NCBI GenBank assembly: GCA_003225315.1 | Contig: QHZD01000026.1 | Span: forward strand, 62,001-126,000 | Length of the DNA: 64,000 nucleotides | Reading direction: 5' to 3' | Source of the DNA: Acidobacteriota bacterium | GTDB lineage: Bacteria; Acidobacteriota; Terriglobia; Acidiferrales; UBA7541 | Part shown: in pieces, positions 1 to 64,000 of the stretch | Position numbering within the stretch: position 1 is the stretch's first letter | Layout of the letters: every line of letters begins with the position of its first letter | Translations under genes and position numbers: made by a program | Notes under the pieces: model-generated | What the model saw: the letters and a program-made list of their open reading frames with translations, nothing else | Databases searched by the model: none | What the model was told of the DNA's origin: nothing

Positions 1-1
1 T

Positions 2-556
2 GCCAAAGAACTGGACAAATTGACGTTCCCCGGTACGCAAGGCGGCCCGCTGGTGCACACCATCGCGGCTAAAGCAGTCTGCCTGAAGGAGGCCATGGAG
101 CCGTCCTTCAAGGAATACCAGAAGCAAGTTGTGGCCAACACCAAAGCCATGGCTGCGGCGGTCGCCAAGCACGGCTTCCGCATCGTCACCGGCGGCACGG
201 ACAACCACCTATTCCTGATCGAAGTCCACTCCCGCGGCATCACTGGAACGGACGCCGAAAAAGCTCTCGACCGCGCCGGCATCACTGTAAACAAAAACTC
301 GATTCCCTTCGATCCTCTGCCCCCCATGAAGGGTGGCGGAATCCGCCTGGGCAGTCCTTCCGTCACCACACGTGGCATGCGCGAACCGGAGATGGAGCAA
401 GTCGGCATCTGGATCGCCGAGATTCTATCCAACATTGGCAACGCCGAAGTCGAGCAGCGCGTTCGCAAACAGGTTGCTGAGCTCGCCGCCAAATTCCCCA
501 TTTATGAATCCCGTCTCCGCGGCGGTCCGGCGCGCATCGAACACGCCCACGTTTAG
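2..556 (+). CDS. glyA: Serine hydroxymethyltransferase, C-terminal part (5' end outside window)
   Basis: This is the last 184 residues of serine hydroxymethyltransferase, the cytosolic PLP enzyme that interconverts serine and glycine while charging tetrahydrofolate with a one-carbon unit. The frame is open from base 2 and begins AKELDKLTFPGTQGGPL, the stretch that follows the PLP lysine in GlyA. Further signatures are the GGTDNHLFLIEV segment, the NKNSIPFDP segment and the RLGSPSVTTRGM motif that binds folate and the carboxylate. The frame ends in TAG with a normal GlyA C-terminus, so nothing suggests truncation at the 3' side. The upstream catalytic lysine lies outside the window. No gene follows closely on the same strand in a convincing operon arrangement. 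Confidence 0.95.
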   Translation, partial: AKELDKLTFPGTQGGPLVHTIAAKAVCLKEAMEPSFKEYQKQVVANTKAMAAAVAKHGFRIVTGGTDNHLFLIEVHSRGITGTDAEKALDRAGITVNKNSIPFDPLPPMKGGGIRLGSPSVTTRGMREPEMEQVGIWIAEILSNIGNAEVEQRVRKQVAELAAKFPIYESRLRGGPARIEHAHV

Positions 557-641
557 CCCGGCGAACTCCGGCACATTCAGCATGAACGGCGAACTCGCTT
601 CTTTGCCCAAAGAAAGGGATGAAGCGCGGCTTCTCTAAGAC

Positions 642-821
642 ATGGGGTGGGAAACCGCGAACATACACTTCGGAAGCCCCGCTGCGATTGCCAGAGTGAA
701 AAAAGACCTGGCCTCTCGCAAGGGCCGCTGGCTGCACAAGGCCGCGAAATCGATGCACAAAGCCACTCTAAGGGATTGGGAACACTGGCGCGACGATTGG
801 AAGCGCTCCGCGCGGCATTAG
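642..821 (+). CDS. Small unknown protein or gene tail (59 aa)
   Basis: An ATG opens a 59-residue frame beginning MGWETANIHFGSPAAIARV and continuing as a basic, tryptophan-rich helical stretch that ends DDWKRSARH. I do not recognise the family. A TAA lies only two codons before the ATG and no clear ribosome binding site is present, and the peptide opens as if in the middle of a domain. It may be the surviving C-terminal piece of a longer gene rather than a true small protein. Its third codon positions are mostly G or C, as in neighbouring genes, which is the main reason to list it. Confidence 0.35.
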   Translation: MGWETANIHFGSPAAIARVKKDLASRKGRWLHKAAKSMHKATLRDWEHWRDDWKRSARH

Positions 822-900
822 GTGCCAGCGGAGCACCTGTCCTCCTTCTGGCCCTCTAACTCCAGTGCCGCTGAACCAAGACTGTCCTCCGGGTCAGTAG

Positions 901-1173
901 ATTCTGAATAAAACTGCGCGTAGCTTCAACAAGCACTGGGATGGAAAGTTTACTCGCGACCGTGTTGCTCGCTGTTCTGCTCACCGCCTGGCTGAGCAGG
1001 ACAATTCGTCTGGATGCTCCGAAAATGAAGTTGGCGCGATCCTCGAACGCGCCGCGCGGGTTCTTCCCAACCTCCCGGAATTCCAATTCTCCTGCAACCC
1101 CGATGTGGTCGGGGTGGACGAGGTGAGCCGATGCTGGATACGGAAGCCTTCCGTGAATTCAAGACTGGACTGA
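901..1173 (+). pseudogene. Coding-like frame without a start codon upstream of the TPR gene
   Basis: After a TAG at 898-900 this frame stays open to a TGA at 1171-1173. From about 930 to 1126 it has codon use like the real genes around it, reading for example ENEVGAILERAARVLPNLPE. There is no ATG, GTG or TTG near its beginning. It overlaps the start of the TPR gene in another frame. An alternative reading is a 61-residue frame at 941-1126 with a hydrophobic start, but its second half looks random. I read the stretch as a decayed gene or a frameshifted 5' extension of the TPR gene. I do not recognise the family. Confidence 0.3.
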
Positions 1174-1598
1174 CTCTGTTGCGGGACAATTATGCAATGA
1201 AAGCATTGCCGCACATGCGGCGTGCAGTGGACCTCGATAAAAACAATCCCTATTACATGTCTTACCTCGGAGTGGTGCTGGCGCGCTCGGAACGCAAATG
1301 GGGCGAAGCGGAGCGGCTGTGCGACTCCGCCGTTCGAATGAAGCGGAACCAGGCGCAGCTGTATTTGAATCTCGCCGAAGTTTACGCCGCCGCTGGACGC
1401 CGCGACGACGCCGTTGACGCCCTGCAAACAGGGCTGAAATACGCCCGCCGCGATATCCGGCTGACGATTGCGATGAACAAACTCACGCCGCGGCGGTCTC
1501 CTGTGCTCGGCTTCCTTGGCCGCAGGAACGCGCTCAACCGGCAGCTAGGAATCCTAAGACATCGCGCGATGCGCCTGTTCGGGCAGGCGGCGTCTTAA
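1131..1598 (+). CDS. Tetratricopeptide-repeat protein (155 aa)
   Basis: A cytosolic protein with three tetratricopeptide repeats, roughly at residues 7-40, 41-75 and 76-109. The repeat pattern is visible in ALPHMRRAVDLDKNNPYY, the second unit around EAERLCDSAVRM, and LYLNLAEVYAAAGRRDDA. TPR units pack into a helical scaffold for protein-protein contacts, so the role is probably as an adaptor; the partner is unknown. The C-terminal 45 residues are basic and outside the repeats. The start at 1131 is supported by AGGTGA five bases upstream. The gene ends just before a strong bidirectional terminator shared with the convergent PilZ gene. No signal peptide is present. Confidence 0.75.
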   Translation: MLDTEAFREFKTGLTLLRDNYAMKALPHMRRAVDLDKNNPYYMSYLGVVLARSERKWGEAERLCDSAVRMKRNQAQLYLNLAEVYAAAGRRDDAVDALQTGLKYARRDIRLTIAMNKLTPRRSPVLGFLGRRNALNRQLGILRHRAMRLFGQAAS

Positions 1599-1621
1599 AC
1601 AGTTCTCTCCACCCCCAAACA

Positions 1622-1666
1622 CAAGAACGGGCGCCCCAATCTTCTGGGGCGCCCGTTCTTGCTTTT
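1622..1666. terminator. Bidirectional intrinsic terminator
   Basis: A perfect 16-bp inverted repeat (1622-1637 with 1646-1661) rich in G and C with an 8-base loop is followed by CTTTT on the plus strand. The stem lies between the convergent TPR gene and PilZ gene and can terminate the TPR transcript; read from the other side the run of T is weaker. Confidence 0.85.
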
Positions 1667-1702
1667 ATCGAATGGTTCGAATGGCCTGGGATTACGCGTT
1701 AA

Positions 1703-2113
1703 CTAGCGCGACTGACCGGGGCCAAAGTGATAAGTGTGCTGGATTCCCATTTCCATGAGGATCTTGATCCCGATGCCGAACATGCCGGTCGGGAGAACGT
1801 CCCTTCGAACGACTTCGGCGAGGTACTCACGGGCCATGGAAGCGGGGTCTTTCGAATAGGGCATGGTTACGAAGAGCCGCATGCCCACTTCATAGCCAGA
1901 TTCGCTGGACTGGAAAAAGACACCGGAGCGGGAAACACTTACGGAACCCCGCAAGTCTTCAAAGTGATCCTTCTTCGGGTCGGAAGGACGGATGCGCATG
2001 AGCTGCGTAATCTTGCAGCGGCGGCTGCCGCGGCGCTCCGTGTTGGAAACCGGCTTTGTGGAACTTCCTGTCGGGATTTTCTTCGTCATCAACTCGTCGT
2101 GCTGGGTCGCCAT
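1703..2113 (-). CDS. PilZ-domain protein (136 aa)
   Basis: A small PilZ-type protein, the family that binds cyclic di-GMP and passes the signal to motility, secretion or polysaccharide machinery. The N-terminal RRGSRR supplies the RxxxR half of the nucleotide site at about residue 28. The second half, normally [D/N]xSxxG, appears as SVSRSG near residue 60, so the acidic or amide position is serine and binding may be altered. The domain ends with FGIGIKILMEMG. I chose the ATG at 2113, because the open frame further upstream encodes low-complexity sequence unlike any PilZ protein; an ATG four codons earlier (IYP extension) is also possible. Convergent with the TPR gene. Confidence 0.65.
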   Translation of the reverse strand: MATQHDELMTKKIPTGSSTKPVSNTERRGSRRCKITQLMRIRPSDPKKDHFEDLRGSVSVSRSGVFFQSSESGYEVGMRLFVTMPYSKDPASMAREYLAEVVRRDVLPTGMFGIGIKILMEMGIQHTYHFGPGQSR

Positions 2114-2909
2114 GGGGTAAATCATCTTTCCGGAAAACTGCTGAACCGCTGCCCGAAAAGAGTGTAATCCGAGGGCGACAGCCAAACCTATAGTGGGAAC
2201 GTACCCGGAAGGAAGTAGGACGCTCCCAGAAAATCGTAGTACGGAAGTACTACAAAAGGAAAGGGAGGAACCTGTGGAAAAGGAGTAGTAGGTTGCTTCC
2301 TTACTGCCTTCCAATTTTACTTGTGTATCGCCACTTACGCGGAATACCGTTGGTACTTGCTTCAAGTGATTACCTGACTCGCTTTTAGGGGATCTGCCGG
2401 ATGGGCGCATTGGACCGAAATGCACTATTTTCCCGCGCGCCGGCTCCCACGTTTCACGGCAAATTACTGCCTCCACGTTCCCGCTCGTGCTCGATTGGTT
2501 CGTGGACCATCCGGAGGCCCGATGCAAGTGACCAGTTTCGCCCCTTCGGGCGGGTGGCCGGGACGACAAATCCTGAAACGAATTTGGCTGGCCAAGCCGT
2601 TCGACCTGCCTGCGCAGCTGTTCAACCTTCAATTTCGACGGAGCGAACTTGCTGCGTTGACCTTTGTCCCAAATTGGGGCAGGGCGTGAGGATTGGTACC
2701 AATTCGAGACTGGGGGGAGAGAAGTGAGGCGCGACTAGGACTTAAGTGGCGCTTTTGCGCGGAGTTAGCGTGGAGGGAGGGTGTGGGTGCAAAGGAAGGC
2801 GCGGCTGCAAAATTGCATCATTGAGGCGAACGCGTGGGGCTCCAGCAAATCGCTGATCATGACGGCTGGCATAGGCGTGAGAGCGCGCACTCATGGAGGA
2901 TGTCCCACG
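2114..2909. other. Gene-poor intergenic region
   Basis: No frame here has credible coding character; the open frames around 2401-2727 have unlike composition and no family resemblance. The region holds an 18-bp perfect palindrome at 2236-2253 and leads into the LuxR-type regulator. It could carry the promoters of the divergent PilZ and regulator genes or an undetected RNA. Confidence 0.5.
2236..2253. promoter_or_regulatory. Perfect 18-bp palindrome, candidate operator
   Basis: GTAGTAC and GTACTAC flank a GGAA centre, giving two seven-base arms in perfect inverted symmetry. It sits about 120 bp upstream of the PilZ start and about 660 bp upstream of the LuxR-type regulator. The size and symmetry suit a dimeric DNA-binding protein. 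The binding protein is unknown. Confidence 0.45.
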
Positions 2910-3698
2910 ATGAATGCAGGCACGCAGCAGATTGTGCAGGAAGCAGAGTCGGCCCAGAAGAAAAACCATTCAAACGGCGATCTCCGGACCAATAAAGCAG
3001 CAAGAGAAATTGCCGCGCGCGTGAACGGGAGCGCGGTTGTGGAGCGGAAGCCGCGCGTCTTTGTGGCTGCGGATAATCGCCTTCTGCGAGAAGCGATTTC
3101 CCGGATGCTGGTCAGGAGCGGGGAGATCGAAGTAGCCGCACCGGAGTTTGTGGAACCATTCCGGGCGGAAGACCTCCTGAAGGAACACGCGGACATCCTG
3201 GTTCTGTCCTCACGCGGAAATGAAAATGAAGACCTGGCCGCGATTCGCATGGCGCGGACGATGGCTCCCAAAGTGCAAATTCTTTTGATTGGCGCGACGG
3301 GAGAGGAGTCCGAATTCCTGCAGTGCGTGCGGGCGGGAGTGAGAGGGTACCTGCCGAGAGACGCTTCGGCAAAGGACGTCTTGGAAGGAGTGCGAGCGCT
3401 GCAGGCAGGCGAAGCGGTTTGCCCGGGCACACTCTGCGCAACCCTCTTTCGGTACTTGGAGAGAGAGGCAACTTCCTTCCCTTCCGCAACCGTACACCGA
3501 AGGATGGGATTATCGCGGCGAGAACAGCAATTGATTCCACTGATTGCCGAAGGACTAACGAACAAGGAAATCGCGAACCACTTCTGCCTTTCGGAACAGA
3601 CGGTGAAAAACCATCTCTACCGGATGAGGCACAAAATTGGCGCAGAGGACCGGCTGGACATCGTGCAGGTCTGCCAAACGCAAGGATTCATGCCGTAA
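2910..3698 (+). CDS. LuxR/NarL-type regulator with degenerate receiver (262 aa)
   Basis: A DNA-binding transcription regulator with a receiver-like domain (about residues 48-165) and a LuxR-type helix-turn-helix (about 201-255) showing LSRREQQLIPLIAEG, TNKEIA and SEQTVKNHLYRMRHKI. In active receivers the phospho-acceptor aspartate ends a strand of the type DIVLLD. Here the strand reads ADILVLSS, placing Ser100 at that position. The conserved lysine is Arg150 (GYLPRDAS), and one residue of the acidic pocket is gone (VAADNR). Phosphorelay control is therefore unlikely. The start at 2910 follows GGAGG by ten bases; the frame is open further upstream but encodes unlike sequence. No kinase is adjacent. 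It converges with the ADOP permease gene. Confidence 0.85.
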   Translation: MNAGTQQIVQEAESAQKKNHSNGDLRTNKAAREIAARVNGSAVVERKPRVFVAADNRLLREAISRMLVRSGEIEVAAPEFVEPFRAEDLLKEHADILVLSSRGNENEDLAAIRMARTMAPKVQILLIGATGEESEFLQCVRAGVRGYLPRDASAKDVLEGVRALQAGEAVCPGTLCATLFRYLEREATSFPSATVHRRMGLSRREQQLIPLIAEGLTNKEIANHFCLSEQTVKNHLYRMRHKIGAEDRLDIVQVCQTQGFMP

Positions 3699-3709
3699 AA
3701 AGAAGTGAG

Positions 3710-6304
3710 CTACTCGTATCGCAAGGCAACAATCGGGTCGAGCTTCATCGCTCGCCTCGCTGGGATGTAACTCGCCGCAAGGGCGACGAGCATGAGCAAA
3801 GCCGCCACTCCGGCGAACGTCAGCGGGTCGTGAGGACTGACCTCATAGAGCAGGCCCGACAAGAAGCGTGTCAGCAGGAGGGCGCCGGCAACGCCCATGG
3901 TGACACCAAGCAGTGCCAGCTTGAACCCCTGCCGGACAACAAGTTTGAGAATGTCCTGCCGATCCGCCCCCAGGGCAATCCGAACACCGAATTCATGAGT
4001 GCGCTGCGTCGAGGAATACGCAATCACACCATAGACGCCGATCATAGCAAGCGATAGCGCGAGCAAGGCAAAAAGTCCGAGCAACAACATTCTGAAACGC
4101 CGAGGCGCCACGGACTTCGCGATGACCTCTTCCATCGTTGTGGTGTCGGACAGAGGCTGATTTTTGTCAATGCTGAGGACGGCCTCGCGCACGGACCCTG
4201 CAAGCATCAGTGGGTTGGACTCGGTTCGCAGCATGAACGTCATGCTGAAAGACGGCTGCTGGAGGTAGGGCACGAACATTTCGGGGCCTGGCTCTTTCTC
4301 GAGTGCATCTTCTCTTGCGTCCGCTACGACACCTACCACTTCCTTCCATGTGGGGGATGGCTCACCAAAGCCAATGTGCTGACCAATCGCGTCGCGCTCT
4401 CCGAACACCATTCGCGAGAACGACTCGTTGACTATGACAACCTTCTGAGCGCCCTCGACATCTCTGTCGCCGAACGTGCGACCCTTGAGCAAGCGAATCC
4501 TCATCACGTGAAAATAATCCGGGCTGATTGCCGTGACCGAGATCGGCTGGGACGGACGGAAATTCTCGGCGCCCTGGACACGCAGCATCATGGTGGCATT
4601 GTGGGGCGGGCCCAGAGGATAGCGTTGCGTCAGCGCCGCCTCTTTGACGCCTGGCAGGCTGCGGATCCTCTCGAGCGAAGACTGAAAAAAAGCCGAGTGC
4701 TGTTGGGAATCAAAGGCCGCCGTCAAGGGCCTCTCCACAGTCGCGAGCAACAGGCTATTCGGGTCGAAACCAAGATCGACTTCGGTGAGGCGCAGAAAAC
4801 TCCTGACCGTGAGGCCAGCGCCAACCAACAGAATCAGCGATAAGCCAATTTCGCCAACGGACATCAGGCCGCGCAGGCGGTGCGTTCCAGCGCTGGCCCC
4901 CAGGCGCAGTCCGCCCTCCTTGAGCCTTTCGTTCACATCGGTGCGCGAAGCAATCAAGGCAGGAATAAGACCAAACATGAATAACGCGAGAGCGATAATG
5001 GCGGCGGAAAATCCAAAGACTCGCGGGTCAAAGTGAACGTCGGCCGGGAGCGTCGCCGGAATCAGCTGCCTCAGGATTTTCGTCGCCCAAAGACCCGTTA
5101 TCGACCCGAGCAAACCACCGATCGTGGCCAGCAGCAAAGCCTCCGTGAGCAACTGCCTAACCAGCCTAAGACGTCCGGCCCCGAGCGCTGCCCGAACAGC
5201 CAGCTCCCGTCCACGGACAACGCTGCGCGAAAGCAACAAATTGGCGACGTTGGCGCACGCGATCAACAGAACGAAGCCGACGGTCCCCAATAGGATCAGC
5301 AGAAGGGAACGCACGTTATGGACCATCATCTCGTGCAAGGGGATTACTTCCACTGTTTCGTGTGCCCGGAACTGCGCGGCCTCTGGCGGATATTCCTTGT
5401 CCATCTCCTGAGTGAGGACCTGCAGGTCTGATTGCGCTTTGCTGATTTCAACGCCAGGTTTCAGGCGTCCAATGGCCGCCAGCATCATCCACTGGGGAGA
5501 ATGCGCTGAAAAAATATCTGCATCGAGGGCGAGTGGCGTCCACACATCCGCTTGAGGACGCACATTGGCCGGCATCACCCCGGCCACAAGGTAGCCTGCG
5601 CCGTCCAGACGGATCGTCTCTCCAATGGTCCGCGGATCGGAGCCGAAGCGGTTGCGCCACAATGTCTCACTAAGAAGGACCACTTTGTCTTGGCCCTGCT
5701 TCCCCTCCGCCGGCAAAAATGCCCGGCCTGCGGCTGGCTGGAGTCCTAACATCGAAAAAAGCCCGGTCGTGACGCGCGTGATGGTTACACGGGACGGTTC
5801 TCCTGCGCCGGTCAGGTTTGCACCGGACGTCCCGCCGAAAGCGGCGATTTGCTCGAAAACCTGATTGCGATCTTTCCAAGCAGGAAAGTCCGCGCTGATC
5901 ACCGTTGAGGGGCCAAACGCAAAATGCTCCGTGGCCCACACCAGTCTTCCCGGATCCTTAAACGGCAAAGGCCGCAGCAGGACTGCATCAACCACGCTGA
6001 AAATCGCTGTGTTGGCGCCAATGGCGAGGGCAAGCGTTAGTATGGCGACAGCGGCGAAGCCCGGACTCTTGGCCAACATCCGCAATCCGAAGCGGACGTC
6101 CTGGCAGAGGTGATCCCACCAAAGCCAGCGGCCGGATTCGTAAAAGCGCTCCTCGGCGTGCATCACGTTGCCGAAGGCGCGGCGCGCGGCGGCTCGCGCC
6201 TCCTGCTCACTCAAGCCTTGTTCTTTCAAACGCTCGATTTCAAGCTGTAGATGGGCCTCAATTTCGGCATTGAAGTCGCTTACCGGCCGCTTGCGTCCGA
6301 ACAT
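3710..6304 (-). CDS. ADOP-family FtsX-like permease (864 aa)
   Basis: A member of the acidobacterial duplicated orphan permease family, MacB-like membrane proteins encoded without their own ATPase and found in many copies in Acidobacteriota. The N-terminal 80 residues are a charged cytosolic segment with the [18 protein letters not shown] signature. It is followed by a first membrane helix ([20 protein letters not shown]), a large periplasmic MacB-PCD domain, an FtsX domain near residues 335-460, a second periplasmic domain and a final FtsX domain near 745-860 ending [16 protein letters not shown]. Such proteins are thought to act in mechanotransmission or export; the substrate is unknown. 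GGAGG overlaps the padR stop codon, and only 3 bases separate the two genes, so they are co-transcribed. Confidence 0.93.
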
Positions 6305-6307
6305 GGC

Positions 6308-6664
6308 TTAACCCTCCTTCGCCTCCGGCCCGAGAATCCTTCCGATAGCGGTCGAGAGCCGCCTCCAGCGCGTACTCTCTTTGACAAGCTGTTTTCGCCC
6401 AGCCTGGGTCAAGGTGTAGAACCGGGCTTTCCGGTTATTTGCCGAAGTGCCCCAGCGAGCGTCAATCCACCCTTGCGCTTCCAGCCGCTGGAGGGCGGGA
6501 TAGAGCGCGCCGTGTTCGACCAGCAGTGCATCTTCCGATGTTTGTTGAATGGCCCGCGCGATGCCTTGCCCGTGCTGCGGGCCAAATACCAGCGTCCGCA
6601 AGATGAGAAGGTCCAGCGTGCCTTGGAGCAGTGTCAGCCGTTCTCTTTCCTCTCGGGTAGACAT
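6308..6664 (-). CDS. PadR-family transcriptional regulator (118 aa)
   Basis: A small winged-helix regulator of the PadR family. The typical opening is LLQGTLDLLILRTL, followed by HGQGIARAIQQTS, the recognition-helix region GALYPALQRLEAQGWI and the wing with RKARFYTLTQAGRKQL, then a C-terminal dimerisation helix. PadR genes are the usual partners of ADOP permeases in Acidobacteriota, and here padR is the first gene of the pair, suggesting autoregulation and control of the permease. The ATG at 6664 is preferred; a TTG three codons earlier is in frame and neither has a strong binding site. Confidence 0.9.
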   Translation of the reverse strand: MSTREERERLTLLQGTLDLLILRTLVFGPQHGQGIARAIQQTSEDALLVEHGALYPALQRLEAQGWIDARWGTSANNRKARFYTLTQAGRKQLVKESTRWRRLSTAIGRILGPEAKEG

Positions 6665-6822
6665 ACGACCCAACCCTACGCGCCTTCAGGTAAGTTGTCA
6701 ACCCAACGACGTCTAGCACTTAGGAAATGACTGTGGATTGTTCTGAATAACGATGCGCTCGCCGTAACGCGACGCGCCAGATTGCATCGTATACTTCTGC
6801 TCTCACGATAGGAGCGAAAAAC

Positions 6823-7269
6823 ATGGCTAAATATGTGATTCAAAGCAAGCGTGGTGCGCCCCCGCGCGGAGCGTACTCCCAGGGATGGCGAGCTGGAGAT
6901 TTCATCTTCGTGACCGGAACGGGACCGCTCGATCCGTCCACCGGGAATCTTGTGGGCGATACCATTGAGCGCCAGACCGCGCAGACCATCGATAACATTT
7001 CCGCCATTCTCGAGGCCGATGGCGCTTCGCTTCACGACGTGGTAAAAGTCAACGTCCACCTCAGCGACACGAGTCTTTTCGCCCGCTACAACTCCGTTTA
7101 TGCAGAATGCTTTTCGCCGCCCTATCCCGTGCGCACCACGGTTGGCAGCGACCTGGGCCACACGCCAGGAATGCTGATCGAAATCGATTGCATCGCCTAC
7201 AAAGCGGAAGAAACGGTCAAGAAGAAACCTCGCGCTGCAGAGAAAAAGGTGGCGCGCCGAAGAAAGTAG
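6823..7269 (+). CDS. RidA/YjgF-family enamine/imine deaminase (148 aa)
   Basis: A cytosolic RidA-type protein, whose best-known members hydrolyse reactive enamine or imine intermediates such as 2-aminoacrylate made by PLP enzymes. The catalytic arginine is Arg104 in PVRTTVGSD, followed by Glu120 in MLIEIDCIAY, both at the positions expected from E. coli RidA; Tyr18 is also in place. After residue 130 the protein has a lysine/arginine-rich tail (KKKPRAAEKKVARRRK) that the core family lacks. AGGAG lies about eight bases before the ATG. It converges on a PLP enzyme of the D-threonine aldolase/D-serine dehydratase family, which could produce its substrate. Confidence 0.9.
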   Translation: MAKYVIQSKRGAPPRGAYSQGWRAGDFIFVTGTGPLDPSTGNLVGDTIERQTAQTIDNISAILEADGASLHDVVKVNVHLSDTSLFARYNSVYAECFSPPYPVRTTVGSDLGHTPGMLIEIDCIAYKAEETVKKKPRAAEKKVARRRK

Positions 7270-7281
7270 AAGGCAGTTTTT

Positions 7282-8523
7282 CTAGCCCTTGACGTAAACC
7301 GACTGATCTTTAGGCTGGAGCAACGGCGCCTCGCGCCCGCGCGCCGAAACTTTTTCTACTGCCTGGACTTCGCCGTCTCGCACCAGCAGAGCGCAATCAA
7401 AATTGTTGACCGTAGGGCAAACGTGTCGGGGCAAGAGATAAAGCGCTTCCCCAACTTGCGGCCCCGCGGCGCTTCCCTGTAACGCCATCGGCAGATGCTC
7501 TTCGCTAGGCGCGAGCGTAGTCAGTTCCGAATGCCCAATGACGACGCACGTAGGAACACCTGCGTCCGCTGACACGGTTTTGTGTCCGGCATCGCAAGTG
7601 ACGATTCTCGCGCGCGGCCGGCTAACCACGCGCGTCAACACGAGTACCGCCGGCCGATAGCCGTACTCACTCGGGAACTGCGACAGGCTGGTTGCATCAC
7701 AATAAACCACGGTTCCGGGAGAGACGCGGTGGAGGAAGCTTCCATCGCGAAAGCCTTGGAAAGCTAGCGAACACGGGAACGTCGGAGTTCCTGCGGTGAT
7801 GACCTCCGGCACACTCACGCCGCTGTGCTCGAGCGCGTTCACAATTTTCAGTAAGCGTTCGTACCCGGCATGCGCCATTGCGATCCTTTCGCGCATTTCC
7901 AACCCGCCAAGGTGCCCGTCGTAATAGTGCAGGCCGCGGAACTCCAATCCGAGACCGGCAATCGCGCGGGCCAGTTGGACAACCATGTCGCAGTGAGTCT
8001 GCTCGATGCCGGTGCGATCCATGCCGGGATTGATGTCGAGGAAAACTCCCACTCGGCTGCCGCGCCATTGCCGCACTTGTTCTTCGTTTTCGGCGAGGGC
8101 AGAAATGCGCACGTCCGGAAATTGATCGGAGATTTCGCGCACGCGGAGCGCATTTGCGCCTATCGCTGGATAAGCAAAGAGCACGTCTCCGGCGCCGCTG
8201 TGGCAAGCCACAAGAAGTTCGAGTGTGGTGGCACATTTGAAATTGCGGATGCCGCGTTCAGCCAAAATGTTCAGTGTAAAGCCCAGCTTGGCGGTCTTGA
8301 TGTGTACACGCAAGCGATTCGCGTCGCCGCCCAAGAGATCCAGGGTGCGCTCGATGTTGGAGACAAGAATCTCCGGATACAGCACGAGAGCCGGCGTCAG
8401 CAATTCTTCAATGGAGGAAACGCGGTAGCGCGGATCCCAGGGGAATTCACTCAGCATGGATTTTTGCGCAGCCATTTCGGGTTCGATGATAGCGCGTAAA
8501 AGAGGCTCGGGGCCATAGAACAT
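7282..8523 (-). CDS. D-threonine aldolase / D-serine dehydratase (DSD1-like) family PLP enzyme (413 aa)
   Basis: A fold-III PLP enzyme with an alanine-racemase-type TIM barrel followed by the D-ser_dehydrat domain. The PLP lysine is probably Lys76 in VHIKTAKLG. The metal-binding pair of this family is present as His367 and Cys369 in RHVCPTVNNFD. The family contains metal-activated low-specificity D-threonine aldolases and D-serine dehydratases; sequence alone does not decide between them. The start at 8523 (MFYGPEPLL) has AGGTGA seven bases upstream. Longer starts would run into the divergent permease gene at 8607 and leave no promoter space. With the permease and RidA it suggests uptake and breakdown of D-hydroxy-amino acids. 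Confidence 0.85.
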   Translation of the reverse strand: MFYGPEPLLRAIIEPEMAAQKSMLSEFPWDPRYRVSSIEELLTPALVLYPEILVSNIERTLDLLGGDANRLRVHIKTAKLGFTLNILAERGIRNFKCATTLELLVACHSGAGDVLFAYPAIGANALRVREISDQFPDVRISALAENEEQVRQWRGSRVGVFLDINPGMDRTGIEQTHCDMVVQLARAIAGLGLEFRGLHYYDGHLGGLEMRERIAMAHAGYERLLKIVNALEHSGVSVPEVITAGTPTFPCSLAFQGFRDGSFLHRVSPGTVVYCDATSLSQFPSEYGYRPAVLVLTRVVSRPRARIVTCDAGHKTVSADAGVPTCVVIGHSELTTLAPSEEHLPMALQGSAAGPQVGEALYLLPRHVCPTVNNFDCALLVRDGEVQAVEKVSARGREAPLLQPKDQSVYVKG

Positions 8524-8606
8524 CGAGTTCACCTTTGTCCCGGCGCTGGCGCTAGGCGCCGTTGGTTGACCACCCTGGTCCCTGATAGTAGGCTCTGTCA
8601 TCCTTC

Positions 8607-10010
8607 GTGCACGCGACGAGTCCAAATCCAAACAATCCACCCGAGCGATCGGACCTGGTTCGGGGCCTGGGTCTGTGGGCGGCAACCGCAATCTTGATTA
8701 GCGACACGATCGGCTCGGGTATTTTTTTAGTTAGCAGCGATATGGCCCGAGCCGTTGGCTCGGCTAGGCTGGTTTTTGCGGCGTGGATTATCGGCGGACT
8801 CATAGTGCTGTGTGGCGCTTTCTGCTACGCCGAACTGGGCGCGGCATTCCCAGGAGCCGGGGGCCCATACGTTTACCTTACCCGCGGCCTCGGGCCGTTG
8901 TGGGGATTTCTCTTTGGTTGGATGAGTTCGTTTCTCGATCGCCCTGTGGCGATGGCCACACTGGCGGCCGGATTCCTACGCTTCCTTGGATTCCTGTTCC
9001 CGGTTGTGACCACTCCCCTGTTTACTGGCCATGTCGGAAGATACGACTTTACCTTCACCGCGGCCCAGCCGCTCGCAGCGTTCGTGGTGGTGGCTGTCAC
9101 CGCCATCAATCTCCTGAGCGTGCGCTTGGGAGGAGCTATCCAGGTGCTGCTGACGTTCCTGAAGATTGGCACGATTGTGACAATTGTGCTTGCAGGCGTG
9201 CTATGGGGAAAACCGCATGCGATGGAAGCCGCGCCCCAAGTCAGCCACCTAGGTCTCGGAACGATCAGCGGCTTGCTGGCCGCCTTGGTTCCGGCCATGT
9301 GGGCCTACAACGGCTTCAACGACCTCGGCGACGTTGGTGAAGAAATTGTCCACCCTCAGAAGAATATTCCGCGAGCGATTATTCTAGGCCTGCTCACAGT
9401 GGGCGGCCTGTACCTGCTGGCGAACGTTGTTTACTTCCGTATCCTGCCATTCGCGGAGATAGCGCAATCGCAACACGTCGCATCGGATGTAGTGCAGTCG
9501 TTCGCCGGCTCTCGCGGGGCAGCTTGGCTGACGGTAGCCATGGCCATCTCCGCCCTCGGAGCGCTCCACGTCGTGGTCCTAACAGGGGCTCGCATCCCGT
9601 ACGCCATGGCTCGTGACGGCGTCTTCTTCCCATTCGCCAAGCGCATCCATCCTTCCTTTCGCACGCCCACCGGCGCTCTAATCTTCCTTGGTTCTGTCGC
9701 CGCGTTGCTGGCCCTTAGCGGAACGTACGAGGAGCTCTATTCGCTGTTCGTCTTTGCCGCCTGGATATTCTTCGCCTTGACGGCACTGGCCCTATTTCGC
9801 TTACGCAGAAACGAACCCAACCTGTCCCGGCCGTACCGCGCATGGGGCCATCCCTGCACGACGCTCATCTTCCTAGGCGCAGCCATAGCCCTCACTGTCA
9901 ATTTGTGGATGGTGCGGCCGGTACGCTCGTCTATAGGCCTGGCGGTAATTCTGGGAGGCGTTCCGCTATTCTACCGCTGGCGCAGGCACGTAGGCGCGTT
10001 CATCGGATGA
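8607..10010 (+). CDS. APC-family amino acid permease (467 aa)
   Basis: An inner-membrane amino acid transporter of the amino acid-polyamine-organocation superfamily with about 12 hydrophobic segments. The first helix carries the substrate-binding signature SDTIGSGIFLV, and helix 6 has the WAYNGFNDLGDVGEEI motif of the LAT/AdiC-like branch. The gene starts at a GTG; a TAG lies six codons upstream, which leaves no ATG option. It diverges from the D-threonine aldolase/D-serine dehydratase gene with about 80 bases between the chosen starts, so the two probably share a control region. The transported substrate is not readable, but context favours a neutral or D-amino acid. Confidence 0.88.
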   Translation: MHATSPNPNNPPERSDLVRGLGLWAATAILISDTIGSGIFLVSSDMARAVGSARLVFAAWIIGGLIVLCGAFCYAELGAAFPGAGGPYVYLTRGLGPLWGFLFGWMSSFLDRPVAMATLAAGFLRFLGFLFPVVTTPLFTGHVGRYDFTFTAAQPLAAFVVVAVTAINLLSVRLGGAIQVLLTFLKIGTIVTIVLAGVLWGKPHAMEAAPQVSHLGLGTISGLLAALVPAMWAYNGFNDLGDVGEEIVHPQKNIPRAIILGLLTVGGLYLLANVVYFRILPFAEIAQSQHVASDVVQSFAGSRGAAWLTVAMAISALGALHVVVLTGARIPYAMARDGVFFPFAKRIHPSFRTPTGALIFLGSVAALLALSGTYEELYSLFVFAAWIFFALTALALFRLRRNEPNLSRPYRAWGHPCTTLIFLGAAIALTVNLWMVRPVRSSIGLAVILGGVPLFYRWRRHVGAFIG

Positions 10011-10067
10011 CTGGCGGCTCGGTTTGTGCGATTCTTTGTGCTCAATTGAATTTGAGGGCGGAGAGCG

Positions 10068-11027
10068 ATGCTAAAAAAGTTCAAGGATTTGTCGGAAAAA
10101 GAGATTCTGGCGATCGCCATTGCCGCGGAAGAGGAAGACGGCCGGATCTATGGGGAGTTCGCGGACGCGCTGCGCGACGAGTATCCCTCAACGGCGCAGA
10201 TGTTCGAAGAAATGCGTCAGGAAGAAGTGGGACACCGCGACCGTTTGTTTGCGATGTTCCGTCAGCGCTTCGGCGATCACATTCCGCTGATCCGCCGCGA
10301 AAACGTGAAGGGCTTCCTGACGCGCAAACCAGTGTGGCTGGTGCGGCCGCTGGGCGTGAACGTGGCCCGCAAGCAAGCGGAATTGATGGAGCTGGAAGCC
10401 AGCCGCTTCTACGCGCGAGCAGCCAGCCGCACGACGGACGTGTCCACGCGCGAATTGTTGAACAAGCTTGCGGATGAGGAACGAAAGCACGAGCGCGCCG
10501 CAGGCGAGCTGGAAGAAAAACATCTCCACGCCAGCGCGAAAGCCCAGGAAGATGAATCGCACCGCAAGCTGTTCCTATTGCAAGTGGTGCAGCCGGGTTT
10601 GGCCGGTTTGATGGATGGATCGGTTTCGACGCTGGCGCCGCTGTTTGCCGCGGCATTTGCAACGAAACACAGCTCCGACGCATTCCTGGTGGGACTTGCG
10701 GCCTCGATTGGGGCTGGCATCTCGATGGCTTTTTCGGAAGGGCTTTCCGATGACGGATCGCTGACTGGTCGCGGCTCGCCATGGCTGCGCGGCGGCGTGA
10801 CCGGCTTGATGACCACTGCAGGCGGTATCGGGCATACGTTGCCGTTCCTAATCAGCAGCTTTCATGTCGCGACACTAGTGGCAATTATCGTCGTCGCCGT
10901 GGAGCTCGGAGTGATCAGCTATATCCGTCACCGTTACATGGACACTCCGTTCCTACAGGCGTCGTTCCAGGTGATTGTGGGCGGCGTTTTGGTTTTCTTG
11001 ACGGGGTGGCTGATCGGCAGCGCCTGA
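10068..11027 (+). CDS. mbfA: Membrane-bound ferritin MbfA (erythrin-vacuolar iron transport family, 319 aa)
   Basis: The first 150 residues form a ferritin-like four-helix domain with the di-iron ligands in AAEEEDGRIYGEF, EEVGHRDR, ELEASRFYARA and EERKHERAA. Residues from about 170 form a VIT1/CCC1-type membrane domain (GLAGLMDGSVSTLAPLF, SMAFSEGLSDDG) with roughly five helices. In rhizobia, MbfA exports excess iron from the cytosol and protects against peroxide stress; that role is assumed here by homology. GGAG precedes the ATG by eight bases. The gene lies 57 bp after the permease on the same strand and may be read through from it. It ends one base before the convergent PIN-like gene. Confidence 0.92.
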   Translation: MLKKFKDLSEKEILAIAIAAEEEDGRIYGEFADALRDEYPSTAQMFEEMRQEEVGHRDRLFAMFRQRFGDHIPLIRRENVKGFLTRKPVWLVRPLGVNVARKQAELMELEASRFYARAASRTTDVSTRELLNKLADEERKHERAAGELEEKHLHASAKAQEDESHRKLFLLQVVQPGLAGLMDGSVSTLAPLFAAAFATKHSSDAFLVGLAASIGAGISMAFSEGLSDDGSLTGRGSPWLRGGVTGLMTTAGGIGHTLPFLISSFHVATLVAIIVVAVELGVISYIRHRYMDTPFLQASFQVIVGGVLVFLTGWLIGSA

Positions 11028-11028
11028 A

Positions 11029-11526
11029 CTAAGACGATTTTCTTCTGAGCCGGCGGCAGCGCGCCAAATAATTTTCTCGAAGGCTGACGGAAGCGCGAAA
11101 CGTGGTCATTTCAACTAGAGAGTAAAACGAGGCCTCCGCATCAATAAAGCCTCGCTTTCCTGCGGCAAGGAGCACGCCGAGCGTTCCAGTGACAGGCAGG
11201 CCGCGGCGTTTTGCTTCCAAGCGGCCTCTTTGTTCATCAATCAACAGAAGATCTGCTTGCTCTTCTTCTGCGAGCTGAATTGCCTCTCGCTCGCCCGGAT
11301 CGAGCATGCTTAACGACGAATCTACCGGAGCCTTGACAAAATGCACGCGCATCCAATCGGGCGGCTCGGAAGTCCACGAACGTACGGAAGCAGGAGCGTT
11401 AGGATGGCGGAGCTCCTCGAAGACACCGGAGGGGACGAGAACGACCTCGTATAGGCGTGCGAGTGCGCCCTCGCAGCTAATTTGAATGAGATAGTTCAGC
11501 GGTAAAGCATCCGCGACAACGATCAT
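11029..11526 (-). CDS. DUF3368-type PIN-like nuclease, putative toxin (165 aa)
   Basis: A PIN-fold protein of the DUF3368 type. The acidic residues that would hold the metal are present: Asp6 in MIVVADALPL, a glutamate in GVFEELRHP, and the pair in DPGEREAIQL and LLLIDEQRGR. The architecture is that of a small ribonuclease. The ATG overlaps the stop of the upstream UPF0175 gene by four bases (ATGA), indicating coupled translation. The pair therefore resembles a type II toxin-antitoxin module with this protein as toxin. No ribonuclease activity can be shown from sequence, and DUF3368/UPF0175 pairs are less studied than VapBC. Confidence 0.82.
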   Translation of the reverse strand: MIVVADALPLNYLIQISCEGALARLYEVVLVPSGVFEELRHPNAPASVRSWTSEPPDWMRVHFVKAPVDSSLSMLDPGEREAIQLAEEEQADLLLIDEQRGRLEAKRRGLPVTGTLGVLLAAGKRGFIDAEASFYSLVEMTTFRASVSLRENYLARCRRLRRKSS

Positions 11527-11798
11527 GCCTGGCGGCGGTCCTTGCGAGAGGCTTCCAGCTTTCGCAAGGTTTCCATATCGTCATCGAGATCCCCGACGGA
11601 ATAAGCGTGGTCATCGATACCGCGTTCCTTCAGGAAGCGTTCAAATTCAAAGCGGGAGCTGAACTCCAACAGTTGAGCAGCCTGAAAGGCAGTTAACGTG
11701 CCGGCACGGAACCCGGCAATCGCCAAAGCTTCCAGGGCTTCGCGTGCTGGATTAGGACGCTGGATCAAGTCGTTGGGTAATTCGACCGTGATCTGCAT
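11523..11798 (-). CDS. UPF0175-family protein, putative antitoxin (91 aa)
   Basis: A short protein opening MQITVELPNDL, then a helical core with EALAIAGFRAGTLTAFQAA and LLEFSSRFEFERFLKERG, the pattern of the UPF0175 family, a small helix-turn-helix-like group usually placed directly before DUF3368 PIN-like proteins. A charged C-terminal tail could be the segment that contacts the partner. The ATG at 11798 is preferred because GGGAG lies about eight bases upstream; a GTG eight codons earlier is in frame but lacks such a site. The antitoxin-first order and four-base overlap with the next gene fit a toxin-antitoxin pair. Confidence 0.82.
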   Translation of the reverse strand: MQITVELPNDLIQRPNPAREALEALAIAGFRAGTLTAFQAAQLLEFSSRFEFERFLKERGIDDHAYSVGDLDDDMETLRKLEASRKDRRQA

Positions 11799-11934
11799 GC
11801 CGGATCTCCCATCAATCTTCACTCAAGGCTAACATGAAAATTCCTCGCGCAGGGAATTCTACGCTTCACCAAACGCCGGTGGGCAGTTCTTGCGTCAAGA
11901 CTGCTTCAAAAATCTGGCGTACACGGCGCACCTG

Positions 11935-14900
11935 TTAGTCGGAGTGGGCGGCAGCGGGAGCAGCCTCAGGGGCGCGGCTGAAGGTGCGGCGGAGCCAGGA
12001 TTGCAAGCGGTCCATATAGATGTAGACGACAGGCGTCGTGAAGAGCGTTAGCATCTGGCTGAGGATGAGTCCGCCGACGATGGTAATGCCCAAGGGACGG
12101 CGAAGTTCGGAGCCGACGCCAGTGCCCAACGCCAGAGGCATAGCGCCAAGAAGCGCGGCCATCGTGGTCATTAAGATGGGCCGGAAGCGCAGCAGGCAAG
12201 CTTTGTAGATGGCTTCGACGGGCGAAGATCCTTCTTCCCTTTCCACCTGAACGGCAAAGTCAATCATAAGAATGGCGTTTTTCTTGACGATACCGATCAA
12301 AAGGATGATGCCGATGAGTGCGATGATGTTCAGGTCCGACTTGATGAACTGGATCGCGAGGAGCGCGCCGATTCCGGCAGAAGGAATCGTGGAGAGTATG
12401 GTGATGGGATGAATGAAGCTCTCGTAAAGAATGCCGAGCACGATGTAAACGGCGGCGAGCGCGGTGATGATCAAGACCGGCTGATTGGAAAGTGAATCCT
12501 GAAAGGCTTGCGCCGTGCCTTGGAACGTGGCGTGAACAGTAGAGGGAACTTTGAGCTCGCGGCGGGCCTGCTCGATGTGATCGACGGCGGGGCCGAGAGA
12601 AGCGCCGGGAGCCAGATTAAAGGAAAGAGTAATCGCCGGGAAGATGCCCTGGTGATTGACAGAGAGCGCGGTGTTCGACGGCTCGTAGTGGGCAAAGGCG
12701 CTTAGAGGAACGAGCTTGCCGGATTTCGAGGGCACATAAATGGACTTGAGCGCTTCGGGACCCTGCTGAAATTCCGGAGCGACTTCCATCACCACGTGAT
12801 ACTGGTTCAAGCCTTTGTAAATGTTGGAGACCTGGCGCTGGCCGAAGGCGTCGCCAAGAGTATTGTCGATGTCCTGTACGGCAACGCCGAGGCGGCCGGC
12901 GGTATCGCGGTCAATGACGATGGAGCTTTGCAGTCCATGCATTTGCTGGTCGGAGTTGACGTCGCGCAGCTCAGGGATTTTTTGGAGGCGCTGCATGATG
13001 ATGGGCGCCCAATGCGTGAGGTCGCTGAGATTATCCGCTTGAAGCGTGTACTGGTATTGCGCGCCGCCGAAACGGCCTCCAACGTTGAGGTCCTGAACAG
13101 CCTGCAAGTACAACGCGGCGCCAGGAATCCTGGCAGTCTTCGTACGAATGCGCGCAATGACTTGATCAATGCTTAGCTTGCGCTCGCTGAGCGGCTTGAG
13201 CTGGCCGAACATGCGCGCCGTGCTGCCCCCGCTGCCCCCACCGGTGAAGGATGTAACCGTGTCGACCGCGGGATCCTGCAAAACGATGTCGGTGAATTGA
13301 CGCATCTTCTGCGACATGGCTGTGAAGGAAAGATCCTGATCGCCTTGGATGAGCCCATTGAAGCGGCCGGTATCCTGTTGCGGAAAGAAGCCCTTGGGAG
13401 TCTGGACAAAAAGATAGGCGTTCAGGCAGACTGTGCCAAAGGTGATGAGCAGAATTAGGAGCTGGTGACGAAGAACCCAGCGCAGAGAAACATCGTAAGT
13501 GCTCAACAGACGATTGAAAGCGTTCTCGGAAAATCGATACAGACGATTGTGCCGGCCGGTTTCGTGGCGAAGGAAGCGCGCGCACATCATGGGGGTGGTC
13601 GTGAGAGAAATCAGAAGAGAGACGCCAATGGCCACGCTGAGAACGACTGCGAATTCGCGGAAAAGCCGCCCGACGATTCCGCCCATAAGAAGAATCGGAA
13701 TGAAGACGGCGACAAGTGAAGTGCTCATGGAAAGCACGGTGAACCCAATTTCACTGGCGCCCTTCATGGCGGCTTCGTAGGGTTTCATGCCGCCTTCGAT
13801 GTGGCGAGTTATGTTTTCGATGACCACGATGGCGTCATCCACGACAAAGCCCGTCGATATGGTGAGCGCCATGAGTGACAGATTGTCCAGGCTGTACCGC
13901 CCAAGATACATGACGCCGAAAGTGCCGATGAGCGAAAGCGGCACGGCGACGCTGGGGATGACGGTGGCCCAGACGTTTCGTAGGAACGCGAACACCACGA
14001 ATATCACCAGGACGATGGAAATCATGAGGGCCACTTCCACGTCATGCACGGAAGCGCGAATGGTCGTCGTCCGGTCAACAGCCACATCCAAGTGCAGCGA
14101 AGGCGAGATCGAAGCGCGAAGAAAAGGCGTGATGGCCATGATGCGGTCAACCGTCTCGATCATGTTTGCGCCGGGCTGGCGGAAGATGGCCATGAGAACG
14201 CCGTGCTTTCCGTTGGACAGGCCGAGATTGCGAGTGTCTTCGACAGAATCGACTACTTCGGCGATGTCGCGCAAACGAACGGGAGCGCCTTGATGGCCGG
14301 CGACGATGAGAGGCTGGTATTCGTACGCTTTGAAAAGCTGGTCGGTGTCGGAAACAGCCCAAGTCTGTTTGGAGTCGGAAAGCGCGCCTTTGGCAAGGTT
14401 GGCGTTGGCGGCTTGCAATGATTTGCGAACCGTCTCCAAACTGATTCCGTAGCTATTGAGCTGGTACGGATTCGTTTCGACGCGGACAGCAGGGCGGGCG
14501 CTGCCCCAGGTGAAGACTTGTCCCACGCCTTCCACTTGGGCAATTTTCTGGGCGAGGACGGAATCGGCAGCATCGTAGATCTGCGCGGGCGGGATATTGT
14601 CCGAAGTCAGCGAGAACATCAGGATCGGCGCATCCGCAGGATTAGCTTTTCGATATGTGGGCTGGCCGGGAAGATCGGCGGGAAGCTGGCTGCGAGCCGC
14701 GTTGATGGCGGCTTGAACGTCGCGGGCCGCGGCGTTGATATCGCGATTCAAATCAAATTGAAGAGTGATGCCCGTGTTGCCGAGGCCGCTCGAGGAAGTC
14801 ATCTGCGTGACGCCGGCGATGCGGCTGAACTGGCGCTCCAGGGGAGTGGCGACGGCAGAGGCCATGGTCTCCGGGCTCGCTCCGGGCAGGCCGGCTCCGA

Positions 14901-15051
14901 CGCCAATCGTAGGGAAATCGACTTGCGGCAGCGGCGCAACGGGCAGGAATCGAAACGCAACGGCTCCGGAAAGAAAAATCGCAAAGGTGATCAGCGACGT
15001 TGCGACGGGCCGTCGTATAAAGGGCGCGGAAAAGTTAGAAGAAAAATTCAC
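11935..15051 (-). CDS. mdtC: RND efflux transporter, MdtC-like subunit (1038 aa)
   Basis: A full-length resistance-nodulation-division inner-membrane pump subunit with 12 membrane helices and two large periplasmic domains. The opening APFIRRPVATSLI, PGASPETMASAVATPLE and TYRKANPADAPI is very close to MdtC of the MdtABC drug and bile-salt efflux system. The proton-relay aspartates are in [15 protein letters not shown] of helix 4. MdtABC pumps are unusual in needing two different RND subunits, and here the MdtB-like gene lies three bases upstream, matching that arrangement. The C-terminus is alanine/proline-rich. It is the last gene of the adaptor-MdtB-MdtC unit; no outer membrane factor is adjacent. 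Confidence 0.93.
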   Translation of the reverse strand: MNFSSNFSAPFIRRPVATSLITFAIFLSGAVAFRFLPVAPLPQVDFPTIGVGAGLPGASPETMASAVATPLERQFSRIAGVTQMTSSSGLGNTGITLQFDLNRDINAAARDVQAAINAARSQLPADLPGQPTYRKANPADAPILMFSLTSDNIPPAQIYDAADSVLAQKIAQVEGVGQVFTWGSARPAVRVETNPYQLNSYGISLETVRKSLQAANANLAKGALSDSKQTWAVSDTDQLFKAYEYQPLIVAGHQGAPVRLRDIAEVVDSVEDTRNLGLSNGKHGVLMAIFRQPGANMIETVDRIMAITPFLRASISPSLHLDVAVDRTTTIRASVHDVEVALMISIVLVIFVVFAFLRNVWATVIPSVAVPLSLIGTFGVMYLGRYSLDNLSLMALTISTGFVVDDAIVVIENITRHIEGGMKPYEAAMKGASEIGFTVLSMSTSLVAVFIPILLMGGIVGRLFREFAVVLSVAIGVSLLISLTTTPMMCARFLRHETGRHNRLYRFSENAFNRLLSTYDVSLRWVLRHQLLILLITFGTVCLNAYLFVQTPKGFFPQQDTGRFNGLIQGDQDLSFTAMSQKMRQFTDIVLQDPAVDTVTSFTGGGSGGSTARMFGQLKPLSERKLSIDQVIARIRTKTARIPGAALYLQAVQDLNVGGRFGGAQYQYTLQADNLSDLTHWAPIIMQRLQKIPELRDVNSDQQMHGLQSSIVIDRDTAGRLGVAVQDIDNTLGDAFGQRQVSNIYKGLNQYHVVMEVAPEFQQGPEALKSIYVPSKSGKLVPLSAFAHYEPSNTALSVNHQGIFPAITLSFNLAPGASLGPAVDHIEQARRELKVPSTVHATFQGTAQAFQDSLSNQPVLIITALAAVYIVLGILYESFIHPITILSTIPSAGIGALLAIQFIKSDLNIIALIGIILLIGIVKKNAILMIDFAVQVEREEGSSPVEAIYKACLLRFRPILMTTMAALLGAMPLALGTGVGSELRRPLGITIVGGLILSQMLTLFTTPVVYIYMDRLQSWLRRTFSRAPEAAPAAAHSD

Positions 15052-15054
15052 GCG

Positions 15055-18000
15055 CTAGTCTCCCGTAGCCGGCTCTTCGATGGGATTGCCAATGTGAAAC
15101 GAGAAGCGGCGTCCGAGCCAATCGAACGCAAGATAGACAACCGGTGTGGTGTAAAGCGTCAGTAATTGGCTGAGAATCAACCCGCCAACTATGGTGATAC
15201 CCAGCGGACGGCGCAGTTCGGAACCGACGCCGGCGCCGAGCGCGAGAGGCAAACCACCGAGTAGCGCAGCCATGGTGGTCATCATGATGGGCCGGAAACG
15301 AAGCAAGCATGCTTCGTAGATGGCGTCGAGCGGGGCCTTCCCTTCTTTGCGCTCCGCCTCGAGTGCGAAGTCAATCATCATAATGGCGTTTTTCTTAACG
15401 ATACCAATCAGCAGGATGATGCCGATCAGCGCGATAACGCTGAATTCCGTCCCGCAAAGGAGCAAAGCGAGAATCGCACCGACACCGGCTGAGGGGAGCG
15501 TCGAGAGAATAGTGATCGGGTGAATGTAGCTCTCGTACAGGATGCCGAGCACGATGTAAACGGTTACCAGAGCAGCGAGGATAAGAAGAGGCTCATTGGC
15601 CAAGGACTTGAGGAACGCCGCTGCCGTGCCTTGGAAAGTGGCCTGAATGCTCGGGGGCATGTTCAATTCTTGTTTCGCTCGATTGATGGCGTTCACGGCG
15701 TCGCCGAGCGCGCCGTTGGGAGCCAAATTGAAGGAGAGAGTGACCACCGGAAACTGGCCCTGGTGATTGAGAGCCAGCGCGGAAGCTCCGGGATCGAAAC
15801 GCGTGAAGGCGCTGAGCGGAACCTGCGTGCCATTGGAGGATTTCACGTAAATGTTCTTAAGCGAATCGGGGTCCTGCTGGAACTGCGGGTCGACTTCCAG
15901 GACGACGTGATACTGGTTGAGCTGCGTAAAAATCGTGGAGACCTGGCGCTGGCCGAAGGCGTCGTAGAGCGTGTTGTCAATGTCGGCCGGGAGAACACCG
16001 AGGCGCGCTGCGGAGTCACGGTCGATGGTGATGGAAGCGACCAGACCCTGGTTCAACTGGTCGCTGGCAACGTCACGCAACTCGGGCAGCGATTTCAACT
16101 TGTCGATGAATCGCGGAGTCCAGTAAGCGAGTTCCTTGGCGTCCACGTCTTCGAGGCTGTATTGGAATTGCGTGCGGCTGACGCGATCTTCGACAGTCAG
16201 GTCCTGAATCGGCTGGAGGAAAAGCGAGACGCCATCGACCTTGGCGAGTTCGGGTTGCAGGCGGCGGATGATATCGGAGGCGCTGATTTTGCGCTCGGCG
16301 AGCGGCTTGAGATTGATCTGGATGCGCCCGCTGTTCAGTGTGGTGTTTGTGCCGTCAATGCCGATGAAAGACGAGAGGCTCTCGACCGCCGGATCCTTGA
16401 GAATCACATCAGCAAGAGTCTGCTGGCGCTGCGCCATGGCCACGAAAGAAACATTTTGCGGGCCTTCGGAAACGCCTAGGATTACGCCGGTATCCTGAAC
16501 GGGGAAAAATCCCTTGGGAACGTAGATGTAGAGGAGAATCGTACCAACGAGAGTGGCGAACGTAACGATGAGGGTGGTAGTGCGGAAGCGGAGCACGAAC
16601 TGCAGCGTCCGGCCATAAAGTGCGATAACGGCATTAAACGCATCTTCGGACTTGCGGTAAAACCAGCCTTCGTCCTCTTTTTTTTGATGGCGTAAGAGCT
16701 TGGCGCACATCATCGGAGTAAGCGTCAGCGAAACGAACGCGGAGACGAGGATGGTCACCGCCAGCGTGACGGCAAATTCGCGGAAGAGGCGCCCGACGAT
16801 ATCGCCCATGAAGAGAAGCGGAATGAGCACGGCGATGAGGGAAACCGTCAGCGATACGATGGTGAAACCGATTTGCTCGGAACCTTTGAGCGCGGCCTGC
16901 AGCGGAGATTCTCCTTCCTCGATGTAACGGCTGATGTTCTCGATCATGACGATGGCATCGTCCACGACGAAACCGGTCGAAATGGTCAGCGCCATGAGAG
17001 AAAGGTTGTTGAGGCTGTAGCCGAGCAGATACATCACGCCAAAGGTGCCAATCAGAGAGAGCGGAACAGCAATGCTGGGAATGACGGTGGCGCGGATGCT
17101 GCGGAGGAAAAGAAAAATCACCATCACGACGAGGGCGACGGTAAGCACCAGCGTAAACTGCACATCCTCGACGGACGCGCGGATCGTGTTTGTGCGGTCG
17201 GTGAGGATGTCCACCTTAACTGCGGCGGGAAGCGCAGCCTGCAGCTGCGGCAAAAGTTTTTTCACTCGATCAACCACAGCGATTATGTTCGCGCCGGGCT
17301 GCCGCTGAATATTGAGAATGACGGCGGGACCGTGATTGGCCCAGGCAGCCTGCTTGGCGTTTTCCACGCCGTCGACAACAGTAGCGACGTCCGTCAGCCT
17401 CACAGGCCCGCCATTGCGGTAAGCAATGATCAGCGGGCGATAGCTATCGGTGGAAACAAGCTGATCGTTTGCGCCGATCGTATAAGCCTGGTGCAAACCG
17501 TCAAACGTGCCCTTGGCCATGTCAACGTTGGCTTGGCCGAGCGCCATGCGCAAATCCTCAAGACTCAGCCCGTAGGAAGCCAGCGCCGTGGGATTCGCCT
17601 GGATGCGCACGGCCGGGCGCTGCCCACCGCTGATGCTGACAAGCCCGACACCGCTGAGCTGCGAAATTTTTTGCGCGAGAGTAGTGTCCGCGAGGTCTTC
17701 GACTTTGGGCAGGGGAAGAGATTTTGAGGAAAGCGCAAGCGTCAGAATCGGCGCATCCGCCGGATTGATCTTGCTGTAGATGGGCGGGTTGGGAAGTCCC
17801 TGCGGCAGAAGATTGGAAGCGCTGTTGATAGCCGCCTGAACTTGCTGTTCGGCGATGTCGATATTCAGGTCCAAATCAAATTGCAAAGTGATCAGCGAGC
17901 TTCCAAAGGAACTCGTGGACGTCATTTGATTCAAGCCGGGCGTTTGCCCGAACTGGCGCTCAAGCGGAGCCGTGACTGAAGAAGCCATTACTTCGGGGCT

Positions 18001-18162
18001 GGCCCCCGGATAAAACGTTTGTACCTGGATGGTGGGGTAGTCGACCTGAGGCAAAGCAGAGATGGGCAATTGGCGGAAGGCAACCCAGCCCACGAGAAGG
18101 ACGCCAACCATCAGAAGGGTGGTGGCGACCGGCCGCAGAATGAACGGCCGTGACGGACTCAT
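15055..18162 (-). CDS. mdtB: RND efflux transporter, MdtB-like subunit (1035 aa)
   Basis: The second RND subunit, recognisable as MdtB-like from [35 protein letters not shown] and [14 protein letters not shown]. It has the usual 12 helices, two periplasmic porter/docking domains and the helix-4 relay pair in [15 protein letters not shown]. Drug export is driven by the proton gradient; in E. coli the MdtB and MdtC chains form a mixed trimer. The ATG overlaps the adaptor gene stop by four bases (ATGA), and the MdtC gene follows at once, so the three genes are one translationally linked operon. Confidence 0.94.
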
Positions 18163-19517
18163 CGCCGAGATCCTCCAGCCTGGCCCTTCGACGATTTTCC
18201 GGATTGCGGAGCACCCTGAGCAGGAGACGGCGAAGCGCCGCCAGCCCCCGTTGCACCACCTGTGGGGTTGGGATTGACTCTGGTTCCGTCTTGGAGTTTG
18301 TCCTGGCCGTCGATGACCACCACGTCACCGGAATTCAAACCGGCGCTCAAACCAACGCTATTGCCCGTGGTAAGCGCTACGGTGACGGGATAAATCTTCG
18401 CGGTCGCGTCTTTGGACGCAGCGTCTTTAGCCACCGCGTAGACGTAAGTACCCTGGGGCCCGCGCTGAATCGCGGAGGCAGGAACAATGGTGAGATTATG
18501 CTTGACGTCCACGAGAAGGTGGACGTTGACAAACTGATTGGGAAAGAGGGCGTTGTCGGCATTGCCAAATATGGATTTGAGCTTGTAAGTTCCAGTGGTC
18601 GGGTCAATCTGATTGTCGATGGTTTGGAGTTTTCCGCTGGCGATTTTCGCGGTGTCGTCGCGGTCGTAGGCGTCGACAACGAGTTGAACGCCGGAACGCA
18701 GTTTGGCGTTCACATCGGGAAGCTGATCCTGCGGCAAGCTGAAAATTACCGATATCGGCTGGAGCTGCGTTATGACAAGAAGTCCATTCGTGTCCGAAGC
18801 ATGCACGATATTTCCCGCATCGACGAGACGCAGCCCGATACGGCCACTGATTGGCGCAGTGATGCGCGAATACGTGAGCTGCAGCTTGGCATTGTCGATC
18901 TGGCTCTGGTCCGATGCGATCGCGCCGTCAAATTGCCCGACTAGTGCGGCTTGTGTGTCGAGCTGCTGCTGCGGGATCACGCCTTCTTTGAAGAGCAGTT
19001 TATACCGCTCAAAATTAACTTCGGCATCTTTGCGCTGCGCCTGATCCTTAGCGAGTTGACCCGTGGCCTGTTCAAGCTGGACTTGAAAGGGACGCGGATC
19101 GATCTGCGCGAGAAGATCGCCTTCGTGGACGAACTGGCCTTCCTTGAATGCGACACTGACGAGCTGACCGTCGACGCGGCTGCGAATCGTGACGGTATTG
19201 AACGCAGTGACAGTGCCAAGGCCGTTGAAATAGACGGGCAAGTCGCCACGCTGGGCAGTGGCAACGACAACGGGCACAACCATGTTGGCCGCGCTGAATC
19301 CTCCTGCTCCTCGGCCCTTGGCGGCTGCCGCCACGGCCGCGGCAGGATCGGCCGCCTGGCTCGCATTCTTGGAGCTGCGATAATACCAGCCGACTAAGGC
19401 GACAACGCCAAGCGCTAGGGCCCAGAGCCACCAGCGGCTCTTAGCAGATGAAGACACCGTTACCGAGGGGCTGCCAGCGCCCGGCTCGGGAAGGTCTATA
19501 GACTTCGTCTGGCCCAT
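18159..19517 (-). CDS. mdtA: RND efflux adaptor (membrane fusion protein), MdtA-like (452 aa)
   Basis: The periplasmic adaptor of the MdtABC-type pump. A short cytosolic leader and a membrane anchor near residues 30-48 ([16 protein letters not shown]) are followed by the lipoyl-type hairpin halves around [23 protein letters not shown] and [15 protein letters not shown], a beta-barrel region and a C-terminal tail rich in Gly, Pro and Ser. I start at 19517 (MGQTKS) because AGGAG lies eight bases upstream; the frame extends 21 codons further. First gene of the three-gene operon, so its upstream region should hold the operon promoter. Confidence 0.92.
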
Positions 19518-19875
19518 CCGTACGCTCCTGTTACGAAAACAATTGTGCGAGAGATTCTGCCGAAAGCAGGGCAATCGCAAGTAGACGCCGCGGGGCTGCG
19601 GCGTCTGATACGTGCAGCCTACCGGAATTTGTTGTCTACGACTAGATAAGACGGCTCTAGGAGGCGAATGGTTACGAAGGGCGTAGGGGGGTGGTCATAG
19701 TCGTCAGTGGGCCCTCGTGTGGCCAAGCAGGGACCAAGGCTGACGATGTCTGCAAGTTCAGGGTGCAGAAACTGTCGTGAGAAAGTAGACTGTGGCGGAA
19801 CGGCCCTGGCTTCGGAAAATGGGAGCCAACAATCCTGATGGCTAACCTATTTAATGGCTAGCGGAGAAAAACGAC

Positions 19876-20445
19876 ATGATCAAGGGCATACTCCTGGGGA
19901 TTCTGCTGGGAATTCTGCTGGTTGCAGGTAGCGTTTACCTCTACTTCTGGTCTGGGAATGCCCCCGTGGCTACTACGGCGCCACCAATCCCCTTCGAGAG
20001 GACGCTTGCGCGATTGGGACTGCATTCCTACTTGGATAAGCTGCCGCATCCAGCGCCTCAGGTGCCTGCGGATGAGGCCAACGTGATTGCCGGGGCAAAG
20101 ATTTACAAGGAGCAATGCGCCACATGCCATGGCCTGCCGAATGAGCCGAAGTCCGCGGTCGCGCAGGGAATGTTTCCGGCGCCGCCGGAACTCTTCAAAG
20201 GAACGGGAGTAACAGACGATGAAGAGTGGGAGTCGTACTGGAAAGTGGAAAACGGGATTCGATTGTCGGGAATGCCGAGGTTCAATGGACAGTTGACGGA
20301 AAAGCAGATCTGGCAAGTTACGGTACTCGTAAAGAACGCGGACAAAATACCGGAATCCGTGAAAAAAGAACTCGCGGCGGGCGCGAGCACTCCGATGGAA
20401 ATGGCGATGCCGGAAAATCCGCCAGCGAAACCCAAGAAAAAATAG
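19876..20445 (+). CDS. Membrane-anchored class I cytochrome c (189 aa)
   Basis: A periplasm-facing mono-haem cytochrome c. Residues 3-25 form a hydrophobic signal anchor (GILLGILLGILLVAGSVYLY). The haem site is CATCH at residues 81-85 and the distal ligand is probably Met133 in GIRLSGMPRF. The last 25 residues are lysine/proline-rich. Such proteins carry electrons between membrane dehydrogenases or oxidases; the redox partner is not encoded nearby. It converges on a secreted phosphoesterase gene with 20 bases between the ends. Confidence 0.9.
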   Translation: MIKGILLGILLGILLVAGSVYLYFWSGNAPVATTAPPIPFERTLARLGLHSYLDKLPHPAPQVPADEANVIAGAKIYKEQCATCHGLPNEPKSAVAQGMFPAPPELFKGTGVTDDEEWESYWKVENGIRLSGMPRFNGQLTEKQIWQVTVLVKNADKIPESVKKELAAGASTPMEMAMPENPPAKPKKK

Positions 20446-20465
20446 TTCGATTCAAATTTCGCACC

Positions 20466-21365
20466 TCAGTGGCACTCGCCGCTGCCGGAATCGGTAAAGC
20501 TCTTCCCTGCTTCGGGAATGAATTGCCAGTCGTATGCGCCGGCTTTGAGAGTGAGCTTGAGGACGCCGAAAGCAGTGGCGTCGCGTACCTCGCTATTGGG
20601 CTTCACGTCGCCGAAGGGGCGATGATTCTTGCCGCCGGTGCCGACGACGAATTCGCGAATGCCGCGTTGGGGGTCGGGGGCGCCGTCGGGCGTTTGCGGG
20701 GCGAAGCGCTCGTAATCGTGGTCGTGTCCGCCGACAATGACGTCGGCGTTGGCGTCATAGAGGGCTTGCCAGAGAGGCTTCACCTTCAAGTCATTGCCGT
20801 GAGCGCTGCCGGAACTGAAAAGCGGCTTGTGCCAATAAGCGAGAGTGCAGGCGGAGGCATGCGCGGCTAGATCGGCGCGCAACCATTTTTCCTGAGGAGC
20901 GCCGGCTTCGCAGCCGCCGACGTCCTTGCACTCGCTGTTCAGCACGATGATATGCCAGGCGCCAAGTTCGTAGCTGTAATAGCCGGTCTTTGGGTCACCG
21001 GCGGCGGCGCCAAAATAATTGAAGTACGGCGTTGCGCCCGAAGAATGAAACTCGTGGTTGCCCGGGGCAGGGCGCGTGTAGAATTTTGCGCGGCCCCACG
21101 TTTTGTCGTAGCAAGTGAAATCTTCCCTGCTGCCGCCCGGGTAGGCGAGGTCGCCCGGGACCATGACAGTGCCGGGGATTTGGTCGAGCAATTTGGCAGT
21201 GGCTTCCGCACCGGAGAGATCCTTGCAGTCCGCGATATCACCCGCCCCGACAAGAATCGCACCTTGATCGCTGGCCGGAGAATCGCTTGAGGGATTGGCG
21301 CGATCCGGCGCGAAGGCGAATAATGTTCCGAAGAGAAGAATCACCACGATGAAAGTGGACTTCAC
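20466..21365 (-). CDS. Secreted calcineurin-like metallophosphoesterase (299 aa)
   Basis: A phosphoesterase with a cleavable signal peptide (STFIVVILLFGTLFAFA) and the complete metal-binding block series of purple-acid-phosphatase-like enzymes: GAGDIADC, VPGDLAYPGG, APGNHEF, LAYWHKPLF and VGGHDHDYERFAP. These supply the aspartate, asparagine and histidine ligands of a two-metal centre. It probably removes phosphate from organic phosphomonoesters or diesters in the periplasm or outside the cell. No carrier or regulatory phosphate gene is adjacent, so the substrate is open. Confidence 0.9.
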   Translation of the reverse strand: MKSTFIVVILLFGTLFAFAPDRANPSSDSPASDQGAILVGAGDIADCKDLSGAEATAKLLDQIPGTVMVPGDLAYPGGSREDFTCYDKTWGRAKFYTRPAPGNHEFHSSGATPYFNYFGAAAGDPKTGYYSYELGAWHIIVLNSECKDVGGCEAGAPQEKWLRADLAAHASACTLAYWHKPLFSSGSAHGNDLKVKPLWQALYDANADVIVGGHDHDYERFAPQTPDGAPDPQRGIREFVVGTGGKNHRPFGDVKPNSEVRDATAFGVLKLTLKAGAYDWQFIPEAGKSFTDSGSGECH

Positions 21366-21973
21366 ATGAACCTCGTAAGGCGTCGGGAACCAGCCAACTT
21401 ATATGAGGGATCGGGAGGAGCCCCCACCCCCACTTTTTTGTAAGTGTTGCATCTAAAGGGCTTAACTATTCCGTAAGTCTTTTGTTTGCAACACTTGCGC
21501 GGGAGATTCATAAGTGTTGCAGCTAAAGGCCTTACGGGACGTACGACATACCCCCTCCCCGCACGGTTTTTGTAAAACATTGAGGTGGTAGGAGTTAGAG
21601 GGTGGGGGTCGGCAAACGATATGGCAGGAAAGGACTTAGGGGATGGGGAGGTCGACAGTCCCGACCGGGTCGGGATCTTTGATCGGGCTAGACGCCGTCC
21701 GCAGAGATCGCGCGGAAGCGGGGAAACGAATCGGCGAGGATGGAATCTGGCAAACACGCGGAAGAATAGCATGACACTAGCGTTTGGCTAAGTGTTTTGC
21801 AGTGAATGGTCGAAAATGAGGGTTGAACGGTGCGCAGGAGGATTGAATGGTTTCACACTGACAGGGCAAACGAAAAAGGCAAAGTCAAAACCTCGCCCTC
21901 ACAAACCGAAGGTAGGGCATCGTAAATTCGTTTTTGGATTTGTGGTCCGGGCCACCAGTCCCATCCCACCTAT
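21366..21973. other. Intergenic region with short repeats
   Basis: About 600 bp without a convincing gene. It holds two direct copies and one inverted partial copy of a 24-base element (see the repeat entry). The minus-strand frame of 136 codons across it is rich in Pro, Arg and Ser and shows no family features, so I do not accept it. Confidence 0.55.
21441..21534. repeat. Two direct copies and one inverted half of a 24-bp element
   Basis: Copies at 21441-21464 and 21511-21534 share TAAGTGTTGCA, then CTAAAGG and CTTA, with two differences. Bases 21487-21496 (TGCAACACTT) are the exact reverse complement of the core, so the first copy can pair with them as a 10-bp stem. The arrangement may be a regulatory repeat or a small non-coding element. 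Confidence 0.6.
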
Positions 21974-22468
21974 TCATCTACAGGTGTTGAAGGCAACGCG
22001 AAATCTAGTATAGCGACTTTGGATCCCCATTCTGGCCACGACTTGAGTACTTTGACCGTCAGGAGAGAGTGAGACCGACACGACAGCTCGGTGCCGTCCT
22101 AGAATCTCGTCCCCCACGCTGCCTTCCCGAAGGTCCTCACGGAACCCTTTTTTCTTCCACTCCGAAGAATAAAATTGATTAACTTCGGCGACTGAAAGAT
22201 TGACTTTGCAAGAGAGGGTGTGTTGGATCCGAAGATCGTGCCATTTTGCCCATGCAGAAATCGCGTCCTGGTATCGAGCGGTCAATTGTATGCTTGCCGG
22301 GCTGCAACCGGGTGGAACTGGAAGTTCGACCATAGTGCTGGGAGAAAGAGCCTCGGTTAGGGCGAATCTCGGGCAGTCTGACTCAGATAGCCAGAGCGCG
22401 CAGATGAAGGCGGAGAGGACGGGCGCTCCCAGTCCGAATGCAATCAATAGTTTTCGACGGCGATTCAT
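21974..22468 (-). CDS. Membrane-anchored or secreted protein of unknown function (164 aa)
   Basis: I do not recognise this protein. The start MNRRRKLLIAFGLGAP leads into a hydrophobic stretch to about residue 28, a signal anchor or signal peptide. The rest looks like a small soluble domain with a few cysteines, a helix around SVAEVNQFYSSEWKKKGF and a strand-rich end (RAVVSVSLSPDGQSTQVVAR), loosely like small periplasmic sensor or lipid-binding domains. The second of two adjacent ATGs is preferred because GAGGGG is five bases upstream of it. It follows the giant TIG-repeat gene on the same strand by about 60 bases, so the two may be co-expressed. Confidence 0.6.
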   Translation of the reverse strand: MNRRRKLLIAFGLGAPVLSAFICALWLSESDCPRFALTEALSPSTMVELPVPPGCSPASIQLTARYQDAISAWAKWHDLRIQHTLSCKVNLSVAEVNQFYSSEWKKKGFREDLREGSVGDEILGRHRAVVSVSLSPDGQSTQVVARMGIQSRYTRFRVAFNTCR

Positions 22469-22526
22469 CATTTCCCCTCTGTTCAGATAGTAGTTCTTGC
22501 CACTCGTTGGCGTCGCAACTCGGCGC

Positions 22527-25500
22527 CTATCGGCCGACAAACCTTCTCACAACGGCATTTGCTTTTCGGCCATAATTCCTGCAGGGTCTCCCATTAGTAG
22601 GGTTTATGAAAGGATCGACCCAATCGGCCGATCGAAACCCATAGTCTGAGTCCGTAATAGTTCCACTTGGCGTAGGAAAAGCATAGCAGTTTACAGCGGA
22701 GTCACCAGAAATGGTGTGTTTAGGTTGAGAGACTATGCCGACGTGCCCCGTTGCGCCGGTCCCGTACTCACCAATCCTTTCTGCGATTACGTCTCCTGCC
22801 TGAGCGTAATCAGACGGAACGGAACCTACTGGTGCATTTGCCGGAACTTGTACGATTATCCAACCGGGAAATCTTAGCCCAGGGTTCGCCCATTCGCCTG
22901 CTTGCGCCGGCCATTTTGGCGAGTCAGCAAATCCGAGGGTGTATTTCAACCAGCGACTCCCCTTGGCCGACTCGGGTGCGTCAGCCCCTGTGTTTCTCAA
23001 CATGTCATGCACGAATATATTGCAGAGGCTTCGTTCCGGCGTATCCAGCCATTGTGTCGAGCCTAGGTTTTTGACGGCTTCCACCGCGATTTGCTTTCGG
23101 ACCAAGTTCGTGATCGGAAGTATCGCGGCGCCGTTCCCAGAAACATTTCCGTTCGGAGAGCGGTCCAGCCCGTTTTCCAGGAAGCCTGGATCGATTAGCG
23201 AAATTGGTCCGCGAACGGACGCGAAGGTCTCCGCCAGTTCAATGTCATCAGGAACGACCGAGTCGAGAGAACCGGGGCCTGTCTGATAGGCTCCTCCGGT
23301 CCAGGAGAGCGTCGGAGGAGTTGGCACCTGGCCAATAATATTTCCGCCTGGGTCAAAGGTGACGTACTGGCCGGAATCGGACTTTGCGAGGAGGCCGCCG
23401 TCAGAAGTGGTGAGCAGGGCCTGGTAATTGGTTGGCCCGGTCCACTTGACGCTGCCGTCCGGATTGAAGCCGGCGACGTTTATGGTGTACCAGTCGTCGG
23501 TATTAATGGCGTTGCCGATGAAGGTACCGTCTTGCGCTTGCAGCACAGGAGCGGGCAAGGTGTGACCTGTACTGGTGGTGGCCCCTGTCGACGTATCGGT
23601 CACCTTGATATCCCAGATGTTCGGGGAGCAACCTGAGTCTCCATCCGGCCCCGTAATTGCACATCCTTCCGGGAAAATCAGGCTCCAGGTGAAGAGGACA
23701 CCTTTGTCCGCGTTGGTTATGAGGGACTCGAAATCGCCGTTGGGAAGAGTGTTATGAAATCCGCTCTCTCCGTAAATGAAATAGTCGTATCCAGTCCAGT
23801 CGCCAAGGTTCGTCTTCTGCACCGAGCCGTCCGTGCCCACGCGCAGCAGACGAAGGTGCGAGTCGAGGTTTTGCTGCCAGTTGCAGGTGGGCGGCGTACT
23901 GGTAGGGTCATAATAAGTCTCGATGTCGACCTTTCCCAAAAACTCATAAGGGATATAAAAGTAGCCGTCTCCGGCGATGATTGAGGGACCGAGAAAGGGC
24001 GGGCCGCTAATTCCGGCATCGATCTGAGGCCGGCAATCCGACGACGCGCTGTAGCTCGAGTCGTCCAGAGAAACGCTAAACTTGACGGTACCAGTTTGAG
24101 AATCAAGACCAACAACCTTATCTCCGTCCACAAGGAAAACGGTCCCGTCCGGGTGCACTGCAACAGGATGTTTGCCCCTGTAGAGATAGCTGGTGACGTC
24201 CGGGTTAGCGAACGCATACGTAAAGACTGTCTGGCCAGTCATTCCGTCGAACCTCTTGACCGAGTCGTGCGCAGAGACAACGAGTCCACCTTGAAAGTCA
24301 GGCAGCAGCGTGTTCCCGGCGCCAGCAGTGGCAGTCCAAGCCACTTTGCCGTCGGCGGTTACGGCCTGAACATTGCCGGATGCTTGTAGCGCAAAGACGT
24401 CGGCCACGCCAGTGTAACTAGGAACTGCCGGTATAGCCTGGACGATGCCGGAACCGTCACCAGGAGACGACCAGAGAACGGTTCCGGGTAGAGCCGCAGA
24501 AGCGGAGAGGACCGTAACGTCCGCCGAGGAATCCCCAGCGGTAATCGTGACGTGCCCAGGAGCAAGAGCGGTCAGGACCGGCGGGTCGTCGGTTGAGAGG
24601 CTGACCACGGTGCTGTCGCTTGACGTCCAGGTAAGACTGGGGATGGGCTGGCTGTGTGTATCCAGGGCTTGAATGCTGTGAGTCTCGCCAACAATCATGC
24701 TTAGGACGCTGGGCACCAAAAAGGCGTTATTGGCGGAGCCGACTGTAGGGACGACAAAACGGATCGAGTTGCTGGACACTTCGTTTTGCGTGACGCGAAC
24801 GATCCCTGTCACCGATTGTGACGCAACGTTACCGACGATTTGCGTGTCGCTCCAACTCACGACTAGTCCATTGCTGCTCCCCAGCCTAAGGGTGCCCGCG
24901 CCCTGGCTCGTGCCAAAGCTTGATCCTGAAATGGTCACCTGACTCCCCGGCACTGCAGAAGCAGGTGTAACAGTGTTGATCTGGGGAAGTCCGGTAGAAA
25001 ACGGGAGCGAGTTACTCCAAACGCCGTTCTGAAGAATCTGGGCAGTACCGGCCGCTGAACCAGTCGCGACCGTGGCTGTGACTTGCGTGTCGCTCCAGCT
25101 TACGACAGATCCGTAAGCCGTCCCCAACCAAACTTTGCCATTGGCTTGCGCCGGGCCAAAGCCGGACCCGGAAATGGTCACCTGAGTTCCGGCAGTAGCG
25201 GTGGTTGGAGAGACGCTCGTTATCATGGGCGTAATCACGGTGAAGTTCACGGAATTTGACGACAGGCCGCCCTGTATAATTTGGGCGGTTCCGGAGGAGG
25301 AACCTGGCGCGATGGTCGCGACGACCTGAGTGTCGCTCCAACTAACCACGACGCCATATGCAGTACCTAGCGTGACTCTCCCGGTCCCTTGGGTGGCGCC
25401 GAAGCCGGACCCTATGATCGTTATCTGTGTTCCGGCTGTACCGCTCGCAGGAGTTACGCTCGTGACATTTGGCGCGGTCACGCTAAAGTTCACGGCATTG

Positions 25501-27983
25501 GACCAAACTCCGTTCTGAAAGACCTGAGCTGTCCCAGACGAGGAGCCGGATGCAACGCTAGCGACAACCGAAGTGTCGCTCCAACTCATGACCAGGCCGA
25601 TCGTGGTTCCGAGCAACACCTTGCCGATTCCTTGCGTGGCCCCGAATCCGGAACCTGAAATCGTCACTTGAGTCCCAGCCCCTCCGCTTGATGGCGTTAC
25701 GCTGGTAACGGCAGGTGTGGCCACCGTAAAGCTCAGGACATTAGAGGAGGATCCGCCTTGTAGAACTTGTACGGTGGCAGAAGTTGAATTTGGGGCAACC
25801 AGGGCGACGATTTGGGTGTCGCTCCAAGTCGCGACCAAACCGTTGATGCTGCCCAGCAAAACACTTCCAGTACCGCGCGCGTTTCCAAATCCGGTTCCCG
25901 TAATCGTTACTGGAGTACCGATCGCCGCGGAAGTTGGCGAAACGCTGGTTATGTTCGGCCCGGAGCCAATGGTCAAAGTCACGGTATTAGACCAGACACC
26001 GCCTTGGAGAACCTGGGCTACTCCTGTACTTGACCCGGCAGCGACGTTGGCGACGACCTGCGTGTCACTCCAACTGACGACCACGCCGTAGGTGCTGCCC
26101 AGCCAGACATTGCCGCTCCCTTGGGTGGCACCAAAGCCAATGCCGGTGATGGTGATTTGCGTGCCCGCTATCGCCGTTGTCGGCGTGACGCTGGTGATGT
26201 TCGGAGTGCTCACCGTCAAGTTCACGGTGTTGGACCAGACGCCACCTTGCAGCACTTGAGCGACGCCAGACTTCGAACCCGAAGCTACGTTCGCGACGAT
26301 CTGCGTGTCGCTCCAACTGACGACTACGCCGTAGGTGCTGCCCAGCCAGACGTTGCCGCTGCCTTGGCTGGCACCGAAGCCTGTGCCGACGATGGTGATC
26401 TGCGTTCCGGCTATTGCCGTGGTTGGCGTGACGCTGGTGATGTTCGGCGTGTTGACCGTTAGGTTCACGGTGTTGGACCAGACACCGCCTTGCAAAACTT
26501 GAGCAACGCCAGACTTCGAACCCGAAGCCACGTTGGCGACAATTTGTGTGTCGCTCCAACTGAGGATCACACCGTAAGTGCTGCCCAACCAAACATTGCC
26601 GCTGCCCTGGCTGGCGCCAAAGCCCGTGCCGGTGATGGTGATTTGCGTTCCGGCTATCGCGGTGGTGGGCGTGACGCTGACTATGTTCGGGGTGCTTACC
26701 GTCAAGTTCACGATGTTGGACCACACGCCGCCTTGCAAAACTTGAGCAACGCCAGTCTTCGAACCGGAAGCTACGTTCGCGACAATTTGTGTGTCGCTCC
26801 AACTGATGACCACGCCATAGGTGGTGCCTAGCCAGACGTTGCCGCTGCCCTGACTGGCACCGAAACCTGTTCCCGTGATGGTGATTTGCGTGCCCGCAAT
26901 CGCGGTTGTGGGCGTGACGCCGGTGATGTTCGGAGTGCTCACTGTGAGGTTCACGGTGTTCGACCACACGCCACCTTGCAGAACCTGGGCTACTCCGCTC
27001 TTCGAGCCGGTGGCCACATTCGCGACAATTTGCGTGTCACTCCAACTGACGACAACGCCGTAGGTGCTGCCCAGCCAGACATTGCCGCCGCCCTGACTGG
27101 CCCCAAAGCCGGTACCCGTGACGGTGATCTGCGTTCCGGCTATCGCGGTGGTGGGCGTCACATTCGTGATGTTGGGCGTGCTGACCGTCAGGTTGACGGT
27201 GTTCGACCAGACACCGCCTTGCAAAACTTGAGCAACGCCAGACTTCGAACCCGAAGCCACGTTGGCGACAATTTGTGTGTCGCTCCAACTGAGAATGACC
27301 CCGTAGGTGCTGCCCAGCCAGACATTGCCGCCGCCCTGACTGGCCCCAAAGCCGGTACCCGTGACGGTGATCTGCGTTCCGGCGATTGCCGTTGTCGGCG
27401 TGACGCTGGTAATGTTCGGTGTGCTTACCGTCAAGTTCACAGTGTTGGACCACACGCCACCTTGCAGAACCTGGGCAACGCCAGTCTTCGAACCTGATGC
27501 TACGTTCGCGACAATTTGCGAGTCGCTCCAACTGGCGACCACGCCGTAGGTGCTGCCCAGCCAGACGTTACCGCTGCCTTGGCTCGCACCGAAGCCTGTG
27601 CCGGTGATGGTGATTTGTGTTCCGGCGATGGCCGTCGTGGGCGTTACGCTAGAAATATTTGGAGTAATGACCGTGAAGTCCGCGGCATTCGACCACACAC
27701 CGCCCTGCAGAATTTGCGCCACGCCGGTCTTCGAGCCGGAGGCAACCGCGGCCACTACCTGCGAGTCGCTCCAACTGACGACGACACCATACGTGCTTCC
27801 AAGCCAGACATTCCCGTTGCCTTGGGAGGAGCCGAATCCCGAGCCGGTGATGAGGATTTGATCGCCGGCACGAGCAGTGGATGGCGATACGGAAGTAATC
27901 TGCGGCGAAGATTGCTGCGCAAACGCCGGGACGGCCAGGCCAAGACAGAGGCTTGCCAAACAAACAAGGAAAATATGACGCAT
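22527..27983 (-). CDS. Giant secreted TIG-repeat protein with propeller and NlpC/CHAP-like C-terminus (1818 aa)
   Basis: A modular extracellular protein. Residues 1-24 are a signal peptide (MRHIFLVCLASLCLGLAVPA...). Thirteen IPT/TIG immunoglobulin-like repeats of about 81 residues occupy roughly 27-1078, each of the form TPNITSVTPTTAIAGTQIT, GTGFGASQGSGNVWLG, SWSDTQIV, GVAQVLQGGVWSN. A Big_2-like domain follows (about 1085-1160), then a PQQ-type beta-propeller (about 1165-1600), and a last domain with CNIFVHDML, AGDVIAE and GHVGIVSQ, the Cys/His pattern of NlpC/P60 or CHAP amidases. GGGAG lies eight bases before the chosen ATG. It is probably a cell-wall or surface protein that reads or cuts peptidoglycan; the function of the combination is unknown. 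Confidence 0.9.
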   Translation of the reverse strand: MRHIFLVCLASLCLGLAVPAFAQQSSPQITSVSPSTARAGDQILITGSGFGSSQGNGNVWLGSTYGVVVSWSDSQVVAAVASGSKTGVAQILQGGVWSNAADFTVITPNISSVTPTTAIAGTQITITGTGFGASQGSGNVWLGSTYGVVASWSDSQIVANVASGSKTGVAQVLQGGVWSNTVNLTVSTPNITSVTPTTAIAGTQITVTGTGFGASQGGGNVWLGSTYGVILSWSDTQIVANVASGSKSGVAQVLQGGVWSNTVNLTVSTPNITNVTPTTAIAGTQITVTGTGFGASQGGGNVWLGSTYGVVVSWSDTQIVANVATGSKSGVAQVLQGGVWSNTVNLTVSTPNITGVTPTTAIAGTQITITGTGFGASQGSGNVWLGTTYGVVISWSDTQIVANVASGSKTGVAQVLQGGVWSNIVNLTVSTPNIVSVTPTTAIAGTQITITGTGFGASQGSGNVWLGSTYGVILSWSDTQIVANVASGSKSGVAQVLQGGVWSNTVNLTVNTPNITSVTPTTAIAGTQITIVGTGFGASQGSGNVWLGSTYGVVVSWSDTQIVANVASGSKSGVAQVLQGGVWSNTVNLTVSTPNITSVTPTTAIAGTQITITGIGFGATQGSGNVWLGSTYGVVVSWSDTQVVANVAAGSSTGVAQVLQGGVWSNTVTLTIGSGPNITSVSPTSAAIGTPVTITGTGFGNARGTGSVLLGSINGLVATWSDTQIVALVAPNSTSATVQVLQGGSSSNVLSFTVATPAVTSVTPSSGGAGTQVTISGSGFGATQGIGKVLLGTTIGLVMSWSDTSVVASVASGSSSGTAQVFQNGVWSNAVNFSVTAPNVTSVTPASGTAGTQITIIGSGFGATQGTGRVTLGTAYGVVVSWSDTQVVATIAPGSSSGTAQIIQGGLSSNSVNFTVITPMITSVSPTTATAGTQVTISGSGFGPAQANGKVWLGTAYGSVVSWSDTQVTATVATGSAAGTAQILQNGVWSNSLPFSTGLPQINTVTPASAVPGSQVTISGSSFGTSQGAGTLRLGSSNGLVVSWSDTQIVGNVASQSVTGIVRVTQNEVSSNSIRFVVPTVGSANNAFLVPSVLSMIVGETHSIQALDTHSQPIPSLTWTSSDSTVVSLSTDDPPVLTALAPGHVTITAGDSSADVTVLSASAALPGTVLWSSPGDGSGIVQAIPAVPSYTGVADVFALQASGNVQAVTADGKVAWTATAGAGNTLLPDFQGGLVVSAHDSVKRFDGMTGQTVFTYAFANPDVTSYLYRGKHPVAVHPDGTVFLVDGDKVVGLDSQTGTVKFSVSLDDSSYSASSDCRPQIDAGISGPPFLGPSIIAGDGYFYIPYEFLGKVDIETYYDPTSTPPTCNWQQNLDSHLRLLRVGTDGSVQKTNLGDWTGYDYFIYGESGFHNTLPNGDFESLITNADKGVLFTWSLIFPEGCAITGPDGDSGCSPNIWDIKVTDTSTGATTSTGHTLPAPVLQAQDGTFIGNAINTDDWYTINVAGFNPDGSVKWTGPTNYQALLTTSDGGLLAKSDSGQYVTFDPGGNIIGQVPTPPTLSWTGGAYQTGPGSLDSVVPDDIELAETFASVRGPISLIDPGFLENGLDRSPNGNVSGNGAAILPITNLVRKQIAVEAVKNLGSTQWLDTPERSLCNIFVHDMLRNTGADAPESAKGSRWLKYTLGFADSPKWPAQAGEWANPGLRFPGWIIVQVPANAPVGSVPSDYAQAGDVIAERIGEYGTGATGHVGIVSQPKHTISGDSAVNCYAFPTPSGTITDSDYGFRSADWVDPFINPTNGRPCRNYGRKANAVVRRFVGR
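24752..27905 (-). repeat. Tandem array of 13 TIG-coding units, period about 243 bp
   Basis: Units 2-8 (roughly 25.9-27.7 kb) are close to identical in protein and DNA, units 9-13 are more diverged. An exact 89-base match joins unit 6 (26476-26564) and unit 3 (27205-27293), exactly 729 bp or three periods apart, and units 3 and 4 share another long exact block. This shows recent unequal exchange or gene conversion inside the gene. Confidence 0.93.
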
Positions 27984-28120
27984 CAAGATAGCTCCCATTT
28001 GCCGGTTGCAGTTGACAGCGGACGCACACATACCTACTCGCCGGGGCCGAGTCGGCCGGTCAAGTGGCAGCTAATTCAACGAATGATTCCCCCACGAAAA
28101 ACAGAAGTGAAGTGTACGGT

Positions 28121-28150
28121 ACTCTACGGTCAAACACGTTTACTTGTCAA
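28121..28150 (-). promoter_or_regulatory. Candidate sigma-70 promoter of the TIG-repeat gene
   Basis: On the minus strand TTGACA (28150-28145) and TAGAGT (28126-28121) are spaced by 18 bases. The start of transcription would lie about 130 bases before the ATG of the TIG-repeat gene. Confidence 0.45.
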
Positions 28151-28229
28151 GCTGAATACGGAGCTCGGGGAGGAGTGGCCGCCGTGGCGGAGCGGCAAGG
28201 GATGCTTCGCCACGGCTACGCGGGATTGG

Positions 28230-30128
28230 TTATTTTTCATGTAGCGGCGACCAGCGGAAGCCGGCGGCGACGGTGGGCTTGTAGAATTCGCGCTGGACCA
28301 TGAATTGCGGGCTACCGTTGTAGAAACCGAAGACCTCGTTATTGAGATTGAGACCGTACATGACAAACGAGAGGCCATGGTTCAGGCGGACGCTGCCCTG
28401 GGCATCAAACTGAAGGTGAGGATAGAAGAAGTTGTCGCCGGTGGGCCCGGTTCCAGGATCCCCATAACCGGCAATATTTTGAGCGTTGTAGGAAAACCCC
28501 ACGCGTACCGAGACTCGACCACGATCATAGGTCGGGCTGACGTTCCATGTGTGCGGGGCGTTGCGCACGAGCCGAGGATGGTCCGTGCGGCTGAAATCGG
28601 GTCCAAAGGAAGTGCGAGAGGCCGTGTAGCCATAGTTGGCGGAGATGCCCAGACCAGCAAATGCGCCGGGGAGGAAGGTGAGGTGTTGCAGATAGGCAAC
28701 CTCGAAGCCGTTTAGCCAGGCGCTGCCGGCGTTCACAGGCTGAGTGACCCGACAAGTTAGCGTCGTGGTGCAAGTAGAGCCACCGAAGGTTCCCGTGGTC
28801 ACGTTATTAAATGTGTGCGAGATGATGGGGTCAGTCAGATTTTTGTAGAAATAGCCAGCGGTAATGATTCCGAAGGGATTCAGGTAATGCTCGAAGAGCA
28901 CATCGATGTTGTCCGCGGTTTCTGGTCTTAGACTTGGATTACCGAGGCTAACAAGGATTGGGCTGGCGGAACTGTCCACGGAAACCGCCTGGGCGATATC
29001 CTGCGGATTGGGACGGGAAAAGCCACGGCTGTAGACCAAGCGCAGGTTGGTGTCCTTCTTCAGCGCAAATCGCAGAGAAGCGCTCGGCAACACCTTTACG
29101 TAAGAACCGTTGAGCTTGGTAATACCACTGAAAACGGGGTTGCCAGTGACCGGATCAGTAGTAAACACGGGGGTAGCAGTGTCGAGATTGGTGCCCTCGA
29201 AGCGAACACCGGCGATCAGGCGGATTTTGTTGAAATCAATGGTGTCCATCACGTAGCCGGCGCTGACCTTCTCGATAAAGTCGAACTGGCTGGAAGTGTC
29301 TTGCGCCAGCGTGTAATTGCCGGGATTCGCGGCGAGATCCGCGCTGAAGGCGTTATAGATATCCGTAAAACTCGGGTCAGGGCCCAATTTGTAGGCACCA
29401 TTGTAGTAATTGCTATTTGAGAACTTGCTAGGAAACTGCGACAACAGGAGGGGGTTTCCCGTTCCGCTGGGAAAATAGTTGTCTGTGAAGGTGTTGGCGA
29501 GTTTATGAGCGTTGCGGAATTTACCGCCGATTTCGATGGTGGAGAGGTGGGACCCCAGGTGATAGCGCTTGGCCGCCGCGCCAGAGCCTTGGAGATTTAA
29601 CTGCGCCGTAAGCCCGTGGTTTACCTGCATGCGGTGCAAAGGGAAATTGCTCTGGTTGGTGTACGCTTCCGTGAAGCAGGCGGGAGTCCACTGCGGAAGG
29701 TAGAGGCTCTTCGTGCTGGCAAGGTCATACTGGCAGGAACTCGTTGCTAGACCGTCCGCGTTAAAAGATGCGGTGCGGTCACCGACTCCGCCAATCTGAC
29801 GGGAACGAGACGCCGAAATGTCCCAAGCGTACCAAGTCGTCGTGAGCACATGCTTTCCGCCTAGCAGAATGCTCCCGATGCCATAATCGGGCCGACGGAT
29901 CTGATCGTTAAAACTGGGTGGTCCACCGTTATTGTACAGGTTGTCGTTGATCGAGTAGACCCAGCGGTCGCCATAATTTTTGAAGTCGGAGTAGAGGCCA
30001 CGGATGTAAATAGTCGATCCGTCTGACGGCTTGTAGTCGGCACTTCCCGCCAGTCCCCAGCGGCTGCGGTAATAGCGGTACTCACGCAGTCTACGCCTGC
30101 CCGGGGCAGAGGCAATGCCGTTATTCAG
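28230..30128 (-). pseudogene. TonB-dependent receptor lacking its N-terminal third
   Basis: About 632 codons stay open and encode the outer-membrane beta-barrel part of a TonB-dependent receptor of the TonB-Xanth-Caul type. Recognisable are LREYRYYRSRWGLAG, the barrel strands around IRLIAGVRFEGTNLD, LRLVYSRGFSRPNP, NPSLRPETADNIDV and a C-terminus ending AGFRWSPLHEK. The signal peptide, TonB box and plug domain, normally about the first 300 residues, are missing, and no start codon exists near the beginning; the first GTG is at 29849, deep inside the barrel. The frame starts directly at the stop codon of the RND gene upstream. I infer that a deletion or rearrangement fused the two. The rest has not acquired stops, so the event is either recent or the fragment is read by coupling. 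Confidence 0.85.
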
Positions 30129-30130
30129 AA

Positions 30131-33100
30131 TTATTCTTGAGCCGCTTTTTCGGGTTGGAGATAGAAATGAATCGCGGGCGTGAAGATGAGCGAAAGCACC
30201 ATGGAGCTCAGAATGCCGCCAACAACAGTGATGGCGAGCGGCTTGAGCATCTGGGAGCCCTTTCCGATCGCAAAAGCCAGCGGGAGCATGCCGGCGACGG
30301 TGGCGAGAGCGGTCATGGCAATGGGACGAAGACGGCGGCGGCTAGCCTGAATCATGGAGTCTCTAGAGGAAAAACCGAGAGCGCGGAAGCGGTGCTCGGC
30401 GTCCAGAAGGAGAATGCCGTTTTTTGCCACGATGCCGATGACCATGATCATGCCCATGAAGGACGCGACGTTAAACGTCGTACGACTGATGAGAAGTGCG
30501 AGCAAGCCGCCAAAGGTCGAGAGCAAAGCGGAAGCCAGAATCGCGGTTGGCGCGGAAAAGGTGCGGAACTCAAATAAGAGCACAGCGAACAGCAAAACCA
30601 GCGCCAGCAGGAGCACCATTAAGAGGTCGCGGAAAGATTTCAGCTGTTCGGCGTAAGTGCCGCCGTATTCCACGCGGATGGAAGACGGAAGATGGAGATC
30701 GTTGACAGCTTTCTTGACCGAAGCGATGCCCGAACCAAGGTCCACGCCTTCGAAGCGCCCCGTCACTTCCACAAGGCGCTGAAGATTCTCGCGGCGGATT
30801 TCCGTCTGGCCGGGGTCCGAGCTGACCGTCGCGAGGGAACCGAGAGTGGCCGTGCGTCCCGTGGCGCTGGCGAGGAGTGTGCTGCTCATGCGATCCAGAG
30901 TCGAGCGAACTTGTTCGGGAAATCGAACGCGTATGGTGTATGCGCGATCGTTTACAACCACGGGTGTGGCGGCGGGTTCGCCTTCCAGAATGGCGGAAGC
31001 ATCCACAGCAACCTCTTCGGGGGTGAAGCCCGCGCGCGCAGCCACGGCAGGATTGATTTGAAACGTGGTTGCGGGCCCGCTGATGGTGTTCTCGATGCCG
31101 TCAAGCACATCGACAACGCCGTGAACTTTCTGAATGGCATCGGCAACGCGCGGCGCAGTGTTCGCGAGGAGCTTGGGATCCTGCGAGAACAATTTGATGA
31201 CGATGGGTTCCGGCTGACTGGTGAGGTCGCCGATCATGTCCTGCAGGACCCGGACGAATTCCACCTTGGCGGCAGGCTCCGTCTGCTCGATTTCCGAGCG
31301 AACGTCGGAGATGACCTCATCGATGCCGCGCTTACGGTCGCGCTTGAGCTTGACGGTGAAGTCGCCGCGATTGGCTTCCGTGACCGCGGCGAGGCCAAGC
31401 TGCAAACCAGTGCGGCGGGACGTGTTTTCAACTTCGGGCTGCGAGCGAACGATTTCCTCGATGTGCTGGAGGATGCGGTCGGATTCCGCGAGTGCACTCC
31501 CAGGAGGAGTCCAATAATCGAGAATGAAGCCGCCCTCGTCCATTTCGGGAAGGAGGTCGGAACCGAGCGCCTTATAACAAACGAACGCGAGGATAACGAT
31601 GAGGGCGGAACTTCCGGCCAAAAGAAAAGGCCGCTTGAGGACCGCTTCCATCGCGCGCGCATAAAACGCAACCACACGGCCGAAAAAACCGGACAAATGG
31701 GCTTCTTCGGCGGCAAGAAGCGCGGCAGCATCACCGCCATGTGATGACTCCGCTTCGGCGGGTGGCGTCGCGCCGCGGCGGACAAGATACTGGCTGAGCG
31801 TGGGCGTCCAGGACAAAGCGAGCAGAAGCGACGTAAAAAGCGAGACGGTCATGGTAACGGCGAGCGCGCGGAAAAAGCTTCCGGTCACGCCGGTGATGGA
31901 GATCAAGGGAAGAAAAACAACAATCGGAGTGATAGTCGAGCCGATCAATGGAGTCGTCATTTCTTTGAGTGCGCTTTGAATCGCTTCGAAGCGGCCCTGA
32001 CCGGCGTCGCGATGCAAGACGATGTTTTCGAGGACTACGATGGCGTCATCAATGACCAGGCCAACAGCGGCAGCCAGACCGCCAAGGGTCATGAGATTGA
32101 AGCTCTGGCCGGTGAGCCTGAGGACAATGAACGTGATAAGCAAGGTTGCCGGAATCACGAGGCCTGCAACAAGCGATGTACCCCAGTCGCGCAAAAAGAG
32201 AACGAGGATGATGGAGGAGAACAGCAACCCCAGCAACACCGCGTCACGTACGCTGGCGATGGATTCGTGAACGATGGTGGATTGATCGTAGAACGGCTCG
32301 ATGCGCACGCCGGGGGGAAGCGAGGGGCGAATCTCTTCGATCTGAGCGTGAACTTCGTTAGCGACATCAAGCGTATTGCTGTCCGGCTGACGATGCACGC
32401 TAAGCAGGACAGCGGGCTTGCCATTGGCCGTAACCATGGTGTAGACCGGCGCAACGGACGGCGCGATGTTCGCAATATCGCCGAGCCGAATGGGAACGCC
32501 CGCTATTGAAGTCTTCACGACAATCTGGCCGAGTTGCTCCGGCGTGCGAACCTGGCCGCTAATCAGGCCAAGCACCAATTGATGATTGTTTTCGATAAGA
32601 CCAGGCGAGTCGATGAGGTTGGTGCGGCGGATGGCATCGAGAATATCGTTGACGGTGATGCCGGCCGCAAGAAGGCGAGCCGGCTCGGGCATGACCTGAA
32701 ATTCCGGAACGCGGCCGCCCTGCACAAGGACGGAAGCAACGCCATCGAGCCGGTTCACGCGCGGCTTGATGTCGTAGGTGGCAATCTCCCAAAGTTTGTT
32801 TTGAGGAATGGTGTCGGAGGTCAGGCTGTAGCCGAGAATGGGAAACGTGGCGAAGGTGAGGCGATGCGTCTCAATCTTGGCCGTCGGCGGCAATTCCGAC
32901 TGCAAGCGGGCCACGACGGCGTCCACGCGCTGGAGCGTCAGAATCATGTCGCTCGTCCAGTCAAAAAAAAGATCGACCTCCGCGGAACCGCGGCTGGTAA
33001 TCGACTGAACTTTTTGTAAACCGGGAACGCTGTTGACGGCTTCCTCGACGGGGCGCGTGATGATCACGAGCATTTGGTCGATGGGCATCACGCCGTTGTC

Positions 33101-33292
33101 GATGCCAATGACGATGCGGGGAAAATCGGTATTCGGAAAAACCGCAACGGGAATGGTGAAGGCGAGGTATCCGCCGACGAGCATCAAAGTGACGATCAAA
33201 AATAAAATGGGACGAGAGAGGCGCTGGAACCACGGCGCACCCGGCTTACTGGAAGAATGAGCTACGCGCGGAGAATCTGGAGGAATATCCAT
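30131..33292 (-). CDS. RND-family efflux transporter (1053 aa)
   Basis: An inner-membrane RND pump with 12 helices. The helix-4 relay is VGLVIDDAIVVLENI. The periplasmic segment GSDLLPEMDEGGFILDYW and GSALAESDRI resembles the CzcA/CusA heavy-metal branch, while the DD relay motif is that of the HAE drug branch. This mixed pattern leaves substrate open between a metal ion and an organic compound. It starts six bases after the adaptor gene and is the last complete gene of a five-gene unit that begins with a two-component system, the arrangement typical of inducible cus-type exporters. Residues after the last helix are short (YLQPEKAAQE). The TonB-receptor remnant begins at its stop codon. Confidence 0.9.
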   Translation of the reverse strand: MDIPPDSPRVAHSSSKPGAPWFQRLSRPILFLIVTLMLVGGYLAFTIPVAVFPNTDFPRIVIGIDNGVMPIDQMLVIITRPVEEAVNSVPGLQKVQSITSRGSAEVDLFFDWTSDMILTLQRVDAVVARLQSELPPTAKIETHRLTFATFPILGYSLTSDTIPQNKLWEIATYDIKPRVNRLDGVASVLVQGGRVPEFQVMPEPARLLAAGITVNDILDAIRRTNLIDSPGLIENNHQLVLGLISGQVRTPEQLGQIVVKTSIAGVPIRLGDIANIAPSVAPVYTMVTANGKPAVLLSVHRQPDSNTLDVANEVHAQIEEIRPSLPPGVRIEPFYDQSTIVHESIASVRDAVLLGLLFSSIILVLFLRDWGTSLVAGLVIPATLLITFIVLRLTGQSFNLMTLGGLAAAVGLVIDDAIVVLENIVLHRDAGQGRFEAIQSALKEMTTPLIGSTITPIVVFLPLISITGVTGSFFRALAVTMTVSLFTSLLLALSWTPTLSQYLVRRGATPPAEAESSHGGDAAALLAAEEAHLSGFFGRVVAFYARAMEAVLKRPFLLAGSSALIVILAFVCYKALGSDLLPEMDEGGFILDYWTPPGSALAESDRILQHIEEIVRSQPEVENTSRRTGLQLGLAAVTEANRGDFTVKLKRDRKRGIDEVISDVRSEIEQTEPAAKVEFVRVLQDMIGDLTSQPEPIVIKLFSQDPKLLANTAPRVADAIQKVHGVVDVLDGIENTISGPATTFQINPAVAARAGFTPEEVAVDASAILEGEPAATPVVVNDRAYTIRVRFPEQVRSTLDRMSSTLLASATGRTATLGSLATVSSDPGQTEIRRENLQRLVEVTGRFEGVDLGSGIASVKKAVNDLHLPSSIRVEYGGTYAEQLKSFRDLLMVLLLALVLLFAVLLFEFRTFSAPTAILASALLSTFGGLLALLISRTTFNVASFMGMIMVIGIVAKNGILLLDAEHRFRALGFSSRDSMIQASRRRLRPIAMTALATVAGMLPLAFAIGKGSQMLKPLAITVVGGILSSMVLSLIFTPAIHFYLQPEKAAQE

Positions 33293-33298
33293 GCGCGT

Positions 33299-34654
33299 TT
33301 AGTCCTTGTCCTTGGCGGCAGGTTTCGCGGCAGCGGCAGGCTTTTCGGACTTGCCGGATTTGTTATCGGGCTCTTTTTCCACCGGCGCCGGTGTTTCGAT
33401 CTTAACCTGGGTGTTATCCGGAAGCCCGTAGCCTCCCGAGCTGATAACCGGATCGCCGGCGGCAACGCCACTGACAATTTGGGTGAATTCGGCGTTGCGC
33501 ACGCCCACTTGAACGGTTTTGAGACGCGCGTGGCCATCGGAGCCGACGAGTAAGACATAATCCGTTCCCTCGGGATTTTTGTAAATCGCGGGAGTGGGTA
33601 CGACGAGCGCGTCTTTCACCGTTTTCGCGGTCATGGAAAGTTGCACGGTCATGCCGGGTTTCAGCGCTGGGTCCGGCTCGGACGCTTCAACCCATACTTC
33701 AATCGTGGTGCTGCCGGGATCGAGTGCGGGGCTGACCAAACTGACGCGGCCTTTGACGGGCCCTTCAAGAGCGGGGATTTTCAGCTCCGCGGGATTGCCC
33801 ACTTTCAGAACCGCTGCTTCGGATTGAGCGATGTGCGCTTTCGCGATGAGCCGAGATGTATTCATCACGGTGAGCAAGGGTTGATTGGCGGTGGCGAGGT
33901 CACCTTCAAAAAGCGGGCGATCAGTGACGACGCCATCGATGGGACTCGTGATTCTGGAATAACTGAGCAGTGCTTCGGCGCCCCTCATTCTGCCTTCGGC
34001 GGACGCGCGCGAGCCCTGGACGGACTTGAGCGTTTGCTCTTTTCCCACGCGCTGAAGGTCGGCAAGTTGTTTCTGCGCTTGCTCGTTCTGGCTGCGGGCC
34101 TGAAGAAAAGCGACTTCGGCGGAATCCAAGTCTTTCCGGGGAATGGCTCCTTGTTGGAACAATTCCTTGCGGCTCTCATAGACTTTCTGTTGCGCTTCGA
34201 AATTCGACTTCGCGGCGACGGCGTCGAGCTGTGCCTTTTGAATCTGCTGCGGAAGGCTGGCATCAACGGTGGTTACGTAGTTGGCGTCCGCTTGCTCGAA
34301 ATCGCCCTTGGTGGATTCCGCGGCGGCGGACAGATCCTTGTTTTCCAGCTCTGCAAGCAATTGTCCTTTTTTAACTCGCGCGCTTCGTTGCACGTAGAAT
34401 TTCTTGATGGTCGAACTGATCTTTGGCGCGACTGTGGCTTGCTCCAGCGGATAGACTACGGCTTCCGCCGAAATCACTTGTGAGATGGGAGCGCGCCGAG
34501 CAGGCGTGGTTTGCACGGAGACGACGGGTTCTTTTTCTTTTTCTTTTTCGTCCTTGCTGCAACCGGTGGCGATGCAGAGTATCACCGCGATGGCGGTGAA
34601 AAAAGCCGCCGCTTTGCAGCGCGATGCCAGAGTGGTGATGGTCGTCGAGGTCAT
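33299..34654 (-). CDS. RND efflux adaptor lipoprotein (451 aa)
   Basis: A periplasmic membrane fusion protein anchored as a lipoprotein: the signal sequence ends in a lipobox with the cysteine in CIATGCSKDEK. A run of alternating Lys and Glu follows. The lipoyl domain halves are around VSAEAVVYPLEQATVAPKI and SYSRITSPIDGVVTDRPL, separated by a long coiled-coil hairpin rich in Ala, Gln and Lys. A beta-barrel and membrane-proximal domain follow, and the tail is Lys/Ala-rich (KPAAAAKPAAKDKD). The ATG overlaps the outer membrane factor stop by four bases. It links the RND pump to the outer membrane channel. Confidence 0.92.
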   Translation of the reverse strand: MTSTTITTLASRCKAAAFFTAIAVILCIATGCSKDEKEKEKEPVVSVQTTPARRAPISQVISAEAVVYPLEQATVAPKISSTIKKFYVQRSARVKKGQLLAELENKDLSAAAESTKGDFEQADANYVTTVDASLPQQIQKAQLDAVAAKSNFEAQQKVYESRKELFQQGAIPRKDLDSAEVAFLQARSQNEQAQKQLADLQRVGKEQTLKSVQGSRASAEGRMRGAEALLSYSRITSPIDGVVTDRPLFEGDLATANQPLLTVMNTSRLIAKAHIAQSEAAVLKVGNPAELKIPALEGPVKGRVSLVSPALDPGSTTIEVWVEASEPDPALKPGMTVQLSMTAKTVKDALVVPTPAIYKNPEGTDYVLLVGSDGHARLKTVQVGVRNAEFTQIVSGVAAGDPVISSGGYGLPDNTQVKIETPAPVEKEPDNKSGKSEKPAAAAKPAAKDKD

Positions 34655-36036
34655 GGAGTTGTTAGAACCCCCGTCAGCGTTTGCAAATTAGCCAGGGCCA
34701 CGCGGTAGCGCACGGCTCCGTCCTGGTAGGCGGCGTTGGCTTGCGCGAAAGTGGTCTGGGCGTCCACGACTTCCAGAACGGTGGCTTCCCCGCCCTTGTA
34801 GCGGAGGGTGATGAGACGCAGGCTTTCTGCTGAGAGTTCAGCCGCGCGGTTGAGTCCGCTGAGTTCGTTCAAAGCCGTTTCCGCTTCAGCGTAGAGAGAC
34901 TTTATTTCAGCGAGGAGCTTGCGCTGGGCGAGGGAGAGTTCTTGCTGGGCCTGCGTGCGCCGCAGCTCCGCCTGCTTGATGCGGCTTTGCGTGGCGCCCC
35001 AGTTCCAGACGGGAATATTCACGGTGGCCGCAGCGGAAGAGCCCAGATTGGAAACTCCGCCCGGACCGTTCACGGCAAACTGCGGGGCGTCGATTCCGTA
35101 CCAATAATCGAAGCTGAGCGAGGGCAAATAGCCCGCGTGCGCGCCGGTGACGTCGTGGCCCGCTTGCTGAACGGCGGCCAGCGCCGCGCGAAGATCGGGA
35201 TTGTCGCGCGCGGCGCGCTGTTGGACTTCTGCTAGAGCCGGCAGCGGTACACTCGCATGAAGATCTTCGGCAAGTTCAAAGTTGTCGTTGAAGTCGGGAA
35301 AGATCAGCACTGCAAAATCGAGCCGGGCATTCAGAAGCCCAAGCTGCGCCTCCAGCAGTTGCCGATGGCGGTCCTGCACTTGCAGTTCCGCCTTAATGAC
35401 GTCGGCGTGCGCGACTTCTCCTCCTCTTTCGAGGTCTTGGGTCAGTTTTAGGAAACTGTCGCCTTCGTCTCCATTTTTCTTCGCGGCTTCCAGCTTCTGC
35501 TGTGCAGCTGCCACAGCGTAGTAGCTCTGGACGACGGTAACAACAAGCCCGCGCGAAGCAATTTCCGCGCGCGCTTTCGCAAGAGCAGACGCCGCGGAAG
35601 CCCGGCGGTAATTCGAGATGGACAGTAAATCGATGGACTCGTGCACGTTGGCCTGACTGACGTATTCGTGAACAGCGTTGTTGGCGATGTACCTCACGGG
35701 ATTGCCTGGCCCGTTGCTCTGCGTGTAGAGCGCCTGATTACTGTACGTGACGGTGGGGAGCAGGGCCGCTGCGGCTTGATAATGGTCCTGACGTACAATC
35801 GCGGCGTCGGTCTGCGCGGCCAGGAATTGCGTGCTGTTCTTTCTGGCGCGCGCAAGGGCATCTTCGAACGTGAGGCGGAGCACCGGCGAAGCAGGAGGCG
35901 GCGTCTGTTGGGCATTATTGGCAGGCACTGTACCTGCGGGGGCTGGCGATTCCTGCGCTCCGGCACTCCCCACAAGAGACACGAACAGGGCAGCCACCGA
36001 GGTCCACGGCAGAACGAGGGTGCGAAGCGTTTTCAT
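34651..36036 (-). CDS. TolC-family outer membrane efflux protein (461 aa)
   Basis: An outer-membrane channel of the OEP/TolC family. A signal peptide ends near residue 27 (LVGSAGAQE), a Pro/Ala linker follows, then two OEP repeats made of long amphipathic helices, for example SLYAEAETALNELSGLNRAAE, RLITLRYKGGEATVLEVVDA and the C-terminal QDGAVRYRVALANLQTLTG. A trimer would form the exit duct for the adaptor and RND protein encoded next. It is separated by 81 bases from the histidine kinase gene upstream, with AGGAG about 11 bases before the ATG. Confidence 0.93.
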   Translation of the reverse strand: MKTLRTLVLPWTSVAALFVSLVGSAGAQESPAPAGTVPANNAQQTPPPASPVLRLTFEDALARARKNSTQFLAAQTDAAIVRQDHYQAAAALLPTVTYSNQALYTQSNGPGNPVRYIANNAVHEYVSQANVHESIDLLSISNYRRASAASALAKARAEIASRGLVVTVVQSYYAVAAAQQKLEAAKKNGDEGDSFLKLTQDLERGGEVAHADVIKAELQVQDRHRQLLEAQLGLLNARLDFAVLIFPDFNDNFELAEDLHASVPLPALAEVQQRAARDNPDLRAALAAVQQAGHDVTGAHAGYLPSLSFDYWYGIDAPQFAVNGPGGVSNLGSSAAATVNIPVWNWGATQSRIKQAELRRTQAQQELSLAQRKLLAEIKSLYAEAETALNELSGLNRAAELSAESLRLITLRYKGGEATVLEVVDAQTTFAQANAAYQDGAVRYRVALANLQTLTGVLTTP

Positions 36037-36117
36037 AAGTGTTCGACTCCTGGGCCGGACGAAAATAGGTGCGCGGCAGGAAGAAGTTATGGTAACGAAA
36101 CGAAGCTAAACACAGGA

Positions 36118-37572
36118 TTAACTGCCAGTTGCAGAGGGAAGCGGCTCCGCCGGGAGGTACGCTGTAAAGGTGCTTCCGGCCGAGTTGGAATGCGTCAGTT
36201 CCAAACGGCCGTGATGGGCCTCGGCAATCCAGCGGGAAATGGACAGGCCGAGGCCGGCGCCACCGCCGTCGTTTTCAGAACGGGAGCGCGCTTTGTCAGC
36301 GCGGAAGAAGCGCTCGAAGATGCGGGGCTGCAGGTCCGCTGGAATGCCAGCCCCCGTATCGGTGATGCTCAAGGCATATTCCTTTCCCGCCCGACGGCAC
36401 GTAACGCTGACGCTTCCACCCTCCGGAGTGTACTTAATGGCGTTATCCAGAAGATTGAGGATCATGCGGCGCAACAAGGATTCATCCGCATGAATGGGAG
36501 ACTCGGATGCTTCTTCGAGATTGAGACAAATCTTTTTTGCGAGAGCCAAAGTCCTGGCCGAATGCACGCACTCGGCGATCAGTTCATCGAGATAAAAATC
36601 GCGGGGCTGGAGCGGATACTGCCCGGCGTCTGCTCGCGTAAGCGTAAAGAGATCCTCGACAATGTGGGTAAGCCGCTCGGCTTCCTGGTGAAGTACAGCC
36701 AGAGATTCGCGGTATTCCTCCAACGAACGCCCCTGCTGCGAAAGGGCGACCTCCGCTTCACCGCGCAAAATCGCAATCGGCGTGCGCAACTCGTGCGAGG
36801 CATCAGCCATGAAACGGCGCTGGCGTTCGAATGACTGGCTGAGGCGGTCCAACAAACTATTGAACGACTGGGCGAGGTGCCCCAGTTCGTCCCTGTCATT
36901 CTGGACCGCCAGCCGCTCGTGCAGATTGGCAGCGCCGATGCGGCCAGCTTGCGTGCTCATGGCCACCACGGGAGCGAGGCTCTTGCGCGCGAGAAAGTAG
37001 CCGCCAGCGCTGGCAAGCACGATAGCGATCGGGATGACCCATGCGAATGTTGCGGTCACTTCTTCGAGCATCTCTTGTTGCTGGTGAAGCGATTGCAGGA
37101 TGACGAGGGTATATGTCTTTCCCAATGATGAAAAATGCCGCGCAAATCCGCGGTAGCCATCCCTGCCGCCTTTAACCTTGCCAAATAATCGGTCGGCGCG
37201 AGAAGAGGCATCGAAAAAATGCTGAAAGGAAGGCGAGGAAAAAGGTGCCGTGGAGGAAGCAGGCGGGACCTCTTGAGAACTGACGACGATATTTCCTGCG
37301 TCATCAAAAATCGCGAATACGTGATCGCGAAAGCGATGTTCCGTGATGGCCACTTGTCCGGCGAGTCTCAGCGAATCGGGGCCGCTTTGATCGTTCACTT
37401 CCGCATCAAGAGTGGTGAGGAAGGCTTCGGAGAGTTCGGCGAGGTTCACATCGGTGCGCTGAACCGTGCTCCGCCAAAAAATAAAGTACGTGATCGTCGA
37501 GAGCGCAATCAGAACGAGCGTCAAGACTGCCGTATACCAGAGAGTGAGCCGGACGCGGACGGAATCAAGCAT
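36118..37572 (-). CDS. Sensor histidine kinase (484 aa), CusS-like architecture
   Basis: An inner-membrane kinase with helices near residues 11-33 and 174-196 framing a periplasmic sensor of about 140 residues, a HAMP domain, the phospho-acceptor His260 in MADASHELRTPIA, and an ATPase domain with N box NLLDNAIKYTPEGG, G1 DTGAGIP and G2 GGAGLGLSISRW. The start at 37572 overlaps the response regulator stop by eight bases (ATGCTTGA), so translation is coupled. The efflux genes follow in the same direction, so they are the likely targets. The ligand cannot be read; CusS-like kinases sense metals. Confidence 0.92.
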   Translation of the reverse strand: MLDSVRVRLTLWYTAVLTLVLIALSTITYFIFWRSTVQRTDVNLAELSEAFLTTLDAEVNDQSGPDSLRLAGQVAITEHRFRDHVFAIFDDAGNIVVSSQEVPPASSTAPFSSPSFQHFFDASSRADRLFGKVKGGRDGYRGFARHFSSLGKTYTLVILQSLHQQQEMLEEVTATFAWVIPIAIVLASAGGYFLARKSLAPVVAMSTQAGRIGAANLHERLAVQNDRDELGHLAQSFNSLLDRLSQSFERQRRFMADASHELRTPIAILRGEAEVALSQQGRSLEEYRESLAVLHQEAERLTHIVEDLFTLTRADAGQYPLQPRDFYLDELIAECVHSARTLALAKKICLNLEEASESPIHADESLLRRMILNLLDNAIKYTPEGGSVSVTCRRAGKEYALSITDTGAGIPADLQPRIFERFFRADKARSRSENDGGGAGLGLSISRWIAEAHHGRLELTHSNSAGSTFTAYLPAEPLPSATGS

Positions 37573-38326
37573 GGTTCTTCCGGCCTGGAGACGCGGCCTT
37601 GGCACGATGACGTGACGAGATGCTTTCGTCGGCTGCGTCTGCGACTTCCGAATCAGTCAGAGGGCCGAAGAAGTAGCCGGCGCCGCGGCGGGTATGAAGC
37701 AACGGTTTCCTGGAATCCGCGTCAATTTTGCGGCGCACGCGATTCACGTAAACCTCGATCAGATTCGAGAAGGGATCGAACGTTTCATCCCACACGTGCT
37801 CGGCAATTTCCGCACGTCCGACGACGCGGCCGGTGTTGCGCGCCAGATATTCGAGCAGCGCATATTCCTTGGCGGTGAGTGGCACACTGCGGCCAACCCG
37901 GGAAACGCTTTGCGCTGCGGTATCCAGGACAAGGTCGGCGACGGTTATTTTGGCGGGGCGCAGCTCACCGGAACGGCGCAGCAACGCGCGGAGACGCGCG
38001 AGCAATTCGCGGAATTCAAACGGCTTGGTGAGGTAGTCGTCGGCGCCGTGATCGAGGCCGGCGATGCGGTCTTCCACGGCATCGCGCGCGGTCAGCATCA
38101 AAATGGGCATGCGTTGCCCCGATTTTCGCAGGTCACGGCAAACTTCAAAACCGTTGCGGCCGGGAATCATGACATCGAGAATTACCAGGTCGTAGGTATT
38201 GATCGCCGCCTGATAGAGCGCGTCGTCGCCGCTGTTGGCGATATCCACGGCGTAGGCTTGTTCGCGCAAGCCCTTGGCCACGAATCGCGCAATGCGCCCA
38301 TCGTCTTCAACTAACAGGAGCCGCAT
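37565..38326 (-). CDS. OmpR-family response regulator (253 aa)
   Basis: A receiver with Asp8-Asp9, phospho-acceptor Asp51 (LVILDVMIPG), Thr79 and Lys101 (DYLTKPFEF) all intact, joined to a winged-helix DNA-binding domain (LTAKEYALLEYLARN, VYVNRVRRKID, RRGAGYFFG). It has a 35-residue charged C-terminal extension beyond the usual end. The ATG at 38326 begins directly with the first receiver strand; a TTG eight codons earlier is less likely. It heads the gene order regulator, kinase, outer membrane factor, adaptor, RND pump. Confidence 0.93.
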   Translation of the reverse strand: MRLLLVEDDGRIARFVAKGLREQAYAVDIANSGDDALYQAAINTYDLVILDVMIPGRNGFEVCRDLRKSGQRMPILMLTARDAVEDRIAGLDHGADDYLTKPFEFRELLARLRALLRRSGELRPAKITVADLVLDTAAQSVSRVGRSVPLTAKEYALLEYLARNTGRVVGRAEIAEHVWDETFDPFSNLIEVYVNRVRRKIDADSRKPLLHTRRGAGYFFGPLTDSEVADAADESISSRHRAKAASPGRKNHA

Positions 38327-38427
38327 GCGAGCATCATACGGCAGGTGCAAGGAAAAGTGAGAGACTTGCCCGTGGATTGCCGGACAATGGCTGCACCGAA
38401 AAAAGCTCTAAAAGCATCAAAGTGGAC

Positions 38428-39240
38428 ATGAAGTTCAAGAGAGTCGAACCGGAACAATTGGATTGCACGAAAACCGCGATGCGGCCCTTTGGCTGCATGG
38501 AACTGTGGGCCGGCAATGAAAAGGCGCACCGTTCATTGGAGCTTGCCGGACTAGAAAGCGATATCATCGCCGTGCCTTCAGGAGGGGACAAAGGTGGCGA
38601 TCTCTCTGCCGTATTTTCTTGCAGCGACAATCTCGCCCGCGTGGTCCTCGCGGATTGCGTTGGCCATGGTTACACGGCCAGCAGCGTAGCGCGGCACGTT
38701 CATCACCTTCTGCATAAATTCCAGGACGTTCGAGACACAGCGGGTTTGCTGACGGCGCTCAATGACGCCTTTACGCTCTCCAATGAAAAATCGAAAGGTC
38801 CTCTGCGCCTGACCACGGTCGTCACAGGAACTTTTGACGGGACAAGCGGTGAGTTTAACTTTGCATATGCGGCGCACCCGAGAATGCTTCTGTGGCGCGA
38901 GCGCGAGCGGCAGTTCTTGGAGTTGGGCGAGGGATTGGAGGGCTTGCCGCTGGGATACATCACGGGCGAAACCTACAATCAACAAAGCGTGCGGCTGAAC
39001 CACGGCGACATGATTCTCGCGTTTTCCGATGGCGCAATTGAGGTCCGCTCGCCAGCGGGAGAGCAACTCACGGCCAAGGGGTTTTTACGCCTTGCGGAAA
39101 GTACGCGGCGCAAATTGCCTCAGCCGCTGGTGCTGCATGATTTTTCTCATGCGTTGCTCGAGGGTGTGCATCTTTACCGTGGCCGCGAAAGCGAGTTGGA
39201 GGATGACATAACGCTACTGACGCTTCGGCGCATGGCTTAG
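38428..39240 (+). CDS. SpoIIE-type PP2C serine phosphatase (270 aa)
   Basis: A cytosolic phosphatase of the SpoIIE/RsbU type. Metal-binding motifs are GGDKGGDLSAVF, VLADCVGHGYTAS, LAFSDGAIEV and LEDDITLLTLRR, complete for catalysis. These enzymes remove phosphate from STAS anti-sigma-antagonist proteins and so reverse the action of RsbW-type kinases. Here an RsbW-like kinase and a STAS protein are encoded 3.5 kb away in the neighbouring operon, so this is a candidate third member of the switch. No sensory domain is fused to it. The start is uncertain: ATG at 38428 is used, GTG at 38422 and TTG at 38377 are alternatives. Confidence 0.88.
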   Translation: MKFKRVEPEQLDCTKTAMRPFGCMELWAGNEKAHRSLELAGLESDIIAVPSGGDKGGDLSAVFSCSDNLARVVLADCVGHGYTASSVARHVHHLLHKFQDVRDTAGLLTALNDAFTLSNEKSKGPLRLTTVVTGTFDGTSGEFNFAYAAHPRMLLWRERERQFLELGEGLEGLPLGYITGETYNQQSVRLNHGDMILAFSDGAIEVRSPAGEQLTAKGFLRLAESTRRKLPQPLVLHDFSHALLEGVHLYRGRESELEDDITLLTLRRMA

Positions 39241-39284
39241 TGGTGTGGGGCGCTGATGCACCGCAGCGCACAGGACGTCTTACG

Positions 39285-39974
39285 CTATTTGACAGGATGG
39301 GACGCGAAGTACTGGTCCAGACTTTCCACAATTTCTTGCACGGCGCGCTGGACGTTCTTATCCAACGCCGCGACGATTGCCGGAACATCTTTCCCCGCAG
39401 TAGGTTCGTCGTGGGTGTAGTAGTGGGTCCAAACGGTCGCGCCATTTTTCAGGTCGCGCATTTCCAAATCGAAGGTGACTCTCGCTGACATCTGCGACCC
39501 GGTGAGTTCCTTGAAATCGTAGAGATGCCCGCGGAGGGCGAAGTCTCCCTTCATATTGCTGCGCCGGTAATGGACAGCGCGGTAGCGGCCCGATGCGCGC
39601 AGGTGTCGCAGCAAGACCTCCTGAATCATTTCCGCTGGCGGCTCCGCCCAACGCTGATACTCATAGGTGCCCAACTGCTCAGGGCCGTTCCCATAGACGA
39701 TGCGATCTTCGCGATACAAGTGGGAAGTCATCAATCCGCCGAGAAGCAGCGACACGGGAATAGCGTCCTTTCCTTCGACGGCAGCCGCATCGGTCGGAAC
39801 GGTGAGCTGGTAATACTTGCTCGGGTGCGTAGCGCCGCAGCCGGAGAGCAATCGGAGGGTCAGCGCAACAGCCGTGATTAGGGCACGTCTAGCCGCTCCA
39901 CGAGATTTTTCTCCTGATCCGTTTGGCACCCTTTTTTGGTATCGCGGCTCCGCGTCACCTCGCATTCGGCTCAC
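39285..39974 (-). CDS. ABC-type transport auxiliary lipoprotein (PqiC/YmbA-like, 229 aa)
   Basis: An outer-membrane or periplasmic lipoprotein of the ABC-transport auxiliary family. The lipobox is LRLLSGCGAT, about 45 residues from the GTG start, and the mature part begins KYYQLTVP as is usual in this family. Such proteins (PqiC, and PF03886 members in Mce/Mla operons) assist MCE-domain proteins in carrying lipids across the periplasm. The GTG start overlaps the MlaD stop by four bases (GTGA); an ATG three codons on is possible. It completes the operon and may take the place of MlaC, which is absent here. Confidence 0.82.
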   Translation of the reverse strand: MSRMRGDAEPRYQKRVPNGSGEKSRGAARRALITAVALTLRLLSGCGATHPSKYYQLTVPTDAAAVEGKDAIPVSLLLGGLMTSHLYREDRIVYGNGPEQLGTYEYQRWAEPPAEMIQEVLLRHLRASGRYRAVHYRRSNMKGDFALRGHLYDFKELTGSQMSARVTFDLEMRDLKNGATVWTHYYTHDEPTAGKDVPAIVAALDKNVQRAVQEIVESLDQYFASHPVK

Positions 39975-40939
39975 TGTCGTTCTCCCGGTTTGTGCTCGCG
40001 CGGGTTACTTGACCGGATCAGCGTGTACGGCCTGGTCTTGATGGTGTTCGTGAATTCCTTGAGATTCTGGCTCACGTGCCGCAAGTTTTCGAGCAGTTCA
40101 TCGATGTTCTCGGAGTTAACGTCAAGCGTTTGATCCAACCGCCCTGTTAGTTCCGTTACCGTAGCAAGAGAGCGCCGCAATTCGATTACCGCCTGGCGAA
40201 CGTCGGCGCGATTCTCTCCAATCAAAGAATCGACATGATTCAACGCCTCATTGGCCTGCGCCGAGGTCTTCCGCAAATCCTCCAGCAGGGGCTCCAGCTT
40301 TTTCGTTGCGGAATTTAAGTTCTGCACCGTCGCCTTCACAGGGGCGCGATTCTCCGCAATCATTCCGCGAGTCTCGGCCAGCGTCCCGGCCAGGTTCGCT
40401 CGATTCGAATCGTTCAGTAGATCGTTGACGCGGGCCAGGGTTATTTGCAGATCGCCCGCACGGTCGTTGAGCGTCTTGAGAAGTTGCTGCGCCTGTGGCG
40501 CAATGTCATTGATCTTTGCCGTGAGCGCATTAAAGTCCACGTAGGGGTCGGAGGGCAGGATTGTACCCGTCGCCGCCATCGCGGCCTTTTCTGTTCCCGG
40601 AACAATTTCCAGATGATTGTCGCCCAGCGGACTCAAACTCATGATCTTTACGTGGCTATCCGTTTTGACCGGCAAGCCGGACTTCACGCTGAACGTTATT
40701 TCGATGCGCGAAGGATTCTTCGGGTCCAGCTGCAATTTCTCGACACGGCCGACTTTCGGCCCGCCCGCGTAGCGCACGCTCGCGCCCGGTTCCAATCCGC
40801 CGGCAAACGGAAAATACGCACGATACGTCGCGGCTGCGCTCCCGAACGCGCCGGTAAGCGCGAAAACAGTGGCCACCAATACCGCCGCGGCGATCAGGAC
40901 AAACAATCCCACCATGGCTTGTTCGCGTTTCGCTTCCAT
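39971..40939 (-). CDS. mlaD: MlaD-like MCE-domain protein (322 aa)
   Basis: A membrane-anchored substrate-binding protein of a lipid-transport ABC system. One N-terminal helix (MVGLFVLIAAAVLVATVFAL) is followed by an MCE domain at about residues 36-115, including VRYAGGPKVGRVEKL. The remaining 190 residues are a long helical coiled coil, longer than E. coli MlaD and more like Mce-type proteins that build a periplasmic channel. GAGAGAGG is just before the ATG. It follows mlaF and overlaps the lipoprotein gene. Confidence 0.9.
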   Translation of the reverse strand: MEAKREQAMVGLFVLIAAAVLVATVFALTGAFGSAAATYRAYFPFAGGLEPGASVRYAGGPKVGRVEKLQLDPKNPSRIEITFSVKSGLPVKTDSHVKIMSLSPLGDNHLEIVPGTEKAAMAATGTILPSDPYVDFNALTAKINDIAPQAQQLLKTLNDRAGDLQITLARVNDLLNDSNRANLAGTLAETRGMIAENRAPVKATVQNLNSATKKLEPLLEDLRKTSAQANEALNHVDSLIGENRADVRQAVIELRRSLATVTELTGRLDQTLDVNSENIDELLENLRHVSQNLKEFTNTIKTRPYTLIRSSNPREHKPGERQ

Positions 40940-40961
40940 GACCCACCTCTCTCCCCGCTCC

Positions 40962-41804
40962 TTAACGGCCCGGATGGCGGTGTTCTTCCGTCAGCATTTG
41001 CAGATAGTCCAATTCTTCGGAGACTGCCGGCTCTGCAATGCGGTCGAGGAATTGCCGCACGCGCGGATGCGTGCTCGAACGCATTGCTTCGGTTGTTCCG
41101 ATAGCTACCACGTTGCCCTTGTCGATCAGCACCATGCGGTCAGCAATCAAGAATGCGCTGGCCAGTTCGTGTGTGACCACGATAATGGTCATGTGAAACG
41201 CCTGCTTGAGCTCAAGGATCAGCTGATCCACGCCGGCAGCAATAATAGGGTCCAGGCCCGCGGAAGGCTCGTCAAAAAATAGAATCTCAGGATCCATGGC
41301 CAATGCTCGCGCCACTGCGGCGCGCTTCTTCATGCCACCGCTCAACTGCGATGGCTTATAGTTTTCGTACCCCGACAAACCGACCTGATCCAGCTTCAAC
41401 CGCAAAATGATTTCGATGGTCGAATCTTCGAGTTTGGTGTGTTCGCGCAGCGGCAGCGCCACGTTCTCACCGACGGTCATCGAACCAAATAGCGCGCCGC
41501 CTTGAAACGACATGCCGATTTTTTTCCTGATCTCATCCATCTCGCCAGATGAAATCGCCGCAATGTTTTTGCCCTTGAGCCAGATCTCGCCGGAGCTCGG
41601 CCTTTCGAGGCCCACCAGCGTGCGCAACAGCGTGCTCTTGCCGGAACCGGAACCGCCTAGAATCACGAGCGTTTCGCCACGCATCACATCGAAGCCGATG
41701 CCGTGGAGAATCTCGCGCTCGCCGTAACTGACGCGAAGATTCCGCAATGAGATCATCGACTCTGTATCCGTCATCGCCGTCGCCGCACTGTTGCTCTGTC
41801 CCAT
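40962..41804 (-). CDS. mlaF: MlaF-like ABC transporter ATPase (280 aa)
   Basis: The cytosolic ATPase of the lipid-transport system. Walker A is GGSGSGKST, the signature is LSGGMKKRAAVARALA, and Walker B is ILFFDEPSAGLDP; the MKKR variant of the signature and the IAAGVDQLI segment are typical of MlaF/Mce-associated ATPases. The ATG at 41804 is used; a TTG four codons upstream directly follows the mlaE stop. It works with the permease MlaE encoded just before and the MCE protein encoded after. Confidence 0.93.
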   Translation of the reverse strand: MGQSNSAATAMTDTESMISLRNLRVSYGEREILHGIGFDVMRGETLVILGGSGSGKSTLLRTLVGLERPSSGEIWLKGKNIAAISSGEMDEIRKKIGMSFQGGALFGSMTVGENVALPLREHTKLEDSTIEIILRLKLDQVGLSGYENYKPSQLSGGMKKRAAVARALAMDPEILFFDEPSAGLDPIIAAGVDQLILELKQAFHMTIIVVTHELASAFLIADRMVLIDKGNVVAIGTTEAMRSSTHPRVRQFLDRIAEPAVSEELDYLQMLTEEHRHPGR

Positions 41805-41819
41805 GACGAAATCCAAATC

Positions 41820-42617
41820 CTATCTTTCACTCATAAAGAAAAAGAGCGCGGTAAAGACGAGGTCCACCAGTATTACCAGGAATATGGACACTACCACGGC
41901 CCGCGTGGTTGATCGCCCGACTTGTTCCGCGCCCGCGCCCGTAGACAGCCCTTCGTGGCATCCCACGGCCGTAATGGTTATGCCGAACATGACGCTTTTG
42001 ACTAAGCCTGTGGTGATGTCGCGCAAGAACAGGGCGTCCAGCGAGGCCTGAATATAACGGAACCACGTGAAGTCGGCCTGCGTCACGCCAAAGAGCGCTC
42101 CGCCGAGAATCCCCATGGAGTTCGCCCAGATCGTCAGGCACGGCAGCATCACGATCATGGCGGTGAATTTCGGAGCCACCAGAAAGTGAATCGGATCGAT
42201 GGCCATGGTTTCCAGCGCGTCGATTTCTTCCGTCACCTTCATCGTGCCGATTTCCGCGGCGAACGCCGAGCCGGACCGTCCGATGACCACGATGGCGGTA
42301 ATCAGCGGCCCGAGTTCCCGCGTCATGGAAATTGCCACGGCACTGGCGACGAAATTTATGGCGCCAAACTTGCGCAGCTCATAAGCGCTCTGCAGCGCCA
42401 GAATCAGCCCAATAAAAAACGTAATCAAGGAAAGGATGGGCAACGCCCCGACGCCGGTTTGCATGGCCTGCGAAATGGCGCGCTGCAAACGCAGCGGCTT
42501 TCCCTGGAAGGGCGCGACGAATGTGAAATACGCGGCCCGGGTCCCCAGCGTGGTCAGCGCCCCCAGATAGGCAAGCCCGTCGGTAACTGATTCCCCAATT
42601 TGCGTCGTCAGTTCCAC
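41820..42617 (-). CDS. mlaE: MlaE-like ABC transporter permease (265 aa)
   Basis: The membrane permease of the MCE-type lipid transporter with about five helices. Family marks are ALPILSLITFFIGLILALQS, the glutamate-rich loop RELGPLITAIVVIGRSGSAFAAEIGTM (positions about 95-121) and EEIDALETMAIDP. It starts at a GTG. It lies between the STAS gene (42 bases upstream) and mlaF. In E. coli the permease binds MlaB, a STAS protein, and a STAS gene is likewise next to it here. Confidence 0.93.
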   Translation of the reverse strand: MELTTQIGESVTDGLAYLGALTTLGTRAAYFTFVAPFQGKPLRLQRAISQAMQTGVGALPILSLITFFIGLILALQSAYELRKFGAINFVASAVAISMTRELGPLITAIVVIGRSGSAFAAEIGTMKVTEEIDALETMAIDPIHFLVAPKFTAMIVMLPCLTIWANSMGILGGALFGVTQADFTWFRYIQASLDALFLRDITTGLVKSVMFGITITAVGCHEGLSTGAGAEQVGRSTTRAVVVSIFLVILVDLVFTALFFFMSER

Positions 42618-42659
42618 ATTGCTCTCGCCGGGCTTCCTCGATTTGCGGATCTAGCAGGC

Positions 42660-42992
42660 TCAGGGCGCAACGGATTGTGCTTCGTTTTCGTAAATCTCGA
42701 AAATTCTCACCAGTTTGGAAAGTTGCAGAACTTCTCGCACTGTTTTATTCAAGCCGAACAGGATCAAGCGCGAGCCGACATCGCGCGATGCCTTGAGGCC
42801 CTCCACCAGCGACGCCACTCCGGAACTATCAATGTAGCGAACGGCACCCAGGTTGAGCACCACGCGCGGCATCTTCAATTCGCGAAGCTCGCGCAAGAGC
42901 GCCTTCCGCAGTTGAGGTGACGTCGCGAGGTCGATGTCTCCCGAAATATCAAAGATGGTGGTCTTGTCCAAATGGCGTGCGGCAATCTGCAA
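42660..42992 (-). CDS. STAS-domain protein, anti-sigma-factor antagonist or MlaB-like (110 aa)
   Basis: A single STAS domain with the phosphorylatable serine in VRYIDSSGVASLVEGLK at about residue 57 and the opening ISGDIDLATSPQLRKAL. The serine context fits SpoIIAA/RsbV-type antagonists that are switched off by RsbW kinases. Its position before mlaE also fits MlaB, the STAS subunit that stabilises MlaF in the Mla complex. Both roles could be combined. The start is a TTG with AGGAG eight bases upstream. The kinase gene lies 12 bases before it. Confidence 0.9.
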   Translation of the reverse strand: MQIAARHLDKTTIFDISGDIDLATSPQLRKALLRELRELKMPRVVLNLGAVRYIDSSGVASLVEGLKASRDVGSRLILFGLNKTVREVLQLSKLVRIFEIYENEAQSVAP

Positions 42993-43004
42993 GATGGATT
43001 CTCC

Positions 43005-43466
43005 TCACGCGCCTTTCTTAGGCGCCTGCACATGCAAAAATTTCACCAGCCGAAGCTGATTTCTGCCGTTGTTGCGGCTGAATTCTACTGTATCCATGCA
43101 CTCGCGGATGAAGTGCAGCCCCAGGCCGCCGGGCCGCACATCCTCGAGCGCGCGCCCGCACATCTTCTCTGGATTCGCTGTCACTCCGTTATCTTCCAGC
43201 ACGATTTCAAGAGCGTCTCCAGACTGCCCATCTTTCGGCGCATCAATCCGGTGGAAGGACGCCTCGATGGGCTGCTCCTGCTCTCCAAGATAGGCATGAC
43301 GAATGATGTTGGTCAGCGCTTCGTCGACGGCGCGGACCACGGCTCGGCAATCCGGCTCAGAAAATCCTAACTTGGCGGTGAGTTCTCCCACTGCGTTTCG
43401 CACCACGCAGAGCATCTCAGGATTGCTCCGCAATTCCATTCTGAGTAGTAAACTGCCTCGGCTCAC
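43005..43466 (-). CDS. RsbW-like serine kinase / anti-sigma factor (153 aa)
   Basis: A single HATPase domain of the RsbW/SpoIIAB type: N box VVRAVDEALTNIIRHAY, a D-x-G segment in IVLEDNGVTANPEKM and the glycine-rich GGLGLHFIRECMD. These proteins phosphorylate a STAS partner and bind either it or a sigma factor. The GTG at 43466 is chosen because GAGGAG lies about nine bases upstream; an ATG nine codons later is possible, and the longer open frame upstream lacks family features. It heads a six-gene operon with the STAS gene and the Mla-type transporter. No sigma factor gene is seen in the window. Confidence 0.88.
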   Translation of the reverse strand: MSRGSLLLRMELRSNPEMLCVVRNAVGELTAKLGFSEPDCRAVVRAVDEALTNIIRHAYLGEQEQPIEASFHRIDAPKDGQSGDALEIVLEDNGVTANPEKMCGRALEDVRPGGLGLHFIRECMDTVEFSRNNGRNQLRLVKFLHVQAPKKGA

Positions 43467-43655
43467 GCGAGCGCGCTCCTCGGTCCTGAGAAACTGGATT
43501 CCCCGTTTGGTCTCGGAAAGGTCGCCCCTGGCGGATTCCTGACGTAACGTATGCCCAGATAATACACGGAATCCTGCTGTCGGCAACTTGTAAGTCCCGC
43601 ATTGGTAAGTTATTGGCGAGTTCGGGAGAGGAGTGCGGAGACTATCGAAAAAGTT

Positions 43656-43684
43656 GGCGGGCGAGCCTGGAAGCCGGATTCAGT
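43656..43684 (-). repeat. Duplicated 3' end of rnpB
   Basis: These 29 bases match the last 29 bases of rnpB (44161-44189) at about 24 positions and lie in the same orientation, 505 bases away. The shared part includes the universal AAGCCGGATTC segment. No other part of rnpB is recognisable beside it, so this is a 3'-end fragment only. Confidence 0.75.
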
Positions 43685-43889
43685 AAATGAGTATTGAGGG
43701 CGCGTAACTTATTGGAAATACGCTGTCCGCTGACATCGGTAACGCTCAAACGTGTTGTGGATGTCAGTCAAGATGGTCAGGCAAATGTAGGCAACGCTGA
43801 TCTATCTGCAGGAGTTCACCTGGTTTTGTGGACGGCAGGGCAAACGCTCCTGGTCCAGTTCCGGCACTGCGCCTATTCCATGTGGAGGT

Positions 43890-43965
43890 TGGAGCGGAGA
43901 GCTAGGATTTGAACCCGCATTTTCCCGTGGGAACAGGACGCCTTGCCGAGTTAGACCATCTCCGC
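43890..43965 (-). tRNA. tRNA-Gly(CCC)-like gene with irregular arms, possibly a pseudo-tRNA
   Basis: The minus strand gives a seven-pair perfect acceptor stem (GCGGAGA with TCTCCGC), discriminator T as expected for glycine and an encoded CCA. The D arm is regular (GTCT/AGGC with a GG-containing loop) and the T loop reads GTTCAAATC. The anticodon arm pairs TCCTG with CGGGA around a loop of only six bases, TTCCCA, holding CCC. The T stem pairs only if one A is bulged. Two small indels relative to a canonical tRNA suggest decay, though the acceptor stem is intact. Confidence 0.6.
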
Positions 43966-44160
43966 CCAATATAGCGTATTACGTTTGAGGATTTCGAAAG
44001 GCAAGACGGTTGATTACCTAAGAATCCGTCAAAAAAGTCTTCAAAACTGCGTCGAGGAAAATGCTTAATCCTACTGGTGCCATCCAGAGAAACGGTCTCC
44101 AATGGCCAGACAGACAGTTGGTTAGGTAAGGGTTAGGTTGCCTGTAAGTTGTTGAAAAGT

Positions 44161-44752
44161 GGCGGACGGGCCTGTAAGCCGGATTCTGTGCCGCACGCAA
44201 ACCTCAAAACGGCTTGCATGCGCGGCGATCATTCCTCTAAGTCACGATTCGCACCGTGACTCCAGCAGCCTACCCGAGGGTTATCCTCCGCGGTGGCTTG
44301 CACCACCGCAGAAGGAGCTTTCGCTCATCGAGCCGGGCCGGCTCTCCCCTCCTATTTGGCCTTGCACCACGCGGGGTTTTCCGTGCCTCCCGTGTCGCCA
44401 CGGGAGCGGTGGGCTCTTACCCCACCTTTTCACCCTTGCCAAACGATGCGTGCTCTTCGAAGACGTCTCGCAGGTTTCCCTGCGCGATGCCACCGTGCTG
44501 CGCTCCGCCGGCGGTTTATTTTCTGTGGCACTTTCCGTGGCGCCTCTAGTGGGACAGGCATTCCTGCCTGTCCTCCCGGATTCGCCCCCTGGCGTTACCA
44601 GGCGCGTTGCCCTGTCAAGAGTTCCGCTCCTCACAAAAGTGCAGAGCGTGCCTCAGGACGGTGTCCGGACTTTCCTCCCGTCCTCGGTCATCTCCAGCCT
44701 CGCAAGAGGCCGACTAAAGACCGGGACCAGCGATCACCCGGCCCGCCCGCCG
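44161..44752 (-). ncRNA. rnpB: RNase P RNA
   Basis: The catalytic RNA of RNase P, which removes 5' leaders from pre-tRNAs. The conserved blocks appear in order on the minus strand: GAGGAAAGTCCGGACACC, a TAACG hairpin, ACAGAAAATAAACCGCC, AAGGGTGAAAAGGTGG with GGTAAGAGCCCACC, GGGTAGGCTGCT and ACAGAATCCGGCTTACAGG. The ends pair as helix P1 (44740-44751 with 44161-44172, one G-U). A TATAAT lies seven bases before the predicted 5' end. At about 590 bases it is long for the family; several helices are extended and one contains an inserted palindromic repeat. It diverges from the membrane protein gene at 44806. Confidence 0.96.
44551..44574. repeat. Palindromic repeat inside rnpB
   Basis: GGACAGGCA and TGCCTGTCC form perfect nine-base arms around TTCC. 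The element sits in a variable helix region of rnpB between the TAACG hairpin and the conserved ACAGAAAATAAACC block, where it lengthens a hairpin. It has the look of a dispersed REP-like unit. Confidence 0.7.
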
Positions 44753-44758
44753 GTTCCT

Positions 44759-44764
44759 ATTATA
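44759..44764 (-). promoter_or_regulatory. Perfect -10 element of the rnpB promoter
   Basis: TATAAT on the minus strand lies seven bases upstream of the predicted first base of rnpB at 44752. A -35 box is not clear. Confidence 0.75.
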
Positions 44765-44805
44765 CACCGGAGGACGTACGAGATTTGTACTTGTTCAGCA
44801 CAGAA

Positions 44806-45438
44806 ATGAAACCTACAATCCGGGCCATGAGAATCCGCGAAGCCAAGGATTTTCTAGTCACGCGAACCGTGGAGCAGGCCGCGCTCGAAGGTGTGCCCCT
44901 ATCTGACCTTGAAAAGAGGATGATGTATTTCACCGAGACCGGCGAATGCCCGGAAGACCCTCTTGCTCTAAATGAGGAGTTTGAGAAGGAGTATGACACC
45001 GACGAGTACGAGACAAAGGTCAAAAGGCTACTCGCGAACGCTCATCGTCGGCTGAAGGAAGAGCGATCTCCAGCAGTCGCGGAATGGGAGGAAAGCCTGA
45101 AAGCTCTAGACCAGACAGACGATTACATTCTTATACTGTGCGACCGAAGTCCGTTGGCAAGATTGGGGAACCCTGAAGCGCTTCCGTCGGTATTATTCTT
45201 CGTCTTCCGACTAGGATTCCTTGTCTTAGCCGCTTACGTGGTCTGGAACTTCCTGAAGTTCTTGCTAAGGATAACCGGCATTTCAGGGGCTTCTCTGTTC
45301 GGCGTGATTTTTGTCATTATATTCCTAGCTGTCGCCATACGCCCGCAGATCGCAACTGAACTCACTGCCCGCCCTATGACGTGGCTTACTGGTTTTTTGT
45401 TCAAGAAGCGTAGGTCTGACGCAGACCGTACTGGATAA
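44806..45438 (+). CDS. Membrane protein of unknown function (210 aa)
   Basis: I do not recognise this protein. The first 120 residues are soluble, acidic and helical (LSDLEKRMMYFTETGECPE, KVKRLLANAHRRLKEE). Two hydrophobic segments follow near residues 127-155 (SVLFFVFRLGFLVLAAYVVW) and 166-186 (LFGVIFVIIFLAVAI), and a short basic tail ends KKRRSDADRTG. The start is uncertain: ATG at 44806, ATG at 44827, or TTG at 44785 which has GGAGG eleven bases upstream. Codon use has more A and T than the neighbours, which may hint at transfer. It converges on ligA, three bases from its end. Confidence 0.65.
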   Translation: MKPTIRAMRIREAKDFLVTRTVEQAALEGVPLSDLEKRMMYFTETGECPEDPLALNEEFEKEYDTDEYETKVKRLLANAHRRLKEERSPAVAEWEESLKALDQTDDYILILCDRSPLARLGNPEALPSVLFFVFRLGFLVLAAYVVWNFLKFLLRITGISGASLFGVIFVIIFLAVAIRPQIATELTARPMTWLTGFLFKKRRSDADRTG

Positions 45439-45441
45439 AAG

Positions 45442-48493
<3,052 letters not shown>

Positions 48494-48502
48494 AATCCCG
48501 CA

Positions 48503-49684
48503 CTACATGGCCATTTTGCCCGTCGTGGGCATGAGATCCCAAACACGCCAGAAGGCTTGCATTTCGTTCGGCGTGCCCAGAGAGACCCGGATGTATTTAT
48601 CGAGAACCGGATATTTTGGGCCGATGAGAATGTTGTTTTTCTTGAGGTGCTCGATGACTTCGTCGGGCGGGCGCATGGGATTCACCATCACGAAATTGGT
48701 TTGCGAATCGATGGCGCGGAGCATGCGCGCGTTGACCTGGTTCATGAACTCCTGGCGGTCGTCAGCGTTTCGCTTTATGCCCAGGCGCACGTAGTCGACG
48801 TCATCGAGCGCGGCGGAGGCGGCGCGCGCGGAGACTATGCTGACACTCCAGCTGGGGAAGCCGGCGGCGAGGCGCTTGGCGATTTCCGGAGTCGCAACGG
48901 CATAGCCGATGCGCATTCCGGCAAGGCCATATATCTTCGAGAACGTGCGTGAGACGATGACTCGCGGATCGCCGATGGGCCGGTCAACGAAAGACTCGTA
49001 GGAAGCGCTCGGGCTGGCAAAGTGATGATAGGCCTCGTCAATTAGCACGGCCACGTTGGCTGGCAGCTTGCCGAGGAACGCTTCTATCTCTTTGCGCGGC
49101 GTGATGGTTCCGGTGGGATTGTTGGGATTGACGATATACACGAGCCCGGGAGATGAGCGCGCGCGGTCGAGCATGACGCTGAGGTCATGCTCGTAGCGTT
49201 TGTTCAGAGGAACGTCGGCGACTTCGCTGCCCGCGCCTTGCGCGAGTTTGCCGAGCGCGGGAAAAGTAGGCGTGGCTTGCACTAGTTTTTTGCCGGACCC
49301 CAGAAAAGCGGCCGCAGCCATGCACAGGATTTCGCCGGAGCCGCAGCCAAGCACGATTTGTTCGCGCTTCACGTGGTGCAGCGCGGCGAGCTTGTCCGTG
49401 AGCGTGTCGTACTCGGTGCGTGGGTAGCGATTGCCGATGGCGGCGGATTCGCGCAGCACGCCGAGAACTTTTTCCGACGGACCGTAAGGATTCTCGTTGC
49501 GATAGAGAAGGATAGGGTCCGCGGCGGTAGCACCATCCGGCGGTTGTGGCACGGGCACGGAGTTACCCCATAGCGCCTCTTCGGTCGCCCGGGCAAGCGG
49601 CCAGCCGCGAAGCGCAGGCGCAGCTGCTCCAACGACAGCGCCTGTTCCGAGTCTGCGAAGAAGGTTTCTGCGCGAAATGTACAT
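48503..49684 (-). CDS. Tat-exported class I/II aminotransferase, HisC-like (393 aa)
   Basis: A fold-I PLP aminotransferase close to histidinol-phosphate aminotransferases: YRNENPYGPSEKV, VNPNNPTGT, VLIDEAYHHF, the PLP lysine Lys250 in VSRTFSKIYGLAGMRIGY, and a C-terminal IRVSLGTPNEM. Unlike cytosolic HisC it begins with a twin-arginine signal, SRRNLLRRLGTG and a hydrophobic stretch, so it is predicted to be exported folded with its cofactor. The start at 49684 has a strong AGGAGGAG. No his genes are nearby, so a biosynthetic role is unlikely. Substrate unknown. Confidence 0.9.
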   Translation of the reverse strand: MYISRRNLLRRLGTGAVVGAAAPALRGWPLARATEEALWGNSVPVPQPPDGATAADPILLYRNENPYGPSEKVLGVLRESAAIGNRYPRTEYDTLTDKLAALHHVKREQIVLGCGSGEILCMAAAAFLGSGKKLVQATPTFPALGKLAQGAGSEVADVPLNKRYEHDLSVMLDRARSSPGLVYIVNPNNPTGTITPRKEIEAFLGKLPANVAVLIDEAYHHFASPSASYESFVDRPIGDPRVIVSRTFSKIYGLAGMRIGYAVATPEIAKRLAAGFPSWSVSIVSARAASAALDDVDYVRLGIKRNADDRQEFMNQVNARMLRAIDSQTNFVMVNPMRPPDEVIEHLKKNNILIGPKYPVLDKYIRVSLGTPNEMQAFWRVWDLMPTTGKMAM

Positions 49685-49829
49685 GCTTCTCCTCCTTGGA
49701 GGCAATTGCTCTCGTGCCCTGAGCCAGTTTTAGAACAAGGACTCAGCGGATGCGCAGACACGCTGCGCATGGAGTCGTCCGCGAAGAGGCGACGACCCCT
49801 GGCACTAGGAAGTATTTTACGGTTTCGTT

Positions 49830-52181
49830 CTACTGAACCGTTAGGGTTACCTGCTGCGTGTGCGTCAAGCCGCCACTAGTGGCGGAGATGGTAAGGGTAA
49901 AGGTGCCGGTTTGCGTCTTGCGCATGGTGCTCACAGTTAAAGTCGACGAACCAGAAGTTATGACGGACGAAGGATTGAAGCTGGCGTTCGCGCGGCGGGG
50001 CAGTCCGCTAACGCTGAGACTGACCGTTCCGTTGAAACCGGAGCCAGGCGTGACGCTGACAGTGTAGCGCGCGCTCGAGCCGCGCGAGACGGTAGCGCTG
50101 GAAGGGGTGACAGCAACGGAAAAGTCCGCGCTCACGACCAGCGTGACGTTAGCGGTATGCGTTATCGCGCCGCTGGTGGCCCTGATCGTCAACGGATAAC
50201 TGCCCGGAGCAGTCGACGAACTCGTGGAAACGCTCAGAGTGCTCGATCCGGATGTGGAGATGGACGCCGGATTAAACGAAGCGCTCGCGCCCGCTGGCAG
50301 GCCGTTAACGCTGAGAGAGACGGTTCCGCTGAAACCTGTCCCGGCCGTGACTGTAGCTGTGAACGATGTGCCGCCACCCTGCACCACGGTTCGCGAGGCA
50401 GGCGATGCAGAGAGTGAGAAATCGGGCTGAACCGTAATGGTGCGAGTCGGCGGATTGGGATCGGTCAGGCCAACGTTGTCGGTGACAGTAAACGTCGTGA
50501 CGTAAGTGCCCGGAGTGGCGTAGGTTACATTCCCTGGATTAGCGAGATTGCTGGAGCTGGGATTCCCGCCCGGGAAAGACCACGAATAGGCGCTGATGGT
50601 GCCGTCGGGATCGTTGCCTGTGCCGGAATAAGATACCGATTGGCCCGCAGAGATGGTGACGTTTGAAGCAGGGTTGGTGATCGTGCCGGTGGGAGGCACA
50701 TCATTCGCCGCCAGAGAGACTTGAACCATTGCGGCGACGGAAGGAACGCCGGCGTTATTGAGAATAAACAGCATGTAGTAACCCGGCGGCGCAATGTTGC
50801 CATTTGGCGGGCCGATTACGTTGAGGACCCCGGTGCCCGTGGTGAAGGAGAGGCCCACGTAGCGTTGATCCATGTCAAAAGCATGCGTGACCGCGCCATT
50901 CCGCATCAGAACGACGCTGGAGATGTTGGCAGCGTCGGGAGTTTGCACCTGGAACGCGCCGCCATACCCAATGATCGACGAAGATGTGCTTGTGATGGTG
51001 GGACGAGTAGCGGGAGTCCCGTTTGCGTTAAAGAGATACGCCGGCGAGTAGATTTCCATATGCGGTTCGTAATTGCCGCGCTGCGGATTGCCGCCGGCAA
51101 CCCAGACCGTGGCATCAGGCAGCAGCAAGCTGACGGAGTGATAGAGGCGCGCGTAAACCTCCGCGCCTGCGGGACTGAAGGTGTTGGTTCCAGGATCGTA
51201 AAGGTCAGCTTTCAGGCTGGCGGTGGCGGTGTCTTCGTCGTTGAGGGAGCCGCCGACCGCAAGGACCCGGCCATTGGGGAGAATCGTGGCATTCATCTCA
51301 ATGCGCGGTTGCGACATGTTGGGGCCGTAGACCCACTTCGGCGTAGCGGCGGAGAGGTCAATGATTTCGCTGGTGTTGGTGGAGGGGCTGCCGCCCCCCA
51401 TGATCAACACTTTGGGCGTGTAGTTGTTGGCGGGAGTCAGGGGCAGAAGTATGGACGTGCCATACGTCCGTGTCCCATTGTAATTTGTGAAGGCAACGTT
51501 CGTAGTCCAAGTGTGGGTCGCGGGATTGAAAAGGCTAGAACCGGTGCTCGAGCCCGAGTAAAAAACATTTCCGTTGGGGAGCACGTGCAGACGGGGGTAA
51601 AGAGGCGGGGTCCACGGGGCGGAGAAAGCGGCGCTCCAGCCGGAGCTGGCGCTATAGAACTCAACGGATGTGTTGGTACTGCCTGTTTCACTAAGACCGG
51701 AGAAAACCATTACGCGACCGTCGCCCAGAACGGTGCCCGTGGGATACCAGCGGCCGTGCGCCATGGATTGCTGGTCGGTGAAGGTATTGGTGGCGGGGTC
51801 GTACGTGGATGTGCGCAGTTCGCCGCGGAACGGATCGTATTGTAGCGTGCCGCCCATCACGAACGGGCGCCCATCAGGCAGAACCACCATGCCGTTGCAG
51901 AACATGTCCCAGCCGACGGGTTGCGTCGTGATGGTGCCAGCCTGGGGATCCCAGAGCACAGCCCGGAAACTCGTATTTCCGGCCACGTTGCCGGAGCCGG
52001 AAACGATGACCACCTTACCGTTGTTCAGGAGGGCCGCGTGAATGGGATTGATGGGCATGGTGTACGGCAGGGTCTGCCACTGACCCTGGCCGGTTTGGGC
52101 CAGGACGGGCGACGCCAGCGGGACCAAGGCTGCCAAGAGCAAAAAGGCGAATACAAACAGACGGCGGGCGAATCTGTTCAT
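49830..52181 (-). CDS. Secreted copper-radical oxidase (galactose oxidase/GlxA-like) with PKD and Ig-like domains (783 aa)
   Basis: An extracellular oxidase of the AA5-like type. After a signal peptide (to about residue 28) comes a Kelch-type propeller with every copper-site residue in register with galactose oxidase: Cys95 (DMFCNGMVV) and Tyr146 (GRWYPTGTVLGDG) for the Cys-Tyr cofactor, Tyr347-His348 (RLYHSVSLLLPD) and His433 (THAFDMDQR) in the DUF1929 domain. A PKD domain (about 497-585) and two Ig-like domains of about 95 residues follow. It would oxidise a primary alcohol or sugar and release peroxide. No maturation or copper chaperone gene is adjacent. Confidence 0.9.
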   Translation of the reverse strand: MNRFARRLFVFAFLLLAALVPLASPVLAQTGQGQWQTLPYTMPINPIHAALLNNGKVVIVSGSGNVAGNTSFRAVLWDPQAGTITTQPVGWDMFCNGMVVLPDGRPFVMGGTLQYDPFRGELRTSTYDPATNTFTDQQSMAHGRWYPTGTVLGDGRVMVFSGLSETGSTNTSVEFYSASSGWSAAFSAPWTPPLYPRLHVLPNGNVFYSGSSTGSSLFNPATHTWTTNVAFTNYNGTRTYGTSILLPLTPANNYTPKVLIMGGGSPSTNTSEIIDLSAATPKWVYGPNMSQPRIEMNATILPNGRVLAVGGSLNDEDTATASLKADLYDPGTNTFSPAGAEVYARLYHSVSLLLPDATVWVAGGNPQRGNYEPHMEIYSPAYLFNANGTPATRPTITSTSSSIIGYGGAFQVQTPDAANISSVVLMRNGAVTHAFDMDQRYVGLSFTTGTGVLNVIGPPNGNIAPPGYYMLFILNNAGVPSVAAMVQVSLAANDVPPTGTITNPASNVTISAGQSVSYSGTGNDPDGTISAYSWSFPGGNPSSSNLANPGNVTYATPGTYVTTFTVTDNVGLTDPNPPTRTITVQPDFSLSASPASRTVVQGGGTSFTATVTAGTGFSGTVSLSVNGLPAGASASFNPASISTSGSSTLSVSTSSSTAPGSYPLTIRATSGAITHTANVTLVVSADFSVAVTPSSATVSRGSSARYTVSVTPGSGFNGTVSLSVSGLPRRANASFNPSSVITSGSSTLTVSTMRKTQTGTFTLTISATSGGLTHTQQVTLTVQ

Positions 52182-52483
52182 TGGAGATCCTCTTCTTAGA
52201 GTTTCCGGAGGGACAGAGGAAACCCAGGGATTTCAAAAGCAATTCATGGCCCAGTTGAAACCAATCGCCAGCCTCTAAGCTATTGAATACAAACTATATA
52301 GAATCAGATGTGGGCCTGGGCACTTCTGCGTTGTGCCAGAAAGTGAAGGCAGATGGCAAAGTGAGGAAGATTCTTGGTATCGGTCCACTCCTTCACGCAA
52401 CAAGTGAGCCTCCTGAAGTTCGCATCATGCGTTCACCACGGGCTAGCTGACGACACATCGGTCTTTATGAGATAACTCTTCCC
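52182..52483. other. Intergenic region upstream of divergent genes
   Basis: About 300 bases between the oxidase gene and the DUF457 gene. I see no gene and no clear structured RNA; it should contain the promoters of both. Confidence 0.4.
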
Positions 52484-53512
52484 GTGGATCCCCTCACCCA
52501 TGCCCTGGCCTCCTACACTCTCAAGTGCGCCGCGTTTCCCAGGCTCCCTCGCTCCGCTACGACTGCCATGCTCATCGCCGGAACCATCGCTGACATTGAC
52601 TTGCTGAGTGCTTATTTCGGCCCTTCCGCCTTCCTTACCTTTTACCGCACCTATTGTCATTCCCTGCTCGCCGCTTTTCTCTTTAGTCTTCTCGCCACGA
52701 TCCTTTTCCTCCTGTTCCTCCTGCGAAGGCGTGGACAAACGGAACCAATAATGTCTCCTGTGACTATCTTCCTCGCCGCCCTTGCAGCCGCCGTCCTCCA
52801 TTTGTTCATGGACGTCTGCCAAAGCTCTGGAGTCGAACTCCTTTGGTCCTTTTCAGCCCGCCGCTTTGCTTTGGACTGGGTTGCCAACACCGATCTTTGG
52901 ATTGTGGGAATTCTTCTCGCCGGAATTCTCTTCCCCGCGCTCAGCAGGCTGGTCACAGAGGAAATCGGCGCAAGATCAAAAGGCCCGCGCGGCAAAGTGG
53001 GCGCATCCCTTGCGCTCGCTGGGATGATTCTTTATGTCGTTTTGCGTTTCGTTCTTCACGGCAATGCTCTAGCCGCCATGGAATCGCGCACTTACCGCGG
53101 CGAACTGCCTCGCAAGGCCGCGGCGTTTGCCGAATCGGGTTCGCCTTTCCGCTGGCACGGCATTGTTGAAACCGAGCGCGCTCTTCATGACGTTGAAGTT
53201 GACGTCGGCCCCGGCGCCTCTTTCGACCCCGACGCGGCCATCACTTCCTACAAGCCCGAACCGTCTCCCGAACTCGACGCCGCTCGCGACACGGCAGCCG
53301 CGCGCCGCTTCCTCCAGATTGCGCGCTTCCCCAAAGCCACCATCGAGAAAACTCCCACAGGATTTCACGTCCTCCTGCGCGCGTTCCCTTACTCCCGCGA
53401 TGCCAGCTCTGGCTTACGCGTGTATGCCGTGGTCGATACCTATCCTTCCGGCAAGGTGCTCTCTCAGGAACTCGCTTGGGATCCCATGTCTAGAGAAGTC
53501 TGGCTCAGATAG
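52484..53512 (+). CDS. DUF457/YdjM-type membrane-bound metal-dependent hydrolase family protein (342 aa)
   Basis: A multi-helix membrane protein that opens DPLTHALASYTLKCAAF and carries GTIADIDLLSAYFG, RTYCHSLLAAF and HLFMDVCQSSGVELLW. The spaced histidines and aspartates are the signature of the DUF457 family, named as predicted metal-dependent hydrolases but with no fixed substrate. About four or five helices fill residues 1-200, and the C-terminal 140 residues are a soluble domain. The start is a GTG. The 3' end overlaps the convergent VTT-domain gene by eight bases. Confidence 0.8.
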   Translation: MDPLTHALASYTLKCAAFPRLPRSATTAMLIAGTIADIDLLSAYFGPSAFLTFYRTYCHSLLAAFLFSLLATILFLLFLLRRRGQTEPIMSPVTIFLAALAAAVLHLFMDVCQSSGVELLWSFSARRFALDWVANTDLWIVGILLAGILFPALSRLVTEEIGARSKGPRGKVGASLALAGMILYVVLRFVLHGNALAAMESRTYRGELPRKAAAFAESGSPFRWHGIVETERALHDVEVDVGPGASFDPDAAITSYKPEPSPELDAARDTAAARRFLQIARFPKATIEKTPTGFHVLLRAFPYSRDASSGLRVYAVVDTYPSGKVLSQELAWDPMSREVWLR

Positions 53513-54143
53513 GAGGTACTTGCGGAGGCCGGTTCGTCTTCTCGGACGGCGTTCGCCGCCTGAGTAGCATTCGGGAAAGCACATAGCTCACGATTACAAG
53601 CGAGATCACTAATACGGTCACTTGGAGCTTGTGGTGCATCAGGTACGGAATCGCATCCGCCCCATACCGTATTGCCAGGTATCCGATTCCAAAGTAACGA
53701 AATAATCGTGCAATGGTGATCGCCGACGTATAGCTGAACAGCGGCACTTCAAACACTCCCGCCGCAAACACAAAAAACTTGAATGGCGTCGGCGGCGGCA
53801 GAAGCGCCGCGACCAGCATTCCCAAGAAACCGTTCTGTTCCACCCAGTGACGAATGGCGTGTGAATGCTTTCCGGCCTTGCTGTGAAACAGCGCTTCCCC
53901 GCCCTTTCGCGCAATGAAATACAACACCACGCAACCCAGCACCGAACCGAGCGCCGCCATGAACGCATACAATGACATCCGCGCCGGATGCTGAATGGAC
54001 AACTCGATTAGCAGCAAATCGTTGATGATTGGAAACGTCAGCACCGAAGAATCCAGGAAGGAAATCAGAAAAAGTCCCGGCGCGCCAAGTCCGCCCGCAA
54101 ACGCCACGATTTTCTGTTTCCATCCGTTCAAACTCGTGGCCAA
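53505..54143 (-). CDS. VTT (DedA/SNARE-associated) domain membrane protein (212 aa)
   Basis: An inner-membrane protein of the DedA/VTT superfamily, several members of which act as lipid scramblases or in undecaprenyl phosphate recycling. Family marks are LISFLDSSVLTFPIINDLLL, ALGSVLGCVVLYFIARKGGE, a re-entrant ALLPPPTPFKFFVFAAGVF and RLFRYFGIGYLAIRYG. The start is a TTG with GGAGGAA about seven bases upstream. It is 80 bases before bioD on the same strand, but the order does not suggest a joint pathway. Confidence 0.88.
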   Translation of the reverse strand: MATSLNGWKQKIVAFAGGLGAPGLFLISFLDSSVLTFPIINDLLLIELSIQHPARMSLYAFMAALGSVLGCVVLYFIARKGGEALFHSKAGKHSHAIRHWVEQNGFLGMLVAALLPPPTPFKFFVFAAGVFEVPLFSYTSAITIARLFRYFGIGYLAIRYGADAIPYLMHHKLQVTVLVISLVIVSYVLSRMLLRRRTPSEKTNRPPQVPPI

Positions 54144-54226
54144 AAGGAATTCCTCCCATTCGTCTGCAGCAACTTGTCTGTGTGGGGCATTGGATCTCGG
54201 CGCAGACGGCAGATGTCAGCGCGCAT

Positions 54227-54862
54227 CTATTGCGCAAAAGCTGCGCGATCGAAATGATTCATGAAGACCTGCATGAGCGCCGTACGGTGTAGATTGGGCA
54301 GCTTGGGTATTTCTCCGATGACCCGGACGTGGCCGAACCGCTCGATGGTTTCGCGGTTCTCCCGGTTCTGATCGCCAATCAGCACCACGCCATGAACCGG
54401 CAATTCTGCCGCGTGCAGCGCCGCCAGTGTCAGCAGCGTGTGGTTCACTGTCCCCAGCGCGCTGCGCGCCGCTACGATCACCGGCAACTTGAATTTCACC
54501 ATGAGGTCAAGCACAAACTGCTTCTGGTTGATCGGTACCAGCACTCCTCCGGCCCCCTCGACGATCAGCCAGTCGTTCATCAAGCTGTTGGCCATGCTGA
54601 TGCGCCCGAGGTCGATTTCCACTCCTGCCCAGCGCGCCGCGAGATCGGGAGAAACCGGAGGTACAAATTTGTACACTTCATCGAGCGTTCGGTCCGTGCC
54701 AATCCCCGCAAGCCTCATGACCGTCACGCGATCCGAGCCCTCGAGAGTACCGGTCTGGATCGGCTTCCAATAGACCGCATCGAGAGCAGCGCAGAGCAGT
54801 GCCGAAAGGACCGTCTTGCCGACTCCCGCGTCCGTGCCGGTGATGAAAAAATGATGCCTCAT
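54227..54862 (-). CDS. bioD: Dethiobiotin synthetase (211 aa)
   Basis: BioD closes the ureido ring of dethiobiotin from diaminopelargonic acid, CO2 and ATP in biotin synthesis. The P-loop is FITGTDAGVGKT, followed by YWKPIQTGTLEGSD, the IVEGAGGVLVPIN motif that holds the substrate and magnesium, and ARSALGTVNHTLLTLAAL. The ATG at 54862 has GGAG six bases upstream; the open frame further up is unlike BioD. No other bio gene lies in the window, so it is isolated here unless its operon partners were upstream and lost. Confidence 0.94.
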   Translation of the reverse strand: MRHHFFITGTDAGVGKTVLSALLCAALDAVYWKPIQTGTLEGSDRVTVMRLAGIGTDRTLDEVYKFVPPVSPDLAARWAGVEIDLGRISMANSLMNDWLIVEGAGGVLVPINQKQFVLDLMVKFKLPVIVAARSALGTVNHTLLTLAALHAAELPVHGVVLIGDQNRENRETIERFGHVRVIGEIPKLPNLHRTALMQVFMNHFDRAAFAQ

Positions 54863-55375
54863 GCGCGCTCCGCCCTCTTTCGCGCGGCCACGCGCTTGGA
54901 AACAAGGACGTTGGCTGGATTCCCCTCGCGGCGCAATCTGCTGCTTGCGGCAGCGATTCGCGCCGCCCATGACAATTGTTTGCTACGCATGGACCCCCGG
55001 CTGTATAGGGTAAATGGCCTTCAAACGAATCTCGCATGTTACCATCGCTTTGCATCCGCGTCTCGCCGCAGTATCCGGCGTGATACGGGGTTGCTGCCCT
55101 TTCTTTCACGGGGGACCGGTTTGACCGGCCATGGGTAAAATGTTATAAATCTGCGTTTTGTGCAGCCCTTGCGCCGCGTGCTCGAGGCGGTTTGACGGTC
55201 ACTCTAGGGGTAATCTCGGACCGGCGCGACGGCTTCTTCCTGGTGGAATGTGAACAATTCGTGCTTCGCCCGCGCCCAGCGGCGCTCAGTCGAAAAAGTG
55301 TGCCGGAAGCGTCTGTAGTACGGAGCTGATGTCTTGTGGTCGCCCTTTGAATGAATGATCTACGGAGGATCGTGA
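54863..55375. other. Intergenic region with hppA promoter and leader
   Basis: About 510 bases between divergent bioD and hppA with no convincing gene. The left part should hold the bioD promoter. The right part contains a well-formed sigma-70 promoter for hppA and a leader of about 220 bases. Confidence 0.5.
55121..55149 (+). promoter_or_regulatory. Sigma-70 promoter of hppA
   Basis: TTGACC (55121-55126) and TATAAA (55144-55149) are spaced by 17 bases, close to the ideal. Transcription would start near 55156, leaving a leader of about 220 bases before the hppA ATG. Confidence 0.65.
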
Positions 55376-57835
55376 ATGCTTACCTGGCTTGCAAATGCCT
55401 GGTCCCTGAGCTGTAAATTCACAAAGTTTGGAGCAGCCGCCGTTCTCACCTTGCTCGGGGCCGGCTCGGCTCTGGCCGACGAAGCCGGTGGCGAAGCCAG
55501 CCTTAAGCTCCCCGACCTTTCCCAGGTTTCTTTTCTCGGAATCGACGGCCATAAGCTTCTGCTCTTCGGCATCGTCATCTGCATCTTTGGATTGGGCTTT
55601 GGGTTGGCTATTTATTCGCGCCTGAAAAACTTGCCCGTTCACAAGTCCATGCGCGACATCTCCGAGCTGATTTACGAAACCTGCAAAACCTATCTCTTCA
55701 CGCAAGGAAAGTTCCTCCTGATTTTGTGGGTTTTTATCGCCGTCGTAATCGTTATGTACTTCGGCTGGCTCGCTCCCGTGCAGCCGGTTGCCGTCACTCT
55801 GCCGATTATTCTGATTTTCAGTCTCGTGGGAATCGCCGGTAGTTACGGCGTCGCGTGGTTCGGCATTCGCGTCAATACGTTTGCCAATTCGCGCACCGCG
55901 TTTGCTTCCCTGCGCGGCAAACCCTATCCGATTTACAGCACGCCGCTCCAAGCCGGCATGAGCATTGGCATGATGCTTATAAGCGTCGAACTTCTCATGA
56001 TGCTCTTCATTCTGCTGTTCATTCCGGGCGACTATGCCGGCCCATGCTTCATCGGGTTTGCCATCGGCGAATCTCTTGGCGCGGCCGCGCTTCGAATCGC
56101 CGGCGGCATCTTTACAAAGATTGCCGACATCGGCTCTGACCTCATGAAAATCGTCTTCAAAATTAAAGAAGACGATGCGCGCAACCCCGGCGTCATTGCC
56201 GACTGCACGGGCGACAACGCCGGAGACTCGGTTGGCCCCAGCGCGGATGGCTTTGAAACGTATGGGGTAACCGGCGTCGCGTTGATCACTTTTATTCTGT
56301 TGGCGGTGAAAGATCCCAAGGTACAAGTGCAATTGCTCGTGTGGATTTTCGTGATGCGCATCGTGATGCTCATCGCCAGCGCTGCGGCCTACTTTATCAA
56401 CGGCTTCATCGCCAACGCGAAATACGGCAAAGCCGATCAGATGAACTACGAAGCGCCACTCACTTCGCTTGTGTGGATTACTTCCGTCGTTTCGATTGCG
56501 CTTACATACGTCGTCTCGTCGGTGATCATTCCGAGCCTCGGCGGCGACACTTCGCAGTGGTGGAAGCTGGCAACGATCATTTCTTGCGGCACGCTCGCGG
56601 GCGCTATCATTCCCGAACTCGTAAAAGTATTTACCTCCACTGAATCGCGGCACGTGAAAGAAGTCGTTACCTCGGCCGAAGAAGGCGGCGCATCGCTTGG
56701 CATTCTTTCCGGCTTCGTGGCCGGCAACTTTTCGTCGTACTACATCGGCCTGGCAATGGTGCTGCTCATGTCGCTCGGATTTTTGATTAGCACGCTGGGG
56801 CTCGACAACCAAATGCTCGCTCCGGCCGTGTTTGCCTTCGGTCTAGTGGCTTTCGGCTTTCTTGGCATGGGCCCGGTGACCATTGCCGTCGACTCCTACG
56901 GTCCGGTCACCGACAATGCGCAATCGGTCTATGAGCTTTCCTTGATTGAACAAATTCCGGGCGTCAAGGGAGAGCTCAAGAAGGATTACAACATCGACGT
57001 GAATTTTGAGCGCGCCAAGGAAATGCTGGAAGCCAACGATGGCGCCGGCAACACTTTCAAGGCTACTGCCAAACCCGTGCTCATCGGCACAGCGGTCGTC
57101 GGGGCAACCACGATGATCTTTTCGATCATCATGGCGCTCACCAAAGGTTTGAGCGAGAACGTCAACAATCTCTCGCTCCTTCACGCGCCTTTCGTGCTGG
57201 GCCTGGTCACTGGCGGCGCCATGATTTACTGGTTCACCGGCGCTTCCACGCAGGCCGTAACTACTGGCGCTTACCGCGCGGTTGAGTTCATCAAAGCCAA
57301 TATCAAGCTTGAAGGCGCTGCTTCCGCCAGCATCGCGGACAGCAAGAAAGTCGTTGAAATTTGCACCAAGTACGCGCAGAAAGGCATGCTGAACATTTTC
57401 ATCGCGGTATTTTTTGCCACACTGGCTTTCGCTTTCGTCGAACCTTTCTTTTTTATCGGCTACCTTTTCTCCATCGCCATCTTCGGCCTGTATCAAGCGA
57501 TTTTTATGGCCAACGCTGGCGGTGCCTGGGACAATGCGAAGAAGATCGTTGAAGTTGAACTCAAGCAGAAAGGCACGCCGCTGCATGACGCCACCGTGGT
57601 TGGTGACACCGTCGGCGATCCTTTCAAGGACACCTCTTCCGTCGCGCTCAATCCCATCATCAAATTCACGACACTCTTCGGCTTGCTCGCCGTCGAGCTT
57701 GCCGTGCAACTGACTGCCTCACAACACAGCACAACACTGACCCACATTCTCGCGGCGGCTTTTTTCGTGGTCTCCTTCTTCTTCGTGTACCGTTCCTTCT
57801 ACGGGATGCGCATCCGGGAAGACGCAGGCCACTGA
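55376..57835 (+). CDS. hppA: Membrane-bound proton-translocating pyrophosphatase (819 aa)
   Basis: An integral-membrane pyrophosphatase with about 16 helices that couples pyrophosphate hydrolysis to ion pumping. The catalytic loops are visible as EDDARNPGVIADCTGDNAGD, ADGFETYGVTG, PVTDNAQSVYELS and GAWDNAKKIVEVE. In the segment GAGNTFKATAKP the position that separates the two subclasses is lysine, which predicts potassium-independent enzyme and hence proton pumping. At 819 residues it is longer than most bacterial forms and its loop sequence belongs to a divergent branch. GGAGG precedes the ATG by eight bases. It stands alone behind its own promoter. Confidence 0.95.
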   Translation: MLTWLANAWSLSCKFTKFGAAAVLTLLGAGSALADEAGGEASLKLPDLSQVSFLGIDGHKLLLFGIVICIFGLGFGLAIYSRLKNLPVHKSMRDISELIYETCKTYLFTQGKFLLILWVFIAVVIVMYFGWLAPVQPVAVTLPIILIFSLVGIAGSYGVAWFGIRVNTFANSRTAFASLRGKPYPIYSTPLQAGMSIGMMLISVELLMMLFILLFIPGDYAGPCFIGFAIGESLGAAALRIAGGIFTKIADIGSDLMKIVFKIKEDDARNPGVIADCTGDNAGDSVGPSADGFETYGVTGVALITFILLAVKDPKVQVQLLVWIFVMRIVMLIASAAAYFINGFIANAKYGKADQMNYEAPLTSLVWITSVVSIALTYVVSSVIIPSLGGDTSQWWKLATIISCGTLAGAIIPELVKVFTSTESRHVKEVVTSAEEGGASLGILSGFVAGNFSSYYIGLAMVLLMSLGFLISTLGLDNQMLAPAVFAFGLVAFGFLGMGPVTIAVDSYGPVTDNAQSVYELSLIEQIPGVKGELKKDYNIDVNFERAKEMLEANDGAGNTFKATAKPVLIGTAVVGATTMIFSIIMALTKGLSENVNNLSLLHAPFVLGLVTGGAMIYWFTGASTQAVTTGAYRAVEFIKANIKLEGAASASIADSKKVVEICTKYAQKGMLNIFIAVFFATLAFAFVEPFFFIGYLFSIAIFGLYQAIFMANAGGAWDNAKKIVEVELKQKGTPLHDATVVGDTVGDPFKDTSSVALNPIIKFTTLFGLLAVELAVQLTASQHSTTLTHILAAAFFVVSFFFVYRSFYGMRIREDAGH

Positions 57836-57963
57836 GAACTGTTCCAGGCATTCGGTTGTCAGTTTTTGGCAAAAAGAAAGAAAAAAGTGGGGCGGCCATC
57901 AAGCCGCTCCATTCCATCTCAATCTGCGGTAAAATTTTGCTCCCTTTGTGATGAGGTCCAAAA

Positions 57964-58740
57964 ATGAAAAAATCTCTCTTCGCTACAATTTGCGCTGCGC
58001 TCGTGGCAATTCTGCCCGCAATCTGCAACGCGCAAGTCGATCCGCGATGGAAGATTCACGATCCTGATCGGCCGGCGCCGCCGGTGACCGATCCCGGCAC
58101 GGCGAGCACGCAGGATTCGCCGGGACGTCCGCCGTCCGACGCTGTTGTGCTATTTGATGGCAAGGATCTTTCCAAATGGGCGCACAAAGACGGAAGCGCG
58201 GCCAAATGGAAAGTGGAGAACGGTTATTTCGAAGTTGCGCCAAAGACAGGAGAAATCCATACGCGCGAAGCTTTTGGCGATTGCCAGTTGCACGTGGAAT
58301 TTGCCGAGCCGTCTCCCGCGAAAGGCGAAGACCAGGACCGGGGCAACAGCGGCGTCTTCCTCCACGGACTCTACGAGACGCAAGTCCTCGACTCCTATCA
58401 GAGCAAGACGTATGCCGACGGGCAGGCCGCGGCGATCTATGGCCAATATCCTCCGCTGGTGAACGCTTCGCGTCCGCCGGGCCAGTGGCAAACTTACGAC
58501 ATCATTTTTCATGGCCCGCGTTTTGATGCGTCGGGAAAATTGACGCGCCCCGCGCGCGAAACTGTTTTTCACAACGGCGTGCTCGTGCAAGACAACGTCG
58601 AACTCACCGGCCCCACTGGGCACCATGTGCGCCCGCCGTACAAGCCCGGGCCGGAAAAACTTCCGCTCGCGTTGCAGGATCATGGCCATCCGGTGCGCTA
58701 TCGCAACATCTGGATTCGCGAACTGAAAACGCAGGATTGA
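57964..58740 (+). CDS. Secreted DUF1080 (3-keto-disaccharide hydrolase-type) protein (258 aa)
   Basis: A periplasmic or secreted jelly-roll protein of the DUF1080 family, related to glucanase/lectin folds and including enzymes that hydrolyse 3-keto-glycosides. A signal peptide ends near residue 23 (ICNAQ). The domain spans about 60-254: VVLFDGKDLSKWAHKDG, WKVENGYFEVAPKTGEI, RGNSGVFLHGLYETQVLDS and the terminal RYRNIWIRELK. The divergent-to-convergent neighbour is a TIM-barrel sugar isomerase of the type usually found with such proteins, so a shared role in sugar turnover is likely. GAGG precedes the ATG by seven bases. Confidence 0.9.
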   Translation: MKKSLFATICAALVAILPAICNAQVDPRWKIHDPDRPAPPVTDPGTASTQDSPGRPPSDAVVLFDGKDLSKWAHKDGSAAKWKVENGYFEVAPKTGEIHTREAFGDCQLHVEFAEPSPAKGEDQDRGNSGVFLHGLYETQVLDSYQSKTYADGQAAAIYGQYPPLVNASRPPGQWQTYDIIFHGPRFDASGKLTRPARETVFHNGVLVQDNVELTGPTGHHVRPPYKPGPEKLPLALQDHGHPVRYRNIWIRELKTQD

Positions 58741-58812
58741 TCGACAAGTTCCTTAGTCGCAAACGGTTGGATCTTGCAGTTTCACTCTATTACTGCAATC
58801 ACTAGTACGTTT

Positions 58813-59724
58813 CTAGCGCAGATAATCCTTAACAGCGCGGGCATAGTCCGCAAAGGCAATCTCGGGATCTTCCAGATCAGGATGCCACACTTTTTCCCAC
58901 TCGAAACAGTAGAACCCTTTGTAACCGATGGCGCGCAACGCTTCGACCTGCTCCTTGATGGGAACACTTCCTCGACCGGTCAACACGTACTTGCGATCGC
59001 CGCTCTTGCCGACAGAGTCCTTGAGGTGTGTGTGCCGGATCCATTGCCCGAGCTGCCGCACGGTGAACTTCGGGTCTTCATTCGACGCCGCGAACGTATG
59101 ATGAGCGTCCCACAAAAGTGCGACCGACTTGGAATCAGCACGATGCAGCACGTCAGCGAGCGTAGCCGAAGACGTGAAGTCGTCGTGCGATTCGATGATC
59201 ACGGTCACTTTGCGCGGGCCCGCATACTCGCCCAATTCGTGCAATCCGGCGGCGACACGCGCTTTCATATCCTCGCCGGGCGTAATGGGATGCCCGGAGT
59301 CAGGGCTGCAACCGAAAACGCGCACGTAGGGCGCATCGAGCGTCGAAGCCAGGTCGATGAATCGGCGGCCATCCGCCAGAACTTTGGAGCGCTTCTCAGG
59401 ATCGGACTCGTGCAAGCTGGCGGAGCTGCTGACGCAGGCAACGCGCAGGCCGCGAGAGAGAATTTCGCGTTTCGTCTGCGCGATGCGTTCCGCTCCAAAC
59501 GCAAGGTGCGAAGGCAAATCCAAATTGCCTTCCAGGCCGCGGAATTCGACGGCAGCGAAACCATGTTGCTCCGCGAAGGTCAGGATTTTCTGCAAGTCCC
59601 AGGCAGGACAGCCCAGAGTGGAAAACGCAATCGGCAGGCGCGCCGGCTCCCCGGCGGGCGCAAATGCGGCAGCCATCGCTGCTCCGGTGAGCTTCTTTGC
59701 AAATTCTCGTCGCGTGGTTCTCAT
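58813..59724 (-). CDS. Tat-exported sugar phosphate isomerase/epimerase-type TIM-barrel protein (303 aa)
   Basis: A xylose-isomerase-like TIM barrel (AP endonuclease 2 family) with the metal-binding acids in AVEFRGLEGNL, VTVIIESHDDF, ALLWDAHHTFA and FYCFEWEKVWHPD, and the HTHLKDS segment. A twin-arginine signal, TRREFAKKLTG, opens the protein, so it acts outside the cytoplasm, like many acidobacterial and planctomycete members that rearrange 3-keto sugars or related compounds. GGAGG lies about nine bases before the ATG. It converges on the DUF1080 gene. Confidence 0.88.
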   Translation of the reverse strand: MRTTRREFAKKLTGAAMAAAFAPAGEPARLPIAFSTLGCPAWDLQKILTFAEQHGFAAVEFRGLEGNLDLPSHLAFGAERIAQTKREILSRGLRVACVSSSASLHESDPEKRSKVLADGRRFIDLASTLDAPYVRVFGCSPDSGHPITPGEDMKARVAAGLHELGEYAGPRKVTVIIESHDDFTSSATLADVLHRADSKSVALLWDAHHTFAASNEDPKFTVRQLGQWIRHTHLKDSVGKSGDRKYVLTGRGSVPIKEQVEALRAIGYKGFYCFEWEKVWHPDLEDPEIAFADYARAVKDYLR

Positions 59725-59847
59725 GGAGCTGCGCCTCCAGCGGTCGCTGGCGCAAGCCTACCTGCGCGCCGGAAAAGTGTCAAAGAAACGAGTAAGAATC
59801 GCGGCGAAGAAAGGTCTCCGGAAGACGGAATCAGAGCAATTGGGTGC

Positions 59848-59889
59848 TATCGCAATATTTGGATTCGCGAGACGAAGATCGCAGAGTGA
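59848..59889 (+). pseudogene. Remnant of the 3' end of a second DUF1080 gene
   Basis: Fourteen codons read YRNIWIRETKIAE and stop. They match the last codons of the DUF1080 gene (58699-58740, YRNIWIREL...), with 21 of the first 23 bases identical. Nothing before it in this frame resembles DUF1080. A duplicated gene was probably lost here except for its tail. Confidence 0.65.
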
Positions 59890-59946
59890 TCTCCTCTGGG
59901 AATCGCCCGATTAGTAACGATATGTCCGCTTACCGGACACGACCTG

Positions 59947-60960
59947 CTAAGGCTTGAAGTGAAAGAGCAAAATGCCATAGCCGACGCCTGCGGGGTCGTC
60001 GGTCTTGGCAACTTGGAACGCCATGAAGCGGCCATCCGTGGAGATCACTGGATTTGAAGCTTTCCCGCCTGCATAGTCGTTGAAATGCGTAAGGCGCGTG
60101 AAGTCCTTTCCGGTTCCGTCGAGTTTCAGTTTCCAGATGTCGATATTTCCGGAGCCGCGGGTACCGCCAAGCTGCTCGCATTGACGGTCCGCTTCGACGG
60201 CGGTATACAGACCGTCCGGGAAGATACCTTCGACCTCATTGTACGAGCCCGGTGCTTTGGAGAAATTCGTCACCACGGCAGTGCGCAAGTCGATGCCCAT
60301 GACCGAGGCTTGACCACGCGGCTCATAGCAGGTGAACGTCATTTTGTCATCGTTGTCGTAGAAATCCTGGGCCTCAAGAGTGCAGCTGCGGTCCTTGCTG
60401 TCATACACGATCTTTTTGTTGATCAGCGCGGGTGGTCCATGCGACAGATCGAGTTCTGCGACGACCAGACGCGAGGATGCGGATGCCAAATCTGGGTTTT
60501 GCTGTGAAGTCTCCGAGTAGGAAATTTTAAGAGACTTTTTCGAAATGGCGGCTCCTTCGCTCATCTTTTGACCAAGCTTAATGGGTCGCGATCCGCGCTC
60601 CTTGCTGAGGAACCACAGTTCATTGTCGCGGGTGCGGCTTACGCGGATGTTCTCGAAATGATCGGGACCGATCAAGATATAGTCGCCGGTCACTAGGTGC
60701 ATCACCCGCAAAAACACCGCGGCAGGCACATTGCAGGTCAGGCAGCGAATTTCGCGGGTGTTTAAATCGATTACCATGGCGTCACCGAAGCTTTTCGCCG
60801 TGAAAGCGACGCGCAGATTATCAGGTGAGATGTCAGCACGTTCGCCGAAATGAGTGAGGACTTCGAAGTTGGGAGGCAGATGATCAAGTGGATTTCCCTG
60901 CTTGCGTTCGGCCGGCAGGGCTAAGAGCAGTGCAGCGAAAAGGCTCAGTGGTACGCGCAT
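59947..60960 (-). CDS. Secreted WD40/TolB-like propeller protein (337 aa)
   Basis: An extracytoplasmic protein with a signal peptide (VPLSLFAALLLALPA) and repeated beta-propeller blades of the PD40/TolB type, such as HFGERADISPDNLRVAFTAK, DLNTREIRCLTC, KLDGTGKDFTRLTHF and NPVISTDGRFMAFQVAK. Such propellers usually bind partner proteins or present a surface for ligand recognition. I do not see catalytic residues. Conserved cysteines in CLTC and CEQLGG may form disulfides. The specific role is unknown. Confidence 0.8.
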   Translation of the reverse strand: MRVPLSLFAALLLALPAERKQGNPLDHLPPNFEVLTHFGERADISPDNLRVAFTAKSFGDAMVIDLNTREIRCLTCNVPAAVFLRVMHLVTGDYILIGPDHFENIRVSRTRDNELWFLSKERGSRPIKLGQKMSEGAAISKKSLKISYSETSQQNPDLASASSRLVVAELDLSHGPPALINKKIVYDSKDRSCTLEAQDFYDNDDKMTFTCYEPRGQASVMGIDLRTAVVTNFSKAPGSYNEVEGIFPDGLYTAVEADRQCEQLGGTRGSGNIDIWKLKLDGTGKDFTRLTHFNDYAGGKASNPVISTDGRFMAFQVAKTDDPAGVGYGILLFHFKP

Positions 60961-61460
60961 GCCGACATCTTACCAGACCGGGCAGCGGGTCTTAGGCATC
61001 CTACTGTCGCTCTGGGCATCGTGCCCTTCTTTTGTTGCGCTACATTAACTGCAGAAGAAACCGGTGCACGAAACCTGAGGTGAGCCCCGATAAGTCCGCT
61101 TATAGGAAGTGATCGCGATTGCTCCCGGTTGACGGGCCACTACCGTTGAAAGTTTTGGTGGACGGAGCTGCATAAGTTAGCGTATAGTAATCCTTGTAGA
61201 AAAGTGCGTTTCGACGGCGGGAGATTCTTCTCCCGCTTTTTCATTTTTAGGCACAGCTCTCCCCCAAATCCGTTTCCGCTAAGCCAGACATTGCGGTTTG
61301 GTGGAACCCTTAGGTCTCCCGACACCTCTGGTGGTTTGCCATTGGTGTAAGTGCCACGCTTGCAAGCGAAGGAAACTGACAAGCCGCCGCGGTCCAAACT
61401 ACAGAGCAGCGCAAGACCGACCAGAACGGGTCTAAAAGACCCGCCACTACAACTCCGCAG
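60961..61460. other. Intergenic region with an orphan terminator
   Basis: About 500 bases without a protein gene. It carries a plus-strand terminator at 61217-61242 that belongs to neither flanking gene, and a short palindrome around 61090-61103 (ATAAG, TCCG, CTTAT). A small untranslated transcript is possible. Confidence 0.45.
61217..61242 (+). terminator. Intrinsic terminator without an assigned gene
   Basis: GCGGGAGA and TCTCCCGC pair perfectly over eight bases around TTCT and are followed by TTTTTC. The upstream gene on the left is transcribed away from it, so it should end an unannotated RNA starting between 60961 and 61210. Confidence 0.75.
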
Positions 61461-62315
61461 ATGCCAGACAAGAAGCAAATCTTAAATTCCATAGCCGCGG
61501 TTGCAAAGAAACTTGGGCGGGCGCCATCGCGAGCCGAGTTCACTTCGCGGTCAGGAATCTCCGCATTTTTTGTGTTGCAATGGTTCCGTAGCTGGAGTGA
61601 CGCCGTCCGGGCCGCGGGGCTCCGCCCGTATACGCGGAACGCGAAGGTGGAAGACCGCGCATTGCTGGAAGACTGGGGCAACACGGTACGAAAAAACCGC
61701 GGCGTACTCCCGCGGCACATCTATCGACGAAGGGCGAAATATAATCCTTGCACGCTAGCAAACCGATTCGGCGGCTGGACATCCGTGCCGGAGGCCTTTT
61801 GCAATTTTGCCAAAGGCAAGCAGAAATGGGCGGATGTCCTGGCGCTTCTTCCTGCTCGCTTAGCCCGCGCTCCCTTATCAAAGGATGCGCGCTCGCGGCC
61901 GAACGAAGGCTCCTCTTCCTCAATTACGCCGAAGCCATTACAACATCGGCCTTTGAAGGGCCGGGCTACTTATGGCAGTCCCACGAACTTCCGTGGGCTC
62001 CTGCATGAACCGATGAACGAACAGGGTGTTGTGCTGCTGTTTGGAATGTTGGCGAAAGATCTAGGCTACATGATTGAGGCGGTTCAAACGGGATTTCCCG
62101 ACTGTGAAGCCATGCGTCAGATTGCTCCCGAGCGATGGCAGCGCGTGCACATCGAATTTGAATTTGAGAGCAGGAATTTCCGCGACCACGGCCATCCTGC
62201 AAGCGGTTGCGATGTCATTGTCTGTTGGCGGCACAACTGGGACGATTGCCCTGAAGGTATTGAGGTGGTGGAGCTGTCCAGCGTAATTAAATCTTTGGCC
62301 AGCGCAAAGGACTAA
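61461..62315 (+). CDS. HNH_repeat-type DNA-associated protein with conserved C-terminal domain (284 aa)
   Basis: Two N-terminal helical repeats of the homing-endonuclease-associated type: residues about 6-54 (AAVAKKLGRAPSRAEFTSRS, FRSWSDAVRAAGL) and about 66-115 (RKNRGVLPRHIYRRRAKY, RFGGWTSVPEAF). A low-complexity linker follows, then a C-terminal domain (about 190-284) with QGVVLLFGMLAKDLGYMIE, GFPDCEAMR, EFESRNFRDHGH, CDVIVCWRHNWDDCP and IEVVELSSVI. The D-x-V ... E-V-x-E-L pattern recalls a nuclease core of the restriction-endonuclease fold, but I cannot prove it. No binding site is clear before the ATG. The stop overlaps the convergent DUF1501 gene by four bases. Confidence 0.72.
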   Translation: MPDKKQILNSIAAVAKKLGRAPSRAEFTSRSGISAFFVLQWFRSWSDAVRAAGLRPYTRNAKVEDRALLEDWGNTVRKNRGVLPRHIYRRRAKYNPCTLANRFGGWTSVPEAFCNFAKGKQKWADVLALLPARLARAPLSKDARSRPNEGSSSSITPKPLQHRPLKGRATYGSPTNFRGLLHEPMNEQGVVLLFGMLAKDLGYMIEAVQTGFPDCEAMRQIAPERWQRVHIEFEFESRNFRDHGHPASGCDVIVCWRHNWDDCPEGIEVVELSSVIKSLASAKD

Positions 62316-63643
62316 CTCTTGATCATTCCCGGGAATTTGCGCGGGTTGTTGTCGAAGCCGGGGAAAACCGGCTTCAGGTCGGCGACGCCGATGTGCTTGG
62401 TCAGGATTTCCCCGACCACCGATCGAAAGTCCGTCGTGAGCGCAAGGTCGCGCCCTTCGTTGAGCTGATGGTCGTTTAGGCCAGGCCAGCGGCCGTAAAC
62501 CGTGCCGCCTTTCACGTCGCCGCCCATCACAAACATGCAATTCGCGTGGCCGTGATCGGTTCCGCGATTGCCATTTTCCTTGGCGGTTCGGCCAAACTCG
62601 CTCATGGTCACGAAGACAATGTTTTCCATGCGGTCGCCCATATCCTGATGAAACGCCGCGAGACCCTGGCCAAGATCCTTCAGCAAATTGGAAAGCTGGC
62701 CTTGCACGCCGCCTTCGTTCACGTGATTGTCCCAGCCGCCGCAATCGACGAAAAGAACTTCGACTCCGATGTTCGCCTTGAGCAGTTGCCCGATCTGCTG
62801 CAAACTTTGGCCAAGCCTGCTGGTCGGATACTGCGCTCCGTTTTCCGGCTGATATTTTGCCGGGTCGGCTTTGCGCAGAAGGTCGATGGCCTCAAACGTT
62901 TCCGTACCCGTGCCATGCAGCGCATGATCCACCGTCTGCGAGTACATGGCTTCAAAGCCGCCTTCAACAATCTGGCCCGTTCCCGGAGCTTGCGCCATCA
63001 CTCTAAATTGTTTTAGGTCGGGCAGCGCAATCGCTGGCGCTCCTCCGTGCAACATGCGCGGAAGGTTGGGCCCCATCGCCACCGCGCGGAACGGCGAAGC
63101 GTCTTCTTCCGGTACAGTTTCGAGCGCGCGGTTCAGCCAGCCGTCTTCGGTTGATTTCAGTCCCGGCGTGCCCGACTCCATGAAGTCCTGCGCGTCGAAG
63201 TGCGAGCGCGTCAGGTCGGGCGAACCCGCGGCGTGCACGATCGCAAGCTGGTTCTTATGAAAGAGCGGCTCGAGCGGCGCAAGGCTCGGGTGCAATCCGA
63301 AGAATCCGTCCAGATCGATCGCCGCATCACCATTCAACTCGGGGTTTGCAAGTACAAACCCCGAACCCCGGCCGCCACGCTTGGGCTGCGGAATCGCAAT
63401 CGTCGGACGCATGCGGTAATAATTGGATTCGCCGAAGGGCACAACGATGTTCAAGCCGTCCGCCGCGCCACGCTGAAACAGCACCACGAGTTGCTTCTTG
63501 TTCGGCATGGGCGTCGCCGCGACGGCGCGCTGCAAAAACGCGGGCATTGCGCTGAGGCCAACCATCGCCACGCCGCCCTGCTTCAGGAAATATCGCCGCG
63601 AAAATTTCAGACCGCGTACACCCTCGCAACATTGGTAACTCAT
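62312..63643 (-). CDS. Tat-exported DUF1501 protein (443 aa)
   Basis: A DUF1501-family protein of the sulfatase/alkaline-phosphatase-like fold. A twin-arginine signal, FSRRYFLKQGGVAM, predicts folded export. Typical blocks are VVLFQRGAADGLNIVVPFG, GFFGLHPSLAPLEPLF, AGSPDLTRSHFDAQDFME, DCGGWDNHVNEGG, MSEFGRTAKENGNRGTDHGH and NCMFVMGGDVKGG. It forms a pair with the DUF1800 gene upstream (15-base gap), an arrangement common in Acidobacteriota and Planctomycetota. The substrate and role are not established. Confidence 0.93.
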   Translation of the reverse strand: MSYQCCEGVRGLKFSRRYFLKQGGVAMVGLSAMPAFLQRAVAATPMPNKKQLVVLFQRGAADGLNIVVPFGESNYYRMRPTIAIPQPKRGGRGSGFVLANPELNGDAAIDLDGFFGLHPSLAPLEPLFHKNQLAIVHAAGSPDLTRSHFDAQDFMESGTPGLKSTEDGWLNRALETVPEEDASPFRAVAMGPNLPRMLHGGAPAIALPDLKQFRVMAQAPGTGQIVEGGFEAMYSQTVDHALHGTGTETFEAIDLLRKADPAKYQPENGAQYPTSRLGQSLQQIGQLLKANIGVEVLFVDCGGWDNHVNEGGVQGQLSNLLKDLGQGLAAFHQDMGDRMENIVFVTMSEFGRTAKENGNRGTDHGHANCMFVMGGDVKGGTVYGRWPGLNDHQLNEGRDLALTTDFRSVVGEILTKHIGVADLKPVFPGFDNNPRKFPGMIKS

Positions 63644-63658
63644 CGCGACGTCTCCAGC

Positions 63659-64000
63659 CTATCGCCTTTGAAATTCCGGCGCGCCCAGCACCAACCCCGC
63701 GACGACGCCGAGATCTACTTGCTTGCGCGCATCGTCGAGCTTCGCCTGCAAAACTTGCGGGTTATCGAGTTGCTTCTCGAGCGTCTCGACCGTCGTCGGC
63801 CCCGCTTGCCCCCCAAGAAATACCTGTACCGCGCGATCCAGCGCCGCCTTCGGATCGGCAGATGAATCCACGCCGAGCAACGAAGCCACATCGGTGCGCG
63901 CTCCTCGCATCTTGTTGCCGGCAAGTGCCAGAGCATAGTTCAGCCGATTCAAAAGCGCTCCGGTGTTCACCCACGTTTCCGCTTTGTCGGAATAACCTGT
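63659..64000 (-). CDS. DUF1800 protein, C-terminal part (5' end outside window)
   Basis: The last 113 residues of a DUF1800 protein run in from the right edge, reading TGYSDKAETWVNTGALL and NRLNYALALAGNKMRGAR and ending with LVLGAPEFQRR, the usual family terminus. The frame is open across the window end, so the start is not visible; the GTG at 63970 is internal. It is the first gene of the DUF1800-DUF1501 pair. Confidence 0.9.
   Translation of the reverse strand, partial: TGYSDKAETWVNTGALLNRLNYALALAGNKMRGARTDVASLLGVDSSADPKAALDRAVQVFLGGQAGPTTVETLEKQLDNPQVLQAKLDDARKQVDLGVVAGLVLGAPEFQRR

Follow-up and report, generated by a model that had tools for sequence, protein, structure and literature searches.

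The window, a 64,000-nucleotide stretch of an Acidobacteriota genome, carries an operon in which a dedicated partner switch probably sets the binding of a STAS protein to an MlaF-type ATPase and hence the activity of the transporter that the ATPase drives. The STAS protein would be both the MlaB-type partner of MlaF and the substrate of an adjacent RsbW-type kinase, and the module would correspond to RsbU-RsbW-RsbV with an ABC transporter as its output. That phosphorylation of the STAS subunit could switch lipid transport, as the first-pass annotation of this DNA suggested, is supported by contact residues, phosphatase linkage and the MlaF tail, and an effect on transport itself is presumed. 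Its claim that such regulation is new for Mla holds only in part: phospho-regulation of MlaB, without a kinase to go with it, had been put forward twice in eLife (Thong 2016; Kolich 2020), and what is new here is the candidate kinase and phosphatase.

The operon occupies the minus strand from 43466 to 39285. It opens with an RsbW-type HATPase_c_2 serine kinase (43005..43466; 153 aa from the GTG at 43466; PF13581, 5e-22), whose start is ambiguous between GTG 43466, TTG 43586 and ATG 43439, and continues with an RsbV-type free-standing STAS protein (42660..42992; 110 aa, TTG start; PF01740, 3.3e-22), an MlaE-type permease (41820..42617; PF02405, 4.2e-78; TIGR00056 above cut-off), an MlaF-type ATPase with a C-terminal extension (40962..41816; best NCBIfam match MlaF at 239.9 bits, below its cut-off of 441), a long MlaD of 322 aa (39971..40939) in which a single MCE domain (PF02470, 4e-16, residues 38-115) precedes a long C-terminal part, and a PqiC-like ABC_trans_aux lipoprotein (39285..39974; PF03886, 1.1e-15). 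From the coordinates, the successive gaps are 12 nt (kinase-STAS), 42 nt (STAS-MlaE), 3 nt (MlaE-MlaF) and 22 nt (MlaF-MlaD), and the MlaD and lipoprotein genes overlap by 4 nt. A SpoIIE/PP2C phosphatase gene on the plus strand (38428..39240; PF07228, 9.3e-31) lies tail-to-tail with the operon, with 44 nt between its end and the lipoprotein 3' end. The open reading frames, the sequence and the Pfam and NCBIfam matches thus bear out the gene order, the gaps of at most 42 bases and the adjoining phosphatase reported by the first-pass annotation. A weak promoter-like site lies upstream of the kinase at 43586-43559; the promoter scan returned four sites against 2.0 expected by chance, leaving a promoter unsupported. 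A phage origin was rejected, as the kinase, STAS and PP2C proteins are all without a PHROGs match.

The designation of the operon as Mla/Mce-type requires qualification. Its MlaE, MlaF and MlaD genes are real, but the system is not a classical Mla: MlaC (PF05494) and MlaA (PF04333) gave no match in the window's genome (97.6% complete), whereas the E. coli control was positive for both. The transporter is Mpc-type in gene content, sharing with the chimeric Mla-Pqi system of Brucella an MlaE, an MlaF, a long MlaD, a PqiC-like lipoprotein and a STAS domain, and lacking MlaC (PMC12436622). In Mpc, however, the STAS domain is fused to MpcE, whereas in the window it is free-standing and accompanied by a kinase and a PP2C; a search of the main text of the Mpc paper found no instance of the term 'kinase' (PMC12436622).

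The resemblance to E. coli MlaFEDB extends to a STAS partner for MlaF, a Ser/Thr at the equivalent place and the C-terminal tail of MlaF; the E. coli mla operon differs in having neither kinase nor PP2C, and its MlaB is shorter (97 aa). The window's MlaF extension (about residues 258-284) includes LDYLQML, with Y271 at codon 41004-41006, aligns with E. coli GDYHADLL containing Y261, L265 and L266, and is modelled with low confidence as a coil followed by a helix at 268-277. Tails of at least 20 residues occur in 86/87 free-STAS operons, in 2/25 STAS-MlaE fusions and in 1/36 loci without STAS (counting L043 and L147, which are one locus, and L047-L055, which are near-copies); the sole long-tailed case without STAS is a contig starting at MlaE. 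To be set against this, Veillonella MlaF has a shorter tail in the absence of MlaB (PMC10665443). Seen from the MlaF side, the window has the MlaB-docking handshake tail of the E. coli type, a mark of MlaB-like function that tracks free-standing STAS genes. The STAS protein itself scores 20.8 bits against the curated MlaB family NF033618 (cut-off 90), placing it outside that family, and it probably works like MlaB despite this miss. Because of that score, an earlier survey that sought MlaB with the NF033618 profile (PMC10665443) may have overlooked STAS proteins of this type, although the cut-off of 90 is NCBI's and may not be the one used in the survey.

The STAS protein also belongs to the RsbV/SpoIIAA type. 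It exceeds the cut-off of the anti-sigma antagonist family TIGR00377 (81.3 bits against 53.45), it carries a DSxG phospho-serine motif whose predicted acceptor, S56 (codon 42825-42827), was placed by alignment to SpoIIAA, and its structure model resembles SpoIIAA, RsbV and TM1442 (Z 18.4-18.7, rmsd 1.1-2.1, 101-113 residues aligned); the E. coli MlaB and MlaF chains are not among the 50 structural matches listed for this model, which carries no weight. The RsbV-type phospho-serine context and the dedicated kinase next door, both noted at first pass, therefore stand. The best NCBIfam match of the kinase (as a 193-aa frame) is RsbW, at 59.4 bits and below the cut-off of 145. The B. subtilis RsbV-RsbW crystal contains bonds between RsbW Arg23 and RsbV Asp23 and between Glu49 and Ser56 (PMC7340262); by analogy, the window's kinase would dock on STAS through R23 (codon 43398-43400) to D21 (codon 42930-42932) and through E49 (codon 43320-43322) to S56, and would then phosphorylate S56. 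Arg23 and Glu49 are kept in 56/56 kinase homologues from kinase-STAS-MlaE loci, and a model of the kinase-STAS complex (pTM 0.76) is no more than suggestive.

This pairing is not an accident of one strain: that reading was rejected, since further members of the family and genomes of other phyla have the pairing too. Across 74 genomes of the order, 28 hold a total of 29 kinase orthologues (at least 46% identity), every one of which abuts a STAS gene; MlaE comes next in 28 cases and the contig of the 29th (L236) stops inside STAS, so the arrangement is beyond chance. In a phylum-wide sample, 284/297 genomes had an MlaE match, and among the 30 loci examined only the window and one further genome (G117) had the kinase. 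More broadly, the kinase-STAS-MlaE order was found in 56/131 distinct MlaE loci, the 56 being spread over eight phylum-level groups; the fraction is not a prevalence, as the 139 loci that gave 131 after removal of eight duplicates comprised 59 (including the window) and 80 picked as most similar to the MlaE of kinase operons. These 56 operons were compared with 32 free-standing-STAS operons without a kinase match above 50 bits; outside the comparison were 15 loci without a STAS match, 25 STAS-MlaE fusions and six at contig edges (three free-standing, three among those fusions), and two further loci, L148 and L149, contain no MlaE. A recheck of the 32 found weak, decayed kinase frames in L138 and L139. 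The remaining 30 showed no real kinase, although the upstream sequence is shorter than 1000 nt in six of them.

Residues expected to touch the kinase change where it is missing. STAS Asp21 is present in 56/56 kinase operons vs 3/32 of those without an intact kinase, and the DSSG motif around Ser56 in 56/56 vs 8/32; an unbiased scan of STAS columns ranked D21 first and S57 third. In L138 and L139, where the kinase still in place has lost the equivalents of E49 and N53 as well as GGLG, STAS has Thr instead of D21; L117 retains D21 and a PP2C and has no kinase. Ser56 alone was rejected as a mark of phosphorylation, as 24/32 operons lacking an intact kinase keep it. The Asp is also present in E. 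coli MlaB, for which no kinase is known, and mutation of the equivalents of the Asp and Ser57 in SypA deviated from the prediction of the kinase-contact model (PMC10120452). On a tree with five supported independent pairs, D21 goes with the kinase in a mean of 4.2 pairs and against it in none (p 0.06-0.25); DSSG scores 2.0 with and 0 against, and linked PP2C 2.3 with and 0.2 against; with five supported pairs, a quick tree and some long branches, the D21 test is not significant.

Linkage of the phosphatase follows the same pattern. A PP2C lies within 5 kb of 40/56 kinase operons vs 1/32 free-standing-STAS operons without an intact kinase, and a homologue (at least 52% identity) occurs in 17/28 kinase-bearing vs 2/46 kinase-lacking genomes of the order, counting as an orthologue at least one PP2C, that of G045, which has a different, weak kinase match beside it; the G051 PP2C and a second G363 PP2C are placed likewise. 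It is upstream and co-directional in 24/56 loci, adjoining but convergent in the window, and absent nearby from 11 kinase operons with sufficient flank. Altogether the PP2C is linked to the operon in four different layouts, which argues for selection on linkage, and the window's copy is likely the phosphatase for the STAS phosphate. Were STAS instead an unregulated structural component, like its E. coli counterpart, with the kinase and PP2C a separate pair merely co-transcribed, neither this recurrent linkage nor the presence of the contact Asp in every kinase operon and its loss from 29/32 others would be expected; operons that have this STAS, MlaE and MlaF set but no kinase do exist and are presumably functional, and we nevertheless regard this reading as very unlikely.

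Ser56 falls at the position of E. coli MlaB Thr52, in the middle of the surface that contacts MlaF. Under the partner-switch reading, kinase and MlaF would therefore compete for one face of STAS and either bound kinase or phosphate should block STAS-MlaF assembly, halting what is presumably a lipid transporter. PP2C would strip the phosphate, whereupon MlaF would assemble and work. The direction of this switch, with the phosphorylated state off, draws on reports that T52E weakens MlaB-MlaF binding in pull-downs and that SpoIIAA, RsbR and RsbS lose their partners upon phosphorylation (PMC7367683). These reports tell against the converse, in which phosphorylation turns the transporter on by releasing STAS from the kinase or by activating MlaF catalysis. 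To that proposal, to which we give scant credence, E. coli T52A lends something, since MlaB then stays bound while ATPase activity and function are abolished (Thong 2016; Kolich 2020), and the Thr52 position may thus have another role, in catalysis too.

Classical RsbW kinases bind sigma factors. The flow of information might accordingly be reversed, with the transporter as sensor and STAS shuttling between MlaF and the kinase, so that the kinase, freed or bound accordingly, controls some regulator such as a sigma factor. In each of the 21 kinase-bearing genomes searched there are sigma-70-like proteins that score below the SigBFG cut-off, including frames of about 250-300 aa in genomes other than the window's; the window's genome has a 600-aa frame as its best match, besides seven short, partial ones. 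No sigma-B/F/G match exceeded the cut-off in any of the 21, though other sigma factors may still serve as partners, and in the 74 genomes no kinase orthologue was seen without a STAS gene beside it, which fits a local job. We consider this reversal unlikely.

The proposed switch shares its PP2C, HATPase kinase and STAS components, contact residues and folds with RsbU-RsbV-RsbW and SpoIIE-SpoIIAA-SpoIIAB, from which it differs in that its linked output is an ABC transporter. It is closer in logic to SypA-SypE of Vibrio fischeri, where the phospho-state of a STAS protein serves directly as the output and does not work through the release of a sigma factor; SypE, however, is a single kinase/phosphatase protein and no target is known for SypA (PMC10120452; PMC8256260), whereas the likely target in the window is a transporter ATPase. 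We lean, with some reserve, towards a second class of output for partner switching, in which dedicated trios of sensor-PP2C, RsbW-type kinase and STAS exert post-translational control over MlaF-type ATPases across eight or more phylum-level groups, and kinase-less STAS proteins, possibly including E. coli MlaB, are remnants of the switch. If so, partner switching gains a direct, non-transcriptional output, and it becomes clearer how diderm bacteria could quickly gate traffic to the outer membrane. Many little-studied bacteria seem to encode such a switch on a putative outer-membrane lipid pump. As kinase, phosphatase and substrate, with known contact residues, lie beside the transporter in several phyla, the proposal is testable with about four purified proteins. 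The PP2C of many relatives bears a GAF, FHA, HAMP or HDOD input domain.

The operon occupies the minus strand and is composed of genes for an RsbW-type kinase (43466-43005), a STAS protein (42992-42660), MlaE (42617-41820), MlaF (41816-40962), MlaD (40939-39971) and a PqiC-like lipoprotein (39974-39285), with intergenic gaps of 42 nt at most. The adjoining PP2C gene (plus strand, 38428-39240; alternative ORF start 38377) is convergent with the lipoprotein gene, 44 nt separating their ends, and encodes no recognised input domain. All of the genes on which the first-pass annotation built its proposal, that phosphorylation of the STAS protein could switch lipid transport on and off, are present in the order it gave. 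Just upstream of the operon lie a tRNA gene (43893-43965) and the class A RNase P RNA (44159-44749), both on the minus strand. Directly past the PP2C gene, the segment 33299-38350 (minus strand) carries efflux adaptor-like and outer-membrane-factor-like genes, recognised by eye, and a two-component kinase/regulator pair.

The kinase-STAS-MlaE order is not peculiar to one strain, since it recurs in the family, the order and other phyla. Searching the family (61 genomes) for STAS turned up 30 loci, counting that of the window; 21 have the kinase (by tblastn) just upstream of STAS and MlaE downstream, and the other nine lack the kinase and retain STAS-MlaE-MlaF. Across 74 genomes of the order (completeness at least 80%), 47 hold an MlaE orthologue (at least 52% identity, or high-identity fragments). 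A kinase orthologue (at least 46% identity) occurs in 28 of these 47 compared with none of the 27 without MlaE; all 29 copies adjoin a STAS gene, and MlaE accompanies 28, the contig of the remaining one stopping within STAS (L236). A PP2C homologue (at least 52% identity) is found in 17 of the 28 kinase genomes as against 2 of the 46 kinase-less genomes, although G045, and possibly others among the 17, has its PP2C beside a different, weak kinase match. Locus L117 (G370) has STAS residue D21 and a convergent PP2C, yet no kinase match genome-wide in an assembly 90% complete; recent loss and an assembly gap are both possible. At L119, L121 and L123 the MlaF and MlaD genes are not adjacent; MlaD follows several kilobases further downstream.

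Scanning named species genomes with the MlaE alignment yielded 80 loci, which together with the fetched regions, minus 8 duplicates, gave 131. Kinase, STAS and MlaE stand in order in 56 of them, from Acidobacteriota, Nitrospirota, Nitrospinota, Calditrichota, candidate division KSB1, Auribacterota, Tectomicrobia, Pseudomonadota and unassigned bacteria; the kinase-bearing named records are metagenome-assembled. PP2C lies upstream on the same strand in 24 of the 56, in the window's downstream, convergent layout in 14, divergent upstream in one and downstream on the same strand in one; none was found near 11 operons with enough flank or 5 with short flank. Ten of the 24 upstream PP2C proteins were scanned for domains (GAF in eight, one also with FHA; HAMP in one; HDOD in one), and these are predicted sensor phosphatases of the RsbU type.

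The kinase and the STAS protein belong together. STAS D21 and the DSSG motif (55-58) are kept in all 56 kinase operons, as are kinase residues R23 and E49 (window numbering), whereas among 32 operons with a free-standing STAS, at least 600 nt upstream and no kinase match above 50 bits, D21 is retained in 3 and DSSG in 8. In an unbiased scan of all STAS columns D21 best separates the two groups, followed by Ser92 and Ser57. The Fisher p-value for D21 against kinase, which ignores relatedness, is 3e-20; a quick tree built from 91 MlaE rows requires 8 changes of the kinase label, at least 5 of them on supported branches, and over five independent pairs, too few for significance, D21 sides with the kinase in a mean of 4.2 and against it in none. 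D21 and S56 align with SpoIIAA positions 23 and 58, and Asp23 of RsbV presumably lies inside its GEID motif. In its crystal with RsbV, RsbW of B. subtilis bonds Asp23 of RsbV through Arg23 and Ser56 through Glu49 (PMC7340262). Where the kinase would stand, two of the 32 kinase-less loci, L138 and L139 (G357 and G358, both in family f81 of the window's order), have a frame of kinase ancestry scoring 17-19 bits. Set by eye against the window kinase, both frames have lost the Glu49 and Asn53 equivalents and GGLG, and R23 is missing from L138 alone. Their STAS proteins keep Ser56 and have Thr instead of D21, as expected if D21 serves an active kinase, and the pair may represent a pseudokinase stage. 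One result speaks against carrying the residue argument over too readily: Vibrio fischeri SypA mutants at matching residues are reported not to have behaved as predicted (PMC10120452). Modelled as a read-through chain (pLDDT 86, pTM 0.76), the STAS half matches SpoIIAA/RsbV (Z about 18.5) and the kinase half SpoIIAB/RsbW (Z 17.2 and 16.6).

STAS and MlaF likewise belong together. The E. coli MlaF tail of about 25 residues inserts Tyr261, Leu265 and Leu266 at the MlaF-MlaB interface (PMC7367683), and window MlaF terminates in a similar element (LDYLQML versus GDYHADLL), modelled as coil then helix 268-277 at a local pLDDT of only about 57-66. A tail of at least 20 residues is present in 86 of 87 operons with a free-standing STAS, kinase present or not, in 2 of 25 with a STAS-MlaE fusion, and in 1 of 36 STAS-less operons (35 distinct), the exception being a contig that begins at MlaE (L159). 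Checked from the MlaF side, the STAS-MlaF contact that the switch proposal presupposes is not contradicted: the tail is there and tracks free-standing STAS. Since a shorter MlaF tail is described in Veillonella without MlaB (PMC10665443), a tail is no proof of a STAS partner. As an internal control we used a second MlaE operon of the window's genome (contig C10; MlaE 37% identical), which has no STAS match and whose MlaF lacks the tail. The same genome holds another STAS-kinase pair (contig C48:30592-31370) with unrelated neighbours and no MlaE nearby.

The window STAS falls outside the curated MlaB family, and by sequence the kinase-STAS-PP2C trio belongs with partner-switching modules and, by likeness, would work as they do. 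The transporter resembles the Brucella Mpc (PMC12436622) in its long MlaD, PqiC-like lipoprotein and lack of MlaC (neither MlaC nor MlaA was found in the window's genome); it is predicted to be Mpc-like, and its cargo, judging from the transporter families, would be lipid. In E. coli, Thr52 of MlaB sits near the middle of the interface with MlaF, and T52E lowers MlaB-MlaF binding (Kolich and co-workers, PMC7367683), and RsbV Ser56 is located at the kinase interface (PMC7340262). The simplest account is competition for one STAS face, which we infer together with phosphotransfer and the direction of the switch: MlaF would join the transporter with the help of unphosphorylated STAS, which the kinase would take away and PP2C would give back. 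The main alternative is a kinase that relays its signal to a sigma factor; no SigB/F/G-type factor scored above cut-off in the window's genome or in 20 other chosen kinase-bearing genomes, and sigma factors of other types may still be its targets.

The first-pass annotation knew of no description of such control for Mla. For the gene pairing this agrees with the literature covered: the matches listed from full-text literature, a scope outside which lie preprints and most subscription journals, include no description of an RsbW-type kinase or PP2C with an Mla/MCE operon, and the same literature has no co-mention of STAS, MlaE and RsbW or of MlaE and SpoIIE. The word kinase is absent from the text of an MCE gene-neighbourhood survey (PMC5561183), and a different case is Mas of Mycobacterium smegmatis, an Mce-associated protein that has a eukaryotic-type Ser/Thr kinase domain (PMC1810536). 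The statement does not hold for phosphorylation of MlaB, which Kolich and co-workers and Thong and co-workers had already proposed in passages that name no kinase.

A separate observation concerns the fused STAS-MlaE proteins, in which the phospho-site serine is often Asp: 7 of the 22 fused loci with enough flank read DDFG and one reads NDFG (L204, L208, L213, L217, L223, L224, L230 and L232, mostly deltaproteobacterial records). This Asp may be a built-in phosphomimic.
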